Of a stretch of 61,903 nt of DNA, positions 1-61,903 are shown piece after piece. This DNA comes from Candidatus Methanoperedens sp. (GTDB lineage Archaea > Halobacteriota > Methanosarcinia > Methanosarcinales > Methanoperedenaceae), in the NCBI GenBank assembly GCA_026552975.1, contig JAPMTR010000071.1:1-61903 (forward strand), written 5' to 3'. Below the pieces are notes generated by a model. That model had not been told where the DNA came from. It ran no database searches and saw only the letters and a program-made list of their open reading frames with translations. Position numbers and translations under genes: made by a program. Numbering within the stretch: position 1 is the first letter of the stretch; every line of letters starts with the position of its first letter.

Positions 1-33
1 TACTGAAATAAAGCCATTACGACCAAAAATCAG

Positions 34-249
34 CTAAATTCTTGAAGGCACTGAGTTGCCTGCCAATGGTTTATGTTTTTGGGTGGGAAACTTGGGTTTA
101 AACATTTCCTCGGCTTCTGGTAACTTGTTTTTATCGGGATGGTATAACATAACCAGTCTGCGATAAGCGGACTTTATATCTTCCTGGGATGCTTTCTTAT
201 CGACTTCTAATATTTCGTAATATGTTTTTTTAAGCATGGGTTTTTTCAT
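34..249 (-). CDS. truncated J-domain protein
   Basis: The first 40 residues are a normal start of a DnaJ J-domain: helix I (YYEILEV), helix II ([12 protein letters not shown]) and the HPD motif at residues 37-39, which stimulates Hsp70 ATPase. After EEMFK (about residue 51) the sequence stops resembling helix III/IV of a J-domain and ends at residue 71. It looks like a J-domain cut by rearrangement. The first ATG (249) has no clear ribosome binding site; residue 5 is a second candidate start. An Hsp70 with atypical partners lies 13 kb away, but no direct link is visible. Confidence 0.6.
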
Positions 250-425
250 ATTGACTTGCTTTGGTTTCGTGTCTATGTCCTTTAACTTTACGATTGGGGG
301 TTTTTACTTTACGATTACTTGACGATTAGACCAGTTTGTTTCATGACCGAAATGAATAGGAGTATAGTGAGCAGGAGGGGGATTATGGTGGTATGGAGAA
401 AAAGTTTATTTTTCTGCCCACTATA

Positions 426-443
426 GTTCGTATATATACGAAC
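426..443. promoter_or_regulatory. 18-bp perfect palindrome containing a TATA-like core
   Basis: GTTCGTATATATACGAAC is its own reverse complement over all 18 bases. The centre is a TATATATA core, so a repressor bound here would cover a TATA box. A second TATA-like run (GGTATATATAG) follows at about 447-457. The outer half-sites GTTCGT-N6-ACGAAC recur at 55930-55947 with identical spacing. The region 250-614 has no other convincing gene. Confidence 0.6.
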
Positions 444-614
444 AATGGTATATATAGTTTACGATGAGTGTAATGCCGTGTGTTTGTGTCTAAAAGATTG
501 TGGTAGGAGAGTTATATAATCGTAAATTCTATTTGAAAACGCTGTTACAGATAAGTTAATATCCTAAAAAACATATTATTTATGACTTTAAAGTGTCAGG
601 AGGCGAACAAGTTC

Positions 615-689
615 ATGTCAAATAAGGAGAAAAAGAAACCCAAGGATAATCCCAAGGATACCCCTAAGCCTGTGCCCAAGAAAAAATAG
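615..689 (+). CDS. 24-residue Lys/Pro-rich microprotein (candidate)
   Basis: A short frame begins at an ATG about 12 bases after AGGAGG (599-604) and encodes a 24-residue peptide made almost only of Lys, Pro, Asp and Asn, ending in three lysines. A long T-rich run, a typical archaeal terminator, follows the stop within 10 bases. Ribosome binding site, frame and terminator together suggest a real short transcription unit. No family is recognised, and composition alone could mislead. Confidence 0.35.
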   Translation: MSNKEKKKPKDNPKDTPKPVPKKK

Positions 690-694
690 TAAAA

Positions 695-713
695 TTTTTT
701 TTTCTTATTTTTT
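695..713 (+). terminator. oligo-T terminator
   Basis: Two T-runs (nine and six to seven bases) follow directly after the microprotein stop, with no stem-loop. This matches the T-rich, hairpin-free termination seen in archaea. Confidence 0.4.
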
Positions 714-799
714 ACTTTGATCTGAGAGATGCCCAGGAGGTCATCACCTTCATGAAAGGGAATGATTAAGTTACATGCCCACTCATTTCACATTAATAT

Positions 800-1278
800 A
801 TGGCTCATAAATTCGATGCAAACAAGGCTGATATCCTCGATAACCCAGAAAGAGCCAAGATCCTATATCCGGAAGTTATTCTCGAAAAGCTGGAACTTAC
901 AGATGAAATAGTGCTTGCAGACCTTGGTTGTGGAACTGGATTCTTTTCAATTCCTGCTTCGAGGCAAGTTAAAAAGGTATTTGCGCTGGATATTCAACGC
1001 TTCCTGATAGATCTGTCAATATTCTTCTCATGGCTAATGTTTTCCATGAACTTGAGGAAAGGTCGTCCCTATTAAAAGAAGTAAAACGTGTTCTTGGCTT
1101 GAGTGGGCGACTGGCGATCATAGACTGGAAAAAAATAGAAATGGATTTTGGTCATCCCATTCAAGAGCGGTTAGATGAGAAGGAGGTCATTGATATATGC
1201 TATGAAAATGGATTCACCAGTCTTGAAAAGTCAAATATAGGACCTTATAACTATTTGTTGATCTTTGAACTATCATGA
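800..1278 (+). pseudogene. class I SAM-dependent methyltransferase, internally deleted and frameshifted
   Basis: Frame one (800-1075) carries motif I (LADLGCGTGFFSIPAS) and motif II (VFALDIQ). The motif IV region (LPDRSVNILLMANVFHELEE) and the C-terminal strands sit in another frame, open from about 1000 to 1278. Where motif II should lead through roughly 30-35 residues to motif IV, the two parts are nearly adjacent at about 995-1002. One deletion of about 90-100 bases, not a multiple of three, would explain both the loss and the frame change. The intact enzyme would be about 190 residues. The substrate cannot be told. Confidence 0.75.
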
Positions 1279-1342
1279 ACATTCCCAGAAAAATTGACCA
1301 AATCCAGCTTCTTCCATAAATGGGATAAACAATCAAGAATCA

Positions 1343-1350
1343 TTTATATA
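1343..1350 (+). promoter_or_regulatory. TATA box of SHOCT/cytochrome unit
   Basis: TTTATATA lies 35 bases before the SHOCT start codon, predicting a transcript start near 1373 and a leader of about 10 bases that includes GGAGGT. Confidence 0.55.
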
Positions 1351-1384
1351 TCAATACAACTAATAATATAATGGAGGTTAATTT

Positions 1385-1621
1385 ATGGCTTTCGGAATGA
1401 TGGACGGTTACGGCTATGGAATGAGTAGTGGCATGTGGATATTAGGGGCTATATTCTGGATTCTGATTCTTGCGGGACTTGTATTGCTTATCAAATACTT
1501 ATGGGAAGGCGCAGGAACTAAAGGGGCACAGGAATCAGCGCTTGAAATTCTGAAAAAAAGGTATGCAAAAGGAGAGATAAATAAAGAAGAATTCGAAGAA
1601 AAAAAGAAAGATCTGATATGA
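1385..1621 (+). CDS. membrane-anchored SHOCT-domain protein
   Basis: The 78-residue protein has a Gly/Met-rich N-terminus, one membrane helix (about residues 17-40) and a C-terminal SHOCT domain (about 52-78: a short helical hairpin with the pattern ALEILKKRYAKGEI). SHOCT domains commonly end small membrane proteins and are thought to mediate oligomerisation. GGAGGT six to seven bases before the ATG fixes the start. Its stop overlaps the start codon of the following broken cytochrome gene (ATGA, 1618-1621), so the two were one operon. Confidence 0.85.
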   Translation: MAFGMMDGYGYGMSSGMWILGAIFWILILAGLVLLIKYLWEGAGTKGAQESALEILKKRYAKGEINKEEFEEKKKDLI

Positions 1622-2159
1622 AAAAACACATATTGGCAATAGTTCAATTGCTATAGGCGTATCCGGTCTCATGATCCTTGATTTCTTTTCGCCATTTGGA
1701 TATTCCATAAAATCATCAGATTTTAAGAGCAATGGAGAGCGGATTTATTTCACTGCCACCTCTGATTCAGGCAATCCAATAATTGCATCTACGGCACAGA
1801 TGACAATGCACGGTGGTATGTTGAGCTGCGCCGAATGCCACGGAACTGACGGAAAAGGGGGAACTGGAAGAATGATGATGTGGTCATTTGAAGCGCCAGA
1901 CATCAGATACTCAACACTTACAGCAGCACATGATGAAGAGCAAACCTACACGGATGACCTTATCAAACGTGCCATAACAAAAGGCATTGATTCCAGTGGA
2001 AAGCGCCTTGAGCTACCCATGCCGGTATGGCAAATGTCCGAAGTAGATTTCAACGACCTTCTTGATTTTCTTAAAACCTTAAAACCCGCTTATCTCGGGA
2101 TCAGCATCTGGATTTGTAGGGATCCATTCCTTCCCATTCCACTCCTTTTTGTCACTTGA
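1618..2159 (+). pseudogene. monohaem cytochrome c, frameshifted in the signal peptide
   Basis: A periplasmic class-I-like cytochrome c with one haem site, CAECH, at about 1827-1841, and a Met-rich C-terminal part (PMPVWQM) that could supply the axial methionine. The ATG at 1618 overlaps the SHOCT stop and starts a plausible signal peptide (MKKHILAIV), but that frame stops at TAG 1654-1656. The rest (IAIGVSGLMILDFF) continues in the frame of an ATG at 1671. One lost base near 1646-1650 joins them into a normal signal peptide. The fold should end near LLDFLKTLK (about 2085); the residues to 2159 read antisense through the terminase fragment, so the 3' end lies at the element junction. Confidence 0.7.
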
Positions 2160-2822
2160 GAACCAGATCTCTTCAAAGAACGAACCCTTATCCTTTGGCG
2201 TCCCTGCACAGAATATCTGTCCTGGCGGCAGGTTCACGACCTCCTTGAATACCTCAAATGCTTCTCTTGTCCAGTCCTGCATCTCATCTGCAAATCCATA
2301 ATTAACGTGAGGACCTCTTAAGCTGTTTCCTGTAACCCAGGCACCGCTTGCGAGATACTTTGACCCATTAGCAATATCGATCTCAGACTCTGTATTCTTT
2401 CCCTGAGAGATCAATGGCAGCAGCATCTTATCCTTGCTTTCAGTGAACCTTGGACGGATATGCTCTTTCGTCACGCGCCACGCCTGTTTATCTCGAGGCG
2501 CAGCGACCATTGCCCCTGAATAAGAGTTGGTGATGAGCTTATGGGTGAGAATACTGGCGATGGTCGTGGTCTTGGTCATGCTCCTTGCCCAGAGGAGTAC
2601 CACTATCCTTGCATCGTCTTGAAAGACCTGTCTCACATACGGGAAATCGTCAAACTTCATCGGCTTCCCGCGCATGGTGAAGAGCTTCTCGGAAAAAAGT
2701 ACCCCGTCTTCCTGGAGCTTCCTGTAATAATCTCGTTCCTTATCCTGCTTCTTTGAATCTTTCTCGCGAAGCTTCATTGTCTCTTTTGCCTGCTTCTCCT
2801 GCCTTTTACCAATCGAAGCCAT
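2079..2822 (-). CDS. phage terminase large subunit, ATPase half only
   Basis: The 247 residues match the N-terminal ATPase domain of a terminase that packages viral DNA. A basic, charged N-terminus is followed by a P-loop-like segment at 79-87 (ARSMTKTTT, with T where the usual motif has G), a Walker B at 176-181 (GFADEM) and the coupling strand FCAGTPKDKGSFFEEIW at about 204-221. The C-terminal nuclease domain, normally another 200 or more residues, is absent: the frame ends where the cytochrome c 3' end begins. Together with the integrase fragment this marks a dead provirus. Confidence 0.75.
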   Translation of the reverse strand: MASIGKRQEKQAKETMKLREKDSKKQDKERDYYRKLQEDGVLFSEKLFTMRGKPMKFDDFPYVRQVFQDDARIVVLLWARSMTKTTTIASILTHKLITNSYSGAMVAAPRDKQAWRVTKEHIRPRFTESKDKMLLPLISQGKNTESEIDIANGSKYLASGAWVTGNSLRGPHVNYGFADEMQDWTREAFEVFKEVVNLPPGQIFCAGTPKDKGSFFEEIWFSSDKKEWNGKEWIPTNPDADPEISGF

Positions 2823-2825
2823 ACT

Positions 2826-3083
2826 TTAATTCCTGAAACTTTGAGGGGTTCTTTCATCTTCAACCAGCAAAGTCCTGTCATCTTTCCATCTCAAAATGCC
2901 AGTTACAAAAATATACCACAGAGCAATGTTCAAAGGAAGAAGTCCCCATGAACCTGTCGTGACGATAAATGCAAACCAGAGAAACTGACTGAAAATACCT
3001 ACATAAAGTCCTGATTTAGCCTTCCTTGACAGAAGATACATCTGAATGATAGTAACAACGCTGATAACGAGGTCAAGGATCAT
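2826..3083 (-). CDS. small membrane protein, PnuC-like
   Basis: An 85-residue protein with three hydrophobic segments (about 1-18, 25-43, 48-63) and a charged tail. The pattern (LLSRKAKSGLYVGIFSQFLWFAF) resembles short PnuC-like proteins common in phages. The start at 3083 is chosen because AAGGGTG lies seven bases upstream and the ATG overlaps the stop of the preceding gene (ATGA). It sits just before the terminase fragment. Function is unknown. Confidence 0.55.
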   Translation of the reverse strand: MILDLVISVVTIIQMYLLSRKAKSGLYVGIFSQFLWFAFIVTTGSWGLLPLNIALWYIFVTGILRWKDDRTLLVEDERTPQSFRN

Positions 3084-3466
3084 GGAAACACCCTTGCGCA
3101 GTTTTTTGTGGATTGATACTTGCCGTGCAAAGAATGTCCGGGTTTGAGAATGTGGGTATAGCCGCCCTTTCGCAGAAAACAACAGGAATAACGCTTATCG
3201 GCTATTAAAAATGCTACGAGCAGTTTTCTCTTGGTCGGAACAAGTCCTTCGATCAAAGAAGATCGGAATTTGTTCGGAAGCTTTTTGAATAGTTCATTCA
3301 ATGCACTGATCGATAGATAAAGGCTGATGTTATTTCCAGTGGGATAATTTGAGGATATCTTCAACCGGTCATTCTCTTCAAGCACTTTTATCGAGGTGCA
3401 TTTTGTGACCAGTACCTCAGGTTGTCCTTTGGGATCCCACGCAGGGATCTCGGTGATCTGCAGCAT
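3080..3466 (-). CDS. hypothetical provirus protein
   Basis: A 128-residue soluble protein with no recognised family. It begins MLQITEIPAWDPKG and has mixed beta-strand character, with a helical segment in the middle (SISALNELFKKLP). The tail is rich in Cys, His and Lys. Translational coupling with the small membrane protein (ATGA overlap) supports it as a real gene of the provirus operon. Confidence 0.45.
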   Translation of the reverse strand: MLQITEIPAWDPKGQPEVLVTKCTSIKVLEENDRLKISSNYPTGNNISLYLSISALNELFKKLPNKFRSSLIEGLVPTKRKLLVAFLIADKRYSCCFLRKGGYTHILKPGHSLHGKYQSTKNCARVFP

Positions 3467-3486
3467 GTTTATCCCTTTACCGCGAT

Positions 3487-3825
3487 CTAAACATCATCTT
3501 CCAGCAGAGAATCAAGCTTGCCATCAGCCCTGGTATCGGTTTTCAGTTTCCTGAAACATCCCAAGGAATCATCCCTCAGATCTTCGAGATATCCCCATAG
3601 AATATCCTGCTTTACTTTTCCGATCGCTGCGGTATACTGATAGAACTCACCCCTGTTCTTCGCCCTCAGGCTGCCCACGTCTGCATCTTTTATATAAATG
3701 ACATCTTGAGAGCCTTTTCTCTTTACGGCTATTGTATCTCCCTCGCGATACCAGATTGAACTGCCGATAGTGTGCTTTTGATGGTTTTTCAGGGAAAAGG
3801 GATCAGGTTCTTTGAACGTATCCAT
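3487..3825 (-). CDS. hypothetical provirus protein
   Basis: A 112-residue protein of unknown family, acidic at the C-terminus. The annotated ATG (3825) touches the AAGGAG before it, too close for normal initiation. The frame stays open further upstream into the integrase fragment (residues reading GSSAKKGQHLINPEV), so the true N-terminus may be longer or the start may have been lost in the deletion that removed the rest of the integrase. Confidence 0.45.
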   Translation of the reverse strand: MDTFKEPDPFSLKNHQKHTIGSSIWYREGDTIAVKRKGSQDVIYIKDADVGSLRAKNRGEFYQYTAAIGKVKQDILWGYLEDLRDDSLGCFRKLKTDTRADGKLDSLLEDDV

Positions 3826-3835
3826 CTCCTTATCT

Positions 3836-4264
3836 TTAACTTCTGGATTTATTAAATGCTGCCCCTTTTTGGCAGATGATCCAGGGACTTCTATCGGTCC
3901 TTTCGCCCTGAGGATAGCCGTATTCGTTTCTCAACCACGATACGAATTTCCTGAGTACAACTCTGTAGTCATGCTGGGACCATTCACCTTTATTTGGGTC
4001 GGTATCAATCTTATCCAGAATGTCCCTGACATCATCTTTTGTGATCCAGTCCCAATTTTTCTGTATCATTTCAGATAACCGTTTCATGCTCGATAACAGT
4101 TTGAGTATCCTGGATTGAGAAAGTTTCTTATCGCCCCAGCCTGTGTGGCAATCTGCAGAAAATTTGAGTAATAACAGTTTATTTCGTTCACCTATTCTTG
4201 TAGATTTCCTGATCTGCTCCTTTAGAGCATCAAGGTTTTTGCTAAAATGATGTATGTCTATCAT
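3836..4264 (-). pseudogene. tyrosine recombinase (integrase), N-terminal domain only
   Basis: About 115 residues match the SAM-like core-binding domain of archaeal tyrosine recombinases: IHHFSKNLDAL, a helical stretch with SQSRILKLLSSMKRLSEMI, then TKDDVRDILDKI and the ending YRVVLRKFVSWLRNEYGYP. The catalytic domain with its R-H-R-Y residues is missing. After GYP the reading becomes nonsense and runs into the next viral gene. The start at 4264 (ATG, weak GGAAGTGATT upstream) is preferred over a TTG at 4348. It lies under 100 bases from the tRNA-Thr 3' end. Confidence 0.7.
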
Positions 4265-4350
4265 GTTCCAATCACTTCCGTATTCTTGTACGATACTATA
4301 ATGCTTTGGAGTGCAGGACGAAAGTAATCGGATTCGTACTAATAACAAGA

Positions 4351-4424
4351 AGCCCCGGGAGGGATTTGAACCCTCGACCTAGAGATTACAAATCTCTCGC
4401 TCTGCCAGGCTGAGCCACCAAGGC
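4351..4424 (-). tRNA. tRNA-Thr (anticodon TGT)
   Basis: A complete 74-nt cloverleaf. The acceptor stem is GCCUUGG/CCGGGGC, with two G-U pairs. The anticodon stem AGAGA/UCUCU carries loop UUUGUAA, giving anticodon UGU for ACA. The T-loop is GUUCAAAUC. The discriminator base is U, as in archaeal tRNA-Thr, and CCA is not encoded. Its 3' end abuts the integrase fragment, as expected for an attachment site. Confidence 0.93.
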
Positions 4425-4497
4425 TTTATGAAAAGGCTTTCGCCTCTAAGGATGGAATTAGACTTAAAAGCTTCGGTTATTCCAAAATCCCGGAGTC

Positions 4498-5472
4498 TTA
4501 TGTTCGCCTCATATGTTCACAATTACCAGCCACGATCTTCTCAAGATGACCCTCAGCAGTTTCAACAATGAGCGCCCCCTCGTTATCCACGCCTATTGCT
4601 TCGCCATATATCGTTCGCGCCTGTGCGGTTATCTTTACCCATTGTCCGATAGTTGCTGACATATTCCTCCACTCTTCCAGGATATGAGAGAATCCATCTT
4701 CCTTGAATTTCATGTAAAGAGATTCAAACTCTTCCAATAACTTCTGGACAAACTCAACACGATTGATTTTATGACCCACTTCTTTTTCAAGGGAAGTTGA
4801 ATAATCCCTGAACTCACCGGGAAATGCTCCTGTATCCACATTGGCATCAATGCCTATCCCTACAATGAGATAATCAATAACATCAACTTCAGCCCCAATC
4901 TCTGTAAGAATGCCGCTAACTTTTTTCCCGTTGATAATTATATCATTAGGCCATTTTATTTTTGCTGGAAGTCCAAGATCCTGCATGGTCTTTGCGACCG
5001 AAACACCTGCAAGCAGTGTTATTCTTGGGGCATAAACAGGTTCAATTCCTGGTTTTAAAATTATGGACAGCCATATTCCACCTTCCGGTGATATCCATTT
5101 GTGCCCGAGTCGGCCCCTGCCTGCGGTCTGTAATTCTGCAATTACAATAGTACCCTCATTAACTGAGGTTGCGATTTCACGGGCTATGATATTAGTACTT
5201 TCTGTCTCTTTAAAATACTTTATATCTTTTCCAAATACTTTTGTCTTTAATCCCGCTTTTATTTCACCTGGCGTCAGTGCATCTGGTGTATCATTCAGTG
5301 AATAACCAATATGAGTTGATGAATCGATCATATATCCCTCATCCTTTAACACTTTGATATGTTTCCATATTGCGGTCCTTGAAACTGAAAGTTCGCTTGC
5401 AAGCTGTTCCCCGGAAACATGTTTTCCTTTATTCTTAACAAGTTTTTCAAGAACCTTATCTTTAGTGGTCAT
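4498..5472 (-). CDS. birA: BirA: biotin-protein ligase with DNA-binding domain
   Basis: The 324-residue bifunctional form: an N-terminal winged helix (about 5-60, [22 protein letters not shown]), a biotinyl-AMP ligase core with the GRGRLG motif at 118-123 and KWPNDI near 175, and a small C-terminal domain (from about 275). It activates biotin and attaches it to a carrier lysine. The start codon overlaps the pycA stop (ATGA), so it is the third gene of pycB-pycA-birA. The only biotin acceptor seen here is PycB, its likely substrate. The DNA-binding domain suggests it may also repress transcription in response to biotin. Confidence 0.95.
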
Positions 5473-6953
5473 TTAGCCCCGACAATTTTTGCATTCTGGA
5501 TGTAAGTTCCAACAGCTGATGTTATTGCTGCAACTTTTTTGTCATCCGCGACAAGGGCTGATGCTAATGTTGCGCCTTTTTCCTTTTCGGCCTCGATTAT
5601 CTTCTCAACTTCTTTTATTATATTGTGATCATCAATAAAATGCGTTGTAAGCTCACCCCGCTTAAAATATTCGTTATTCATCACGGCTTTATGGAAGGGA
5701 ATATTCGTTGTTACGCCAACGATTATGTATTCATATAATGCGCGTTTCATCCTGGCAATTGCTTCGTCCCTGTCCTTTCCCCAGACCGTAAGTTTTGAGA
5801 TGAGCGAATCATAAAATGGAGTTATGGTAAATCCTGTGTGCACACCGCTGTCCACGCGAACGCCAGGGCCACCTGATGAACGATATCTTCTTAACTTCCC
5901 CGGAGATGGTGTAAAATTATTAAGCGGATCTTCTGCATTGAGGCGGCATTCAATGGCCCACCCTCTTTGCTGGATATCTGATTGTTTATAACTTAACTTT
6001 TCACCGGATGCGATCCGGATCTGCTCTTTGGCAAGATCGACCCCGGTCACGATCTCTGTGATCGGGTGTTCGACCTGAAGCCTTGTGTTCATTTCCAGGA
6101 AAAAATACTCTCCTTTTGAATAGAGGAACTCGATCGTCCCGGCATTCGTATAATTAATAGCAGCGGCCGCTTTTACCGCATCCGAACCCATGCGCTCCCG
6201 CAATTCAGTCGTCATTATGGGGGATGGAGATTCTTCGATCAGCTTCTGGTGCCTTCGCTGGATAGAACACTCTCGGTCCCCCACGTGGATTATATTGCCA
6301 TAATTATCTGCAAGGATCTGGAATTCAATATGTCGCGGCATTTCCAGGTATTTTTCGATAAATACCGTTGCATCCCCGAACGACGATTTTGCAACCCTCT
6401 GGGTGGATTCAATGGTTTCGCGAAGTTCTTCTGTTTTGCGCACTACCTTCATACCAATACCTCCGCCTCCAGCTGATGCCTTTACAATAACAGGGTATCC
6501 AATACTTTCCGCGACCTTGACTGCTTCATCAAAGTCACTTATTCCACTCTCACTTCCAGGTATGACCGGTATCCCTGCGGATTTCATTGTCTTTTTGGCT
6601 GCGATCTTGCTTCCCACACTTTTGATGGCATGGCTTGAAGGGCCTATGAAAATAATTCCTTCCTTTTCACACCGGTCCGCAAATAATTCATTTTCCGAAA
6701 GAAATCCATAACCCGGATGGATAGCCTCAGCGCCAGATCTATGCGCCACATCGATTATTTTATCCATATCAAGGTAGCTCTGGGCAGCAGGTGCGGGACC
6801 TATCGGAAACGCTTCGTCTGCATACTTGGCAAAAAGTGCGTTCTTATCCACTTCGGAATACACTGCCACTGATTTCACATCAAGCTCCCTGCATGCACGC
6901 ATGACGCGAATAGCTATTTCACTGCGGTTAGCAATGAGAATTTTTTTGAACAT
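5469..6953 (-). CDS. pycA: pyruvate carboxylase subunit A (biotin carboxylase)
   Basis: This 494-residue ATP-grasp enzyme carboxylates the biotin of PycB using ATP and bicarbonate. It shows the N-terminal biotin carboxylase fold ([19 protein letters not shown]), the glycine-rich ATP loop GGGGIGMK near 162-169, and the [14 protein letters not shown] active-site segment near 287-300. The two-subunit enzyme makes oxaloacetate for biosynthesis in methanogens and relatives. It starts three bases after the pycB stop. Fully intact. Confidence 0.95.
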
Positions 6954-6956
6954 GTT

Positions 6957-8672
6957 TTATCCTACAACCATAAGCACATCACCTGCACTTACGGTGCTCC
7001 CTTCTTTAACGTAAAGCTCTTTCACGATACCTCCATGTGGGGCATGTATATTATTTTCCATTTTCATAGCTTCAAGAACAAGCACAGTATCGCCTTTTGA
7101 AACCTGGTCTCCCTTCTTGACCTTTAATTTGAGCACCATTCCCTGCATGCTTGCAGCGATTGCGCCGTCTGTAACTTTTGGCTTTCCCTGTTCGACAGAG
7201 CGAACGGACATAGCGCCTCCTGCTGAAATGATCTTTACATTGAATAAATCACCATCAACTTCGACCTTGAACTCCGAAGGCAAAGGCTCAACTGCTTTAC
7301 TGTTATTTGGTTTTGGAGCTTCAAGCACCTCTTCCCTGGTTTCACCGCGCAGGAATTTAGGCGCTATGGCAGGGTATAGGGCATACGTGAGAATATCCTC
7401 TGGTTTTTTAACAATTCCCAGATCCTGTGCTTCTTTTGTGACCTTATCAAGTTCAGGAGGCAAGAGATCCGCCGGACGGCATGTTATTTGTTTTTCGTCC
7501 CCCAGCACTTTTTTAACTATTTCTTTGCTGACCGGGGCAGGAGTTCGCCCGTAAAGCCCTTTTACATAATCTTTCACTTCTTTCGGGATGACTTTGTAAC
7601 GCTCACCCATCAATACATTAAGGACAGCCTGTGTGCCAACAATCTGGCTTGTGGGTGTGACAAGAGGCGGATAACCCAGTTCTTCGCGCACTCTTGGCAT
7701 CTCGGCAAGTACTTCCTCATATTTATCCAGCGCATTTTGCTCTTTTAGCTGGGAGACAAGATTTGAGAGCATACCCCCAGGTATCTGATATTTCAGGACG
7801 TTCGTATCTATCCTTTCTGATATCGGGTCAAGGATTCCCCTGTATTTTTCTTTAATTTCCTCGAAATATTTCTTTATCTCTGTGAGAAGTATCAGATCAA
7901 GACCGGTATCGTACGGCGTCCCGCGAAGGGCAGCTACAGTTGTTTCTGTTGGCGGTTGCGAAGTGCCCCAGGCGAATGGAGAAAAAGCAGTATCCAGTAC
8001 ATCAATTCCGGCCTGGCAGGCATAAAGATAGCTCATGGGAGCCATTCCACTCGTGCAGTGGCTGTGAAGATCGATCGGGATACTTATTTCTTCTTTTAAT
8101 GCGCGGACAAGGTCATACGCATTCTGGGGTGAAATAAGTCCAGCCATATCTTTTATGCACAGGGAATCGCATCCCATTTCTTCGAGTTCTTTTGCCATTT
8201 TGACATATATTGGAACGGTATGCACCGGGCTGATGGTATAACAAACAGTTCCCTGCACATGTGCGCCGACAAGCTTTGCGGTCTTGATTGAGACTTCCAT
8301 GTTCCTGACATCATTCACGGCATCAAATATCCTGAAAATATCGATACCAGTTGCTGCCGCATGTTCCACGAATTTTACTACAATATCATCTGAATAGTGC
8401 CTGTAACCTACAAGATTCTGGCCGCGAAGGAGCATCTGAAGCGGCGTTTTTTTAATAGTCTTCTTAAGAGCCCGAAGCCTGTCCCAGGGATCTTCATTCA
8501 GATACCTGATCGATGAGTCAAATGTCGCCCCGCCCCACACTTCGAGTGAATAGAAGCCAACGTCATCCATCTTTTCGGCAATCGGGAGCATATCCCTTGT
8601 ACGCATGCGTGTCGCAATAAGTGATTGATGTGCGTCTCGAAGGGTCGTATCGGTTAGTTTTACTGGTGCCAT
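6957..8672 (-). CDS. pycB: pyruvate carboxylase subunit B (carboxyltransferase and biotin carrier)
   Basis: A 571-residue protein with an HMGL-like TIM barrel (DTTLRDAHQSL at about 7-17, metal ligands in DLHSHCTSGM), a conserved PYC/OADA region, and a C-terminal biotinyl domain with EAMKMEN, the biotin-bearing lysine being K537. It moves the carboxyl group from biotin to pyruvate. A sodium-pumping decarboxylase would need membrane subunits, and none are present; pairing with PycA shows it is pyruvate carboxylase. First gene of the operon. Confidence 0.94.
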   Translation of the reverse strand: MAPVKLTDTTLRDAHQSLIATRMRTRDMLPIAEKMDDVGFYSLEVWGGATFDSSIRYLNEDPWDRLRALKKTIKKTPLQMLLRGQNLVGYRHYSDDIVVKFVEHAAATGIDIFRIFDAVNDVRNMEVSIKTAKLVGAHVQGTVCYTISPVHTVPIYVKMAKELEEMGCDSLCIKDMAGLISPQNAYDLVRALKEEISIPIDLHSHCTSGMAPMSYLYACQAGIDVLDTAFSPFAWGTSQPPTETTVAALRGTPYDTGLDLILLTEIKKYFEEIKEKYRGILDPISERIDTNVLKYQIPGGMLSNLVSQLKEQNALDKYEEVLAEMPRVREELGYPPLVTPTSQIVGTQAVLNVLMGERYKVIPKEVKDYVKGLYGRTPAPVSKEIVKKVLGDEKQITCRPADLLPPELDKVTKEAQDLGIVKKPEDILTYALYPAIAPKFLRGETREEVLEAPKPNNSKAVEPLPSEFKVEVDGDLFNVKIISAGGAMSVRSVEQGKPKVTDGAIAASMQGMVLKLKVKKGDQVSKGDTVLVLEAMKMENNIHAPHGGIVKELYVKEGSTVSAGDVLMVVG

Positions 8673-8821
8673 GTCTATGTGGGCTTAATTGGCTACAGTG
8701 TTATTTAATTTATGGTCTTTTTCAATTGGAGGGTGGTATTGTCTAATAAATTGTCGGAAGATTTATTATGTATAATCATGTGATATACATTGATTTCCAG
8801 GGTGGGAATCGGGAGACAATT

Positions 8822-9661
8822 ATGAAAAACAATTTGTTAGTGACTGCTATAGTCATAATTTTAATATTGGGAGCAGGCGTGTGGCTGCTTTCAAACAATA
8901 ACGATAAAAATAAAAACGAGGAACTTCCATCATCACTTGACCGGTATTACCAGAGTCAACCGCCTGTATATCTCGTAAGCATGTTCGAACTTGGAGCAGC
9001 TATGATGGGTATAGGCGTGAATGTGCAACAAAAAGACATGATAAATGCTAAAAAATCATACGACGATTTTTCGCTGAAATTTAAAGAGAGTTCCGATATG
9101 GTACCTGAATGGAAAAAATACTATGATCAGGCCGCTGTCGAAAAAATTGGCGCTTCCCTTGATTCAGATGATGTGCCAGGGGTTTTTGAGAACATTGGAA
9201 AAGTGGGCGAAGCCTGTGTACAATGTCACAAGGAAAAAATGGTCCCGATATGGAACAAATATAACTGGAAAGATTTCAGTAAATTGACAATGAAAACCCC
9301 AAATCCTGAAGAACCTGTATTGCCATTTCCTGCTGCAAAGATAAAGTATCTTGCTTTTGGTTTTGATGGTATCGGAGTAAATATCAAGAACAATAACCAA
9401 AAAGGTGCAAAGGAAAGCTTTGGCCTGTTTAAGACCATGTTCGATAATTTGAATAGTACCTGTTCTTCCTGCCATGTATCTCCAAGGAACTACTATGTAA
9501 GCTCAGATGTCCAGGCTATGATCGATATGATGGGCGAAAAGATCAATTCAGGGAATCTGTCTGAAGCTGAGGGACTGAGAATGGGCATAGGCATGGAAAG
9601 CTGCTACAATTGTCATGTGTTGCATATGCCAGCGCAGTATGCAAAGGTGACATCGAAATAA
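8822..9661 (+). CDS. membrane-anchored trihaem cytochrome c
   Basis: A 279-residue secreted cytochrome with an N-terminal signal anchor (about 5-23) and three haem sites: CVQCH (132-136), CSSCH (214-218) and CYNCH (261-265). Two internal repeats are visible: each starts with a helix containing FELGAAMMGIGVNV or LAFGFDGIGVNI, continues through a helical hairpin (AKKSYDDFSLKFKE, AKESFGLFKTMFD) and ends with a haem site, as in cytochrome c'-like four-helix bundles. The start at 8822 is chosen for GGGAG just upstream and the signal anchor it opens; an in-frame ATG at 8768 adds an unlikely leader. Probably an extracytoplasmic electron carrier. Confidence 0.85.
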   Translation: MKNNLLVTAIVIILILGAGVWLLSNNNDKNKNEELPSSLDRYYQSQPPVYLVSMFELGAAMMGIGVNVQQKDMINAKKSYDDFSLKFKESSDMVPEWKKYYDQAAVEKIGASLDSDDVPGVFENIGKVGEACVQCHKEKMVPIWNKYNWKDFSKLTMKTPNPEEPVLPFPAAKIKYLAFGFDGIGVNIKNNNQKGAKESFGLFKTMFDNLNSTCSSCHVSPRNYYVSSDVQAMIDMMGEKINSGNLSEAEGLRMGIGMESCYNCHVLHMPAQYAKVTSK

Positions 9662-9748
9662 TATCCCTGTCCTTTTTCTCTTTTTGCTTCAGTAAAATAG
9701 CCTTTTAGAAAACGATTTAAGCAATAGGATAATGTCTGTCCCTGAAAT

Positions 9749-10657
9749 ATGGATGAAGTCAAGCGGATACAACAGCTAAAAAAAGAAAAAAATGCAATAA
9801 TCCTTGCACATAATTACCAGCGCGGTGATGTACAGGATGTTGCGGATTTTGTTGGTGATTCGTTCGGTTTGAGCCAGAAAGCAGTATCAAGCAGCGCCAG
9901 CACGATCGTTTTTTGCGGCGTGGATTTTATGGCGGAAAGCGCAGCAATTCTCAATCCTGATAAGACTGTCCTTTTGCCTGAAACAAATGCCCAGTGCCCC
10001 ATGGCCGCAATGATAACACCCGATTCGTTAAAGCTTGAAAAAGAAAAATACCCAAAAGCTGCTGTCGTATGTTACGTGAATACTCCTGCATCCGTTAAAG
10101 CGTTAAGCGATATCTGCTGTACTTCAGCAAATGCTGTTAAAGTAGTAAATGCACTCCCTGAAGATGAGATCCTTTTTGTTCCAGACAGGAACCTCGCCCT
10201 TTTCGTGGCTTCCCAAACAAATAAGAAGATCATTCCCTGGAATGGCTATTGTCCCACACATCATCTCATACTTCCAGGCGATGTCCTTCTTGAATTGGAA
10301 GACCATCCTGAAGCCGAAATTCTTGTCCACCCCGAATGCAGGCCAGATGTTGTGGAGATCGCCGACCAGGTGTTGAGCACGGCTGGAATGCTAAAATACG
10401 CAAAACAATCAGATTCCAGGGAGTTTATCATAGCGACTGAACTTGGGCTTTTACACAGGCTGCGAAAGGAGAATCCAGGAAAAACATTCATCCCGGCAAC
10501 CAGTTATGTCGTCTGCCCGAACATGAAAATGAATACCCTGGGAAGCATAATAAGGGCTCTTGAAAATAATGAACATATAATAACGATCCCGGAAGATATC
10601 CGGATAAAAGCAAAAAGAGCACTTGACAGGATGCTGGAAGTGGGACGCGGAGAATGA
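9749..10657 (+). CDS. nadA: quinolinate synthase A
   Basis: The 302-residue NadA condenses iminoaspartate with dihydroxyacetone phosphate to quinolinate for NAD synthesis. Three similar domains and the expected [4Fe-4S] cysteines are present (CCTSANA near 113, HPECRPD near 195, VVCPNMKMNT near 257), along with the N-terminal HNYQRGDVQD. It overlaps the next gene by four bases (ATGA). NadB and NadC are not in the window. Confidence 0.95.
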   Translation: MDEVKRIQQLKKEKNAIILAHNYQRGDVQDVADFVGDSFGLSQKAVSSSASTIVFCGVDFMAESAAILNPDKTVLLPETNAQCPMAAMITPDSLKLEKEKYPKAAVVCYVNTPASVKALSDICCTSANAVKVVNALPEDEILFVPDRNLALFVASQTNKKIIPWNGYCPTHHLILPGDVLLELEDHPEAEILVHPECRPDVVEIADQVLSTAGMLKYAKQSDSREFIIATELGLLHRLRKENPGKTFIPATSYVVCPNMKMNTLGSIIRALENNEHIITIPEDIRIKAKRALDRMLEVGRGE

Positions 10658-11499
10658 TGAAAGTCATTCTGGAACTGATCCGTTACAAGAACTGTGCAAT
10701 GGCAGGCCTTGCTGCCGTAATTGGGGCTGCCATCGCATACAGCGCCACGCCGGGTGACCCGGTCTGGATGGGGTTTATTTTCATCACCGTTTTTATCATC
10801 ACCGGCGCCGGGAATGCTTTAAATGATTATTTTGATGCGAATATCGATGCCATCAACCGCCCCGGCCGGCCAATTCCTTCTGGAAGGATATCAAAAGAAT
10901 CTGCATATAATTTATCAATTTCAATGTTCTTCCTGGGTTTAATTGTCTCCTTTTTCATAGGCTCTAATGGTATTCCCCGCTTGATTGCAGGTTTCAACGC
11001 AATTCTCTTGCTGTACTATGCTAAATCTTTAAAAAGAAAAGTTGTTGTCGGGAACTTGACCGTAAGTTACCTTACTGGTTCCACATTCCTATTCGGGGGA
11101 GCAGCTTACGGGGGAAAAGGCATCCAGGTGACATTAATACTCTTTTTCCTGTCGATGCTTGCCACATTTGCGCGTGAGATCGTAAAGACCATAGAGGATA
11201 TTGAGGGGGACAGGTTAGATGGCGCTTCTACCATACCCATAAAAATAGGGGAAACAAAAGCGACATATATTGCATGCGCATTTGGAGTTCTGGCAGTTCT
11301 TCTGAGCCCGCTACCATATTTATTGGACTTTTTCAATGAATATTACCTCATTGTCGTGGGGGTCGCAGATCTTGTTTTTCTTTATGCCATGGTAAGGATA
11401 TTAAGAAAAGACCCAGCTGCGTCTTCAAAATATTTTAAAGTAGCTATGTTCCTGGCTATGCTGGCTTTTATTGCAGGAAGCATCCTGAACAGTATCTAG
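10654..11499 (+). CDS. digeranylgeranylglyceryl phosphate synthase (UbiA family)
   Basis: A 281-residue membrane prenyltransferase with about eight or nine helices and both UbiA aspartate motifs: NDYFDANIDAINRPGRP near 55-71 and the second at DIEGDRLDGAST near 178-189. The archaeal form adds the second geranylgeranyl chain to geranylgeranylglyceryl phosphate in the making of ether lipids. Family membership is clear; the exact substrate rests on similarity to archaeal members. Coupled to nadA by a four-base overlap. ATG at 10657 is an alternative start. Confidence 0.88.
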   Translation: MMKVILELIRYKNCAMAGLAAVIGAAIAYSATPGDPVWMGFIFITVFIITGAGNALNDYFDANIDAINRPGRPIPSGRISKESAYNLSISMFFLGLIVSFFIGSNGIPRLIAGFNAILLLYYAKSLKRKVVVGNLTVSYLTGSTFLFGGAAYGGKGIQVTLILFFLSMLATFAREIVKTIEDIEGDRLDGASTIPIKIGETKATYIACAFGVLAVLLSPLPYLLDFFNEYYLIVVGVADLVFLYAMVRILRKDPAASSKYFKVAMFLAMLAFIAGSILNSI

Positions 11500-11529
11500 A
11501 TAATATCTGAAGCCCTTAATAAAATTAAA

Positions 11530-11991
11530 TCATATCTCAAAAGGGATCTTCTCAAAATTATTGATCTTGAGATCCTTAAACTCAACCCCACCTTTAACCC
11601 CTGTTATCTCAACGCCCTCAAACTCGCCTGCTGCGCATAACACATCCTGTTCGGGGTGTGTTCCTGGTTTAATAGTGCAACTAAGGTGTGTCCTATCCCC
11701 TGCTGAAACAACGATCTTCAGGCGTTTAGATGCCGGATGTTTCTTCGGGAGGACGATAAAAGGCGAGCCTACTTCCCGGATCATATAAAGGACACATTTC
11801 AAACCGTTTACTATGGTCTTATCTACTCCGAATCCCGATGCCACAAGAAGATCATCAGGCTCAAGAGCCAGAACTATTTCTTCGGTCTCAGTTTCAAGAA
11901 AAAATTGTTTATTTTCTCCTATTTTTATAATACCAAGGGTACCTTCTTTTCCCCTGACAAGGAGCATTTCATCATTTTTTAATTGGATCAT
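11530..11991 (-). CDS. conserved hypothetical protein, end of chaperone cluster
   Basis: A 153-residue, mostly beta-strand protein (GTLGIIKIGENKQFFLETETEEIVLAL, then ADRTHL-like and GVEITGVKGGVEF strands) without signal peptide or membrane helix. Family not recognised. Its ATG shares a base with the stop of the zinc-ribbon gene (TAATG), so the two are translationally coupled. It is the last gene of the run that starts with the GrpE/Hsp70 genes. Confidence 0.7.
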   Translation of the reverse strand: MIQLKNDEMLLVRGKEGTLGIIKIGENKQFFLETETEEIVLALEPDDLLVASGFGVDKTIVNGLKCVLYMIREVGSPFIVLPKKHPASKRLKIVVSAGDRTHLSCTIKPGTHPEQDVLCAAGEFEGVEITGVKGGVEFKDLKINNFEKIPFEI

Positions 11992-12152
11992 TATTCGTTG
12001 CTAATAAGGAATACTTTTTTTGACATACAAGAGGGACAGATCACTTTTTTACCTATGCCCTTGAACTCGTTCTTACAATCCTCACATTTGAATAATTGTG
12101 ATTCAAATTCAGGGATCTCCATACTTCCGAATGTATCACCGACACTGCACAT
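11991..12152 (-). CDS. 53-residue zinc-ribbon protein
   Basis: A short gene preceded by a near-perfect ribosome binding site (GGAGGTGAAAATAC). Two CxxC knuckles, CEDC (23-26) and CPSC (39-42), are spaced as in a one-metal zinc ribbon and followed by a beta hairpin. It overlaps the next gene by one base. Such small ribbons bind nucleic acid or a protein partner; here the partner could be a chaperone component, which is inference from position only. Confidence 0.75.
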   Translation of the reverse strand: MCSVGDTFGSMEIPEFESQLFKCEDCKNEFKGIGKKVICPSCMSKKVFLISNE

Positions 12153-12206
12153 GTATTTTCACCTCCGCAGTAATTATTCATGTTTAATCCTGTTCTTATA
12201 TTAATC

Positions 12207-12698
12207 TTATGGAAGGTATTTCTTAATATATCGTTCATAAACAACTGGATCAACGGTTTTTCCTGCCCAGAATTTTATCAGCTCCCCTTTATCGATCAGG
12301 GCTGTAAGAGGCAGTTTTTTTTCTTCAGCGTCTTCCTGGAAGATTATCTGGTAAAGCGCGCCTTCCGGTCTGTCCTCAATTACCTCAAATAACTCTATAC
12401 TGCTGCCATATTTTTTTTCTATGGCATGGATATTTGGTTCATTGCCTTCGCATATCTTGCATCTATCTTCACGCATCCTGTCGCGCCTGATATTTAAGAA
12501 GACAGGACGATCCATTTCATTTATCTTCTCTACCACCCTGGATATATGAATATATTTTTCATCTACGAACTGGTCAATAAAATCCTTGAATTCCACTTCT
12601 GCCTCATTTTCAGTACATGAGTTCTTCCCTGCCAGTAACCCAATAAATTTTTGTCTGAAAACGCTTTTATGAGTCACAAGAAGATTATTGAGATTCAT
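12207..12698 (-). CDS. thioredoxin-like protein with CKIC motif
   Basis: A 163-residue protein. An N-terminal helical region (1-60) is followed by a thioredoxin-like fold: strand PVFLNIRRD (65-73), CKIC at 80-83 in the active-site position, helix, strand IELFEVIED, and a KKLPLTALID segment with the cis-Pro position at 130, then GELIKFWAG. The CxxC could do redox work or bind metal. It is coupled to the J-like gene by an ATGA overlap, which places it inside the chaperone operon. The fold call is from pattern only. Confidence 0.6.
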   Translation of the reverse strand: MNLNNLLVTHKSVFRQKFIGLLAGKNSCTENEAEVEFKDFIDQFVDEKYIHISRVVEKINEMDRPVFLNIRRDRMREDRCKICEGNEPNIHAIEKKYGSSIELFEVIEDRPEGALYQIIFQEDAEEKKLPLTALIDKGELIKFWAGKTVDPVVYERYIKKYLP

Positions 12699-13954
12699 AA
12701 GTTCATTTCCTTTCTTAATTTGTCAAAAATTCGCTCAAGGTCTTCAAAAGTTATCTGCGGTGGCGGTGATTTCTTCGGGCTCTTCTTTTGCTTACCCTTT
12801 CCTTTTTTCAGTTTCCCAAAAACACCTTTCTTTTCCACCTCTTCTTCTTCTTCAGAAACAATAAATTTCATAGCTGTGAATATATGACCTTTATCGAAAA
12901 CCCACATATAATCCGCCCTCTGTGATTCATTTTTTAGCACAGAATAGGCAAGATTGACAAGCGGTGTTTTTTCAAGTGGCCTGTATTTTTCCCGCAATAA
13001 CTTTTCAATCTCTTTCTTATCACCTGTTAGTGAACTCCGGTCAATACCAATAATTGAAAAAAAAGTTTCTTTATTCGGGGGCAGGTATTTCATCCAGTCC
13101 TGATTTGCATTAATTATTTCATTCATACGCCTTTGTTCTTTCATTGTATCTTCTAGATCAAGAGACATTAATATGATCTGTTCAAAGGACTTCCTATCAA
13201 TTTTTTCCCATTTTTTTTGTTTCCTGTTCCTCTGTTCATGATCCTGTCTTGATCCATATTTCCCTACAAAATACATCATGAAATCATAATCATCCCTTTT
13301 TTTCGGATCACCAAGGATAGTATCTATTTTTCTAAATAATTCTGACCCATTCTCGCATTTCCGTCTAATTTCCTCTATCGTTGCATCTTTTCCGGAGCCT
13401 ATTATTTCATACAGGCCTGGTGCTCCTAAAAGCTGGATCTCAAGGAATTTCATATATTTTGGCTGTATTTCACTCATCCTGGTGAATTCCTTGTTACACT
13501 TGAGATTTTCATTATGGTTATCAATCAACTCTTTTTTATCTGATGCTGACATGCATTTTGAATATTGCTCAAATAAAGAAAGCAGTTCATCATATTTTTT
13601 TTGTAAGTATTCATCAGTGAGTACATTATAAGCTTCTTCAATAAGAAATGACGTAAAATATGAAAATCGTGATTTTTTCGAATAAGCTTCTTCGATCTCT
13701 TCTTTCAAAGCTCCCCTGTGAACCCCCAGCACGCAATACCAGGTAGGAATACCCCCCAGCAGCGGCTCTACCCATTCTGGAAACTCATCCACAAAATGTT
13801 CAAACTTGATCATGGATCTCCCAAGCCTTTGCATATCCAGATGAAGGCTGGATACCTTCCAGTAAGGGTCATCATGAATGGATATTTCCGGTTCCAATTC
13901 AGATTTTTCTAGTTCTTCTGTTTTTTTTGGCTTATACTTATTCTTCTTGCTCAT
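12695..13954 (-). CDS. tandem J-like protein lacking HPD
   Basis: A 419-residue soluble protein in which a J-domain-like pattern appears three times: near 95-150 (TWYCVLGV, LKEEIEEAY, EEAYNVLTD, YLQKKYDELL), near 185-240 (LYEIIGSG, EEIRRKC, ILGDPKKRDDYDFM) and near 295-350 (FFSIIGID, KEIEKLLREKY, LAYSVLKNESQRADYM). The linkers between repeats are helical and charged. None has the HPD tripeptide needed to stimulate Hsp70, and the loop that should carry it is shortened. The N- and C-termini are charged. The start overlaps the Hsp70 gene by 17 bases. It probably binds the Hsp70 or its clients rather than acting as a classic J-protein; this is inferred. Confidence 0.6.
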   Translation of the reverse strand: MSKKNKYKPKKTEELEKSELEPEISIHDDPYWKVSSLHLDMQRLGRSMIKFEHFVDEFPEWVEPLLGGIPTWYCVLGVHRGALKEEIEEAYSKKSRFSYFTSFLIEEAYNVLTDEYLQKKYDELLSLFEQYSKCMSASDKKELIDNHNENLKCNKEFTRMSEIQPKYMKFLEIQLLGAPGLYEIIGSGKDATIEEIRRKCENGSELFRKIDTILGDPKKRDDYDFMMYFVGKYGSRQDHEQRNRKQKKWEKIDRKSFEQIILMSLDLEDTMKEQRRMNEIINANQDWMKYLPPNKETFFSIIGIDRSSLTGDKKEIEKLLREKYRPLEKTPLVNLAYSVLKNESQRADYMWVFDKGHIFTAMKFIVSEEEEEVEKKGVFGKLKKGKGKQKKSPKKSPPPQITFEDLERIFDKLRKEMNL

Positions 13955-15665
13955 TCTTTTGTCTTATTTCCAGTGTGCTGCCATGTGTGATCTTTGTTTT
14001 TGATATTTTATTCTTATCCTGAAGTTCAATATCGTCATAAAAGATGAGATCATTGTCACCCATTATTCCTATTTCCTTCAATTCTTTCTTTATGTCCAAG
14101 ATCGTCTGTGTTGGATTCAGGTAAAGTGTAAGAGTGTCTCGAGTTTCCATGTTTTCCACATTAACTTCAATACTTTCCATATCCAGCATTTTCTTCATGA
14201 ATTTGCTTTTTTCTTTCTTGGAAAGCCTGCTTCTTGCTTCCATTTTAACTGAACGCTTGCTGCCGGATATCTTTTCAATCGCAGTCACATGCAGTATCCC
14301 GAACTCTTTTCCAACCTCAAATGTCACATCCACCCTGTCGCTATGTGCGGGAAGAGGTTCAACATCTACCCAGAAATCCCCCAGGTGTTCACATTCTTCA
14401 GGAGTTTCGCCTTCGCCCTGGAATACATTAATGATCACTTCATCCGCAAAATCGCCGGCGTTAGTGAAGTTACGGGTTCTAGCTATTGGTATTTTAGTGT
14501 TGCGATCAAGGATCTTTATTATTGTCCCGTCCGCTACAAGAACCCCAAGTGAGCTTGAGATGACATCACTTATTTCGATATTCTTGATTTTGTTTAATTT
14601 TTCCTTCCCATATTCCATGGATGCAACCGCTGCTCCAAGTGCCACGGCTTCGTAGGGGTCACCTTTTAAGGGTTCTTTTCCGAAATACTGCGTTACAAAT
14701 TCGCGCACTGCTGGAATAAGCGTCGTGCCGCCCACGAGCAATATATCATCGATCTCATTCTTATCGAGAGACGCATCCTCAAGAGCCTGTTCGATTGGTT
14801 TTATTGTGCGCTCGATCAGGTCAGTAATCATCCGGTTCAATTCTGTCCTGGTCAAAACCATACTAAATGGTGGTTTGTTCGCAGCCACAAAAGGAATGGT
14901 GATGGTTGTGCTTTCTGAAGTTGACAGGGCGATCTTTGCTTCTTCAGACGCTTCGCGTAAAGTAGCATGAAGCGCAAGGTCTTTCTTAACATCAATACCC
15001 ATTTGTTCGTATAATCTCTTGCTTACATGCTCTTCTATTCGCACATCAATGTCATCACCGCCCAATTTGTGTTCTCCTGCACTTGAATCAACATCAAAGA
15101 AACCTGATGAAACCGAAAGAATAGAGACATCGAAAGTCCCGCCTCCGAAGTCATATACAAGCACCCGCGTGTCCCGGTCTTCCCTTATACCATAGGCAAG
15201 CGCCGCGGCTGTAGGCTCATTGATCAATCTCAGGATATTTATACCCGCGATCTCAGCAGCATCCTTGATGGCTTGCCTTTGCCCATCAGAATAATTGGCT
15301 GGAACTGAAACCACAGCTTCCGTGAATTTTTTCCCGATCTGTTTTTCAGCATCATCCGCCAGTTTCTTAAAAATATGAGCTCCGATATATTCAGGAGGGA
15401 ATTTATGACGGCCGATCTTTTTCTTAAAATCTGTTCCCATTTCCCTTTTTATCGACGATATGGTATTTTCCGGGTTTATGATCTGGTTGTGCTTTGCGAT
15501 TTCACCCACCAAGACTTCATCCTCATTCTTAAAATAAACAATCGAAGGAGTGATCTTTTTGCCTTCATTGTTCTCGATCATTACAGGCTCATCAAGCAGG
15601 ATGTATGCCATTTTTGAGTTCGTTGTTCCAAAGTCAATACCAAGTATATTTTTGTCCACTGTCAT
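13938..15665 (-). CDS. Hsp70 with a C-terminal ubiquitin-like domain
   Basis: The 575-residue protein has a complete Hsp70 ATPase domain (about 1-375: IDFGTTNSKMAYI, VYDFGGGTFDVSIL, NEPTAAALAYG, LLVGGTTLIPAVREF) and a beta substrate-binding domain (about 385-480). The helical lid of normal DnaK (600-640 residues) is missing. Residues 498-570 instead form a beta-grasp pattern close to ubiquitin: TLTLYLNPTQTILDIKKELKE, then NDLIFYDDIELQDKNKIS, then HGSTLEIRQ. There is no terminal diglycine, so it cannot be conjugated like ubiquitin. GAGGTAG touches the ATG; a GTG at 15659 is better spaced. Operon: grpE-like, this gene, J-like, thioredoxin-like. Confidence 0.88.
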   Translation of the reverse strand: MTVDKNILGIDFGTTNSKMAYILLDEPVMIENNEGKKITPSIVYFKNEDEVLVGEIAKHNQIINPENTISSIKREMGTDFKKKIGRHKFPPEYIGAHIFKKLADDAEKQIGKKFTEAVVSVPANYSDGQRQAIKDAAEIAGINILRLINEPTAAALAYGIREDRDTRVLVYDFGGGTFDVSILSVSSGFFDVDSSAGEHKLGGDDIDVRIEEHVSKRLYEQMGIDVKKDLALHATLREASEEAKIALSTSESTTITIPFVAANKPPFSMVLTRTELNRMITDLIERTIKPIEQALEDASLDKNEIDDILLVGGTTLIPAVREFVTQYFGKEPLKGDPYEAVALGAAVASMEYGKEKLNKIKNIEISDVISSSLGVLVADGTIIKILDRNTKIPIARTRNFTNAGDFADEVIINVFQGEGETPEECEHLGDFWVDVEPLPAHSDRVDVTFEVGKEFGILHVTAIEKISGSKRSVKMEARSRLSKKEKSKFMKKMLDMESIEVNVENMETRDTLTLYLNPTQTILDIKKELKEIGIMGDNDLIFYDDIELQDKNKISKTKITHGSTLEIRQKNEQEE

Positions 15666-15678
15666 CTACCTCATCTTT

Positions 15679-16293
15679 TTAGTGCTCTTTTGTCTCGATC
15701 TTTTCTTTGTTTTTTTGATCAAGTTCATCCATGTCCTTCTTCATTTCTAACAAATGCGCCCGTTCTGGTTTTAGGATCCTCAATATATAGCCCCATAATC
15801 CGGGTTTTACAGTCTGCCTCAAGATTGGATTCTTTGAGATTAATACTTCAGCCGGACGAACCACGTTATTCTCCATCAGATAACCTTTTCTTACAACTTT
15901 GAAAACAGAATTCTCTGGATATTTTGAACCAGATTCAAGTCCAATTGCAGTATGTTTCTGCTCAACGAATTTATCACCAGGCATTGGTTCTATAACAGTT
16001 AATCTCATAGCAGAGATTATCTGTTTACAAACTGCGTCAATATTCTTAGCAAGATTTCCCATATACTCCTTCATCATTTCACATGAATTTGTATTTTCAG
16101 AAACGACCATACGATCAAGCGAGTCTACCGCCACCAGCATCCTTTTTGAAATGTCAAATCTTATATCAAGCTTTTTTTTCTCTTCATTTTTCTTATTGGT
16201 CTCAATATAATCTTTAAATTCCTGCTTCAGTTTATTGTATTGACTCTCAAACCACTCTGCCTTTTTCTTGACATCCTCAATATTCTCTTCCAT
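15679..16293 (-). CDS. GrpE-like nucleotide exchange factor
   Basis: The 204-residue protein starts with a long charged coiled coil (1-50, KKKAEWFESQYNKLKQEF), then the GrpE four-helix part, then the diagnostic C-terminal segment: EPMPGDKFVEQKHTAIG followed by VFKVVRKGYLMENNVVRPAEVLIS (about 105-155). A tail of about 50 charged residues is longer than usual. GrpE releases ADP from Hsp70. It is the first gene of the operon, 13 bases before the Hsp70 gene, and so is its presumed exchange factor. Confidence 0.85.
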   Translation of the reverse strand: MEENIEDVKKKAEWFESQYNKLKQEFKDYIETNKKNEEKKKLDIRFDISKRMLVAVDSLDRMVVSENTNSCEMMKEYMGNLAKNIDAVCKQIISAMRLTVIEPMPGDKFVEQKHTAIGLESGSKYPENSVFKVVRKGYLMENNVVRPAEVLISKNPILRQTVKPGLWGYILRILKPERAHLLEMKKDMDELDQKNKEKIETKEH

Positions 16294-16322
16294 TATTCAA
16301 AACCTATTTTGTGCATAATCGG

Positions 16323-16331
16323 ATATATTTT
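16323..16331 (-). promoter_or_regulatory. TATA box of the chaperone operon
   Basis: On the minus strand AAAATATAT lies about 30 bases before the GrpE-like start codon, implying a nearly leaderless transcript. Confidence 0.5.
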
Positions 16332-16405
16332 ACGATTTGATCAAAATCAATAACTTTAATAAAAAGAAGTAATAATTAAAAAAAAAGACACAAAGTAGGC
16401 ATTGC

Positions 16406-17842
16406 CTACTTCTTATCTGCTGCCGGAGCCTTTTCAGCCTCTTTGGCCGGGGCTTTTGGCGCTGCTGGTGTCGCAGGAGCTTTTGGTGCTTCTGCCTTTG
16501 GTGCAGGGGCCGCTGGTGCAGCAGCTGCCGGAGCTGCCACTTTGGGCGGGATCGTCTGTGTCCTGAACAGGTCGCTTATAGATTCCTTTGGAGCACCTGG
16601 TGCTGGTGCCAGGACATCTGTGCTCAATCCCATAAGATGAGCGGTCAGTACCACAAGATCGTCAACACTCATATCCATTTTAAGTTCATCTCTGCCATCG
16701 ATCAGGTTACGCCTGCAGAAAGGACATGTGCTTATCAAAGCTTGCGCCCCTGTATCCTGTGCATCCTTCATCCTGCCTGTGGCTACACCCAGTGCAAGAT
16801 CAGGAATACCTGCTTTTACGCCTCCGCCTGCGCCGCAACATCGCTGTTCTTTTCGGTTGCGTTTCATTTCAATAAGTTTGACCCCGGGCATGCTCTTTAT
16901 CACTTTCCTGGGTTCTTCGAACACACCAACGTGTCTTCCAAGATGGCACGGATCATGATAGGTCACGGTCTTGTTGAGACTCTTTTCCCACTTTATCTTC
17001 CCTGCATCAAGCTGCTCTGCAAGGAACTGGGACATGTGAATAGCTTCAAATGGCAATGCTTTTCCATATGCTCGCGGCCAATCGATCTTGGCTGCCCTGA
17101 AACATCCTGCGCATGCAAATATTACCCTCTTTGCACCTCTTGCCTTAAGCGCTTCAACATTGTGGATAGCAACTTTCCTGGGAGTATCATTAATATGCTG
17201 CTGTCCGGTCCTTATAAGAGCTGACCCGCAGCACCATTCTTCCTCACCCAGCGCCATGAAAGGAACATTGAGTTTGTTCAATATCCTTGCTGTGCTTACT
17301 CCAAGCACCTGCTGGTTGTATCCTGCAGTACATCCTATGAAGTATGCAATATCTGATTTTTCAGCGATCTTGATGTCAGGTGTCATCCATGCAAGTCGGT
17401 CTTTCTGCTGCTTCATATAAGGGTTGTGGCCTTCTTCTATGAGCTTGGGGAAAAGACTCTGTTTGCCGTATGGGCCTGTCCCGTACTTAACAAGGTTAGC
17501 CCTTGTTGACTCCCAGAGTTCGATCGTATTTATCCCTGCAGGGCATACGGTTCCGCACATACCGCATGTGGTGCAGTTGTAAAGATCATCCGTGAATTTC
17601 TTTATCTCTTCCTGGGGGATCTTTTCAGGGCCCAGGAGCCTGGCCTTAAGACCAAAGCTCTTGTTCATGAAATCCTTCCATTTCTGGATCTTATCCCTTG
17701 GCTCTATGTCCTGGTTCTTATCTCTTGCATCATATGTCGGGCAGTATTTGACACATTCTCCGCACCTTGTGCATGCATCAAATTCCATTAACTGGGCCGC
17801 AGTGAAATTGACTGTGTTTATCGAGGGTTTTTCTTTTGCCAT
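16406..17842 (-). CDS. hdrD: HdrD: CoB-CoM heterodisulfide reductase catalytic subunit
   Basis: This 478-residue subunit reduces or forms the CoM-S-S-CoB disulfide. Two ferredoxin clusters are bound by C24/27/30/34 and C90/93/96/100. Two CCG domains follow: C171, C204-C205, C244, C247 and C299, C335-C336, C373, C376, which hold the noncubane clusters. The start at 17842 is chosen because GGAGGCGA lies before it; an ATG five codons earlier overlaps that site. Residues 411-478 form an Ala/Pro/Lys-rich tail not typical of HdrD. It follows hdrE in one operon. Confidence 0.92.
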
Positions 17843-17843
17843 G

Positions 17844-18653
17844 TTATTCGCCTCCATGGTTCACAAGAATGGTCAATGGTGCTGTTATCATATGGAAATA
17901 CTTGCTAAAGGGTAAATATGCGACGCAGAACAACAGTGTGAATACTTCATGGAACATTACTGTAATATTATTGAAGAATCCAGGATTATCTTTCATATAA
18001 TCCGATATTTCGGCTCTCTGAATATTATCAGCCTCACGGATAGTCTGTGCGTAAAATCCCGTGATCACTACAACGAGCAAACCGATTATCAAAATCCAGT
18101 CGATATCGGCGTTTCGTGCCTGTACATCTTTGCCTGTTGAGAATAGTCTTCTTGCTATAGCGATAACTATACCCAATACAAGCATCCATCCGAAAATCTC
18201 ATTTGGAAGTTCAAGCGTTTTCCATGCACCAATAAAGAAACTGGAATCATATGGTGCGACGAAGAACGGCCCATAGAACTCTGCTGCTGCTGCAACCATC
18301 GTCAATATCAATAACCCTACCCAGCCCCAGAATATCAAGATATGCATGAACCATTCAAGCTTCCTGCGCCTGAATGTTCTTCTCTGGAATGCAACATCCA
18401 GGATCAATACTTCAAGTGCATGTCCTATACCCTTTGAAAAGATGCTGCTTATTATCATTTTAAGGGCGCCGAATGCTCCGTAAGGTTTTGTTGCACCTTC
18501 CGGGATAGCTCGTCCCCATTTGTCCAGTTGTACATACATTCCTACAATGAACAGGATTATGGATATTATCGCTGTAATAACCATTATTCTCCAGTCTATG
18601 AATAGTGTATCAAATACTGTTTTGCCTAATATTGTAAGGCCTTCTGTCGCCAT
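17844..18653 (-). CDS. hdrE: HdrE: membrane cytochrome b subunit of heterodisulfide reductase
   Basis: A 269-residue integral membrane protein with five or six helices (about 20-42, 105-125, 150-168, 185-205, 235-260) in the nitrate reductase gamma fold. Histidines in the hydrophobic segments (GHALEV, MHILIF, FHEVFT) can ligate haem b. It links methanophenazine to HdrD at the membrane. TAGGAGGATAAT precedes the ATG. The stop lies one base before the hdrD start. HdrDE is typical of cytochrome-containing Methanosarcinales. Confidence 0.9.
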
Positions 18654-18774
18654 ATTATCCTCCTAAATTATGCCTGAAACGGCTTTCATTCCCCTAAGAA
18701 TCGATGTCATATTAAGCTTTCGATAAAAGGTGGCCATATACTTTATTATCAAACAAAATAAACAATCCCTAATA

Positions 18775-19992
18775 ATGTTAAAACTCTTCAATTCACTTTC
18801 AAGACAAAAAGAGATATTCCAGCCTTTGGGGGACGTTGTAGGGATATATACCTGCGGTCCTTCTGTTTATCAGTATGCACACATCGGGAATTTCAGGACT
18901 TTCGTATTTGAAGATGTGCTTGTGCGTTATTTAAGGTATAAAGGCTACGCTGTTAAAAGAGTGATGAATTTAACGGACATTGAGGATAAATCGATAGCAA
19001 TAGCACAAAAAGAAGGAAAATCACTTCCTGAATTGACCGAATATTATTCAAAGTTCTTTTTTAAAGATATGGATGTTCTTGAGCTTGAGCCAGCTGATGT
19101 CTTCCCGAAAGCTACACAACATGTGCCTGAAATGATAAATCTAATAAAATTGATGATGAAAAATGGCTATGCTTACCGGGGTAAAGATGGCTCTGTTTAT
19201 TATGATATCTCAAAATTCAAGGGTTTTGGAAAACTTTCCCATTTAAAGATCAGGACTGGGAAAAAAAAAATAAAAAGGGATGACTGGGGAGAGGATACAT
19301 CGATCATATCTGATTTTGCCCTCTGGAAATCATATGAAAAAAAGGATGGGAGTATTTTTTGGGAAACAGAACTTGGAAAAGGTCGCCCCGGCTGGCATAT
19401 AGAGTGCTCTGCTATGGGTTCAAAGCACCTGGGTGCACGTTTTGATATCCATGTGGGGGGAGTTGATAATATTTTTCCGCATCATGAGAACGTAATAGCC
19501 CAGAATTTCGCTGCCTTTGGAATGAACCCCTCAAAATACTGGCTTCACTGCAAGCACCTCATGGTGGAAGGGAAAAAAATGTCAAAATCAGCCGGTAATT
19601 TCTATACGCTCCGTGACCTTATAGATAAAGGATTCAAACCTATGGCAATAAAGTATCTTTTACTGACTATGAGCTACAGGCGAAGGCTCAATTTCACGCT
19701 TTCCGGGCTTGAAGAAGCCACAGAAAAAATCGAGCGCATTTGTGCATTGATAGAACACATAAAATCAACGAACGGCATAGATAATACAGACAAAATTGTA
19801 ATTAGGGCAAAAAAACAATTTGAAGATGCGATGGATGACAATCTGAATACAGGAAAAGCATTAAAAATAATGGAAGAGCTTGCAGAGAAGATCAAGACGA
19901 TGGAACCGGATAAGAGATCTTCTCAAAATATCCTGAAATCATTCAGGTTCTTTGACTCTCTCCTCGGGTTACAGTTATTTACATCCGCTTGA
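18775..19992 (+). CDS. cysS: cysteinyl-tRNA synthetase, short form
   Basis: This class I synthetase charges tRNA-Cys. It shows [13 protein letters not shown] (27-39, HIGN signature and first zinc Cys), the HIECSAM and [16 protein letters not shown] zinc/active-site segments, and KMSKSAGN for ATP. At 405 residues it is about 60 shorter than usual: it stops right after the first helices of the anticodon-side domain ([10 protein letters not shown]) and lacks the usual final region. The start at 18775 matches the family N-terminus; an in-frame start at 18730 adds an unlikely leader. Its last 14 bases overlap the convergent PDCD5 gene. Confidence 0.9.
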
Positions 19993-20317
19993 TCTGCATC
20001 TCATGCTTTTTGGGCTGAAGCTGCAAAAGCAATGCCTTGAGTTTTGCATCATCGATCTTTGAAGCAAGTCTTCCGCTCTGGGCAAGCGATATAAGTTGCG
20101 CTTCGACGTTTGCCACAAGATCGGATTTTGTCATTCTTAGTGTATTTAATCTTTCCCTTGCTTCGGGTGTGAGGATCTGACGTAGTATAGCCTGTTTTTT
20201 TGCTTCATATTCGGCTCGAGCCTGCTCCTGCTGTGCAGCCTGTCCCTGTGAATTGTATTGCTGCTGCTGCATTTGCTCCAGCTTACGCCTTCTTATTTCT
20301 TCGAGATCCTCATCCAT
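19979..20317 (-). CDS. PDCD5-family DNA-binding protein
   Basis: The 112-residue helical protein has the family pattern: a charged start ([20 protein letters not shown]), a Gln-rich linker and a compact three-helix core ([46 protein letters not shown]). It follows eS19, a standard archaeal gene order. The family binds nucleic acid, but its role in archaea is not settled. Confidence 0.92.
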
Positions 20318-20350
20318 ATCGATCGATTTCCTTATCTATGTTCTTTATGT

Positions 20351-20800
20351 CTAATATTTTGCCATTGCCGGATTGGTCTTAACGATCTCGGATTTCACTT
20401 CATGTGCTGAATTATCCATGAACGCCTGGCCTGCCGGGGAAATTACCCTGCCAGTCTTCTGGTTTTTGACCAGACCCGACTTTTCAAGCTGCTGTAGGGC
20501 TTCTCTTGCAATTGAGCCGGATCCTTTTGCGAAATGTATTGGTTTATTTCCGTTCCTGTGCCTGCCGCCATAGAAACTGCGAAGCCTTGAAACGCCAACC
20601 GGTCCGTCTATATAGACCCGTCTTAATATAGAGGCACATCTAACATACCACCAGTCTGCATTGTCTGGTGAAAGTTCTTTATATGCTCCGGTCTTAACAT
20701 AACCTGCCCATTCTGGTGGTTTTGCCTTTTCATCTGTTTTCAATTTCTGCGCCACATTGTTTATAAGCATCTCTGCGGGCACATCATATATTGTTGTCAA
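20351..20800 (-). CDS. rps19e: ribosomal protein eS19
   Basis: A 149-residue small-subunit protein with the S19e signatures: DVPAEMLI near the start, WWYVRCASILRRVYIDGPVGVSRLR, then GGRHRNG and the winged-helix end ALQQLEKSGLV. The C-terminal ten residues or so extend past the usual end. Adjacent to PDCD5 and YhbY, as in many archaea. Confidence 0.95.
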   Translation of the reverse strand: MTTIYDVPAEMLINNVAQKLKTDEKAKPPEWAGYVKTGAYKELSPDNADWWYVRCASILRRVYIDGPVGVSRLRSFYGGRHRNGNKPIHFAKGSGSIAREALQQLEKSGLVKNQKTGRVISPAGQAFMDNSAHEVKSEIVKTNPAMAKY

Positions 20801-20902
20801 GTTAATCCTCCGTAAAATAATCTTTATCAGTAATGAAGATGATATCGATTCCCTGATAATAACTAAAATATTCAGGGAACTTTCTTATTTATCGTATAGT
20901 AT

Positions 20903-21157
20903 TTACCTTTTTCGGCTGTAAACTGCAGTATTTCCCCTTAATTCAATGAGTTCTGAATTTGATAGTTGAGCAAGTTTTTCAGCCAGTTCTTTTTTTCCTG
21001 TATCTGCATACGCAGATCTGAGAAATTTAACTTTTATTAACTTCTGATTCTTAAGCTGGATCTTTAATTCTTCCACTACCACATCTACTCCTGATTTACC
21101 CACATGGAGCGTTGGTTCGATAGAAGTTGCTTCTGCTTTTATTTCGTGTTTGTTCAT
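20903..21157 (-). CDS. YhbY/CRM-domain RNA-binding protein
   Basis: The 84-residue protein forms a single CRM domain. The first helix and LHVGKSGV correspond to the conserved helix and the GxxG loop position, followed by VVEELKIQLKNQKLIKVKFLRSA. These proteins associate with ribosome precursors or introns. Its ATG overlaps the roadblock gene stop (ATGA), so it is translated with the upstream signalling genes. Confidence 0.88.
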   Translation of the reverse strand: MNKHEIKAEATSIEPTLHVGKSGVDVVVEELKIQLKNQKLIKVKFLRSAYADTGKKELAEKLAQLSNSELIELRGNTAVYSRKR

Positions 21158-21522
21158 TTCAATATCTCTTTTAATTTTTGTGAGGATCTATCAAGTTCCA
21201 GAAGGATTAAACCCAGCCCGCTGTCCTTGTTTGCAAGAAGTATCAGAAGGGCTTTTGGTCCTGCTCCTTCTACGATCAACTTTCCAATATCAGATTCAAC
21301 GATAACCCTTGTCGGAATACCCATTTCAGCATGAATGGTGGCAGTTTCTGCCGCCCCGAGCATTGTTGCTGACATTGCCGCCAGGGATTCAACATACTGT
21401 TCTTTCTGCATTAGAGATCTGATTAACAAACCATCCCTGCTTGCGGCTGCACATGCCATAACGCCCCCCACATTTTTAAGATCCACCAGGAGTTTGTCGA
21501 TCATATCCAGCGTACCAGTCAT
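21154..21522 (-). CDS. roadblock/LC7 (MglB-like) protein
   Basis: A 122-residue single roadblock domain: helix (LDMIDKLLVDLKNV), strands GVMACAAASRDGLLI, helix ESLAAMSATMLGAAET, and strands RVIVESDIGKLIVEGAG, KALLILLAN. Roadblock proteins dimerise and act on small GTPases, as MglB does for MglA. The gene directly follows one encoding an MglA-like GTPase domain, with overlapping ends at 21522, which makes that GTPase its likely partner. Confidence 0.9.
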   Translation of the reverse strand: MTGTLDMIDKLLVDLKNVGGVMACAAASRDGLLIRSLMQKEQYVESLAAMSATMLGAAETATIHAEMGIPTRVIVESDIGKLIVEGAGPKALLILLANKDSGLGLILLELDRSSQKLKEILK

Positions 21523-22691
21523 TAAATTCCCCCTGTTATCCTTTCTATCAGGATCTCAAATGCCTCATAAACACCTTTTTTATCTTTAGCTACTACAGGA
21601 ACCACAGGAACATCGTCTGGTAAATGGAATTGTTCTCTGACCTCCTCTGGCTTTAAAGCCCCTGGAAGATCCTGTTTATTCGCAACGATGACATAAGGAA
21701 GGCCATATGATTTTGTGATATCAAGCATATGTTTTGCCCGAACAAAATCCGATGGATTTGTTGAATCTACAACAAGAAAGACACCCATAGACTCTCCGCT
21801 CAATAATTTTATGATCGGATCGAACCTTTCCTGTCCCGGAGTCCCGAAAATATCAGCACTAAAACCTTTATAATCTATATGACCATGGTCCATGGCAATA
21901 GTCGTACCAAGCCTGTCCACAGAGATCGCACGAGTGGAAAGGGCATGGACAAATGTACTTTTTCCAGCATCAAATGGTCCAGTAACCAGTATCTTGGGTA
22001 TGAATATTCTTATTCCTCCGGGTCGTAAAACCCGAAATAGCATAGATTTTGAAGATATTTCCGCCCAATCTGATTTGAGTATTCCAAAATATTGGCCAAA
22101 AATAACTCTTTCAGCTATCCCACCGATAGTGATAACAGAATTGAAAAGGTTACCTTTTATCAAATCCAGGGTTTGTTCTGAATATGGCCATGCCGTGAAA
22201 TTATATACAAGGACATGGTCATGCAGCATCGCTAATTTATTCCAGTTCCTGACAGCCTCTATGGTTTCCTTCTCGCCACATAGATCCATTATGGTTGAAA
22301 GAGATCCAAATACTATCGTGCTGGGAGGCAATTCTTTGATAATATCAATTATTGTTTTATTAAAACATTCAATATTATCAGGTTTTGATATCACATATTT
22401 TTCATCGGAAGGAGCGCCGATCAAGGGATTATATGAATCCACAAAAAACAATCTATCTTTTAACGTATTTATTCCCCAGCCGAAATCCTTGAATTGATCC
22501 TTTATTATCTGGGGCATAGTACTGGAAACCACGAAAACACATGTTCCACCATTATTAAGCGTACCATAGACTGTTTGTAGTCCGAATATCTCTCCTTCTA
22601 CTCCAGGCTGGCTATAATAAACAAGACTTTTCCCTTTTGGTATTCCCCCGTTAAGATAATCATCAAGTTTAGGAATGCCCGTCTCGACCAT
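21522..22691 (-). CDS. RecA-like domain fused to an MglA-like GTPase
   Basis: The 389-residue fusion has two parts. Residues 1-225 form a RecA/KaiC-like domain whose P-loop is degenerate (SQPGVEGEIF lacks the Gly-Lys-Thr). Residues 232-389 form a small G domain: P-loop GPFDAGKST (238-246), switch I TTIAMDHG, switch II DIFGTPGQE (280-288) and NKQD (338-341). The G domain should hydrolyse GTP; the RecA-like half probably serves as a scaffold. Neighbours are a roadblock protein (downstream) and a KaiC-like protein (upstream, one base apart), a likely three-part signalling or polarity switch. Confidence 0.85.
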   Translation of the reverse strand: MVETGIPKLDDYLNGGIPKGKSLVYYSQPGVEGEIFGLQTVYGTLNNGGTCVFVVSSTMPQIIKDQFKDFGWGINTLKDRLFFVDSYNPLIGAPSDEKYVISKPDNIECFNKTIIDIIKELPPSTIVFGSLSTIMDLCGEKETIEAVRNWNKLAMLHDHVLVYNFTAWPYSEQTLDLIKGNLFNSVITIGGIAERVIFGQYFGILKSDWAEISSKSMLFRVLRPGGIRIFIPKILVTGPFDAGKSTFVHALSTRAISVDRLGTTIAMDHGHIDYKGFSADIFGTPGQERFDPIIKLLSGESMGVFLVVDSTNPSDFVRAKHMLDITKSYGLPYVIVANKQDLPGALKPEEVREQFHLPDDVPVVPVVAKDKKGVYEAFEILIERITGGI

Positions 22692-22692
22692 T

Positions 22693-23397
22693 CTAATTTC
22701 CCCTTAAGATCTGTAATTTATTACCTATGATCTCATATTCAAACCAGGGGGTCGGTTTTGAGGATATTCCAATTATTCTAATATAATTCTTATCATTCTC
22801 TGATTTTATCTCGATCATCCCGTCAAACAGTTGTTTTAATGTTGCAATTGCCTGCTCATCATGCATACCGCTCTCTATCACATAAATTCCAAGAGCTCCT
22901 GCGGCTTTTATCCGCCCAGTAAAAACATGAAGAAACCTGAAAACTGTCTGGATGTTAGAATACATTAATATTGTTGAAAGTGAATTTATATGAAGCTGAA
23001 TATTCTGGTTATTCTTCTTCATGTAGAATTCTTCCAAAAACTGGCTTATTTTAACTCCAATTCCAGTCAGATCAACTGGACTGCTGGCTATCTTAATATT
23101 GGGAGTCTCAGAAGCATTTCCACCTAATGTTTTTGAAACACAATCAACTATCCCGATCCTTTCCATAGGAAGTTCCAGATTATTATCATGGAACCAGTCT
23201 ATGATATGTTTTGCTGGTTCTCGTGTTGTAACTGTTATGATCGCATTTTCATTTAAAATAGCACCATGATACAAGATATGGTTCAGGATTATCTCCTTTC
23301 CACTCATTGGTGGACCGATAAGCATTATATTCGAGCCTTTTCTAATGCCTCCGATCACAGCGTCTAATTCTTTAATACCCGTTGTATAATCGCTCAT
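22693..23397 (-). CDS. KaiC/RecA-like ATPase
   Basis: The 234-residue protein carries a single RecA-superfamily domain: TTGIKELDAVIGGIRKGSNIMLIGPPMSGKE at 5-35 in form, with GPPMSGKE as the P-loop (Glu in place of Thr/Ser). Strands ending in IQLHINSLSTILM and ALGIYVIES correspond to Walker B and sensor regions. It is the first gene of the GTPase/roadblock operon and is a paralogue in fold of the N-terminal half of the next protein. They may form a mixed oligomer. Confidence 0.8.
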   Translation of the reverse strand: MSDYTTGIKELDAVIGGIRKGSNIMLIGPPMSGKEIILNHILYHGAILNENAIITVTTREPAKHIIDWFHDNNLELPMERIGIVDCVSKTLGGNASETPNIKIASSPVDLTGIGVKISQFLEEFYMKKNNQNIQLHINSLSTILMYSNIQTVFRFLHVFTGRIKAAGALGIYVIESGMHDEQAIATLKQLFDGMIEIKSENDKNYIRIIGISSKPTPWFEYEIIGNKLQILRGN

Positions 23398-23524
23398 AGT
23401 TATCGTGCTTATGATACTTCTATTTAGATATTCGTCTATATAAAACCTAACAAGATTTGAAAAGATAGATTTGAAAATATCTGAAAAGATATAACTATAT
23501 TGAAACTAATTTATCATATTGTAA

Positions 23525-24868
23525 ATGGTAAATATCACAATAATTGGTCTTGGAAGTGGTGGTTTTGCTGCTACACTTGCCATACGAAGGACAGACCCTG
23601 ATGCATTTATAACAATTATCGAGAAAAGGCCTTATGATATGTTTTCCCCATGCGGCATGCCTTATGCCATAGAAGGGACAGTGAATCTGGATGACCTGAA
23701 GTTCGAATTGCCTCTTGATGAACGAATGACAAAGCTCCTGATGCAAGAAGTGCAGGCGATAGATCCTGCAAAAAGAACTGTAACATCGAAGGATCTCAAA
23801 AGCAGTGAAATCCTCACGACACCTTATGATTCGTTGATCATAGCACAGGGAGCTGAACCATTTGTTCCTCCGATTAAAGGGGCAAGAGAGAATCTGAATA
23901 AAGGTGTATATGCCCTTCATGACATTGAAAGCGCCCGTAAGATCATCGATCATGTTTCCACTGCTAAAAAAGCTGTGGTCGTGGGAGCAGGACCTATAGG
24001 TCTGGAGATATGTTCTGCCCTGAAGACAAAAGGGCTTGATGTTATTGTGGTCGAGATGCTTTCCTGGGCTATGTCACGCGCCCTGGATAAAGATATGGCG
24101 AAATATGTAGAAAAATGGCTCGGTGAGAAGGGAATTAAGTCAGTATTTAATAAAAGTGTGAAAAGCATAAACGGCACTCCGGTAACTTCAGTTTCAGTAG
24201 CCGATGAAATATTCGAGGCTGATATCGTTATCCTTGCTTCAGGTGTAAGGTCAAACTTTGACATGGCAAAAAATGCAGGTATTGAAATTGGAAAATGGGG
24301 CATAAAAACAAATGCAGGGATGGAGACAAATATTAAGAACATTTATGCTATCGGGGATTGTGTGGAGACCGTAAGCCTGATAAACCACAGGCCGACAATG
24401 ATGCAATTGTCCTCATCGGCCTACAGACAGGGGATGGTGGCTGGTGCGAATGCTGCTGGTGGTTATGATACCTATGAAGGGGCACTGGGCACTTTTGTTA
24501 CCGTTATCGGTGATCTTGAGGTTGCAGCCACTGGTTTTAATGAGTTCTTCGCTGAAGCTTCAGGTTATAAAATATTAACTGGTAAAGCACATGGGAAAAC
24601 CAGGCCAGAATATTATCCTGGTTCCAAGGATATTAATGTAAAGATCATAGCAGATTCAAAGACCGGAAAAGTACTTGGCGGTCAGGCTATTGGAGATGGT
24701 GCAGGGGCGCGAATAAATGTTATTTCAATGGCAATTAAATGTGGTCTGGATGTTTATTCCCTGAGCAGGACTGAAATGGCCTACTGCCCAAGGGTTGCAG
24801 AGAACTATGATGTTCTGAATAAGGCTGCGGATTTTGCGATAAGGAAGCTGGAAAAGGGGAATTCTTAG
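23525..24868 (+). CDS. FAD-dependent pyridine nucleotide-disulfide oxidoreductase
   Basis: A 447-residue flavoprotein of the CoA-disulfide reductase/NADH oxidase group. It has an N-terminal FAD fold (IIGLGSGGFAATLAIRR), a single redox cysteine in FSPCGMPYA (about residue 44), an NAD(P)H fold (AVVVGAGPIGLEICSAL near 155), the second FAD motif (IYAIGDCVE near 278) and a C-terminal dimerisation domain. The substrate could be CoA disulfide, polysulfide or oxygen; the sequence does not decide. It is transcribed alone, divergent from the signalling operon. Confidence 0.88.
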   Translation: MVNITIIGLGSGGFAATLAIRRTDPDAFITIIEKRPYDMFSPCGMPYAIEGTVNLDDLKFELPLDERMTKLLMQEVQAIDPAKRTVTSKDLKSSEILTTPYDSLIIAQGAEPFVPPIKGARENLNKGVYALHDIESARKIIDHVSTAKKAVVVGAGPIGLEICSALKTKGLDVIVVEMLSWAMSRALDKDMAKYVEKWLGEKGIKSVFNKSVKSINGTPVTSVSVADEIFEADIVILASGVRSNFDMAKNAGIEIGKWGIKTNAGMETNIKNIYAIGDCVETVSLINHRPTMMQLSSSAYRQGMVAGANAAGGYDTYEGALGTFVTVIGDLEVAATGFNEFFAEASGYKILTGKAHGKTRPEYYPGSKDINVKIIADSKTGKVLGGQAIGDGAGARINVISMAIKCGLDVYSLSRTEMAYCPRVAENYDVLNKAADFAIRKLEKGNS

Positions 24869-24896
24869 CAACGAACCAAAACGAACTGGGACAACA

Positions 24897-25643
24897 TCAC
24901 ACTTTAACCCGTTCTCCGCACTCATTCCTTCTGTAAATCCCGAATTCACTCTTTTTCAATGCCTCACCTGAAAAAACAGGGCCGTCCATGCATACTCGCA
25001 ATCCATCCATGCAGCAGGCACCGCAAATACCTAGACCGCATTTTATATAACGGTGAAGGCTAAACTGCGCTTTTGAAGGGAGGATTTTGTCTAAAACTTT
25101 TTTCATCATTATCTCTGGGCCGCAGCAATATATCTGACTGAAATATTCAGTATTATCGATCAACTGAGTCACATAACCTTTAATTCCCTCAGAACCGTCA
25201 TCAGTCGCGATAATTACATCTCCTGCTCTTTCAAATCGTTTCTTGAAAACCAGTTCTTCTTTTGTTCTTGCCCCGAGTAATGTTGTGACCTTAATTCCAT
25301 CAGACGCTGCATTTTCAGCAAGAGGAGCAAGCGGAGCAGCCCCTACACCGCCAGCGATAAGCAAAATATGTCCTGGTTTTCGATCAAATCCTTTGCCCAG
25401 GGGCCCGCGTATGCCGATAGAATCGCCTTTGTCAAGTTCAAACAACGCAGATGTTGCCGATCCTACTTTTTGAACTGTTATAGCATTATTATAAGAGAGA
25501 GCCATTGGGATCTCGTCCACCCCCCGTATCCAGGCCATCACGAACTGTCCCGGCTCAGATCCAAAAGATCTGTCAAAGAAAAAAGTCCTTATTGTTGGTG
25601 TTTCACTTACGACCTCAGTAATTTCAGCATTAACAGGTTTCAT
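24897..25643 (-). CDS. pyrK: dihydroorotate dehydrogenase electron-transfer subunit
   Basis: This 248-residue ferredoxin-reductase-like subunit passes electrons from PyrD to NAD. It has an FAD domain, an NAD domain (GHILLIAGGVGAAPLAPLAE) and a C-terminal [2Fe-2S] site (KCGLGICGACCMDG, then C in RVCMDGP). The start at 25643 is used because it overlaps the pyrD stop (ATGA); the longer frame adds 13 residues antisense-like to pyrD. Operon pyrD-pyrK. Confidence 0.92.
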   Translation of the reverse strand: MKPVNAEITEVVSETPTIRTFFFDRSFGSEPGQFVMAWIRGVDEIPMALSYNNAITVQKVGSATSALFELDKGDSIGIRGPLGKGFDRKPGHILLIAGGVGAAPLAPLAENAASDGIKVTTLLGARTKEELVFKKRFERAGDVIIATDDGSEGIKGYVTQLIDNTEYFSQIYCCGPEIMMKKVLDKILPSKAQFSLHRYIKCGLGICGACCMDGLRVCMDGPVFSGEALKKSEFGIYRRNECGERVKV

Positions 25644-26530
25644 AATCGATGCGCCATCCCATATATGTCTTCCAGGTCCCATTCTTTTTCTGACAGGAAC
25701 TTTTCCATACCTGATGATATCTCATTAAATACATTGATGTTGTTCCCGATAGCAGAACCGATCTCTACAGCCTGTGCTCCGGCCATAATGAACTCTATTG
25801 CATCTTTCCAATCTGAAATGCCTCCAACACCTATTACAGGTATGTCCAGAGCCTCATAAAGGTCATAAACACATTTTATTGCTACCGGTTTTATCGCTCG
25901 CCCGGATAGGCCGCCAAATCTATTTCCCAGGATAGGATAGCCACTGTCAATATCTATCGCCATTGCTCGCACTGTATTTATCGCCACTACCGCATCTGCG
26001 CCACCTTTCTGTGCGGCAAGTCCAATGCTTTTAATATTTGTGACATTGGGTGTAAGTTTTACCCACACGGGCACATCCGCCACATTTTTCACCACATGCG
26101 TAATATCCTCCACAAGAGCAGGGGCAGTACCGATCTCGGCGCCATATCCATGAGCGTGCGGGCAGCTGACATTCAATTCGAATGCATCCGCATGAATTGC
26201 GCCTGCGATTTGTGAAAAATCAAGGGCACATCCGCCAAAGATACTTGCGATTACCGGGACACCACTTTCTTTTGCAGTATCGATCTCTTGCTGGAAATTC
26301 TTATAGGAAGGATTTGGAAGACCCATGGCATTAAGATAACCACAATCCACTTCCACCATGCTTGGGTTGCCATGCCCTGATTTTGGCTCAACACCTATGG
26401 ATTTTGTGACAAGTCCACCTGCTCCTGACTGCGCAATTCTTTTCATGGATCCTCCGGTTGTTCCCATGATCCCCGCAGCTAACATAAGAGGATTCTTGAG
26501 GTGTATGCCTGTTAATTTTAATGAGAGCAT
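25640..26530 (-). CDS. pyrD: dihydroorotate dehydrogenase catalytic subunit (type 1B)
   Basis: The 296-residue FMN TIM barrel oxidises dihydroorotate to orotate in pyrimidine synthesis. FMN and active-site segments are clear: LAAGIMGTTGGSMKRI, NVSCPHAHG (the catalytic Cys of class 1B), VWVKLTPNV, and GVGGISDWKDAIEFIMAGAQAVEIG. PyrK follows with a four-base overlap. Confidence 0.95.
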   Translation of the reverse strand: MLSLKLTGIHLKNPLMLAAGIMGTTGGSMKRIAQSGAGGLVTKSIGVEPKSGHGNPSMVEVDCGYLNAMGLPNPSYKNFQQEIDTAKESGVPVIASIFGGCALDFSQIAGAIHADAFELNVSCPHAHGYGAEIGTAPALVEDITHVVKNVADVPVWVKLTPNVTNIKSIGLAAQKGGADAVVAINTVRAMAIDIDSGYPILGNRFGGLSGRAIKPVAIKCVYDLYEALDIPVIGVGGISDWKDAIEFIMAGAQAVEIGSAIGNNINVFNEISSGMEKFLSEKEWDLEDIYGMAHRL

Positions 26531-26572
26531 TTGGCTTTACGATGATCGGTAAATACTTAGTTCTTTTTATTT

Positions 26573-26836
26573 CTAACGATAATGATAATAAAAACCTATC
26601 GCCACAACCAGCGTCAGGAAACTGATGATATTTGCCACAACAACAATAATATCACCGATATGGAAACCATAGAGCGTCCACAGAAGGACGCCAGCGCTGA
26701 ACTGAAATAAGGTCATAAGGCTTACGTCTTTAGAGGATCTTGTTTTGCGCATTTTGATTATCTGGGGCACAAAACCAAAAGTGGTTAGCACAGCAGCAAG
26801 AGTCCCTAACAGATACCAGAAAAATTCCTGATCCAT
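26573..26836 (-). CDS. SemiSWEET-type PQ-loop transporter
   Basis: An 87-residue membrane protein with three helices. The PQ motif lies in helix one (TTFGFVPQIIKM) with the conserved RTRSSKDVSLMTLFQFS stretch before helix two. SemiSWEETs dimerise to move sugars across the membrane. It starts 16 bases after the phosphoglycerate mutase gene and probably shares its transcript. The cargo is not known. Confidence 0.88.
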   Translation of the reverse strand: MDQEFFWYLLGTLAAVLTTFGFVPQIIKMRKTRSSKDVSLMTLFQFSAGVLLWTLYGFHIGDIIVVVANIISFLTLVVAIGFYYHYR

Positions 26837-26852
26837 TATTTTCTCTATTCCA

Positions 26853-28028
26853 TTACTTTATCAGCAAATTAATCAATTTATGCCCTTCAAGCAGCCCGTA
26901 AATACCATCTTTTGGCGCGAATTCATCAAACCTATCGACATAATCCGCGCTCTCCGTAGAGGAATAAACTGCAAATGGAACAGGTTCCCTGGTGTGGGTC
27001 CTGATGGAAATGGGCGTCGGATGGTCAGGCAATACCATGATCTTATAATCACCGAAACCTCCGAGTTCATTGAGCATTCCACCCACGACTTTCTCGTCAA
27101 AATCTGATATTGCTTTTATTTTTGCTTCGATATTCCCCATATGCCCGGCTTCATCCGGCGCTTCCACATGAACAAGCACGAAGTCATGTTCTTTTAGCGA
27201 TCCAAGAGCATATTGGGCTTTACCTGAAAAATTTGTATCAAGATATCCTGTAGCGCCTGGAACATCAATCACATTTAGACCCGCATATTTTCCAATACCT
27301 TTTAACAGGTCAACAGCCGAAATGATCGAACCTGATACCCCATACATGTCCTTAAAGAGAGGCATGTTGGGAACTTTTCCCTGTCCCCATGGCCAGATAA
27401 GATTTCCAGGATTCTTTCCGGCTTTTTTTCTTTTCAAATTGACCTCATGGTTTTCAAGAATGGGTTTTGATGCCCGTATGAGTGAAATAAGGGATTCTGA
27501 ATCTTCACCTCGAGGTAAAACATCCTCGATCGGTTGGCCTATCACATCATGAGGCGGGGTGCATTGCGTATTTTTTCCATTTTTCATCACAAGCAAATGC
27601 CTGTAACTTATTCCTGGATGGAACCGGCAGTTTTTTCCAAGTTCATTATCTACCGCTTTTATAAGGATACGTGCTTCTTCACTTGAAATGTGGCCTGAGC
27701 TGTAATCTGCCAGCAACCCATCTTTTTCTGTTATAAGGTTACACCTGAACGCTATATCATCTGGATCCAGTTTAATTCCTATGCTTGCGGCTTCAAGAGG
27801 GCCACGACCGGTGTAATATTTCTGGGGGTCATATCCCATTATAGAAAGGTTTGCCACATCGCTACCGGGTGGCTTGTCGTCTGGCACGGTTCTTGCCATG
27901 CCGCACTTTCCGTGCTTTGCGATAAAATCCATATTTGGTGTATCAGCAGCCTGAAGAGGAGTTAAACCCCCAATTTCAGGGATAGGATAATCCGCCATCC
28001 CATCTCCTATGAGGACTATATATTTCAT
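26853..28028 (-). CDS. apgM: cofactor-independent phosphoglycerate mutase, archaeal type
   Basis: The 391-residue enzyme interconverts 3- and 2-phosphoglycerate. Metal-site and catalytic segments of the alkaline-phosphatase fold are present: [11 protein letters not shown] at the start, [16 protein letters not shown] with the nucleophilic Ser, [13 protein letters not shown] and [14 protein letters not shown]. Length fits the archaeal aPGAM family (about 400). Confidence 0.95.
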
Positions 28029-28071
28029 GTCCCCAGAGAAGATTTCTTAATACAATAAAATATCGGTTAGA

Positions 28072-28443
28072 TCAGGGATTTGCCTGTACTACTATAACAA
28101 GAAGCAAGATCAGGACGGCGACTGTCTGAGGCACCATATACCATTTAACCTTGTTCTGAAGACCCGAAACGCGCGAATTTAATTCAATTATATCTTCAGT
28201 AAGCCTCTTTATAGTTTCATCATTTTCTTTATTTTGTAAAGCTATTACCATCTCTTGAGCCGGAGCTTCTATTGGCTGCACAGGTTTCACTGAAGGAATT
28301 GTTTTGGATCTGGTATTTATTGGATAAGTTTTCTTTGGCCTGATAACGACAGGCCTTACTTTTTCTATTGGCTTGAAATTGGGATCTCTTCCTTTTCCCA
28401 AGGTCTGGAAGATCTGGTCTTCCGTTACATCCAGTATCGACAT
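28072..28443 (-). CDS. tail-anchored hypothetical protein
   Basis: A 123-residue protein with a basic, Pro-rich N-terminal half (PIEKVRPVVIRPKKTYP), a short coiled coil (about 78-98, ETIKRLTEDIIELNSRVSGLQ cut short here) and one C-terminal membrane helix (about 102-121). This suggests a tail-anchored cytoplasmic protein. Family unknown. It sits downstream of infB with a gap of about 70 bases. Confidence 0.65.
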   Translation of the reverse strand: MSILDVTEDQIFQTLGKGRDPNFKPIEKVRPVVIRPKKTYPINTRSKTIPSVKPVQPIEAPAQEMVIALQNKENDETIKRLTEDIIELNSRVSGLQNKVKWYMVPQTVAVLILLLVIVVQANP

Positions 28444-28515
28444 TTTGTACCCTCTTTTACCAGATAATATGCTATTCCATTATTTAATTCTTGTCGTATT
28501 ATTCAATGATGACAA

Positions 28516-30279
28516 CTATTTTCCCCAGAATGGGTTACCTTTGCGCTTAATAACCATAAATGCCATCAAAGTTTCCTTATCTTCTACCTTCATAGATGCA
28601 AAAAGTTCCTGTTCTGCGATCTTGGCATGTTTTTCCGGTATATCGATATAAAGAGTATCGCCTTCCTTAATCTGACGTCCAACAGTGGGCCCGTCTATCG
28701 CCATAGCAACTTCTTTGCCGACCCCAACTTCACTTATGTTCTCGTTGTTCTCCTGGATACCTTTTATTAGACCTACAATAGAACCATCGTCTTTCATTAC
28801 TTCAAGATTGGTCTTTATCAATCCGCCCAGGATGCGCACACCTACGACTGCAGGCTTGCTCTGCCTGAAGGTGCAATCAGGCATGATAATAAATCTTCCT
28901 GGTTTGATGATCGTTTCATAGCGTTTTTTCTCATTAAGCTGTTTTTGTTCAGTAACCCAGGTCTTATAATCTTCTATTAACCGATAGATAACATTGTTAT
29001 TGAATAATTTTACATCAGAACCCATTAGTTCTTCTTTTGCATCAGGAAGAACATCCACCTCAAATCCAAGGATAACTGAAAAAAGGGGGTCTTTGATGGT
29101 CTTTACTTCTGCAACGTCCCGTTTTGAAATATCCCCGATATCAGCTCTGTGTATGGCGATATTTTCCTTCTTCAACTCATTCACAAGAGCTTCAAGGGAA
29201 CCTATCGTATCGGATTTTATCAATATCCCGTTTGATTCTGTTTCAATCCTTACTGCATCGATCTCTGATCGTATTACATCAGATATTTCCTGAATATTAT
29301 CTGTAGCCACCCGGATCTGGGATCCGGCAAGCGCCCCTTCAAGGGAAGGTGCAGCGATCTTGATACCGGAAGCTGCCACGACTTTCTTTACCTGCTTGAA
29401 TTTTTCTTCTGAGCGGATCTCAGAAAGTGGTCTTGGTTTTAAAAGTGCTCGTATTTTTGTTACGATCGGGGCACCTCTGCTGCCTACAACGATAGTGTCA
29501 CCAACTTTTAATTCTCCATCATATAATATTACATCAAGCGTTGTTCCAAGACCCACCTCTTCCTTAACTTCAAGGACTGTACCTGTGCCAGGCCCGGTCG
29601 CCCTGTATTCAAGGTCTTTTTCAAGGAACTTCTTTGCCAGCCCCATTAATATCATGAGAAGATCAGGTATCCCTTCGCCTGTCTTTGCGCTTACTGGAAC
29701 GACACCGATATTTCGCTGGAAATCCCGCACCCTGTCATACCGGTCAGAACTAAAACCCATCTCATAAAGTTTGCCAATGAGCACATAGATCTTTTCATCA
29801 AGACCGGTCTGCGCAAAACCAGTCTGCTCCGGGAAGGACAAAATGAACGGTTTTCCCGTCTGCGGACTCCATCCAGGGACTCGATCTATCTTATTTCCTG
29901 CTACAATAAAAGGTGTTTTGAATCTCTTGAGGATCTCCACGGCCTCAATCGTTTGGGGTTGGAATCCTTCATTAACATCAACAACAAGTATGGCAAGATC
30001 TGCAAGCGCTCCGCCCCTTGCCCTGAGGGTTGTAAAAGCCCTGTGTCCGGGAGTATCAATGAAAAGAAGACCCGGAACCTTTGTGTCACCCTTAAATATC
30101 GGCCCGCATACGTGTTTTACCACATCCAGCGGCACCTCTGTAGCTCCTATATGCTGGGTTATGCGGCCTGCTTCACCTTCTGCTATTGTGGTACCTCTTA
30201 TCTTATCAAGAAGTGATGTTTTTCCATGGTCCACATGCCCCATCACACAAACGATGGGGGTGCGCAGATTTTCTCCCAT
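28516..30279 (-). CDS. infB: translation initiation factor aIF5B
   Basis: The 587-residue GTPase promotes ribosomal subunit joining. G motifs are at the N-terminus: GHVDHGKTSL (about 14-23), DTPGH (about 77-81) and NKID (about 131-134). Domain II, the flexible domain III and the EF-Tu-like domain IV follow. Length matches the archaeal form, which lacks the long N-terminal extension of eukaryotes. It ends the classic L7Ae-eS28-eL24-ndk-infB cluster. Confidence 0.96.
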   Translation of the reverse strand: MGENLRTPIVCVMGHVDHGKTSLLDKIRGTTIAEGEAGRITQHIGATEVPLDVVKHVCGPIFKGDTKVPGLLFIDTPGHRAFTTLRARGGALADLAILVVDVNEGFQPQTIEAVEILKRFKTPFIVAGNKIDRVPGWSPQTGKPFILSFPEQTGFAQTGLDEKIYVLIGKLYEMGFSSDRYDRVRDFQRNIGVVPVSAKTGEGIPDLLMILMGLAKKFLEKDLEYRATGPGTGTVLEVKEEVGLGTTLDVILYDGELKVGDTIVVGSRGAPIVTKIRALLKPRPLSEIRSEEKFKQVKKVVAASGIKIAAPSLEGALAGSQIRVATDNIQEISDVIRSEIDAVRIETESNGILIKSDTIGSLEALVNELKKENIAIHRADIGDISKRDVAEVKTIKDPLFSVILGFEVDVLPDAKEELMGSDVKLFNNNVIYRLIEDYKTWVTEQKQLNEKKRYETIIKPGRFIIMPDCTFRQSKPAVVGVRILGGLIKTNLEVMKDDGSIVGLIKGIQENNENISEVGVGKEVAMAIDGPTVGRQIKEGDTLYIDIPEKHAKIAEQELFASMKVEDKETLMAFMVIKRKGNPFWGK

Positions 30280-30337
30280 ATTCTATAGATTATGTTAAAA
30301 GTATATAATAAGGAGCGTCTTAAAAAAGAAAACCTTA

Positions 30338-30787
30338 CTATTCGTATATCCAGGATTCGTCTATCCTTGAATATGGTACTATTTCAGATTCCTTAAAATG
30401 TATGGCTATTTCCCGCTGTGCTGATTCAACCGAATCACTGGCATGCACGATGTTTCGACCCGTGTCAAGTGCAAGGTCCCCGCGAATGCTCCCTGTGGCA
30501 GCATTAACTGGATTGGTCGAACCGTTGACAGAGCGCATCACTGATACGGCATTCTTGCCTTCAACAACGAATGAAACCGATGGTCCTGAGGTAATGAAAC
30601 TGATAAGGGAGTTGAAAAAGGGTTTCTGGACATGCTCAGCATAGTGTTTCTTAGCAGTGTCTGGAGAGATCACATTCATGCGCATGGCCACTATTTTAAG
30701 TCCTCGCTTCTCGATCCTGCTAAATACCTCGCCAATAAGACCCCGCTGTACGCCATCGGGTTTTACCATTACGTAAGTGCGCTCCAA
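30338..30787 (-). CDS. ndk: nucleoside diphosphate kinase
   Basis: The 149-residue enzyme balances nucleoside triphosphates through a phosphohistidine. The catalytic segment [10 protein letters not shown] carries the histidine (about 115-118), and the ATP-site arginines and [11 protein letters not shown] at the start are intact. Co-located with ribosomal genes as in most archaea. Confidence 0.96.
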
Positions 30788-30796
30788 TGTCTCACC

Positions 30797-30991
30797 TTAC
30801 GGGGTTGCTTTTCCTCTGGCTTTTCTTCCTGCCTCTGTCCATGCGACTTTTCTCGGGATCCTTCCAAGGTTCTGATTACCCTGGCATTTGGATGAACAGA
30901 AATAAAATACAGTTCCGTCTTTCCTGGCATAAAGCTTGCCTGTACCGGGTTCAATTGCGTCCCCGCAGAACGAGCATTTCTTTTTTTCCAT
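30797..30991 (-). CDS. rpl24e: ribosomal protein eL24
   Basis: A 64-residue large-subunit protein. It has the four-Cys zinc site, CSFCG (6-10) and CSSKC (32-36), with KDGTVFYF between, and ends in a basic tail. The short archaeal form. Confidence 0.95.
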
Positions 30992-30995
30992 CTTC

Positions 30996-31211
30996 TCACC
31001 TTGACATTAATTTCTTTGCTTCTCGTGATGTTTCAAGAAGGATCAGGATGTCCCCGAGTTTTACCGGTCCAACGACATTTCGGGTTATGACCCTGCCTTT
31101 ATCCCTGCCATCAAGTACACGGCACTGTATCTGCATAGCTTCTCCATGCATACCGGTCTTGCCTACGATCTCAACTATTTCGGCAGGATATCCTGCGTCT
31201 TCGTCAGCCAT
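30996..31211 (-). CDS. rps28e: ribosomal protein eS28
   Basis: The 71-residue protein forms the OB-fold of S28e, ending in the conserved [16 protein letters not shown]. It lies between L7Ae and eL24 with gaps of only four bases on each side. Confidence 0.95.
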
Positions 31212-31215
31212 GATC

Positions 31216-31587
31216 TCACTTCTTCAATGCGAGGACTTTCTGTGCTACTTCATCCACAAGTTCTTTGCCTCTTCCTGGCTCAACTATTGCAGCTGCACCG
31301 CTTCCAACGCTCAATCCGCTGGCTGCTCCAAGTTCTACCTGTTTTTTTACATATATATATGGTATATTCTTTTCGTCGCAAAGAGCAGGAAGATGCATTA
31401 CTATTTCAGGCGGATTCACATCTTCGCCTATTATTACAAGTTTTGCGATCCCTCGTTCGATCGCTTTTGTGGCTTCATTAGTTCCTTTCTTGATCTTTCC
31501 AGAATCCCGTGCCATCTCAAGTGCTTCTAAAGCTTTGTTGGATAGTTCAGCAGGGACTTCAAATTTGATATAGGTTGGTTGTGCCAT
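31216..31587 (-). CDS. rpl7ae: ribosomal protein L7Ae (eL8)
   Basis: The 123-residue kink-turn binding protein serves in the ribosome, in box C/D and H/ACA RNPs and in RNase P. It shows the motif [30 protein letters not shown] and the VEL..A.GL loop ([19 protein letters not shown]). First gene of the ribosomal/infB cluster. Confidence 0.96.
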
Positions 31588-31664
31588 ATTAATTACTTCC
31601 TTCAGGATTTAATCCTTCATCATTCATTGATTAAGAGTATCGGCGCTTTCTACAGCACTATATG

Positions 31665-31675
31665 CTATATATTTT
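31665..31675 (-). promoter_or_regulatory. TATA box of L7Ae cluster
   Basis: On the minus strand AAAATATATAG stands about 80 bases before the L7Ae start, the best TATA match in this gap. The resulting leader of about 50 bases leaves room for L7Ae feedback control, which I cannot confirm. Confidence 0.4.
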
Positions 31676-31679
31676 GCGC

Positions 31680-32549
31680 CTAATTTGTTTCCTCATTTAA
31701 TATTTGGAACAGTTCAGGGGAGACTATTTTAACTATGGTATAATTTCCAGTCTGATTGATACTATATTGTTCAAAACCTTTTTCTGTGCTATTGGCTTTT
31801 GACTGGTTGAGTTTTCTCAAAATGGTTGAGTTCACATCAAGATATGCCGTTGTTCTTTCATAACTTCCGTTTACCAAATTGAGACCTATATAAAATTGTT
31901 TTGCAAAGGTCACGTTTGAATTTAATATCTGGTAAGGTGCGGGTTCCACTTTTGTGAGAAGATCTTTATACGAATCATAAGATGTGTTCGTTTCATTCTG
32001 GCCATATAATATATTAAGTACTTCGCTGGCAGTTTGATCTGATGCGTAAATAATCGGATACCCCATTATATTTATCATTCCATTATCCTGCCTTTGCAAA
32101 ATATTGTTCGTATTAGGTATCACGACATATTCAAAGTCATTCTTCGGGATCGACATTGTGCTCAATAAAAGGAAAGAATTATTATTTCCATCTTTAATAC
32201 CTGCATAATACATTTTCGTGGTATTTGAATTGTACAGGGTATCCACTTCCTGAATTATCTGGATCTCCTGCCTCACTAACTGGATCATTTGAATTGGCAT
32301 ATTTTCCAGGTCCATATAATAGGCCACTTCTGCCCCCGGAGGAGTCATGCTCAGTGAATCGGAAATAGTATTAAAAGGCTCGTTGACAGTCCAAAAATCC
32401 GGATTGTATTTATCAGTGTTCGTTGTCTGCGTTACTGATTGACTATCGTTATTATCAGTGTTCCCTATAAATATATAAGCAAATACTGAACCTAACATTG
32501 TAATTACCAGAAATGCGGCGAGTATTTTGTACGTATCCTGCTGATTCAT
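31680..32549 (-). CDS. membrane-anchored extracellular protein, unknown
   Basis: A 289-residue protein with one N-terminal membrane helix (about 9-29) and an outer domain of about 255 residues. The outer part has several N-glycosylation sequons (NNT, NGS, NST, NQT, NYT), fitting an archaeal surface protein. No family recognised. Asn/Thr/Tyr content is high. It stands alone between L7Ae and cbiB. Confidence 0.65.
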   Translation of the reverse strand: MNQQDTYKILAAFLVITMLGSVFAYIFIGNTDNNDSQSVTQTTNTDKYNPDFWTVNEPFNTISDSLSMTPPGAEVAYYMDLENMPIQMIQLVRQEIQIIQEVDTLYNSNTTKMYYAGIKDGNNNSFLLLSTMSIPKNDFEYVVIPNTNNILQRQDNGMINIMGYPIIYASDQTASEVLNILYGQNETNTSYDSYKDLLTKVEPAPYQILNSNVTFAKQFYIGLNLVNGSYERTTAYLDVNSTILRKLNQSKANSTEKGFEQYSINQTGNYTIVKIVSPELFQILNEETN

Positions 32550-32597
32550 GAACCCCTCATATTATCTTTATATTCTTAAAGTAAATGGTTTTAAATT

Positions 32598-33509
32598 TTA
32601 TCCCATCAAAGGTATCTTACCAATCCAATATATCACACATATTACCAGGAAAGATGAAAAACCTACAAGATTGATCGCCTTTTGTATATCAAAATATCCC
32701 GGATCATTATAATTATTGCCGATCACATGATATCCTATTTTTTCAAGTCTTACATTAAGAGCACCCGAAACCGCAGCCATCGGCCATCCTGAATTTGGAG
32801 ACGCGGTTTTATTATAGTCTTGTTTGCATATCTTTATAGCATCCAGGGGTTTTCCAAATAAAATGGAGGAAACAAAGATAACTATCAAAGACAAACGTGA
32901 AGGAACAAAATTTACTAGATCATCAATACGCGCAGCTGCATAGCCAAGTTTCACGAACGGTTCCTTCTTATAACCCACCATTGAATCAAGCGTATTTATC
33001 ATCCTGCAGGCAAGCGCACCTGGAAGTCCGAATAACAGGAAATAGAATAATGGCGATAAAATACCATCAACAAAGCTTTCTGCAAGTGACTCAATAACTG
33101 CTGATGCAGATTGATGTGCATTAAGGTTTGATGTATCCCGCCCTACAAAGGTCTTCAAGTCCGTTCGTACTTTTTCGATATTTCCTTTTCCAAGGTCCCT
33201 TTGTATCCCTATAGCAGAGAAAAGGAGCATGCGAATAGAAAAGCTGGATTTCAAGAAATATGCCGAAATTACGATAACCATGATCCCTGTAACAAAGAAT
33301 TCTAGAGCTTTGATTGTCAGGACAGTTATCCCAACGCAAAAAAACACCATGATCAAACCATAAAGCTTGCGATGGACCCGTGGGGCTGCCCCTACAAATA
33401 TGTTGATGAGCTTCCCCATCCACACAACCGGATGAAGAAATGCAGGCGGTTCTCCGAAAAGTATATCAAAAAATACAGCAAGGAGCAAAACCTTGCCCCA
33501 CTCTATCAT
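32598..33509 (-). CDS. cbiB: adenosylcobinamide-phosphate synthase CbiB
   Basis: A 303-residue membrane protein with four or five helices that joins aminopropanol phosphate to adenosylcobyric acid. Family segments: FGEPPAFLHPVVWMGKLI near the start, SASAVIESLAESFVDG, and CRMINTLDSMVGYK. Its start overlaps the cobD stop (ATGA), so it is made together with the enzyme that supplies its substrate. Confidence 0.94.
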   Translation of the reverse strand: MIEWGKVLLLAVFFDILFGEPPAFLHPVVWMGKLINIFVGAAPRVHRKLYGLIMVFFCVGITVLTIKALEFFVTGIMVIVISAYFLKSSFSIRMLLFSAIGIQRDLGKGNIEKVRTDLKTFVGRDTSNLNAHQSASAVIESLAESFVDGILSPLFYFLLFGLPGALACRMINTLDSMVGYKKEPFVKLGYAAARIDDLVNFVPSRLSLIVIFVSSILFGKPLDAIKICKQDYNKTASPNSGWPMAAVSGALNVRLEKIGYHVIGNNYNDPGYFDIQKAINLVGFSSFLVICVIYWIGKIPLMG

Positions 33510-34915
33510 AATTCAGGCTCCATCACCAGTTTCCAGATTTCTTTTATTTTCTTTCCACCCATCAACTCTTTTAACACCTTTTCAGCAATGTCACCTTTGT
33601 GGATGAGGTGACATCCTGCGCAACTCCATACAGTTCCGCCTGTAGACCTGTGGAGAAGTTCCCCTCCTGTTTCTGTATTTTCGCACGGGTAAAATGGACA
33701 AAAACAGAACGTGCAATCCTGTCCTGCAAAATGGCAGGAGTAATATTCACAATCGATCCTGCTTCGTGCGGCAACACCCCTATCCAACGCCCTGTCGAGC
33801 TCTTTTTCCGCAAGTTCCTGTCCCCACTCTTTTATAACGCTGGCTAAAGCCTTGATCAACTCTTGGTTTTCGCTTCTTTTTCGCACAGCTATACGGATGT
33901 GATTTTTAAGGTCAAATGAGGCACAATCGCGAATGATAATACCCTGTCTTAACATGCGCTGAGTCAATTCCAGGGAACTCAATCCAAAATCAACAAGGTC
34001 AATAAGAATAAAATTAGTGTCGCTGGGGTATGGTTTAAAACCCCTGAAAGCCGCAAGTTTTTCGAAAAGCCATCCACGTTCTTTCTTTAAAAAGGAAAGT
34101 GACTTTTGGAGGTAGTCCTGGCTATCCCCGAGAAGATCTTCACACACTTTTGCAGCGATTGAGTTCATATTCCAGTGAAGACGGATATTATTCAAAAGTC
34201 CGGCAAAGTCTGGTGATGCAACAAGAAAACCAATCCTTAATCCAGGAACAGCGAATGTTTTTGTAACTGAGCGCAGGACGATGACAAAATCGCTGGATGC
34301 TGCGATATCTGCTACGCTTTCATTCGGATCACAAAGGTCTATGAATGCCTCATCCACGATCAGGAAAACACCCTTTGAAGAGCATTTCTCACACAGGGAA
34401 ATTACATCTTTTCGCAGCATTAGCTTACCGGTCGGGTTATTCGGATTGCACAAAAAGACCGCTTTGAAATTATCAGGCCGGATGCTCATGATACTGGAAA
34501 AATCAACATGCTCAATATCGGCCCCAAAGAGCTTGCACTGGAATTCGTACTCTGAAAAAGTCGGAGATGGGATTAAGACCTTATCCCCGGATTCGATAAT
34601 TGTTTCAGCCAAAAGACGGATCAATTCTGATGAGCCATTTCCAGGCACAATGTTTTCAGATGATACATGAAGATTGTCCGCAGCAACTTTTTTCAGTCCA
34701 GGATATCTATTGTCAGGATAATTGCTTATTGAATTACATGCCCCTGAAACTATCGATATTATTTTTGGATAAATAAGTGGATTAAGGTTGACACTAAAAT
34801 CAAGCAATTCATCCGTCCTTTTTCCTGCAATCCGGGCGCTTTCATATAATCTCGCCCCGTGGATGCAAGGTTGAAGGTCAAACAAATTTTTCCTGATTCT
34901 ATTATTGAAATACAC
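33506..34915 (-). CDS. cobD: threonine-phosphate decarboxylase CobD with Cys-rich C-terminal domain
   Basis: The first 380 residues form a PLP aminotransferase-fold enzyme: GNGSSELIRLLAE, NPNNPTG, DEAFIDLC and SVTKTFAVPGLRIG with the PLP lysine. It makes aminopropanol phosphate for cobalamin. Residues from about 385 form a Cys-rich module (CEYYSCHFAGQDCTFCFCPF, then CAGCHL) likely to bind metal or an Fe-S cluster. I recall a Methanosarcina CobD with a similar extension described as a bifunctional threonine kinase/decarboxylase; that may apply. Start is a GTG preceded by AAAGGCGAT. Confidence 0.9.
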   Translation of the reverse strand: MYFNNRIRKNLFDLQPCIHGARLYESARIAGKRTDELLDFSVNLNPLIYPKIISIVSGACNSISNYPDNRYPGLKKVAADNLHVSSENIVPGNGSSELIRLLAETIIESGDKVLIPSPTFSEYEFQCKLFGADIEHVDFSSIMSIRPDNFKAVFLCNPNNPTGKLMLRKDVISLCEKCSSKGVFLIVDEAFIDLCDPNESVADIAASSDFVIVLRSVTKTFAVPGLRIGFLVASPDFAGLLNNIRLHWNMNSIAAKVCEDLLGDSQDYLQKSLSFLKKERGWLFEKLAAFRGFKPYPSDTNFILIDLVDFGLSSLELTQRMLRQGIIIRDCASFDLKNHIRIAVRKRSENQELIKALASVIKEWGQELAEKELDRALDRGVAARSRIDCEYYSCHFAGQDCTFCFCPFYPCENTETGGELLHRSTGGTVWSCAGCHLIHKGDIAEKVLKELMGGKKIKEIWKLVMEPEL

Positions 34916-35184
34916 ATCGCCTTTTTTGTTTCAAGGTAATATTAAAGTGCTGCAGAAAAAAAAGTATGAAATTATCAGATGTAAGGAATTATCTCATATA
35001 ATCTATCTGAGCATCATGTTCTTTTTTATCTATGGCATTATTATCATATCTAAGACAATTGGTTTTTTGTTCAACTTTCATCTTTTTAAGCCAAATGGTA
35101 CTGTTTTTCCGAAAAATGAAATACCAGTAGCAGTCGTATGATTATAATAAAACAATAGGCTTTGCCATATTTTTCACAACAACA

Positions 35185-35192
35185 TTTATATA
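35185..35192 (+). promoter_or_regulatory. TATA box of MC1 gene
   Basis: TTTATATA lies 58 bases before the MC1 start codon, after an AT-rich gap (34916-35184) in which I see no convincing gene. The predicted transcript start is near 35215, next to the palindrome below. Confidence 0.55.
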
Positions 35193-35216
35193 CTAGGATG
35201 AATGATTCTACCCTAA

Positions 35217-35233
35217 GACAACGAATCGTTGTC
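35217..35233. promoter_or_regulatory. 17-bp inverted repeat at MC1 transcript start
   Basis: GACAACGA-A-TCGTTGTC has perfect 8-bp arms around one base. It begins about 25 bases after the TATA box, that is on the predicted start site, the typical place for a repressor operator. It could also fold as an mRNA hairpin before the start codon. Confidence 0.55.
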
Positions 35234-35249
35234 GGGGTATGAATTAATT

Positions 35250-35540
35250 ATGGCAGAAATAAGAAATTTTGTATTAAGGGAAAAGAATGGAAAAGAAGCT
35301 GGAGTATTTACAGGCCACCAGCCACGCCAGGCAGCCTTAAAAGCAGCCAATCGCAGCAAAGGAACAAAGTCAAAACCAGTCGAATTAAGATTAAGAGAGA
35401 GAGGCACCAAGAAAGTCCATATTTACAAAGGCTGGACAGAAAAAGTTGCAGCTCCTAAGAACAAGCCAAAATGGATGCCTGCAAAGATCAACAAGCCAAA
35501 TGTAAAGAAAGTAGGCGTCGAAGCTCTGGAGAAGGTTTAA
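35250..35540 (+). CDS. chromosomal protein MC1
   Basis: The 96-residue basic protein bends DNA and is characteristic of Methanosarcinales and haloarchaea. Family segments are complete: IRNFVLREKNGKEAGVFTG, QPRQAALKAANR, LRERGTKKVHIYKGW and PAKINKPNVKKVGVE. The ATG at 35250 is used since it gives the known MC1 N-terminus. An AT- and T-rich stretch after the stop (35541-35580) looks like its terminator. Confidence 0.95.
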   Translation: MAEIRNFVLREKNGKEAGVFTGHQPRQAALKAANRSKGTKSKPVELRLRERGTKKVHIYKGWTEKVAAPKNKPKWMPAKINKPNVKKVGVEALEKV

Positions 35541-35655
35541 TTTATTAATTAAATTTTATTATTTTTTTTTCATTCAGTTAATCTTTTTTTTAAATCGAAA
35601 AATTCATATTCTTCGATGTTATTCTGGCAATTCCTTTTGAAAAACGAATCGAGTT

Positions 35656-36183
35656 ATGAACAGAATAAGATTTCTAAATGAAGACAATGCTGCAGATGGC
35701 TTACCTATGCGACTTGTGGTAACTGTTGTTCTTTTATCGATTATTATAGGTCTTACTTCAAAAGCTGCGATCCTTTTTATAAATGATAAAAATGAGAAGA
35801 ATCTTCAGGGAGAACTTGACCTAATAAATAAGCGAGCGTCTGCGATGTATATTCAGGGAGGAGCACGTGACATCAATAAACCCGGTGATCTTTCGGGATC
35901 CTTTGAGAACATCCATATAAAAATACCTGATAGTACTGCGTTTGTGGTTTTCGGGGGAATGCCATCTTCTGATGGAACTCCTCCTGCAGCCACAAATCAG
36001 TATACAGATAATGTATTCTATTATGTACTCAGTGATGGAAAGATCGAGACAGGTTCATCAACCGCACGCTTTCGCACGAATAGCTCAGGATTGGATAAGC
36101 CATTGGTGCTTTATCCGGGAGATCACGAATTAACAATGGAACTTGTTAAAAACAATAACGGCACCTATGTCAGGATCGAATAG
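35656..36183 (+). CDS. pilin-like membrane-anchored protein A of surface operon
   Basis: A 175-residue protein with a short charged N-terminus (NRIRFLNEDNAADGLPMRL), one membrane helix (about 19-40) and an outer beta-rich domain. The Gly before the hydrophobic stretch recalls a type IV pilin cleavage site, but the fit is loose. It is the first of six tightly spaced plus-strand genes of similar layout. The exact family is not recognised. Confidence 0.65.
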   Translation: MNRIRFLNEDNAADGLPMRLVVTVVLLSIIIGLTSKAAILFINDKNEKNLQGELDLINKRASAMYIQGGARDINKPGDLSGSFENIHIKIPDSTAFVVFGGMPSSDGTPPAATNQYTDNVFYYVLSDGKIETGSSTARFRTNSSGLDKPLVLYPGDHELTMELVKNNNGTYVRIE

Positions 36184-36823
36184 AACCGGGCAATTCTTTG
36201 CGTTTACAAGAAACGAAAACGCATGGGCAGACTTCTTTATTACCCGTGTGGGCTTGATTCTGTTCGCTGCTATCCTGCTCCTTGCAGCCTTTCGGATATA
36301 TCCAGTATACCAGGAGCGAGAGATCAGGTCAGATCTGGATGCGGCAGCATCGGATATAACCTCAAAAATAGAAGCAGTTGACAGCGTTACGATTCCTGAA
36401 TACCGATACAATTATGTATTTGGAAAAAACAGCAAGAATATCGGGATGGAAATATCTACGGAATTTGTAATTACCCACTCAAACATTAGTTCATTTATGT
36501 TCGGGGAAAGGGGATTAACCCATGCAGAGCCAGTAATGGTGCATGTATATCCCCCTAACAGCAACTGGAAAAATGTCTCCGAATTTCGAAAATATGTCAG
36601 TGACACGATAGGCGATGGAAAAAACGGGGATGGATCAAGTCCACTAGAATTTTCTGAAGATAAAGAAAAGATCGATACCATATTTGGATCAATCGAAAAA
36701 GAACTTGCTCTGACCCCATTTATTCCCGATCTGAAAAAAGCGATTTATATTGAAAAGGTAATAATTAATTACAGGAATAACACGCAGATCCTGAGGAGGG
36801 ATTATGTCTTCATTTTTCAGTGA
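36167..36823 (+). CDS. pilin-like membrane-anchored protein B
   Basis: A 218-residue protein whose membrane helix (about 25-48) is followed by an outer domain with LDAAASDITSKIEAVDSV, a helix common in these pseudopilin-like sets. The ATG at 36167 overlaps the previous gene by 17 bases; a start 24 bases earlier is possible. The C-terminus ends in a strand (RRDYVFIFQ). Function unknown. Confidence 0.65.
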   Translation: MSGSNRTGQFFAFTRNENAWADFFITRVGLILFAAILLLAAFRIYPVYQEREIRSDLDAAASDITSKIEAVDSVTIPEYRYNYVFGKNSKNIGMEISTEFVITHSNISSFMFGERGLTHAEPVMVHVYPPNSNWKNVSEFRKYVSDTIGDGKNGDGSSPLEFSEDKEKIDTIFGSIEKELALTPFIPDLKKAIYIEKVIINYRNNTQILRRDYVFIFQ

Positions 36824-37280
36824 CGACAGGGGAATGATAGAGCCATATTCTGAGCTTCCGGCCATGGCTCTTGCAGTAGTAGGGTTTATCATTTTCATGG
36901 CTGTCCTGGCGCAGACATATATGACCTACCAAGAAAAATCCTTTATAGCCGGACATTATCAGGACGCTTCAAATCTTGCCAACAAACTAGGACAGGATAG
37001 TTCACTTATCGGTACCCGACCAGGAATAATTGATACGGAGAAACTCGAAAACCTGAAGAAAGACCCGAATGAGATCCTGGAAAAATATGGTTCATATTAT
37101 AATCTCATGTTCAAAGTGGAATCTAATTCCATGGAAAGGTCATACAATATCATAATAAAAAAGCCTGGCTCCTCAGACCCCAAAGCTGGAGTGTCTGCAT
37201 CAATACCGGTGACTATCAGGCTTAATGATGTTGAGGAACTACCAGGCACCCTCACGGTCAGGATATGGAGTAAAAAATGA
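36804..37280 (+). CDS. pilin-like membrane-anchored protein C
   Basis: A 158-residue protein starting with DDRGMIEPYSELPAMALAVVGF, which resembles a class III signal peptide: charged residues, Gly, then an acidic residue near the start of the hydrophobic helix (18-42). GAGGAGGG precedes the ATG. The outer domain is mixed helix and strand. It overlaps both neighbours, so it is translated as part of the operon. Confidence 0.65.
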   Translation: MSSFFSDDRGMIEPYSELPAMALAVVGFIIFMAVLAQTYMTYQEKSFIAGHYQDASNLANKLGQDSSLIGTRPGIIDTEKLENLKKDPNEILEKYGSYYNLMFKVESNSMERSYNIIIKKPGSSDPKAGVSASIPVTIRLNDVEELPGTLTVRIWSKK

Positions 37281-38467
37281 CCAGAAAATTCTTACGATCA
37301 ATATTGACAGATACCTGCGGATTTTCAACTACATTTGATATTATCCTTTTTCTAATCCTTATTTCAATTTCAGCTGTGATCCTCCTTCCATCGATCACCG
37401 GCAACACTCAGGTCAACTCTGCGATTGGATCAAAGAACCAGGAGAATTCTGGAGATACACTTCTTACGCTATTGAACGGAAGGGTTGACAATTTTGAATA
37501 TACCGTTGCTGGTGACCAGATGGATTCTTTTGCAGGGACATTTGATATCAAAAATTCATCTGTTTATACCGCCGGTAAAAAAATAATCGCTGGAAAAGAA
37601 TTAAAACATAAGACTTTTTCTGATATCGCTGCTGAAAATACAGCCGGACAATGGGTAATCTATTACAATGGTACAAGAACACATTTGAATTTCATGATGA
37701 GTAACTATTCAAACAGTTCACAAAACATCCTGAAAAATTATCTAGATACACAGATCGGTGACCGGTATAGTTATAATTTTTCCGTAATATGGCGTCCATT
37801 TATGAACGTGCCCATCGGAGGAAATATAGATATCGGCGAACCAGTGCCTCGTAATGCCTATGTGGAGTCCACATACATCTCCATGCCATATCACATTGGG
37901 CTTACCCGCGGCCAGGTGGAAGAGATAATCGATGAAAAATTCAACAACACAGAACTTGGGAATCTTTCTGCTACCCTTGATGAGATAAAGAAAAATGAAA
38001 CCGCCCGCACTGCTCTTGAAACTGAGATAACAAATACCATCAATGTTGCAATAAACGATACTGTAAATGGGTCAGTTGACCTTGTGGTCGATGAAAAAAT
38101 AGGGCCAATGCTTGATGATGGGATCAATAAGATGATTGGAGATGTTGATAGCCTTTTAATGGGAGCCGGTTCCATCGGCCAGGAAATAAATGGCGGGATC
38201 AATAATGCCATAGATGCACAGAACATCTATTCAAATGGAACGATGTCTGATAAACTTAAGACTTATCTTAAGACCGTTGCTTTAGAAGAAATACAGACAT
38301 CTTCAGGTGAAGAGATAAAAACATTCACTACAGAGCTTGTGGATCTATTCGTGAACAATGGTATCACGATAGAAGAATTAAAATCCAGGATCCTGACTGA
38401 AGTATTTGCCCGCGTCAATATGAACAGGGCAAGGGCAACATTATCGATATGGGAGAAGAGAAAATGA
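37277..38467 (+). CDS. membrane-anchored surface protein D
   Basis: A 396-residue protein. One N-terminal helix (about 20-40) sits behind DTCGFSTTFDIILF. The outer region has a beta-rich part (45-215, sequons NSS, NGT, NYS) and a long helical part (215-390) with ELGNLSATLDEIKKNETARTAL-like coiled-coil stretches. It starts with a four-base overlap. Probably assembles with the neighbouring anchored proteins. Confidence 0.6.
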   Translation: MTRKFLRSILTDTCGFSTTFDIILFLILISISAVILLPSITGNTQVNSAIGSKNQENSGDTLLTLLNGRVDNFEYTVAGDQMDSFAGTFDIKNSSVYTAGKKIIAGKELKHKTFSDIAAENTAGQWVIYYNGTRTHLNFMMSNYSNSSQNILKNYLDTQIGDRYSYNFSVIWRPFMNVPIGGNIDIGEPVPRNAYVESTYISMPYHIGLTRGQVEEIIDEKFNNTELGNLSATLDEIKKNETARTALETEITNTINVAINDTVNGSVDLVVDEKIGPMLDDGINKMIGDVDSLLMGAGSIGQEINGGINNAIDAQNIYSNGTMSDKLKTYLKTVALEEIQTSSGEEIKTFTTELVDLFVNNGITIEELKSRILTEVFARVNMNRARATLSIWEKRK

Positions 38468-41118
38468 TGACAATGAAAAACTCAAATAACCCATCTTTCC
38501 TCCACAACGACTCAGCCCGCGTTCCTTTTGTAGTGATCGGCATCTTTCTTGTCATCCTGTCCACGATCGTCTCCCTCAACCTGACCCGGATGGACATAAA
38601 AATGGCAAAGACCATGTCATCCTCTGAAATCTCAACACCCGACAAGGCCTTATCCTACGCCCAGGCTGACCTTGCACGGGCACTTAACTATGCCGCCTTG
38701 GATGCCCTTAAAAAACTCGGGGAAACCCCGGTCATCAAATCTGATAACACAAGCGACTATTATAATGGCACAGATGGCGACCCCCGAAGGTTCAATGCCA
38801 ACTGGGCAAGAGCCATGACATTAAAAACATTTGACATATACATGGCAACGAACTACAACAACGATGCATTCGTGTACGGCGGATATTCAGTCAACGTCGA
38901 ACCGCCCGGATCGTGGGACACAATTACATTTAAACCCGTAAGAATGAAACTTAACCGGACAATAACCCCGCCGCTTATGGAACCCGGCAGCGACGGATAT
39001 GAGACCTACTGGAAAATAGCGATGCCGGTTCGTATCCATCTCATTGATCTTGACATGAAAACTGAACTCTTATCCGAGAACATCACTGTGGAAACGCTCA
39101 TTACATCCCGCTACCCACTGCTTCGCGATCTTGTGGATGAATTCAGCGAACGTGTCAATGGGACAAATGCGGTCATGACCGAGACCACTGCTTTTGCGAT
39201 GGCATATACGTGGGGCAGGGGTTATATGCAATATGGAAAAGGCACACCGCTAAACATCGTGAACAATTCTCATATGGCTTTGATCCTGAATGGCGCGCTG
39301 CTTCTTGACCAGGGATATGTGTTCAATTCTGTGGATCCCATCAGCCTTGTGGAATATGCCAGCCAGGGAGCTGCCACGCTTTTGGGGACGAAAAAAACCT
39401 ACCAGAATATTACGCTTGATAATAATACGTATAAGGTTGACCCAAAAGGTGATGCCTATAATTCCACAGATGATCCTGATAATGCAAAGAATGAATCTGA
39501 GAAGGGAAAATATGATTTCAATATCACCCTGATCACCAGGTATCTCAATAATGATTCAAAACCTGGTGGCTCGATCGTGGAAAAGGAAATAAGGACGATC
39601 ATACCGCAAGTATATAGCACAAAATTGGCAACAGGTGTTGCCAGGCAAATTTCACAGACTGATGGAGCTCATAGCGGTTATGAAGAAAGTTACAATGTCG
39701 ATGCATGGGGTGAGCCTGACCGCATGGCAAAGACCGGGATTATTGCAAAGGACTCGTATGTTCCTGGAAATCTCTATGGGGAGACATGGGAACTTGCATG
39801 GACGCGAAACCATGTCTGGAGGCATACTTATTATGTCACGGAATCATGCGGCAAGGATTGTACTATGACTGTTCCGCGTTATAATTATATGACAACTGTT
39901 GATTCCAGAGTGGATAAAGTCGCGATTACCTTGAAAGCTCTTGAAAATTCAAATATCAATATCTATTTTGATTTCTCCATGCAGGATCATGTATCGAAAA
40001 ATGATCTTTCTGGAACGTATGATCCAAAAGTCGTGACCTACCATTTCGCGCACAACGACCCTAATCTTGAGCCTGCGTATATTGATTATAAGTTGCTCTT
40101 TGATGTTAATAAAGTTGCAAACCTGAAGAACATGGATCTAAATGGCGATACTGACCTGAAATTTTATCCAGGGGATGCGCTGGCATGGGTCGCTGATGAG
40201 TCGCAGTATGCAGTTAATGATATTACTGCGGAATTGATGAGAGATATTCATCTTGACCCTGAGATTAATTATGAAAATTATCCTGTTCCTTCTGATCTTT
40301 TCGATGCCGTGAGGGATGACCTGATCATGAAGATCAAGGCAAACCAGACACGGTATGCGAATAAGTCGAATTATTACCTGGGTAAATATTCAAGTGCAAG
40401 CGCTAAGGCCATTTCCCTTGTGCGTGAATGGTATGTAGATCAGGTGATGTTCCAGGTAAAGGATAAGTTCACGAATGCAAGTGAGGAGGTTAACAGGAGG
40501 ATTAAGGGAAATTTCTCTGATCCTGATAAGATCAAGGAAAAGAACAGGAATGCTTCACAGTTCTTAAAGCAGGGTCTGAAACTGCCTTTTGGGGTGCCTA
40601 TGAGGGCTTTCCATGTAGATGAGAAGGGGAATATTTATCCGCCAGAGGAGCTTGAGGCCTGGAATGAAAGCGTGACGCTGCTTGTGGATCAGGAGCCGAA
40701 TTATCTTGACCCTGAGATGCCCTATGGTCAGGAGATGTTATTCACATTGAAGTTGCGAAATAATAATCTGCTAGGGGGTATTGGCGTGCATATTTTGCCA
40801 ACATTTGAACCGTGGATAGCAACCTTCAATATGTGGTCGATCGATGTTGAGGGTGAATTTGTGAAATTAGAGGTGCAGGATATTGATAATGAAGTTCATC
40901 CGGATCCGATTTTCGGGCATGAGGCGCAGGTGTATGTGAGGGAAAAACTGCCAGTAGAAGACCCTCTTAATGACTACGCCCAGATTGGACAAAATACTCC
41001 TATTAAATTTAATTTTACAACAGGAACTTTTATATTAGTTCCTCCAGGCAAAATGGAAGGAGTAGGAGATAAGAATTGGATAAGAATTGAAGAAACTTCG
41101 GGTTTTAAGGTGAAATAA
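38464..41118 (+). CDS. large membrane-anchored surface protein E
   Basis: An 884-residue protein with one N-terminal helix (about 22-42, VPFVVIGIFLVILSTIVSLN) and a very large outer domain with several sequons. Four Cys lie close together (ESCGKDCTMT region has two). The ATG at 38464 overlaps the previous stop (ATGA) and follows GGGAGAAGAG; an ATG at 38449 is the alternative. Similar very long single-helix proteins end pilin-like operons in other euryarchaea, as I recall. No enzymatic motif found. Confidence 0.65.
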   Translation: MMTMKNSNNPSFLHNDSARVPFVVIGIFLVILSTIVSLNLTRMDIKMAKTMSSSEISTPDKALSYAQADLARALNYAALDALKKLGETPVIKSDNTSDYYNGTDGDPRRFNANWARAMTLKTFDIYMATNYNNDAFVYGGYSVNVEPPGSWDTITFKPVRMKLNRTITPPLMEPGSDGYETYWKIAMPVRIHLIDLDMKTELLSENITVETLITSRYPLLRDLVDEFSERVNGTNAVMTETTAFAMAYTWGRGYMQYGKGTPLNIVNNSHMALILNGALLLDQGYVFNSVDPISLVEYASQGAATLLGTKKTYQNITLDNNTYKVDPKGDAYNSTDDPDNAKNESEKGKYDFNITLITRYLNNDSKPGGSIVEKEIRTIIPQVYSTKLATGVARQISQTDGAHSGYEESYNVDAWGEPDRMAKTGIIAKDSYVPGNLYGETWELAWTRNHVWRHTYYVTESCGKDCTMTVPRYNYMTTVDSRVDKVAITLKALENSNINIYFDFSMQDHVSKNDLSGTYDPKVVTYHFAHNDPNLEPAYIDYKLLFDVNKVANLKNMDLNGDTDLKFYPGDALAWVADESQYAVNDITAELMRDIHLDPEINYENYPVPSDLFDAVRDDLIMKIKANQTRYANKSNYYLGKYSSASAKAISLVREWYVDQVMFQVKDKFTNASEEVNRRIKGNFSDPDKIKEKNRNASQFLKQGLKLPFGVPMRAFHVDEKGNIYPPEELEAWNESVTLLVDQEPNYLDPEMPYGQEMLFTLKLRNNNLLGGIGVHILPTFEPWIATFNMWSIDVEGEFVKLEVQDIDNEVHPDPIFGHEAQVYVREKLPVEDPLNDYAQIGQNTPIKFNFTTGTFILVPPGKMEGVGDKNWIRIEETSGFKVK

Positions 41119-41705
41119 TGAATAGAAAAAGATTCTTTTTGATTTCGATAATATTGTTATTAAGTTTGCACATGGTTGCTGGTGCTGAAAATGAATATGG
41201 TATAGTTAGAGCTTGGTTTAATGGAGAAAATGCTACGGTAAATGGCATTGAATTGAAAATAGGGCAACCTATAGAAGTTAAGGTTGAATTAATATCAAAA
41301 ATCGATGGAAATGCATATCTGGAATTGAATGAACCGGGAGTAACGAAAGGTTTTGAAGTTATAGAAGGACCAAGCAAACTGGAAGAAATGTTATCTAATC
41401 CAAAAATAACAACTAATTGGACACAGACTTATTCTTGGATTTTAAAACCGAATGGGGCATGGAAAAATGGAAATGCACCAATAAATCTTTTTGTATCATT
41501 TAGCAAAAAAGGTAACCAAAAACCTATCCAATTCACCATCGCCAACCCCTACATCCTGGACGAACAATACTCCGGCGCAGTCCCCACGCGCGCGACGACA
41601 GCCGCCCCCGGAGAAACACAATCGAAAGAAGCGCCATTCATTCCGGCAGTATTCACTGTCGGGGCGCTGATCATGGCATGGCGCTTGAGAAGAGAAAGAT
41701 CATAA
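41118..41705 (+). CDS. sarcinarray-like secreted surface protein
   Basis: The 195-residue protein has a signal peptide (about 1-22, ending VAGAE), an outer beta domain (IGQPIEVKVELISKIDG, EVIEGPSK, TYSWILKPNGAW, PINLFVSF, QFTIANPYILDEQYSG), a Thr/Pro/Ala linker and a C-terminal hydrophobic helix with a basic end (PAVFTVGALIMAWRLRRERS). This layout matches the sarcinarray proteins of Methanosarcina as I remember them. The gene starts on the last base of the preceding stop (TAATG) and has lower codon GC at its 5' half. Confidence 0.7.
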   Translation: MNRKRFFLISIILLLSLHMVAGAENEYGIVRAWFNGENATVNGIELKIGQPIEVKVELISKIDGNAYLELNEPGVTKGFEVIEGPSKLEEMLSNPKITTNWTQTYSWILKPNGAWKNGNAPINLFVSFSKKGNQKPIQFTIANPYILDEQYSGAVPTRATTAAPGETQSKEAPFIPAVFTVGALIMAWRLRRERS

Positions 41706-41793
41706 GATGACAACAAATTCAAACAGATAAAGATAATAAGGCCAAAATAAATATAAGAAGTGAAACTGCACCAGATAGAAAAGGAGAGCTAAA

Positions 41794-41973
41794 ATGAAGA
41801 ACGTGGAAATGTCAATTGAAGGGAACATATTAACAATAAAAGTGGATTTGTCAAAAGACTTCGGACCTTCAGCATCAGGGAAAACGATTATTATCGCATC
41901 AAGTGAAGGAAATCAGTCAATTCCAGGGAAGGAAGAGGCTAAAATTGGGCTGAATGTGTATAAGAAAAAATAA
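41794..41973 (+). CDS. 59-residue conserved small protein
   Basis: A short gene with GGAGAG before the ATG. The peptide reads as alternating strands: VEMSIEGNILTIKVDLSKDFG, then SGKTIIIASSEGN and KIGLNVYKKK. I recognise this pattern as a small protein conserved in both archaea and bacteria, with no known function. Convergent with the CoA-binding protein gene, whose stop is three bases away. Confidence 0.75.
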   Translation: MKNVEMSIEGNILTIKVDLSKDFGPSASGKTIIIASSEGNQSIPGKEEAKIGLNVYKKK

Positions 41974-41975
41974 TT

Positions 41976-42368
41976 TCAGTGTGTAAAATACCTTACATAC
42001 TCCTTCTTCATGCACCTATCCATAACAACTTCGATCCCGGCTGCCCTTGCTTTTGCCGCAGCCTCTTCATTAACGATCCCTTCCTGCATCCATACGACTT
42101 TTGCCTTTATAGTGATCGCTTCATCCACGATGGGAGGAATAGCTTCTGAGCGCCTGAAAATATCTACTATATCGATCTTCACTGGAATTGACGTAAGGTC
42201 TGGATAACATTTTTTTCCTTCCCATTCCGTCAGTTTGGGATTGACAGGAGTAATATTATAACCATGATCTTCCAGAAAACGAGCTACAAAGTGGCTGGGA
42301 CGTTTCGGGTCATCAGAAATGCCAACGACGGCTATTGTTTTGTATTTCAGGATGGTTTCAATGGACAT
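41976..42368 (-). CDS. CoA-binding domain protein
   Basis: A 130-residue Rossmann-fold protein of the YccU type: TIAVVGISDDPKRPSHFVAR, then GYNITPVNPKL, DIVDIFRRSEAIPPIVDEAI and VVWMQEGIVNEEAAAKA. These domains bind CoA; the physiological role is not known. Confidence 0.9.
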   Translation of the reverse strand: MSIETILKYKTIAVVGISDDPKRPSHFVARFLEDHGYNITPVNPKLTEWEGKKCYPDLTSIPVKIDIVDIFRRSEAIPPIVDEAITIKAKVVWMQEGIVNEEAAAKARAAGIEVVMDRCMKKEYVRYFTH

Positions 42369-42381
42369 GATCTTCCCAGCC

Positions 42382-42513
42382 CTATGCTTTCATATTCTCA
42401 AGCATCTTAAGCTCAATTTCAAGCGCCCTTCGCTGCCGGACAAGGTTCAGGATGTAAACTAAGAACACAATCCAGACAATGCCAAAAGCCTCATATAAAT
42501 AACTCAAACTCAT
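42382..42513 (-). CDS. CcmD-like small membrane protein
   Basis: A 43-residue peptide with one membrane helix (about 5-24) followed by a basic segment and amphipathic helix ([18 protein letters not shown]). This is the typical layout of CcmD, the small subunit that helps the CcmABC complex release haem-CcmE in cytochrome c maturation. No ribosome binding site is evident. It lies beside the haem gene ahbD, and cytochromes c occur in this window, so the call fits; other ccm genes are not here. Confidence 0.65.
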
Positions 42514-42589
42514 ACAGCAATATTTCATTGCTTATTACATAAAGATTAAGGTAAAGATTAAAGCTTTAAAAAGGATATTGATTTATTAC

Positions 42590-43654
42590 GTGATCCTATT
42601 GACAGAACAAAAAGTGAAACCCCCAAGACTGATCGCATGGGAACTTACCAATGCATGCAACCTTGCCTGTATACACTGCCGCGCATCCGCCATAAAAGAA
42701 CCGCAGCCCGGTGAATTATCCACTGACCAGGCCAAACATTTTGTGGATGAACTTGTAGAATACAAACCCATACTCATCCTGACCGGAGGTGAGCCCCTTC
42801 TTCGCGCTGATATCTATGAGATCGCAAGATACGCCACAGCAAAAGGTTTGCGTGCTGTGCTTGCAACCAACGGGACCCTCCTTACTCCCGAGATCGTCCA
42901 TAAATTAAAAGAGGCGGGTATCCAGCGCGTAAGCATAAGCATCGATGGCGCTAACAAGGAAATGCATGACGTTTTCAGGGGAGAGCCCGGCGCCTTTGAA
43001 GGGGCGCTTCACGGGATCGATCTTTTGAAAAAAGAAGGCATAGGTTTCCAGGTAAATACCACCATCACACAGCGAAATCTTACCCAGATCCCCAAAATTT
43101 ATGACCTGGCTATAGAGCTAAATGCCGCAGCGCTTCATATTTTCCTTCTTGTCCCTACAGGAAGGGGCGAAGAAATAGAGTCAGAAGAGATCCCGCCAGA
43201 GGAATACGAAAAAGTCCTGAACTGGTTCTATGACAAGAGCAAGGATAAGCGGATGCAGTTAAAAGCCACATGTGCTCCCCATTATTTCAGAATCATGCGC
43301 CAGCGCGCAAAGGCTGAAGGAATAAGGATCACTCCCGAAACACACGGCCTTGAAGCCATGACAAAAGGGTGCCTCGGGGGCTCTGCTTTCTGTTTTGTCT
43401 CAAGCAGGGGCGATGTATACCCATGCGGTTATCTTCCCACACTTGCAGGGAACATCCTCCAGAAGCCATTTAAGATGATATGGGAAAAATCAAAGGTTTT
43501 CAATGACCTTCGAGACCCTGGACTGCTTAAAGGCAAATGCGGCATATGCGAATATAATAAAGTATGCGGAGGCTGCCGCGCCCGCGCGTATGCAGGCACG
43601 GGAGATTATCTGGATGAAGAACCATTTTGCATGTATGTGCCTAAGGGGAAGTGA
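42590..43654 (+). CDS. ahbD: AhbD: haem synthase (radical SAM)
   Basis: A roughly 354-residue radical SAM enzyme with the cluster motif CNLACIHC near the start, [11 protein letters not shown], and a C-terminal SPASM-like Cys set ([25 protein letters not shown]). It decarboxylates Fe-coproporphyrin III to haem b in the siroheme-dependent pathway. The [18 protein letters not shown] and [12 protein letters not shown] segments match AhbD rather than AhbC. Start uncertain: GTG 42590 is used, TTG 42578 is possible. The gene for the siroheme decarboxylase subunit follows. Confidence 0.85.
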
Positions 43655-43658
43655 TAGT

Positions 43659-44126
43659 ATGTCCCAAAATAAAATATCGCTTGATGAAATTGACAAGAAA
43701 ATACTAAATTCCATACAACTTGATTTTCCCCTTGTCCACCGCCCATTCGAAGATATCGGGAAAAACCTGGGGATCAAAGAAGAAGAGATCATCAAAAGGA
43801 TCAAACGACTCCAGGAAGATAAAGCCATAAGGCGCATCGGTCCAATCATCAGTACCAAAAAAACAGGGGGAGTAAGCACACTTGTAGCTATGAAAGTACC
43901 CACAGGAAAAGTGGATGAAGTAGCTGCGCTTATTAATAAATACGAAGAAGTCTCCCACAACTATCTGCGTCCATCAAATTTCAACATGTGGTTCACACTT
44001 TCAGTTGAGAGTGAAGAAAGACTTGATGAGATATTAAAAGAGCTAAAACAGAAAACCGGATGCGAGTTAAGGAATTTACCTACAAAGAGGCTTTTTAAGA
44101 TCGGTGTTAAGTTTAATATAAAATAA
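43659..44126 (+). CDS. ahbB: AhbB-like siroheme decarboxylase subunit
   Basis: A 155-residue Lrp/AsnC-type protein: winged helix (LDEIDKKILNSIQLDFPLVHRPF, then IKRIKRLQEDKAIRRIGPI) and a ferredoxin-like C-terminal domain with SHNYLRPSNFNMWFTL, the signature of AhbA/NirD-type decarboxylases. It makes 12,18-didecarboxysiroheme. GGAAGTGAT supports the ATG at 43659, five bases after the ahbD stop. AhbA and AhbC are not in the window. Confidence 0.85.
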   Translation: MSQNKISLDEIDKKILNSIQLDFPLVHRPFEDIGKNLGIKEEEIIKRIKRLQEDKAIRRIGPIISTKKTGGVSTLVAMKVPTGKVDEVAALINKYEEVSHNYLRPSNFNMWFTLSVESEERLDEILKELKQKTGCELRNLPTKRLFKIGVKFNIK

Positions 44127-44200
44127 TATATCAATAATATTTATAATTTATAATAATTAAAATAATAACCTTTCAATGTGTGAAGTAAAATCCACAGATT

Positions 44201-44854
44201 TTACTTCCCGAATCTCCTCTGCCTCTTCTGGAAATCCCTGATAACACGCAGGAAATCAACTTTCCTGAAATCAAGCCAGTTGACGTCTGTAAAATAAAGT
44301 TCGGAATAAACGGATTGCCAGATAAGAAAATCTGTCAATCTCTTACCTCCTGCCCGGATCACAATATCGGGTTCTGATTTAAAGAATAAATGTGATTCGA
44401 TCACATTTCCATCGATATCACCTGGATCGATGTTACCATTTTTCACCTGCTGCATGATACCCTTCATCGCTTTTGTCAATTCAAATTTTCCGCTGTAACC
44501 CAGTGAGATATCAAGAACCATATCTCCAATTCCATTTCTTGTGATCTCTTTGTCCCCCCTTGTGATGATATTAACGTCAGGGGTGATCCTGGTAAGTACC
44601 GGCAACATTTCAATAGATAATTTACTGCAGATGTTTTTATTGATAAGTGCATCCACCTCTATAATGCTTATATGAACAGTGACTTTTCCTATACCCATTT
44701 CCTTGCACCATGATGCAAACGATTTCAATTTGATATAACCTGCATCTGCAAACAGGTCACTTTCGGATAGTGCAAGAACAATATGCCCCGGAACATCCCC
44801 CTTCCTGATCTTTGTCTTTAGCCTCCATTCGTATAAACCGGTTATGAATCCCAT
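44201..44854 (-). CDS. cis-prenyltransferase-like protein without catalytic Asp motif
   Basis: The 217-residue protein keeps the undecaprenyl-diphosphate-synthase C-terminal half: PDIVIRAGGKRLTDFLIWQ, SELYFTDVNWLDFRKVDFLRVIRDFQKRQRRFGK. At the N-terminus, where active enzymes have HxxxIMDGNRRW, it reads PGHIVLALSESDLF, and the FSTEN region is HISIIE. The catalytic aspartate is therefore missing. This resembles the non-catalytic partner (NgBR/Nus1) of heteromeric cis-prenyltransferases, which also keeps an RxG near its end. A polyprenol lipid carrier role is likely; a catalytic partner is not in the window. Confidence 0.75.
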   Translation of the reverse strand: MGFITGLYEWRLKTKIRKGDVPGHIVLALSESDLFADAGYIKLKSFASWCKEMGIGKVTVHISIIEVDALINKNICSKLSIEMLPVLTRITPDVNIITRGDKEITRNGIGDMVLDISLGYSGKFELTKAMKGIMQQVKNGNIDPGDIDGNVIESHLFFKSEPDIVIRAGGKRLTDFLIWQSVYSELYFTDVNWLDFRKVDFLRVIRDFQKRQRRFGK

Positions 44855-44915
44855 TGTTCTTTCATTGGAGTATAAGGATAAAGTATTTGCCTGAGAATAC
44901 CGTCTCTGAGATTGA

Positions 44916-46280
44916 ATGAAGTTGACAGAGGAATTCAGGAAACAGGTAATATTTATTCTTCTTGGTTCGCTCGTATTCTTATTCCCCCTTTTTAAAACAT
45001 CCTATTATAATTTAGCTATGGCTTTTTTTGTAGCAGGTTTATTCCTTTTTATTGTCCCTTCAGGATCAGCCTTCTTTTCCTACCTGGCCAGGGAATCCGA
45101 TGCTAAAGCCGGAAAACTTATAAGTATGATCCATCTTTTTTTAACAACGTCCATACTTCTTTTGATCAGTTTGATGACAGGAATGGATAAATTCCCATTA
45201 TTCATAATCGGATCAGCATTTGCCATTACGACATTTGGGGACGGGATCGCAGACATAATAAATATTCTTGAGAAAGAGAGAAAACAAACTGAAAATGATA
45301 AACCTTTAAATTCAAAGGTTTACTCTGCAAAGTCAAGCGTTGTTTTCCTGGTATCGGGGAGTTTCTTTGCTTTTATCTGCTCAGTCTGGATCTCAGGTTT
45401 CACGTCATCTGTTCCCGTGGGCATGATCATATTCCTTTCGGTGATCGGCGCCCTGACTGGAGCACTTCTTGAATCTATGACCCGCAATGAGGATAATATC
45501 ATAATTCCTTTTGGCTCTGCTATGGTGATGTGGCTTTTCTATATGTTCGGGTATCATGTGGATACCATATATCTTATGAAGGTGCTCGCTTTTTCCTTTT
45601 TCCTGGGGTATCTTTCATACAGGATCAGGATCGCAGATATTTCTGCTATGCTTTCAGCCACATTGATGGGTGTTGTTATTATCATATCCAGTAATATTAA
45701 CTGGTTCTTTATCCTGCTGGCTTTTTTCTTGCTCGGAAGCATGTTTACGCGTTATAAATATACATTCAAATTAATGCAGGGTACAGCCGAAGGGAAAAAG
45801 GGGGCTCGAGGATATAAAAATGTATTCAGTAATTCACTCACGGCCCTTGTTCTGGCCATGGCATATGGGATCTTTCCATCCCACGGGCTTGTTCTTATGG
45901 CAGCATATCTTGGATCCCTGGCGACTGCATGCGGAGATACGCTGGCAAGTGAGATCGGCCAGACATTCCAGGGCGAACCCAGGATGATCACAACTTTTAA
46001 AACAGCAAAGCGTGGTACGGATGGGGCTGTTTCATGGCTGGGTGAGGGAGCAGCGCTCTTTGGTTCACTGGCAATTGCAGTGCTTGCTTATATTTTGATC
46101 AAGCAAGATATTGTCCTTTTGTTAGTGGTTACAGCCGGAGGATTTATCGGTACGAACATCGATAGCGCACTTGGTGCCACGCTCCAGCAAAAGGGTTATT
46201 TATCGAATAATGGTGTGAATCTTTTTGCAACGATATTGGGGGCGATTGTCACGGGGTTGATTTATGGGCTCGTATTATAA
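44916..46280 (+). CDS. DUF92 membrane protein with dolichol/phytol-kinase-like N-terminus
   Basis: A 454-residue protein with about 12 membrane helices. The N-terminal third resembles the CTP-dependent polyprenol/phytol kinase group; the rest is DUF92, with conserved LATACGDTLASEIGQTF, TFKTAKRGTDGAVSWLGEGA and GTNIDSALGATLQ. The plant DUF92 member VTE6 is a phytyl-phosphate kinase, so a polyprenyl-phosphate kinase role is plausible. It is divergent from, and 61 bases away from, the cis-prenyltransferase-like gene. Confidence 0.8.
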   Translation: MKLTEEFRKQVIFILLGSLVFLFPLFKTSYYNLAMAFFVAGLFLFIVPSGSAFFSYLARESDAKAGKLISMIHLFLTTSILLLISLMTGMDKFPLFIIGSAFAITTFGDGIADIINILEKERKQTENDKPLNSKVYSAKSSVVFLVSGSFFAFICSVWISGFTSSVPVGMIIFLSVIGALTGALLESMTRNEDNIIIPFGSAMVMWLFYMFGYHVDTIYLMKVLAFSFFLGYLSYRIRIADISAMLSATLMGVVIIISSNINWFFILLAFFLLGSMFTRYKYTFKLMQGTAEGKKGARGYKNVFSNSLTALVLAMAYGIFPSHGLVLMAAYLGSLATACGDTLASEIGQTFQGEPRMITTFKTAKRGTDGAVSWLGEGAALFGSLAIAVLAYILIKQDIVLLLVVTAGGFIGTNIDSALGATLQQKGYLSNNGVNLFATILGAIVTGLIYGLVL

Positions 46281-46315
46281 CCTGAGAATATCTGTAACAT
46301 CTTTGTCAACAGGGC

Positions 46316-46912
46316 TCAAGCTTTTCCTTTTGATTCGCCCAGCACAAGGCCGGTTGCGATAAGATGGGCGACCCTGAGGGGTTCAGGGATATTGCTGTGA
46401 GTTGAAGTCATCCGGATGATCTTTACCGCGCTCTGCCTATCAATTCCGGATACCTGGAAAAAAACCGGATTATCCTGATCTATTTTGAATATTTTCCCTG
46501 CCCGCTGGATAATTTCCATTCTTTTTTCGGAGTCCGGAATATTCAAAAGTGCAAGCCTTATTTTTCCAAGATTCGGGCATGAACGCATGAAACTTATGAC
46601 CGGGATACCTGTTTCTTTGAAAAGGTTCGTAATGTCAACAGGATTGAATCCCGCATAGGTGACCCCGTCAAGCAAAATTACCCTTATCTGAGTATGAAAT
46701 TTCGAGTTATTTATCATTCGGATAAGAACATCGGTAGAATCCATTCCATCCCTTGTGATCTCACCCCTCAGTATCCCATCAAGCTGCTCCCCACCCCTGA
46801 AAAAAGCCCCGATTATCATGACTTTTTCGTGTATCAGAGGAGAATCATCGATCGCAAGGATGCGTATCTGGGATTTTATGTGCACCGCATTTTGTTGTCT
46901 ATTGGATTTCAT
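46316..46912 (-). CDS. DUF99 family protein
   Basis: A roughly 198-residue protein with the DUF99 pattern (endonuclease V-like fold): IRILAIDDSP, VMIIGAFFRGGEQLDGILRGEITRDGMDSTDVLIRMI, VILLDGVTYAGFNPVDI and the end RVAHLIATGLVLGESKGKA. Acidic residues typical of nucleases are partly kept. The biological substrate is unknown. The ATG at 46912 is used; one five codons earlier exists. The following 176 bases (46913-47088) hold only a short imperfect hairpin (about 46976-47003). Confidence 0.85.
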   Translation of the reverse strand: MKSNRQQNAVHIKSQIRILAIDDSPLIHEKVMIIGAFFRGGEQLDGILRGEITRDGMDSTDVLIRMINNSKFHTQIRVILLDGVTYAGFNPVDITNLFKETGIPVISFMRSCPNLGKIRLALLNIPDSEKRMEIIQRAGKIFKIDQDNPVFFQVSGIDRQSAVKIIRMTSTHSNIPEPLRVAHLIATGLVLGESKGKA

Positions 46913-47088
46913 ATAGGTTTCTATCAAAAAGATTAAAATAATCGACCTGAAAACGGCAATAAGTATGACTAAATGAAGCCTCCCATGTAAAATTCAGAGG
47001 CTTTACCGGAAGATTTGGAGCAAACCACAAATGGTAAGTTACTCCTGCCCTATAACAGAATGTGCCTGGAGATTCAGGATATAATTCA

Positions 47089-47595
47089 CTAATCCAGTGC
47101 CTTAATGATTTCTGCATACAATTCAGTTGAACATCTCCAGCCCAAACGTATCATTTTGTTGAGACTTTCAAACACTTCCTCTTTTGTGAGCAGTTTCATT
47201 TTCATCATTCTGAGAAGCAGATATATCGTTCCATGGTGTTCTATCCCTTCTATTTCTGCTATACCTCTTGCTTCTTCATCATCAAGTAGCGCTATACCAT
47301 TTAACTCAACAGCCAGGGCAAGAACATCGGCATCTGCCTTATGAATTTTGGGGTTTTGTCGCAGAGTACTTATGTATTTTTTATAGGCTGGAATTCTTAA
47401 TTTTATAATCTTATTCTTGATTATTCTCTCGATTACGAACGCTTCTTGTCTGCCAATTTTCTTTCCAACCTCAACCACTTCTATACACACGGATTTTGTT
47501 GTGTATTTATCCTCAGGAAGATATTTTATTCTCTCAATTAGATTTATTTTTCCAAGATAAATCAGAGGGGTGGCATCAAAAACAAGAGGTTTCAT
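47089..47595 (-). CDS. PIN-domain toxin (VapC-like)
   Basis: A 168-residue predicted ribonuclease with PIN acidic residues: D7 (VFDATPLIYLGK), E39 region (VCIEVVEVG), D94 region (KADADVLALAVEL) and D111-112 (ALLDDEEARGIAE). Its start overlaps the upstream UPF0175/ribbon-helix-helix gene (ATGA), the usual toxin-antitoxin order. The target RNA is unknown. Confidence 0.85.
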   Translation of the reverse strand: MKPLVFDATPLIYLGKINLIERIKYLPEDKYTTKSVCIEVVEVGKKIGRQEAFVIERIIKNKIIKLRIPAYKKYISTLRQNPKIHKADADVLALAVELNGIALLDDEEARGIAEIEGIEHHGTIYLLLRMMKMKLLTKEEVFESLNKMIRLGWRCSTELYAEIIKALD

Positions 47596-47897
47596 CTGAG
47601 TGCCTTTTCAATATCTGAGTGTATGAACTTCTCAGACTTGATCCAGACAATGCCTTTTTCACGTACAACATCGGCAAAATCCCATACAGAGCATCCTGCC
47701 ATTTCTGCTGCCTTTAAAAATGTCACTTTTCCTTCTTTGAGAGATTCCAATGCCCGCTGTTCTTTCCAGTGCTGTAATCCCTCAGAAAGCAATTTTCTTA
47801 TAGAGGCAGATTTTTCAAGGGACTCTTCTTTCATGAAAGTCTTAAGTTCCTTAAAAATTTCCTCTGGAATTCTGGCTGATACACTAATCTCTGTCAT
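47592..47897 (-). CDS. UPF0175-type antitoxin
   Basis: The 101-residue protein combines a ribbon-helix-helix-like N-terminus (EISVSARIPEEIFKELKTFMKEE, SASIRKLLSEGLQHW) with a UPF0175 helix-turn-helix segment (KVTFLKAAEMAGCSVWDFADVVREKGI). It should bind DNA and the PIN protein encoded next. The ATG at 47897 is preferred over one nine codons upstream. Confidence 0.82.
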   Translation of the reverse strand: MTEISVSARIPEEIFKELKTFMKEESLEKSASIRKLLSEGLQHWKEQRALESLKEGKVTFLKAAEMAGCSVWDFADVVREKGIVWIKSEKFIHSDIEKALR

Positions 47898-48043
47898 GTA
47901 ACACTTTGTATGCAATGCATACATAAAACCTTTTCGTTGGAATTTGTCTCGACCAGGGAGATTTTATAATATCCACCATGATCAGGTTAGGGGTTGCAGG
48001 GATTCGAAGAGAAGATCTGTGTAACATTGAATGTGACAACATT

Positions 48044-48134
48044 AACAGGATTTACAGGATTTTCAACAAAAAACGTAATCTGTGGATGATATTTCAGAGG
48101 ACGATCCGCAGATTTCACAGATTCGCACAGATTT
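48044..48134. repeat. degenerate CAGATT/CAGGATT repeat tract
   Basis: The gap between the antitoxin and trm1 (47898-48142) holds no gene. It contains AACAGGATTTACAGGATTTTC at about 48044-48064 in part, and CCGCAGATTTCACAGATT with a further GCACAGATT at 48106-48134. These are short-period, decayed repeats of a kind scattered through many prokaryotic genomes. A related unit occurs at 54173-54201 inside trpG. Confidence 0.6.
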
Positions 48135-48142
48135 AGTAATTA

Positions 48143-49279
48143 CTAATCATGATTCACAAGCTCTCTTGCAACTCTTTTTATGTCCTCCATCCCCGCATCC
48201 GTCTTGAAGGAAATTCCTGAAAAATGTGTCCGTGATGCCTGAAACCCTTTTTCTTTCAAAGCAAAAATAAGGTCGACAGTTGACATCGCAGTTATCCCCA
48301 GCATTTTACACACTTTATGAACATCATAATGCATCGGGATCTCAAGCTCATCCCTGCATGAAAAGATAAGTTTATCAATAATTTTAAACTCCCGTTTTTC
48401 GATCTCATCCAATACCAGCTCACAGAATTCCCGATCGTGCAGCCTGCCAAGCCATAAAGGTCCGGCAAGTGTTGTTTTGTGATCGCATACGGGACATTTT
48501 TCTTCAATATGGACAGCAAGACCGTGTTTCCAGCTCCTTGAGCCGCAGTTGAAACAATGTGAAACAAATCCCATATTCTCCAGGCATTTATCTGCCTTAA
48601 CTATCCCTTTTTTTACTGACACGAAGAGCCTGACATAATGCGCCGAGGCATAAGATAGTAAAGGGGTCATGGATTTATCGTATTTCGCAAGAGTCCTTGC
48701 CACAGCGCCCATCAGGATCCTGACCCCCATCTCAGGATAATATTCAGTCTTGAGCGGGACTGCTGCATAGTTCCTTATACCTGCCTTTTTGTGGGCACCG
48801 CAAAGGGGCGCGGTATCTGTGGCAGTAACGCAAAGCAGCCGCTTTGTTGAGTAACATGCAGCATCCAGGAATGGCGCCGGGGTCCCGAAAGGGTCAAGGT
48901 CGGTAATATCATAACTTCCATCATACATCACCACATTTGCATTCCTTTTTAACGCAGTACAGTTCGTAAGGTCGTTGAGTTCGATGTTTCTTTTTATTAG
49001 CTCAACAGAATTTCCTTCCCAGTCGCTCATTGTGGTATTAAGACCCACTTCATTCGCGATGCGAAGTCCCCGGATACCTGAAGCTGAGAGTGCGTCAAGA
49101 TATGTATAATCCGGTTCATTTTTCGAAAAACATGCTATTGCAGCCACAGCCATATCCCGGTTTGTTTTCATCGCAGGATTATAGAATACTGCTGCCGAAG
49201 AAGGTGGGAAACTTGAATTCTCATCTGGAATAGGTACTTCGATATTCGTCGTGCCTTCTGTGATGATCTTTGTAAGCAT
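48143..49279 (-). CDS. trm1: tRNA (guanine26-N2)-dimethyltransferase Trm1
   Basis: The 378-residue archaeal Trm1 methylates G26 of tRNA. SAM motif: YLDALSASGIRGLRIANEVG; catalytic DLDPFGTPAPFLDAA; and a zinc site with CFNCGSRSW and CPVCDHKT near 245-275. An N-terminal ITEGTTNIEVPIP matches the family. The ATG at 49279 is chosen over one four codons earlier. It neighbours tRNA-Arg, but the two are separate genes. Confidence 0.94.
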   Translation of the reverse strand: MLTKIITEGTTNIEVPIPDENSSFPPSSAAVFYNPAMKTNRDMAVAAIACFSKNEPDYTYLDALSASGIRGLRIANEVGLNTTMSDWEGNSVELIKRNIELNDLTNCTALKRNANVVMYDGSYDITDLDPFGTPAPFLDAACYSTKRLLCVTATDTAPLCGAHKKAGIRNYAAVPLKTEYYPEMGVRILMGAVARTLAKYDKSMTPLLSYASAHYVRLFVSVKKGIVKADKCLENMGFVSHCFNCGSRSWKHGLAVHIEEKCPVCDHKTTLAGPLWLGRLHDREFCELVLDEIEKREFKIIDKLIFSCRDELEIPMHYDVHKVCKMLGITAMSTVDLIFALKEKGFQASRTHFSGISFKTDAGMEDIKRVARELVNHD

Positions 49280-49324
49280 GGAATGGCACAATTGGATTGA
49301 ATTGTTTAAATATTGTATGGTTAA

Positions 49325-49398
49325 CGGGCTCGCCGGGATTTGAACCCGGGTCCTAGGCTCCGGAGGCCCAAGTACTATCCGGACTATACTACGAGCCC
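49325..49398 (-). tRNA. tRNA-Arg (anticodon CCG)
   Basis: A 74-nt cloverleaf with acceptor GGGCUCG/CGAGCCC, anticodon stem UGGGC/GCCUA and loop CUCCGGA. U33 fixes the anticodon as CCG for CGG. The T-loop is GUUCAAAUC. The discriminator is G and CCA is not encoded. An integrase remnant lies 100 bases from its 5' side. Confidence 0.9.
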
Positions 49399-49504
49399 AT
49401 ACCGCTTTTAAGAAAAGCGGGGCAAAACGGTATTAATACCAAAGACTTTGAGATGTTCCTCCAAGTGCAACATAACCTAAGCCATTCCACTGTAAATAAA
49501 CATA

Positions 49505-49699
49505 TTGTTCATGCTTCAACATTCTTTAAAGCAACCTGCATCAATCCAAGATTTTAAATCTCCGAAAAAACAATACAAGCCAAAAATTTTGCCTTCAAAA
49601 TCGGATTTGATTCTCTTTTATAATGCTTTACCCAATAAATATAAGATCATCTTCCTTGCACTTGCAAGTAGTGCTGTGGGTGAGATGATGCATCAATAG
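49505..49699 (+). pseudogene. tyrosine recombinase remnant
   Basis: A 64-residue frame ends with LPSKSDLILFYNALPNKYKIIFLALASSAVGEMMHQ-like residues (the last 36, in two parts). The FYNALPNKYKIIFLALASS stretch matches the start of the catalytic domain in archaeal integrases, where it should continue as SGLRISE. It breaks after SSAVG and stops. Neither the core-binding domain nor the catalytic residues remain. Near tRNA-Arg, it marks a lost integrated element. Confidence 0.5.
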
Positions 49700-50167
49700 C
49701 GTCTTTTTTTTCAATTCCTTTTTTCACGGACCTTCACAAATACAATTCTTGAAAACTTTATTCTTCCCCAATTCTACTCAGGGCTTTTCAGCCCTGAGTA
49801 TCTCCTTAATTATTCGGTCAAAAGTTTAATATCTGTTCGACACTACAATTTTACAATATAATTGTAGTATTTAATCTATATGGTCTCTGATCATTTCAAT
49901 ATTAATATTTTCGTTGTAGCATCTTTTTCTTTTGCAGCCCAAACCCCAAAACGAATTCCAATTAATGCAAAAATAAACCAAATGAGACCTATATAACCAA
50001 TTGAAAAAAATCTTCCAATGGTTTTAGTGGTGTCTTGGTAACCACCATTCTAATTCGGCAAATATTTAAACAAATGAAAATAATATGGAAGATTAATTAG
50101 TGGTGAAGGTATTGTTCGTAGATACTAAAAATAAAAACATACCTAAAATAAAGTAGGGAAATATAAC
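49700..50167. other. AT-rich gene-poor stretch with one stable hairpin
   Basis: No complete gene is seen. On the minus strand (about 49890-50040) a frame reads as a piece of membrane protein (FFSIGYIGLIWFIFALIGIR) with no start codon, so it is probably another remnant. The only strong structure is the hairpin at 49775-49800. Confidence 0.4.
49775..49800 (-). terminator. 11-bp perfect hairpin with GAAA tetraloop (candidate terminator or RNA element)
   Basis: The arms TACTCAGGGCT and AGCCCTGAGTA pair perfectly over 11 bases. Read on the minus strand the loop is GAAA, a GNRA tetraloop, which favours function in a minus-strand RNA. No long T-run follows on either strand, so a simple terminator is not certain. 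Confidence 0.4.
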
Positions 50168-50602
50168 ATGAAAATATCTAAAAACCTAATTGGTATTTCA
50201 ATACTTATAATTGTATTTTTTGGATTTCCTATTATTTTTCAAATGTTTCTGATGACAATTTATGGTACCTGGTATGGAAACGTTGAGATAGGAAAATATA
50301 ATGACTCAACCTATGTTTTTGAGCCAGTTTATAATGATACAACTTATACTGTTGACCATTACAATGGTAATAGCAGTTCTTGTGTAAATATATCTTCTAC
50401 TCAATTAAAAGCTCATCCTGCGTTTGAAAAGTTGCTAAAAGCAGAAGCATGTCGTACTCCTTTAAATGATGGTCTAACGATATGTGAAATCTCAGAAGAA
50501 GAAAGAGAAGACCTCTCGAATTTTACATATCGTAATGCTCCAAAATGTTCTAAATTCGAAGGTTATGAAGGAGTTTATACTTTTTATTATAATAGGCCAT
50601 AA
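50168..50602 (+). CDS. membrane-anchored hypothetical protein
   Basis: A 144-residue protein with an N-terminal membrane helix (about 8-32) and an outer domain with several sequons (NDST, NDTT, NGNSSS, NISS, NFT) and four Cys (CVN, CRT, CEI, CSK) that could form two disulfides. No family recognised. AT-rich compared with its neighbours, suggesting a recent arrival. Confidence 0.5.
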   Translation: MKISKNLIGISILIIVFFGFPIIFQMFLMTIYGTWYGNVEIGKYNDSTYVFEPVYNDTTYTVDHYNGNSSSCVNISSTQLKAHPAFEKLLKAEACRTPLNDGLTICEISEEEREDLSNFTYRNAPKCSKFEGYEGVYTFYYNRP

Positions 50603-50633
50603 AACGAAAGATAAGGTTAACCGGGGGAATGAT

Positions 50634-50744
50634 ATGATGTCAACAGACAAATTTGCAGCAACCGTAATAATATTGCTATTGTTATCGATTTTATTTAGCG
50701 GATGTGCCGGGGAAAAGAAGACAGCTCAGGCAATGAAAATTTAA
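50634..50744 (+). CDS. truncated lipoprotein
   Basis: A 36-residue peptide starts at an ATG after GGGGGAAT. It has a signal helix with lipobox LFSGC (about 20-24) and then ends after 12 residues. This is a lipoprotein signal without a mature domain, so most likely a broken gene. No continuation was found downstream. Confidence 0.4.
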   Translation: MMSTDKFAATVIILLLLSILFSGCAGEKKTAQAMKI

Positions 50745-50878
50745 AGACCGTTTTTATGATATCAGGATTGTTTTTGCGAAAATCGCTTATTGTTCTAAAA
50801 TCCAGAGTAAGCTTTTCTGCAAGATGCATATAAACTACGTTGTCTAAAAAAATCATGAAATTCAGGATAATGCAAAAC

Positions 50879-50926
50879 TTTTATATATAATGTACTCAAT
50901 CATACATTAATGTACATATATGTACA
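50879..50926 (+). promoter_or_regulatory. trp promoter with TGTACA operator boxes
   Basis: A TATA box (TTTTATATA, 50879-50887) stands about 40 bases before the trpD start. TGTACT (50891-50896) and two exact TGTACA boxes (50911-50916, 50921-50926) cover the expected transcript start and reach the ATG. TGTACA is the TRP box bound by the repressor TrpY in Methanothermobacter, so tryptophan-controlled repression is likely. No trpY-like gene is in the window. Confidence 0.75.
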
Positions 50927-51964
50927 ATGATACTTATGAAAGAATACATCCAGAAACTCATCCTTAAACAGGACCTCACTACTGAAGAGGCCGAGATCGC
51001 GTTATCAAAAATATTCACAGAAGCAACCGATGCCCAGATAGCGGCGTTCCTGACAGCCATGAAAATTAAAGGCGAAACACCCTCTGAAATAGCAGGACTT
51101 GCAAAGGGGATGAAGAAAGCCGCCAATATCATTAATCCAAAGGTCATGGGGACTCTTATCGATACATGCGGCACAGGAGGTGACTCCTCAGGTACAATTA
51201 ATGTAAGCACAGGCGCAGCGATAGTGGCAGCAGGAGCAGGAGTTTCGGTCGCAAAGCACGGCAATTATTCGATCACATCAAAATCAGGAAGTGCAGATGT
51301 CTTAAAAGAGCTTGGAGTGAAGATCGATGCATCTCCAGAGCAGGTCGAAAGAACGATCGAGAAAGTTGGGATTGGTTTCATGCTCGCACCGGTATTCCAT
51401 CCTTCTATGAAACGTGTGGGGCAGATAAGGCGCGATATAGGTTTTAGGACCGTATTCAACATACTGGGACCGCTTACCAACCCTGCAAATGCAAAAGCGC
51501 AGGTCATTGGCGTTTTTGACAGTTCTCTTTGCGAGCCAATGGCAAATGTCCTGAACCTGCTGGGCACAAAAAGGGCGCTTGTTGTCCATGGCAGCGGAAT
51601 GGATGAAATATCAACAACAGGCGAAACACAGATCGTAGAATTAAAAGATGGAAAGGTCACAAAATATACCACGACTCCTGAAAAACTTGGCATTAAGCGC
51701 GCTTCCATCGCTGATATCGCTGGAGGCACACCACAGGAGAATGCAAAGGATATCGTGGATGTACTGAAAGGCAAAAAAGGCGCAAAACGGGATATTATCG
51801 CAGTTAATGCAGGTGCTGCACTTTTTGTAAGCGGAAAAGCACAAAGTCTTGAAGCCGGGATAAAAATGGCTAATGAATCCATAGATGGCGGTGCTGCGCT
51901 AAAAAAACTGAAAGAACTTGTAAATGAGGCCGGAGAACCTGAAAAGTTCGCACGGTTCTTGTGA
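50927..51964 (+). CDS. trpD: anthranilate phosphoribosyltransferase
   Basis: The 345-residue enzyme joins phosphoribosyl pyrophosphate to anthranilate. PRPP-site segments: DTCGTGGDSSGTINVST and KHGNYSITSKSGSADVL; anthranilate-site arginine in RRDIGFRTVFNILGPLTNP. The ATG at 50927 directly follows the second TGTACA box; a second ATG at 50936 is the alternative. First gene of trpDFEG. Confidence 0.95.
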   Translation: MILMKEYIQKLILKQDLTTEEAEIALSKIFTEATDAQIAAFLTAMKIKGETPSEIAGLAKGMKKAANIINPKVMGTLIDTCGTGGDSSGTINVSTGAAIVAAGAGVSVAKHGNYSITSKSGSADVLKELGVKIDASPEQVERTIEKVGIGFMLAPVFHPSMKRVGQIRRDIGFRTVFNILGPLTNPANAKAQVIGVFDSSLCEPMANVLNLLGTKRALVVHGSGMDEISTTGETQIVELKDGKVTKYTTTPEKLGIKRASIADIAGGTPQENAKDIVDVLKGKKGAKRDIIAVNAGAALFVSGKAQSLEAGIKMANESIDGGAALKKLKELVNEAGEPEKFARFL

Positions 51965-51991
51965 TTTGATCAAAAGGAAAAAGGATAAACA

Positions 51992-52636
51992 ATGAAAGTA
52001 AAAATTTGTGGCATAAAGAATGAACGTGACCTTGTGATGGCCCTAAATGCGAATGCGGATGCTGTTGGATTTATCACTGATGTACCTGTCGATTCACCAA
52101 GAAATATCTCTCTTTCGTCCGCCTCACAACTCATTGCCCGGGTTCCGATCTTTGTAATTTCTGTGCTCGTAATCATGCCAAAAAATGCAGAAGAAGCAAT
52201 AAACATGATCCAGATGGCCAAACCAACTGCGGTGCAGATACATAATGCTCTGCCACTGTCGGAAATAAGAAATATCAGGGGAACAGGCGTGAAAATAATC
52301 AAGACAATTCCTGTATCTGAACGTGCCGATGCTAAAACGCTTATTGACCAGATAGATAATTTATCAGGAATTGTAGATGCAGTGCTTCTTGATACAGCTA
52401 TTGGGGGAAAGACCGGGGGAACCGGGGTATCGCATAACTGGGAATTAAGTGCAAAAGTGGTTCTCAATGCATCCATGCCTGTAATACTGGCAGGAGGATT
52501 GAATCCATCAAATATTAGAGATGCTATCAGGATAGTTCGCCCGTATGCAGTAGATACAGCTTCAGGTGTTGAAACAAATAGAAAAAAAGATGAAAAGAAA
52601 GTCAATGATTTTATCAACAATGCGAGAATTTCATGA
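51992..52636 (+). CDS. trpF: phosphoribosylanthranilate isomerase
   Basis: The 214-residue TIM barrel performs the third step of tryptophan synthesis. The catalytic Cys is in VKICGIKNERD and the Asp in AVLLDT, with GGTGVSHNW and LAGGLNPSNI as the phosphate site. GGAAAAAGG precedes the ATG. It overlaps trpE by four bases. Confidence 0.94.
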   Translation: MKVKICGIKNERDLVMALNANADAVGFITDVPVDSPRNISLSSASQLIARVPIFVISVLVIMPKNAEEAINMIQMAKPTAVQIHNALPLSEIRNIRGTGVKIIKTIPVSERADAKTLIDQIDNLSGIVDAVLLDTAIGGKTGGTGVSHNWELSAKVVLNASMPVILAGGLNPSNIRDAIRIVRPYAVDTASGVETNRKKDEKKVNDFINNARIS

Positions 52637-54162
52637 AATTCGATATTAATGAAACAGAATTCATTCGACTCGCAGAAAAAAGACCCGCGATAATCCAGCT
52701 CAAAGCAAAAGTGAAGGCAGAGTGCTCACCGCTTGAACTTTACGCTGCGCTTGATAACAAATGTGCATATCTTCTTGAATCTGTCGAGAAAGAGAAAAAG
52801 CATGCCCGCTTTTCGTTCGTGGGGTCAGAACCCGATGCAGTAGTTACTATAAAGGATCGGGTCGTCTCGCTTGATCATCCCTGCAGGACGAATCTTGTGG
52901 GTTTTATCGAATCGTCTCTTTTAAAAGTATGCGACCTGGATAACGGTGGAAAGCTAAAAGCGGGTTTTGATACGATGGATGCCATAAGAGCCGCGTTTTG
53001 CGCAAATGATGTGAAATTCATCGGAAAAAGCTTTGACAGGCAGACATTTATTGGAGGAGCTATCGGATATTGCACATATGATATGGTGTATGACTGCTGG
53101 CTTGAAGTTCCCCCGAAGAAGAGCGAGACTCCTGATGCCCAGTTTGCGCTTACAACAAGGACAGTAGTCTTTGACCACCTTACCGGGGAAACATTCATCA
53201 TCATGACCCCTTTTATCCTTAAGGGGGAAAATGCCAGTGACATTTATCAAAAAGCAATAGCAGATGCAAGAAATCTCGCAACAAAGATAGGATCGGTAAA
53301 ACCTGTTGTTTTGCAGAAAAAAAGACCATCAAAAATAACATGCAATATTGAAAAAAGCGAATACGAAGATGCTGTCAGGAAAGCAAAAAAACATATAATA
53401 GACGGCGATATCTTCCAGGTCGTGCTCTCCCGCCGCTACAAGATCACTACAGACCAGACGCCTCTTGAACTGTATTCCGTGCTTCGAAGTGTCAATCCAA
53501 GCCCTTACATGTACCTTTTTGAGTTCAATGGCACAAGCATCATCGGGGCAAGCCCTGAGACCCTGATGTCTGTGCATGACCGCAAAGTTGTCATAAATCC
53601 CATAGCTGGTACATGTCCGCGCGGGAAAAACCCGCAAGAAGATGCTGCGTTTGCAAAAGAGATGCTTGAAAGTGAAAAAGAAAGAGCTGAGCATGTGATG
53701 CTCGTTGACCTGGGGCGAAACGATGTCAGGATGGTTTCAAAGGGTGGCACTGTGAAGGTTGATGATTTTATGTCTGTGATCAAATATTCGCATGTCCAGC
53801 ATATCGAAAGCACTGTTTCTGGAGAGCTTCGCGACGAGTGTGACCAGTTCGATGCAACGCGCGCCATATTCCCTGCAGGAACGCTATCTGGTGCGCCCAA
53901 GATAAGAGCTATGGAAATAATAAACGACCTTGAGAGAGATGCTCGCGGGATATACGGCGGAGGCGTGGGTTATTATTCATGGAATGGTGATTCTGACTTT
54001 GCCATAGTGATCAGGACAATAATTAAGAATGGACGAACAGCGATCGTACAGGCAGGGGCAGGGATAGTTGCGGATTCGGATCCCGAATATGAGTACAATG
54101 AGACTGAACGCAAGATGGCCGCGATGATAAAAGCAATAGGGGGACCTGATGATGTCAATTGA
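52633..54162 (+). CDS. trpE: anthranilate synthase component I
   Basis: A 509-residue chorismate-using enzyme. The N-terminal part has the tryptophan-feedback region (LLESVEKEKKHARFSFVG); the catalytic part has GDIFQVVLSRRY, NPIAGTCPRG, LGRNDVR and IFPAGTLSGAPKIRAMEI. With TrpG it makes anthranilate from chorismate and glutamine. Overlaps trpG by 14 bases. Confidence 0.95.
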   Translation: MKFDINETEFIRLAEKRPAIIQLKAKVKAECSPLELYAALDNKCAYLLESVEKEKKHARFSFVGSEPDAVVTIKDRVVSLDHPCRTNLVGFIESSLLKVCDLDNGGKLKAGFDTMDAIRAAFCANDVKFIGKSFDRQTFIGGAIGYCTYDMVYDCWLEVPPKKSETPDAQFALTTRTVVFDHLTGETFIIMTPFILKGENASDIYQKAIADARNLATKIGSVKPVVLQKKRPSKITCNIEKSEYEDAVRKAKKHIIDGDIFQVVLSRRYKITTDQTPLELYSVLRSVNPSPYMYLFEFNGTSIIGASPETLMSVHDRKVVINPIAGTCPRGKNPQEDAAFAKEMLESEKERAEHVMLVDLGRNDVRMVSKGGTVKVDDFMSVIKYSHVQHIESTVSGELRDECDQFDATRAIFPAGTLSGAPKIRAMEIINDLERDARGIYGGGVGYYSWNGDSDFAIVIRTIIKNGRTAIVQAGAGIVADSDPEYEYNETERKMAAMIKAIGGPDDVN

Positions 54163-54769
54163 TACTAAAAAACCGCAGATGAACACGGATGAACGCAGAT
54201 GCACAAAAGTTCTGTTTGTAAACAATAAAGATTCATTTGTTTGGAATCTTGTGGATTATGTGTCCATATTCGAGCCTGATACTGTTGTTGTCCCGAATAC
54301 CATATCACTTGAAGAAATTAATGAGATCGCTCCTGACGCAATAGTGATATCACCCGGGCCCGGGCATCCTGCAAATCCCAGGGATATAGGAAATTGCCTT
54401 GATATTATCAGGGGATCCGTAGTCCCGCTGCTTGGCGTATGCCTGGGACACCAGGCTATAACTGTGGCTTTTGGCGGCGAGGTGAGCCATTCCCCGTCTG
54501 GTCCGCTGCATGGGAAAACAAGTCTCATAGAGCATGATGGTAGTGGAATATTCCAGGGATTGACCAGTCCTCTCGTTGGAGGACGGTATCATTCACTTGC
54601 CATAACAAAGCTGCCAGTGGAGCTTGAGGTTACAGCAAGGACAAAAGATGGCATCATAATGGGAATAAGACACAGGAGAAGGCCAATTTTTGGTTTGCAG
54701 TTCCATCCTGAATCAGTGCTTACGCCGCATGGATTGAAGATAGTGGAGAATTTCTTGAAATACCCCTAA
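54149..54769 (+). CDS. trpG: anthranilate synthase component II (glutamine amidotransferase)
   Basis: The 206-residue class I amidotransferase supplies ammonia to TrpE. The catalytic Cys is in GVCLGHQAI, and the His-Glu pair in LQFHPESVLTP. The family normally begins at about VLFVNNKDSFVWNL; here about 20 extra residues (MMSIDTKKPQMNTDERRCTK) precede it. They are encoded by a CCGCAGATGAACACGGATG-type repeat, so the N-terminus was extended by a repeat. TrpC, TrpB and TrpA genes do not follow. Confidence 0.94.
   Translation: MMSIDTKKPQMNTDERRCTKVLFVNNKDSFVWNLVDYVSIFEPDTVVVPNTISLEEINEIAPDAIVISPGPGHPANPRDIGNCLDIIRGSVVPLLGVCLGHQAITVAFGGEVSHSPSGPLHGKTSLIEHDGSGIFQGLTSPLVGGRYHSLAITKLPVELEVTARTKDGIIMGIRHRRRPIFGLQFHPESVLTPHGLKIVENFLKYP
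54173..54201. repeat. CAGATGAAC-type repeat inside trpG 5' end
   Basis: CCGCAGATGAACACGGATG followed by AACGCAGATG repeats a unit of about 9-11 bases. This widespread prokaryotic repeat type is read in frame as part of the TrpG N-terminus. A related degenerate copy lies at 48106-48134. Confidence 0.6.
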
Positions 54770-54818
54770 AATGTATCGCTCCGATGCTTCTGCTTCGTAC
54801 TATATGAATGTGATATTT

Positions 54819-55124
54819 CTATAGATTGAGTTTATCATATAGATGTTTGATTTTAGGAATTAATTCATCACGATGTATTAAATTTCTATTTTTTAAATCT
54901 ATTGTAAAGAAATTTATTTTCTTATTTTCTTTTTCCTCCCAATTTATTTGATTCCTTTTAATTTCATCAAGAATTTTCATATCAAATATCTCTTTTGGGA
55001 GAAAACTTATCCTCACCCCAAAATCTGTCCCTGCATCACGGAGTCCAGAGTCGGTAGTAAAAATATCTGCTCGCTCTTCCTTTGCAATAACAAGTGAAAA
55101 AGAATTTACAAGACTAATCCTCAA
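54819..55124 (-). pseudogene. PIN-domain C-terminal fragment
   Basis: A 101-residue frame has the later part of a PIN nuclease: SFSLVIAKEERADIFTTDSGLRDAG, with the third and fourth acidic positions, and the strand GVRISFLPKE. The N-terminal half with the first Asp and Glu is missing, and only 41 bases separate it from the RNase H gene, so there is no room for it. The C-terminal 50 residues are Lys/Asn-rich. AT-rich and likely decayed. Confidence 0.5.
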
Positions 55125-55165
55125 TTTTTAATAGTTAAGAGTATATTACAGCCAAAGAGTATTAC

Positions 55166-55558
55166 ATGAGCTTCACATTGTTTTTTGACGGGGCCTGCAG
55201 GGGAAACCCCGGACCGATGGCTATAGGCGCGGTACTATTGGAAAACGGAAAAAAAGTCAAGGAACTTTCAGAAAATATCGGGCGGGGAACGAACAATATC
55301 GCCGAATGGAACGCGCTTATTGGAGGATTAAAACTTGCGCTTGATCATGGTTGCAGGGAACTTGAAGTAAGGGGTGACAGCCAGCTTGTGATACGGCAGA
55401 TCTCAGGAAAATACCAGGTGAAAAGTGAAAATCTCATACCGCTTTTTAATGAAGCCAGGAAATTAGTTTCTAAATTTGAAAAAATACATTTCAAATGGGT
55501 GGAGAGGGAACACAATTCATATACAGATGGTCTATCCAACAAAGCGCTGGATAAATAA
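55166..55558 (+). CDS. rnhA: ribonuclease HI
   Basis: The 130-residue enzyme cuts RNA in RNA-DNA hybrids. Catalytic acids are D8 (FFDGACRGNPGP), E47 (NIAEWNAL), D71 (VRGDSQLV) and D121 (SYTDGLSN). It is the compact form without a basic protrusion, as in archaeal type 1 RNase H. Convergent with the UPF0248 gene. Confidence 0.93.
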   Translation: MSFTLFFDGACRGNPGPMAIGAVLLENGKKVKELSENIGRGTNNIAEWNALIGGLKLALDHGCRELEVRGDSQLVIRQISGKYQVKSENLIPLFNEARKLVSKFEKIHFKWVEREHNSYTDGLSNKALDK

Positions 55559-55576
55559 TTGCATATCCTGGCAAAA

Positions 55577-55858
55577 TTAAAGTTTGAATTCCTGATCCAT
55601 CTGGTTTTTAGACATCTTCTGAAATATCACTTCATTATCGTACTCGATCCTGAATATCCGATGATAAGGGATATAAGCATCCTCAAAATCCCCATGCATA
55701 ACCAGGAATGATCGCTCAATATTCTTTATGATACTTCCATCGACTATTCTTACATCCCCGGGCGCACCCCTGTGGATATAGTATATTTTGCATTTTGCTA
55801 GATCAAACCTCCATTTGATCTCATTGAAAATATCCCTCGGATGCTTCGATCTGAACAT
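55577..55858 (-). CDS. UPF0248 (DUF504) protein
   Basis: The 93-residue protein has the UPF0248 pattern: HPRDIFNEIKWRFDLAKCKIYYIHRGAPGDVRIVDGS and the end FMVHGD/FEDAYIPYHRIFRIEYDNEVIFQK. Function is not established; an RNA-related role is often assumed. The two hairpins at 55873-55947 lie just before its start. Confidence 0.88.
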   Translation of the reverse strand: MFRSKHPRDIFNEIKWRFDLAKCKIYYIHRGAPGDVRIVDGSIIKNIERSFLVMHGDFEDAYIPYHRIFRIEYDNEVIFQKMSKNQMDQEFKL

Positions 55859-55872
55859 AAGGAGTAATTAAT

Positions 55873-55929
55873 TAGATAAGCGGGAAGGGGAGTGGGTGGT
55901 ATCGTTGAAAAAATGAACCCGCTTATCTA
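55873..55929. repeat. 12-bp inverted repeat with 33-base loop
   Basis: TAGATAAGCGGG (55873-55884) and CCCGCTTATCTA (55918-55929) pair perfectly. They lie between thrB and the UPF0248 gene, both on the minus strand, so the element may end the thrB transcript or fold in the UPF0248 leader. Confidence 0.5.
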
Positions 55930-55947
55930 GTTCGTTATTACACGAAC
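55930..55947. promoter_or_regulatory. GTTCGT-N6-ACGAAC inverted repeat
   Basis: GTTCGT TATTAC ACGAAC shares both half-sites and spacing with the palindrome at 426-443. It lies directly next to the 12-bp inverted repeat and about 72 bases before the UPF0248 start. It may bind the same regulator. Confidence 0.5.
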
Positions 55948-55985
55948 ACAGTCAAATTAGACTGCTCAGAATAAATAGTTTTCGC

Positions 55986-56876
55986 CTAACCCTCGATAAT
56001 TTCGATCCCTTTACCAATAGTCGTGATAAAAGCTTCGCTTTTTACACTATTATTCGTAAAAGCATTCATCATCGCATCTGCGATCCTTTTCCTTTCATCC
56101 ATCCTGCATACAGCGATCAAAGTAGATCCTGAACCGCTGATCGTTACCCCGGAAGCGCCTGCGCTGATCGCGCTTTTTTTGACGTCTGCATATCCTTTGA
56201 TAAATGTTGATCTTATTTCTTCTATGACCCTGTTCTCCATGCTCTCACCGATTAATTGTATGTCATTTTTCATCATTCCAACGACCATGGAAGCGGCGTT
56301 TCCAGTATTGAATGAAATATCTTCAAGCGAAAGTTTTTTAGGAAGGATCTCACGCGCTTCGCGTGTGCTCACTATGATATCAGGATGAACAGCGACAATG
56401 CCAACATTTTCAGGTCTGAGGGAGATTATTTTATCCTTATGCACAATTACAAAACCCCCATAGATCGCAGGCGCCACATTATCGGCATGGGCTGTGCCTG
56501 ATGCTGATTTTTCACCCTGCGCCGCTATCTGGACAAGCTCTTCCATCGTATGCCCCAGAGCGAACATCTCATTTAATGCAAAAGCCATCCCGGCTGCAGG
56601 CGCCGCGCTGCTCCCCAGACCGCTTGAAAGGGGAATACCTCTGGATATCGTTATCTTTACCGGTGTTTTTAAAAGGGACGCGACGATCCCTGCTGTATTC
56701 TTTTTTGGGTCTAAAGGAACAAAATGCGATTCCCTTCCCTGAACAATTATTTCGATCTTTTCGCTTTTCTCTATATCAATAATATCAAAAGGGGTTTCAA
56801 GAGCGATGCCAAAAACATCAAAACCTGATCCAAGGTTAGCAGAAGTGGCAGGAACTTTAATTTTCAGATGATCCAT
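55986..56876 (-). CDS. thrB: homoserine kinase
   Basis: The 296-residue GHMP kinase phosphorylates homoserine on the way to threonine. Motif 1 (PATSANLGSGFDVFG), motif 2 (GIPLSSGLGSSAAPAAG, ATP loop) and motif 3 (GVTISGSGSTLIAV) are intact. Stop and start are two bases from the next upstream gene, implying one operon. Confidence 0.95.
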   Translation of the reverse strand: MDHLKIKVPATSANLGSGFDVFGIALETPFDIIDIEKSEKIEIIVQGRESHFVPLDPKKNTAGIVASLLKTPVKITISRGIPLSSGLGSSAAPAAGMAFALNEMFALGHTMEELVQIAAQGEKSASGTAHADNVAPAIYGGFVIVHKDKIISLRPENVGIVAVHPDIIVSTREAREILPKKLSLEDISFNTGNAASMVVGMMKNDIQLIGESMENRVIEEIRSTFIKGYADVKKSAISAGASGVTISGSGSTLIAVCRMDERKRIADAMMNAFTNNSVKSEAFITTIGKGIEIIEG

Positions 56877-56878
56877 TA

Positions 56879-57361
56879 TTATCTCTTATAACCAATAGTG
56901 CGCAGGAACGATCTTCTTTCATCCTTATCGTTTTCACTTTCTACACCCTTTGGGCTTTCACCATCGATAACGCCAAGAATACCTCTGCCCTGTTCAGTCT
57001 GAGCTATGATGACCTCTACGATGTTCGCGGTCGCACAGAAAATAGAACATACTTCCTGCACGTTCTTAATGGCATTTAAGACATTAATTGGATATCCATC
57101 TCTCATAAAAACAATAAAGCTGTGACCGCACCCGATCTCAAGCGAATTCTGTGTGGCCGCTTTTATCAATCCATCATCATTTCCTTCGGTTCTGACCAGG
57201 CATTTTCCTGATGCTTCAGAGAAGGCAAGCCCAAATTTTATTCCGGGTACCGATGAAATGAGAGCTTCGTACAGGTCTTGCGCACTTTTTATGAAATGGG
57301 TCTGGCCAAGAATCAGATTTGTATCAGGCGGCGCTTTGATCGTAACGGAAATTAACTGCAT
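56879..57361 (-). CDS. adenosine-specific kinase family protein
   Basis: A roughly 160-residue protein with the full family pattern: PPDTNLILGQTHFIKSAQDLYEAL, FGLAFSEASGKCLVRTEGND, GCGHSFIVFMRDGYPINVLNAIKNVQEVC and FCATANIVEVIIAQTEQGRGILGVIDG (each part shortened in thought; positions 8-140). The family binds adenosine nucleotides, but its physiological reaction is poorly known. GGAGG five bases upstream supports the ATG at 57361 over one at 57373. Confidence 0.9.
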   Translation of the reverse strand: MQLISVTIKAPPDTNLILGQTHFIKSAQDLYEALISSVPGIKFGLAFSEASGKCLVRTEGNDDGLIKAATQNSLEIGCGHSFIVFMRDGYPINVLNAIKNVQEVCSIFCATANIVEVIIAQTEQGRGILGVIDGESPKGVESENDKDERRSFLRTIGYKR

Positions 57362-57372
57362 AGTTTCCTCCA

Positions 57373-57693
57373 TTAATTATTATAGTTATTCCTTTCGTCC
57401 CCTTTAACTTTTACCGACAGGGTAACGAACCGAAGCGGTACATTCCCTGAATTATTCAAAGTGTGCGGGAAGGTTTTTGGAATATAGATCACATCGTATC
57501 TCTCGATCTCCTTTGTCTCATCACCAATTGTCATCATGCCATAACCCGACAGAATATAATAGAGCTCTTCGATATCATCATGAAAATGCAGCGGGATAAC
57601 CTGCCCGGGTTCCAGTGATGTGTCAAATATCGCTGTAATATTTTTTGCTTCCTCCGCCAGATCAAGCCCATTCTGGATCTGTTTTACGAACAT
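57373..57693 (-). CDS. cupin-domain protein
   Basis: The 106-residue single cupin has both motifs: HFHDDIEELYYILSG (metal-ligand His, His, Glu) and IPKTFPHTLNNSG (His). The metal site is complete, but the substrate cannot be told. It precedes the adenosine-specific kinase gene, sharing the stop/start region. Confidence 0.88.
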   Translation of the reverse strand: MFVKQIQNGLDLAEEAKNITAIFDTSLEPGQVIPLHFHDDIEELYYILSGYGMMTIGDETKEIERYDVIYIPKTFPHTLNNSGNVPLRFVTLSVKVKGDERNNYNN

Positions 57694-57736
57694 GAAATTA
57701 CATTTACAATGAATTGCGATAAATACCTATGTTCTA

Positions 57737-58468
57737 CTAAAATTCTCCCTTCTTTTCTTTTACCTTCTTTACAAGCTCAAATAGCTCATCAACATGTTCA
57801 CCTTCAGCACACAGTACGATCGAGCCTTCACCGCCATTCACACCACCTGAACCGATTGCAAAAACATTCTCAGCACCAAGCAGCATGAGGGCTTCGACTT
57901 CAGTTATGACCTCACCGAACAGGGGCATCATTCCCACAGGCAAACCTGTCGATTTGCTGCATCGCTGTATCCCGATCCTTCTTGATATTTCTGTTACAGA
58001 ATAAGGGATCGATTTTTCAAGTCCTACAGGTATTACGAGATTTATCCCCCTTGCCATTACTATTCCGATAAAACCACCGGTCGTTCCTCCTATAGGGTTT
58101 GCCATCATAACACCTGCAACACCATCAGGATCAAGGGCATTTGCGCCTTTAATGACAACATCACTGGACGTCATCTCATTCAGGATAGTATCAGCATTGA
58201 CCTCCTTCCCGTTCTTCAAAGCAATTGAAGGCAGGCGCTTATCATTTGGAACAACAGTCGCTGTTTCGCCGATATATCCCGCGGCATACCTGGAATGGTC
58301 GATCTTTTTTCCCGTTAGTTCTTCTGCGACATAAGAATTCGTGGTCCCAAGGGTTATCAGGATTATTCCTTTTTCCAGAGCTTGCTGGATGACAGGGAGT
58401 TTTTTTACTCCCATAGCTATGATCCGTTTCGATTCAGGCGGTGTAAGGGTGATCTGTATTTGTTTCAT
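57737..58468 (-). CDS. conserved hypothetical protein
   Basis: A 243-residue soluble protein with Gly-rich loops (GTTNSYVAEELTGKKI, NPIGGTTGGFIGIVMARG, AIGSGGVNGGEGSIVL) suggesting a nucleotide- or cofactor-binding fold. No family name recalled. It lies 14 bases downstream of the multihaem cytochrome gene on the same strand, so it may be cotranscribed with it. Confidence 0.7.
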   Translation of the reverse strand: MKQIQITLTPPESKRIIAMGVKKLPVIQQALEKGIILITLGTTNSYVAEELTGKKIDHSRYAAGYIGETATVVPNDKRLPSIALKNGKEVNADTILNEMTSSDVVIKGANALDPDGVAGVMMANPIGGTTGGFIGIVMARGINLVIPVGLEKSIPYSVTEISRRIGIQRCSKSTGLPVGMMPLFGEVITEVEALMLLGAENVFAIGSGGVNGGEGSIVLCAEGEHVDELFELVKKVKEKKGEF

Positions 58469-58482
58469 GGTATTCCTATAAA

Positions 58483-61400
58483 TTATCTTTTCGTCAGGAA
58501 ACCATATATAGAATATCCTATTATTAAAAATACGATCATTCCAGCGATACCATATATAACGTCCTCTAAACCGGTTTCTCCATCCTCTTCATTCTCGCCA
58601 TTCTCTGAGTCTGAATTACCGGCCCCCTTCTCTTTAATAATAAAGGAAATTGAGTTCTCATGACCCCATTTGTCGTTCCTTTCCATGGCGCTTATATAGA
58701 TCATATGTTCCCCGGCTTTTAACCCGGCCGTAATAACCTGTGCTATCAGATCCTCTTTCTGGCTATCCAGAGAACCATCGACAGGCTCCATTGTGATCTT
58801 CTTTTCAGGAGAATCGATATAGTACTCGACAGCTTTTATTTTCATATTGAATCCGGCGACAGCTGTGGCTTTCAATGTGATCTTCTCACCAATTGAGACC
58901 TGATACTTTGATACTGATACGTCTTTGATGCCAGGCACTACACCGAATTTCACTATCTTGTGAGTATCTTCAACATGACAGATATTGCAGTTGGGCAGAT
59001 CCTTATGATTTTCATCGCCGATGTATGTGGCATTATAATATGGTTCAACCTGGTCTGCATGGCATGATCTGCATTCCCTTGGTTTATTATATGTCACAGG
59101 GTGTCCTTTTGGCTCATTCCCGTCACCATGGCATATCCAGCAGGCTTTATTCTCGGAAGCGACACCCGAAGATGCCTTGACATTTAAAGGTGTATGTTTT
59201 CCAAGATCCTTTGTTCCATGGCAGGAGACACAATCAGGGCCGCCTACTTTTCCATCCACCAATAATGGCACATGGAGATTGCCTGGAATCCTTCCGGTCA
59301 TAAAAGTATCATCCGTCCAGAACCAGCTGGTATTGTAACCATATAATGTAGTATTTTCCTTCACTGACATGATATCAGGAGAGATCGCTTTAACATCTTC
59401 AAGTATCACAATGTTTGGATTTGCCTGCGCGATCTCTTTGACCGTTGCAGTAAATGCTGTGAACTCTGAATTCGTATATCCAAGATAATTGATGGAAATA
59501 TTATATTCCAGCTGTTCACCTTTTCTCACAATGTCAGTATATTTTCTGTCCCCTATTTCAAGATCAAATAATGCAGTCTCGCTATCGGTCGCTACTTCCC
59601 TCAATGTGAGCCTGTAATCTTTTCCAATATCCCATGGAGCGCCCTGTTTCATCGGTGTCCTCAAAGGTCTCTGGATATCCAGGTATTCATCAAAAGGTGT
59701 CAGTGTCATCAGTAATTTCTGGAACTTTTCCTGATCATATAATTCTTTATCTGATGAATTGAATATTATTTCTGTGTAATATACGTCCTCATCCTTTCGA
59801 TCGATTACAACATACTTGTGTTTTTCAGGATTACCCTTATAATGGCAGGAGATGCAAGATGTGGTTCCGGTTTCCGGGTGAACTCTTTTGACCCTTGATC
59901 CGTTGAACTGGATGAATGAACCATTGTTGGATACGAACATGTCCGTTATATTGAGGACAATAACGGGAGTCTTAACTAATGAATCATTTATCTCAAGATA
60001 CTCCTCATATAAATATTCCCCAATATTTACTAGACCGCTGTCCACCAATGTATCAAGTTTATATATTTCTATAGCTGCGCTTCCTCTGTCAAGTGATACG
60101 CCTGTTACCTTTATCCTGTATCCTATACCGATGTCTATGAATTCCCCGACCTTTGCCGTAAATTTATTATTTTCCCGGTTGATCTGGATCATGGCAGTTC
60201 TGTTCTTATTGATCTCTATGGCATTTCCCCATGCTATAGCATTGTCTTCATCCAGGTGGCAGTAGATGCAATTTACAGATTCTATCAGTTTATCCTTTGA
60301 TGCATAATGTGATACTGAGGAGTTGCTCATTGGTTCATCAGGCTCGATAAGACTGTTATAATGGCAGTCTTCACAAAGGCTTCTTACTGATACATTATAA
60401 TTCAGGGCACCTGTTGGATTATCATTCAGTTCCGCATCCCTGAAGTGGGAATAGACCATGGGCGCCTTATAAAGCTGTGAGAGCGCGTGGCAATCGTCAT
60501 TGCTGCACTCGAGCGGGGTCTTATATCTTGCAGGATGCCCACTCGGTTCAATCCCTTCACCATGACATGCCCAGCATGCTTTGTTTATTGGATCAAGATC
60601 AGTTGCATTTGACGCTCCCGAATTCAGGCTCCTGTGAACGCCAAGTTTAATGGATCGGGCTATTACCCTCTTATCCGATGGCGCTCCTGCACCGTCTATA
60701 TCATGACAGCCGACGCAATTTGCGCCGCCGCCTCCACCCACAACGCCATCAATGTGTCCCAAATGGCTACCCGTTGATGCTCCTACACCGTGGCAAGTAT
60801 CACAATCTGACGCTGATGGGTGTGTGAAATTATTCCTTGTCGTTACGGGTGGGACACTGTGACAATCTCCGCATCCAACGATTGATATGTTCCAGGTGGG
60901 ATAGGATTTGGGATCATATGTAGGGTTCGGGTTATGGCAGTAGACAGTACATGAGCCCGAAGCAATACTGCCGCCAGATGAAAAGTTCGTAAAGTTTATG
61001 TCGATCACCCCATTGGTCTTGTGACCAATCTGGCTGCCTGCATCGGCATTTTGCCCATGGCATGTAGCACAACTGTAGTTCTCGGAGGTATAGTGTTTTA
61101 TGTGATTGCCTGTGGGTGGAAGACCGCTTTGGGCCAGAGAATGACAATAGTTGCATGAACCAGTTATGTTAGTCCATATCGCTGTGCCAACTTTGGCTTG
61201 GGTACTAAGGCCACTTGTATGGCATGAAACTCCGCTGCAGGTATCATCGCTGCCAGTTGCTAAATTCATAACATATGTTTCTATTGTATCCATGCCGTTT
61301 GGAACCACTTTTGCATTGCTCCAATCGGAGTAATGTGAGGCATTATTCCATCCGCCTGTGGAATGGCAGTAATCACAACCTGAAATAGGGATATTGCCAT

Positions 61401-61903
61401 AACCAGCATTTGCATGTATAGTATGAGACCCAGTTGTATTGTATCTGTTAGAACCACTGGGTGGTTGAGAGTGACATGTGGTACAGCCCGTTCCGGCAGA
61501 ATCAATAATACCGTTCAGGTGGCCGGTGTGTGTGCCTGATACTGCACCTGAGCCATGGCAGCTATCACAAGATGTGCTGGATGTGTGGCTGCTTCCGCTT
61601 CGGGTTGTTGAGGGGGGATAATCATGGCAGGAGGTGCAGGTCCTGTTGGTTGTGTTGGTCCAGATTGCGAATGTATCGCCACCAGTGTATATTCCATTCG
61701 GGTCGTGGCAATAGGCAACGCAGGTCTGGCTTGAGTTTGACCAGGAAACAGAGTAGGTACCGCTGTTGTTACCAAGGCCGGAAAAGCTGATATTGGCACT
61801 GCCGCCGTTAAAATGGATGGAATTGTTGTGACAGGTATTGCAGCTGTAGCCTCGTGTGACGTTATGGATAATGTGGTCGTCGGAGGAGGGAACGCCGCTG
61901 GAA
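58483..61903 (-). CDS. giant multihaem cytochrome c with S-layer-like regions (5' end outside window)
   Basis: The frame stays open to the window edge, giving about 1,140 residues without the N-terminus. I count 18 CxxCH sites, two CxxxCH (CVAYCH, CTVYCH) and two CxxxxCH (CSGVSCH, CSNDDCH): up to 22 haems. Two beta-rich stretches between haem clusters (FTAKVGEFIDIGIGYRIKV, and ISINYLGYTNSEFTAF) resemble S-layer domain strands. Then come an Ig-like domain, an acidic Ser/Glu/Gly linker and a C-terminal membrane helix with basic end (IAGMIVFLIIGYSIYGFLTKR region). Likely a surface conduit for extracellular electron transfer. Confidence 0.9.
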   Translation of the reverse strand, partial: SSGVPSSDDHIIHNVTRGYSCNTCHNNSIHFNGGSANISFSGLGNNSGTYSVSWSNSSQTCVAYCHDPNGIYTGGDTFAIWTNTTNRTCTSCHDYPPSTTRSGSSHTSSTSCDSCHGSGAVSGTHTGHLNGIIDSAGTGCTTCHSQPPSGSNRYNTTGSHTIHANAGYGNIPISGCDYCHSTGGWNNASHYSDWSNAKVVPNGMDTIETYVMNLATGSDDTCSGVSCHTSGLSTQAKVGTAIWTNITGSCNYCHSLAQSGLPPTGNHIKHYTSENYSCATCHGQNADAGSQIGHKTNGVIDINFTNFSSGGSIASGSCTVYCHNPNPTYDPKSYPTWNISIVGCGDCHSVPPVTTRNNFTHPSASDCDTCHGVGASTGSHLGHIDGVVGGGGGANCVGCHDIDGAGAPSDKRVIARSIKLGVHRSLNSGASNATDLDPINKACWACHGEGIEPSGHPARYKTPLECSNDDCHALSQLYKAPMVYSHFRDAELNDNPTGALNYNVSVRSLCEDCHYNSLIEPDEPMSNSSVSHYASKDKLIESVNCIYCHLDEDNAIAWGNAIEINKNRTAMIQINRENNKFTAKVGEFIDIGIGYRIKVTGVSLDRGSAAIEIYKLDTLVDSGLVNIGEYLYEEYLEINDSLVKTPVIVLNITDMFVSNNGSFIQFNGSRVKRVHPETGTTSCISCHYKGNPEKHKYVVIDRKDEDVYYTEIIFNSSDKELYDQEKFQKLLMTLTPFDEYLDIQRPLRTPMKQGAPWDIGKDYRLTLREVATDSETALFDLEIGDRKYTDIVRKGEQLEYNISINYLGYTNSEFTAFTATVKEIAQANPNIVILEDVKAISPDIMSVKENTTLYGYNTSWFWTDDTFMTGRIPGNLHVPLLVDGKVGGPDCVSCHGTKDLGKHTPLNVKASSGVASENKACWICHGDGNEPKGHPVTYNKPRECRSCHADQVEPYYNATYIGDENHKDLPNCNICHVEDTHKIVKFGVVPGIKDVSVSKYQVSIGEKITLKATAVAGFNMKIKAVEYYIDSPEKKITMEPVDGSLDSQKEDLIAQVITAGLKAGEHMIYISAMERNDKWGHENSISFIIKEKGAGNSDSENGENEEDGETGLEDVIYGIAGMIVFLIIGYSIYGFLTKR

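Follow-up and report, generated by a model that had tools for sequence, protein, structure and literature searches.

An Hsp70 in which a ubiquitin-like domain took the place of the helical lid was encoded in the window (the whole stretch of 61,903 nucleotides that was analysed), together with a GrpE-type nucleotide exchange factor and a protein with three J-like domains. The Hsp70-Ubl gene (575 aa, 13938..15665) was delimited by its open reading frame and profile matches, and a layout of ATPase domain, beta substrate domain, short helix and ubiquitin-like domain (Ubl) is near certain. The nucleotide-binding (ATPase) domain occupied about residues 1-360 (14586..15665), as revealed by PF00012 and the residue table, with its catalytic residues kept. 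It was followed by the interdomain linker IEISDV (residues 363-368, 14562..14579), which replaced VLLLDV, the beta substrate-binding domain (about residues 371-482, 14220..14555), a short helix predicted by AlphaFold2 at low confidence, probably what is left of lid helix A (residues 483-494, 14184..14219), and finally the ubiquitin-like beta-grasp domain without a diglycine end (about residues 498-570, 13956..14174). The gene and all of these features lie on the minus strand.

A preliminary description of this DNA had proposed an Hsp70 ATPase and beta substrate domain from which the lid was lost; the first part was borne out, and the second for the part of the lid beyond helix A. Pfam HSP70 (PF00012) covered residues 7-527 with an E-value of 7.8e-146, and the closest PDB sequence relatives were DnaK structures, with an alignment that included the beta-sandwich substrate domain and ran through residue 491-493. 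Since the alignment stopped at about residue 492, the lid after helix A is absent from the Hsp70-Ubl sequence: helices B-E of canonical DnaK are missing and the beta-grasp domain stands in their place. The NCBI DnaK equivalog (TIGR02350) reached 485.6 bits, far under its cut-off of 822.55. A frameshift just downstream that would restore the lid, or an assembly artefact, was considered and rejected, since the same layout was common to 39 loci and the Hsp70-Ubl gene ended inside the next gene.

For the C-terminus, which had been described as ubiquitin-like over residues 498-570, Pfam, structure prediction and fold search all gave a ubiquitin fold rather than lid helices. Pfam ubiquitin (PF00240) fell on residues 501-569 with 24.2 bits (E 2.8e-5), below the 25.4 cut-off, when the whole protein was scanned, and reached 29.1 bits (E 9e-7), above the cut-off, when the last 99 residues were scanned alone. 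The AlphaFold2 model of residues 477-575 contained a beta-grasp in ubiquitin order with pLDDT above 90, which Foldseek paired with ubiquitin at an E-value of about 1e-6, and helix 7-18 of the same model, with pLDDT about 60, would be the putative helix A remnant. The missing diglycine end also proved correct, as C-terminal GG was present in none of the 39 Hsp70-Ubl sequences, and usual conjugation is thus excluded for this domain. Viral ubiquitins were among the Foldseek matches of the Ubl model to viral proteins, which added nothing beyond the fold.

Residues were compared in E. coli DnaK numbering, with gaps excluded from the denominators. The catalytic residues were invariant where present (K70 35/35, E171 37/37, T199 37/37), and R151 and T173 were also kept (37/37 each), as were the ATP-state contact residues N170 (37/37), D326, D393 and N415 (39/39 each); in the open structure described in the available part of PMC3861046, D393 touches N170 and N415 touches D326. 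The linker was different. VLLLD of DnaK was read as (I/V)-E-I-S-D, with L390 changed to E in 38/39 and to D in 1/39, and with I for L391 and S for L392 in 39/39, so that the hydrophobic VLLL was not found. R167 was kept in 22 of 37 sequences and otherwise gave way to G (12), A (2) or K (1), E206 was replaced by S/T in all 37, and position 215 was F in all 37, being T in E. coli DnaK and V in the archaeal control DnaKs. Four control DnaKs were usable (from E. coli, the window's own genome and two genomes of its order, with L006 and L007 gapped there), and all four kept the linker leucines and R167. According to the available text of PMC3861046, VLLL is essential in vivo and R167A uncouples the DnaK domains, and in that of PMC9346034 the HPD motif of J proteins contacts the interdomain linker. 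Set against the changed linker and HPD, the kept residues indicate that ATP chemistry and docking contacts were retained and that the part which reads HPD was altered. Judged by these residues, the change in the HPD-linker contact is complete on the side of the J-like partner and partial on that of the Hsp70. The alternate hydrophobic residues retained in I/V-E-I-S-D would be compatible with a beta strand buried on one side, and the I/V-E-I-S alternation could mean that the linker is merely altered yet fully working. With R167 in 22/37 and Y-P-D at the first J-like site in 17/38, the classical contact may also partly survive.

The partner gene directly after Hsp70-Ubl (12695..13954, minus strand) encoded a protein of 419 aa without HPD, in which three J-like domains start near residues 70, 180 and 297, as seen by PF00226, AlphaFold2, VIA-align and site alignment. 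Its J assignment was based on Pfam and VIA-align: PF00226 was matched by this protein and by 18/18 relatives, VIA-align placed J-domain matches at 65-135 and 181-226, and a J fold was thereby found, the third domain being assigned from a sequence pattern alone. Foldseek on the whole model gave nothing below E 0.001. In the site alignment HPD was present in 0/38 partners at each of the three sites; the first site had H in 0/38, Y-P-x in 29/38 and Y-P-D in 17. On the other side of Hsp70-Ubl lay the GrpE-type exchange factor (204 aa, 15679..16293, minus strand), for which the window protein matched PF01025 with 85.5 bits (cut-off 25.8). Of these three genes the preliminary description covered only Hsp70-Ubl, and it mentioned neither the two partners nor the altered linker.

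Neighbourhoods were compared for 39 loci from 38 genomes, of which four Hsp70 ORFs were pieces; seven more loci on short contigs were omitted. The triple J-like gene directly followed Hsp70-Ubl on the same strand in 39/39 loci, with a gap of 25 bases or less in 35/39 and often with overlap, and its product was 368-450 residues long in 38 loci and ended by the contig edge in one. The GrpE gene was located upstream in 36/39 loci; at two of the remaining loci the contig ended there, and at the third (G314) none was found. Among 392 genomes of the phylum, the Ubl profile was found in 26 and the J-like profile in 26, with 25 common to both. The unpaired Ubl match was a 31-codon remnant (G402), and the unpaired J match was a lone gene with no Hsp70 on its short contig. 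A gene for a 163-aa protein of no assigned family with CxxC (12207..12698, minus strand) shared 4 bases with the triple J-like gene, and was limited to the window and its closest relative among the 39 loci, so it probably lies outside the core cassette. Outside the cassette, flanking genes were not generally conserved: the most frequent cluster appeared in 8/39 loci (within three ORFs of the cassette in 5, with an ABC-ATPase signature in 5/11 members) and every other cluster in 3 or fewer of 39, and therefore no client was suggested by the neighbourhood. The HdrDE-like genes in the neighbourhood (16406-18653) were considered as functional partners, and a general link was rejected, since among the 39 loci the window shares them only with its closest relative.

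A domain-architecture search among genomes within the phylum of the window revealed that the layout recurs in many archaea. Among the matches listed, it was present in 19/185 genomes of the window's order, the window included, and was distributed over the window's family f1 (7/34) and families f2 (5/17), f3 (6/17), f4 (1/6) and f5 (0/111); one f3 genome (G041) held an N-terminal Hsp70 piece only, at a contig end. An even sample of the phylum gave a match in 26/392 genomes, counting the G402 remnant as one. Family f10 carried the gene in 20/51 genomes, or 21/51 with the remnant, and the class of G392 in 6/149 genomes, all six in family f16. Exact peptide patterns searched over genome contigs matched only the closest relative, and it is because exact patterns were used that this single contig scan was so limited. 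Pyrrolysine was tried as a reading of the in-frame TAG in two relatives and rejected, with a PylS match over the cut-off in 0/8 genomes.

To place the families, McrA of one genome per family was compared with structures. For f10 (G353) the nearest was 3sqg, which we take to be the ANME-1 enzyme (966 bits, 674 for the next), and for f3 (G029) the ANME-2c enzyme 9qm5 (1295.7 vs 840.6). McrA of G010, a relative of the f4 carrier G009, was nearest the ethyl-CoM reductase 7b1s (1348.7 vs 532.3). McrA of f2 (G012) was nearest 9qqt and 9qr1 (1000 and 996 bits), which suggests an ANME-2a/b-like family, and f16 (G392) possessed an ordinary methanogen-type enzyme, so that its class appears to be methanogens. 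The cassette is thus patchy within ANME-1-like, ANME-2-like, ethane-oxidiser-like and a few methanogen-like archaea. Because it was absent from most genomes of the carrier families (27/34 in f1 among the matches listed), it is dispensable.

In a tree built from four canonical DnaKs and 37 of the 39 Hsp70-Ubl sequences, all but the two shortest, the Hsp70-Ubl sequences formed one group apart from the canonical DnaKs (100/100). The gene tree cut across families, with starred branches that put f10, and likewise f1, in two or more positions; one f1 sequence was grouped with two f10 sequences at a support below the star (91/93). Since f10 and f1 each occupied at least two places, the cassette either moved between lineages or underwent repeated duplication and loss. 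Canonical DnaK was also found in 35/37 carriers examined, as a fragment only in G051, and the two carriers in which it was not found were G055 and the 61% complete G009. Hsp70-Ubl is therefore normally an extra Hsp70.

The reading that we prefer, still tentatively, is an accessory Hsp70 machine, spread in part horizontally, whose J-like partner would be a scaffold and whose Ubl would dock or cap non-covalently. The compact cassette of GrpE, Hsp70-Ubl and triple J-like protein would form the core of this machine. From the kept residues, the ATPase domain is expected to bind and split ATP and, with ATP bound, to dock on its substrate domain, the beta domain would bind an extended peptide and GrpE would reset the Hsp70. 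Classical clamping of clients is impossible because helices B-E are missing. The Ubl, placed right after the helix A remnant at the position where lid helix B begins, could use non-covalent docking to hold either a client complex or the dedicated J-like protein, and may also shield the cleft. The preliminary description had likewise seen a probable docking module in the Ubl; a cap over the peptide cleft of the same molecule would suit its position just as well. The HPD-less partner would mainly tether the Hsp70 as a scaffold or client adaptor and not act as the usual trigger of hydrolysis, which would then be intrinsic, driven by the client or triggered by the ordinary DnaJ of the cell. Its most likely job would be to hold or assemble specific clients, as a chaperone working beside ordinary DnaK. 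A fuller account, plausible without being likely, would have the cassette arise once and spread among archaea that oxidise methane and alkanes and a number of methanogens, with a ubiquitin-fold lid, a three-headed pseudo-J protein in place of the classical activator, and a linker-HPD-R167 switch that both the Hsp70 and its partner abandoned or remade.

The strongest rival reading is that the Ubl is itself a lid, folding back on its own peptide cleft as an ATP-gated cap with no outside partner. Its starting point agrees with this, since it begins right after helix A, where helix B of DnaK starts. The tail beyond the last beta strand was nearly constant, with 106-118 residues in 34/39 sequences measured, and the peptide-pocket positions were largely kept (426 Y/F 39/39, 436 V 33/39, 438 I/V 39/39). 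However, arch residues 404 and 429 varied widely, and a cap alone leaves unexplained the constant company of a dedicated HPD-less partner, so we consider this reading rather unlikely.

Ssz1 and HSPA14 are lidless Hsp70s of ribosome-associated complexes, which pair stably with a J protein, and Hsp70-Ubl might likewise be a non-cycling scaffold, held ATP-bound in a tight and fixed complex with its J-like partner. The missing lid beyond helix A, the altered linker, the HPD-less J partner and the constant gene pairing all fit such a role. It becomes improbable given that K70, E171 and T199 were invariant where present, and that a cognate GrpE in 36/39 loci is hard to explain without nucleotide exchange.

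A distinctly improbable alternative is a degradation adaptor as in Bag1 or ubiquilin, in which the Ubl would hand over clients bound to the Hsp70 to Cdc48 or the archaeal proteasome. L8, I44 and H68 make up the ubiquitin surface patch read by receptors, and in the comparison of these three positions (V70 was not aligned) L8 was changed to S/E/D in 34/39 sequences, I44 to F in 31/39 and H68 to E in 33/39. A role as proteasome adaptor is less likely because this patch was not kept. We know of no archaeal receptors for such a Ubl, and no neighbouring gene of any kind was generally conserved. The absence of GG, which implies non-covalent action, would suit an adaptor, and in the available text of PMC4753570 the combination of Ubl and Hsp70 is known from Bag1, whose Ubl may associate with the regulatory particle of the 26S proteasome.

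PADLOC gave a match for 0/4 window genes, and 33 families for 82 neighbour genes vs 110 for 82 control genes, with no excess for the neighbours, in a comparison that counts families and not genes and in which the best 25 of 33 and of 110 were inspected. The neighbours were 82 of 100 drawn up, from which 18 were dropped by hand as short or as belonging to near-duplicate loci, the list of 100 being already without L003 and ORFs outside 100-800 residues; the control genes came from carrier genomes, where 20 contigs were picked by arbitrary number and 14 of them served, the other 6 having no usable gene. The cassette was absent from 72,556 plasmid and 50,697 phage records, and a viral contig scan with one short peptide pattern gave no match. 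A conflict or defence system moved horizontally is hence hardly credible, even with the patchy occurrence (7/34 genomes of the window's family among the matches listed, 20/51 ANME-1-like), the tree that cuts across families, and the Hsp70-GrpE-DnaJ sets of bacterial GAP1-N2 GTPase conflict systems mentioned in the available part of PMC7159879.

The preliminary description knew of no archaeal Hsp70 with this layout, and this agrees with the open-access literature as far as its text was available, in which no earlier description of an archaeal Hsp70 with a Ubl was found; preprints fell outside the scope. Few machines of life are as conserved as Hsp70, and its lid, linker and HPD trigger are treated as fixed. 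With all three changed in a natural family that has partners of its own and whose ATPase and peptide site are kept, one can test directly which parts of the cycle are indispensable, and the small protein set is suited to reconstitution. In addition, a genuine ubiquitin fold is here built into a chaperone of archaea that help to keep methane release in check.

Pam16 (Tim16) has one J-like domain without HPD and a role in mitochondrial import; the partner here shares the HPD-less J fold with it and with other HPD-less J-like proteins, but carries three such domains in tandem. Ssz1 and HSPA14 resemble Hsp70-Ubl in the missing lid and the J pairing, whereas they have no Ubl, a J partner with HPD and a ribosome role. 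The GAP1-N2 GTPase conflict systems likewise combine Hsp70, GrpE and a J-containing protein (DnaJ-FNIII), but in the available part of PMC7159879 they are centred on a GTPase, occur mainly in actinobacteria and firmicutes and are not mentioned with a Ubl on the Hsp70. Bag1, with a Ubl and a BAG domain, also ties a Ubl to the Hsp70 cycle, as far as the available texts describe it (PMC4753570, PMC9346034); there the Ubl is on the exchange factor, whereas here it is on the Hsp70 itself and without the usual surface patch. With DnaK and canonical Hsp70 (PF00012, TIGR02350), Hsp70-Ubl has in common the ATPase and beta domains, the catalytic and ATP-docking residues and the GrpE partner, and it differs by a Ubl instead of the lid beyond helix A, by the changed VLLLD linker and by a score under the equivalog cut-off. 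Together with its partners, Hsp70-Ubl seems to be an ancient machine in a new form.

Directly 3' of the triple J-like gene in the window, a minus-strand gene (12207-12698) encodes a 163-aa protein with a CxxC motif (CKIC, residue 80). This protein had no Pfam match over the cut-off and no NCBIfam match; it may be thioredoxin-like. Among the 39 Hsp70-Ubl loci compared, its gene was found in two only, the window and its closest relative. HdrD-like and HdrE-like genes (16406-18653), also on the minus strand, lie immediately upstream of the window's cassette, a neighbourhood which was common to this pair alone among the 39 loci.

In family f3, of the same order as the window's family, the GrpE partner was about 500 aa long and had a long, coiled-coil-like extension. 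The three sequences read (L046, L049 and L051) ended alike, in a tail of the pattern S-P-[SF]-T-V-S-T-x-F-W. One genome of family f2, also of this order, possessed a second Hsp70 of 494 aa (L004 of genome G004, 7689-9173, minus strand), which gave no ubiquitin-like (Ubl) domain match and shared 33% identity with the Hsp70-Ubl of the window; its length leaves no room for a complete lid.

The Hsp70-Ubl genes of two ANME-1-like relatives carried an in-frame TAG (L110 of G378, 11293-13047; L116 of G361, 5060-6830), and apart from it the reading frame looks intact. No pyrrolysyl-tRNA synthetase match over the cut-off was obtained in either genome.

Ubl-end remnants of 31 residues were identified in two ANME-1-like genomes (L157, 1557-1649; L158, 5459-5551; both minus strand), and these are probably decayed cassette copies. 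On the 3.7-kb contig L156 (G442, family f37), a triple J-like gene stood alone (1982-3082), with neither Hsp70 nor GrpE anywhere on this contig. The methanogen-like genome G392 held two separate full cassette copies (L118 and L119) on different contigs.
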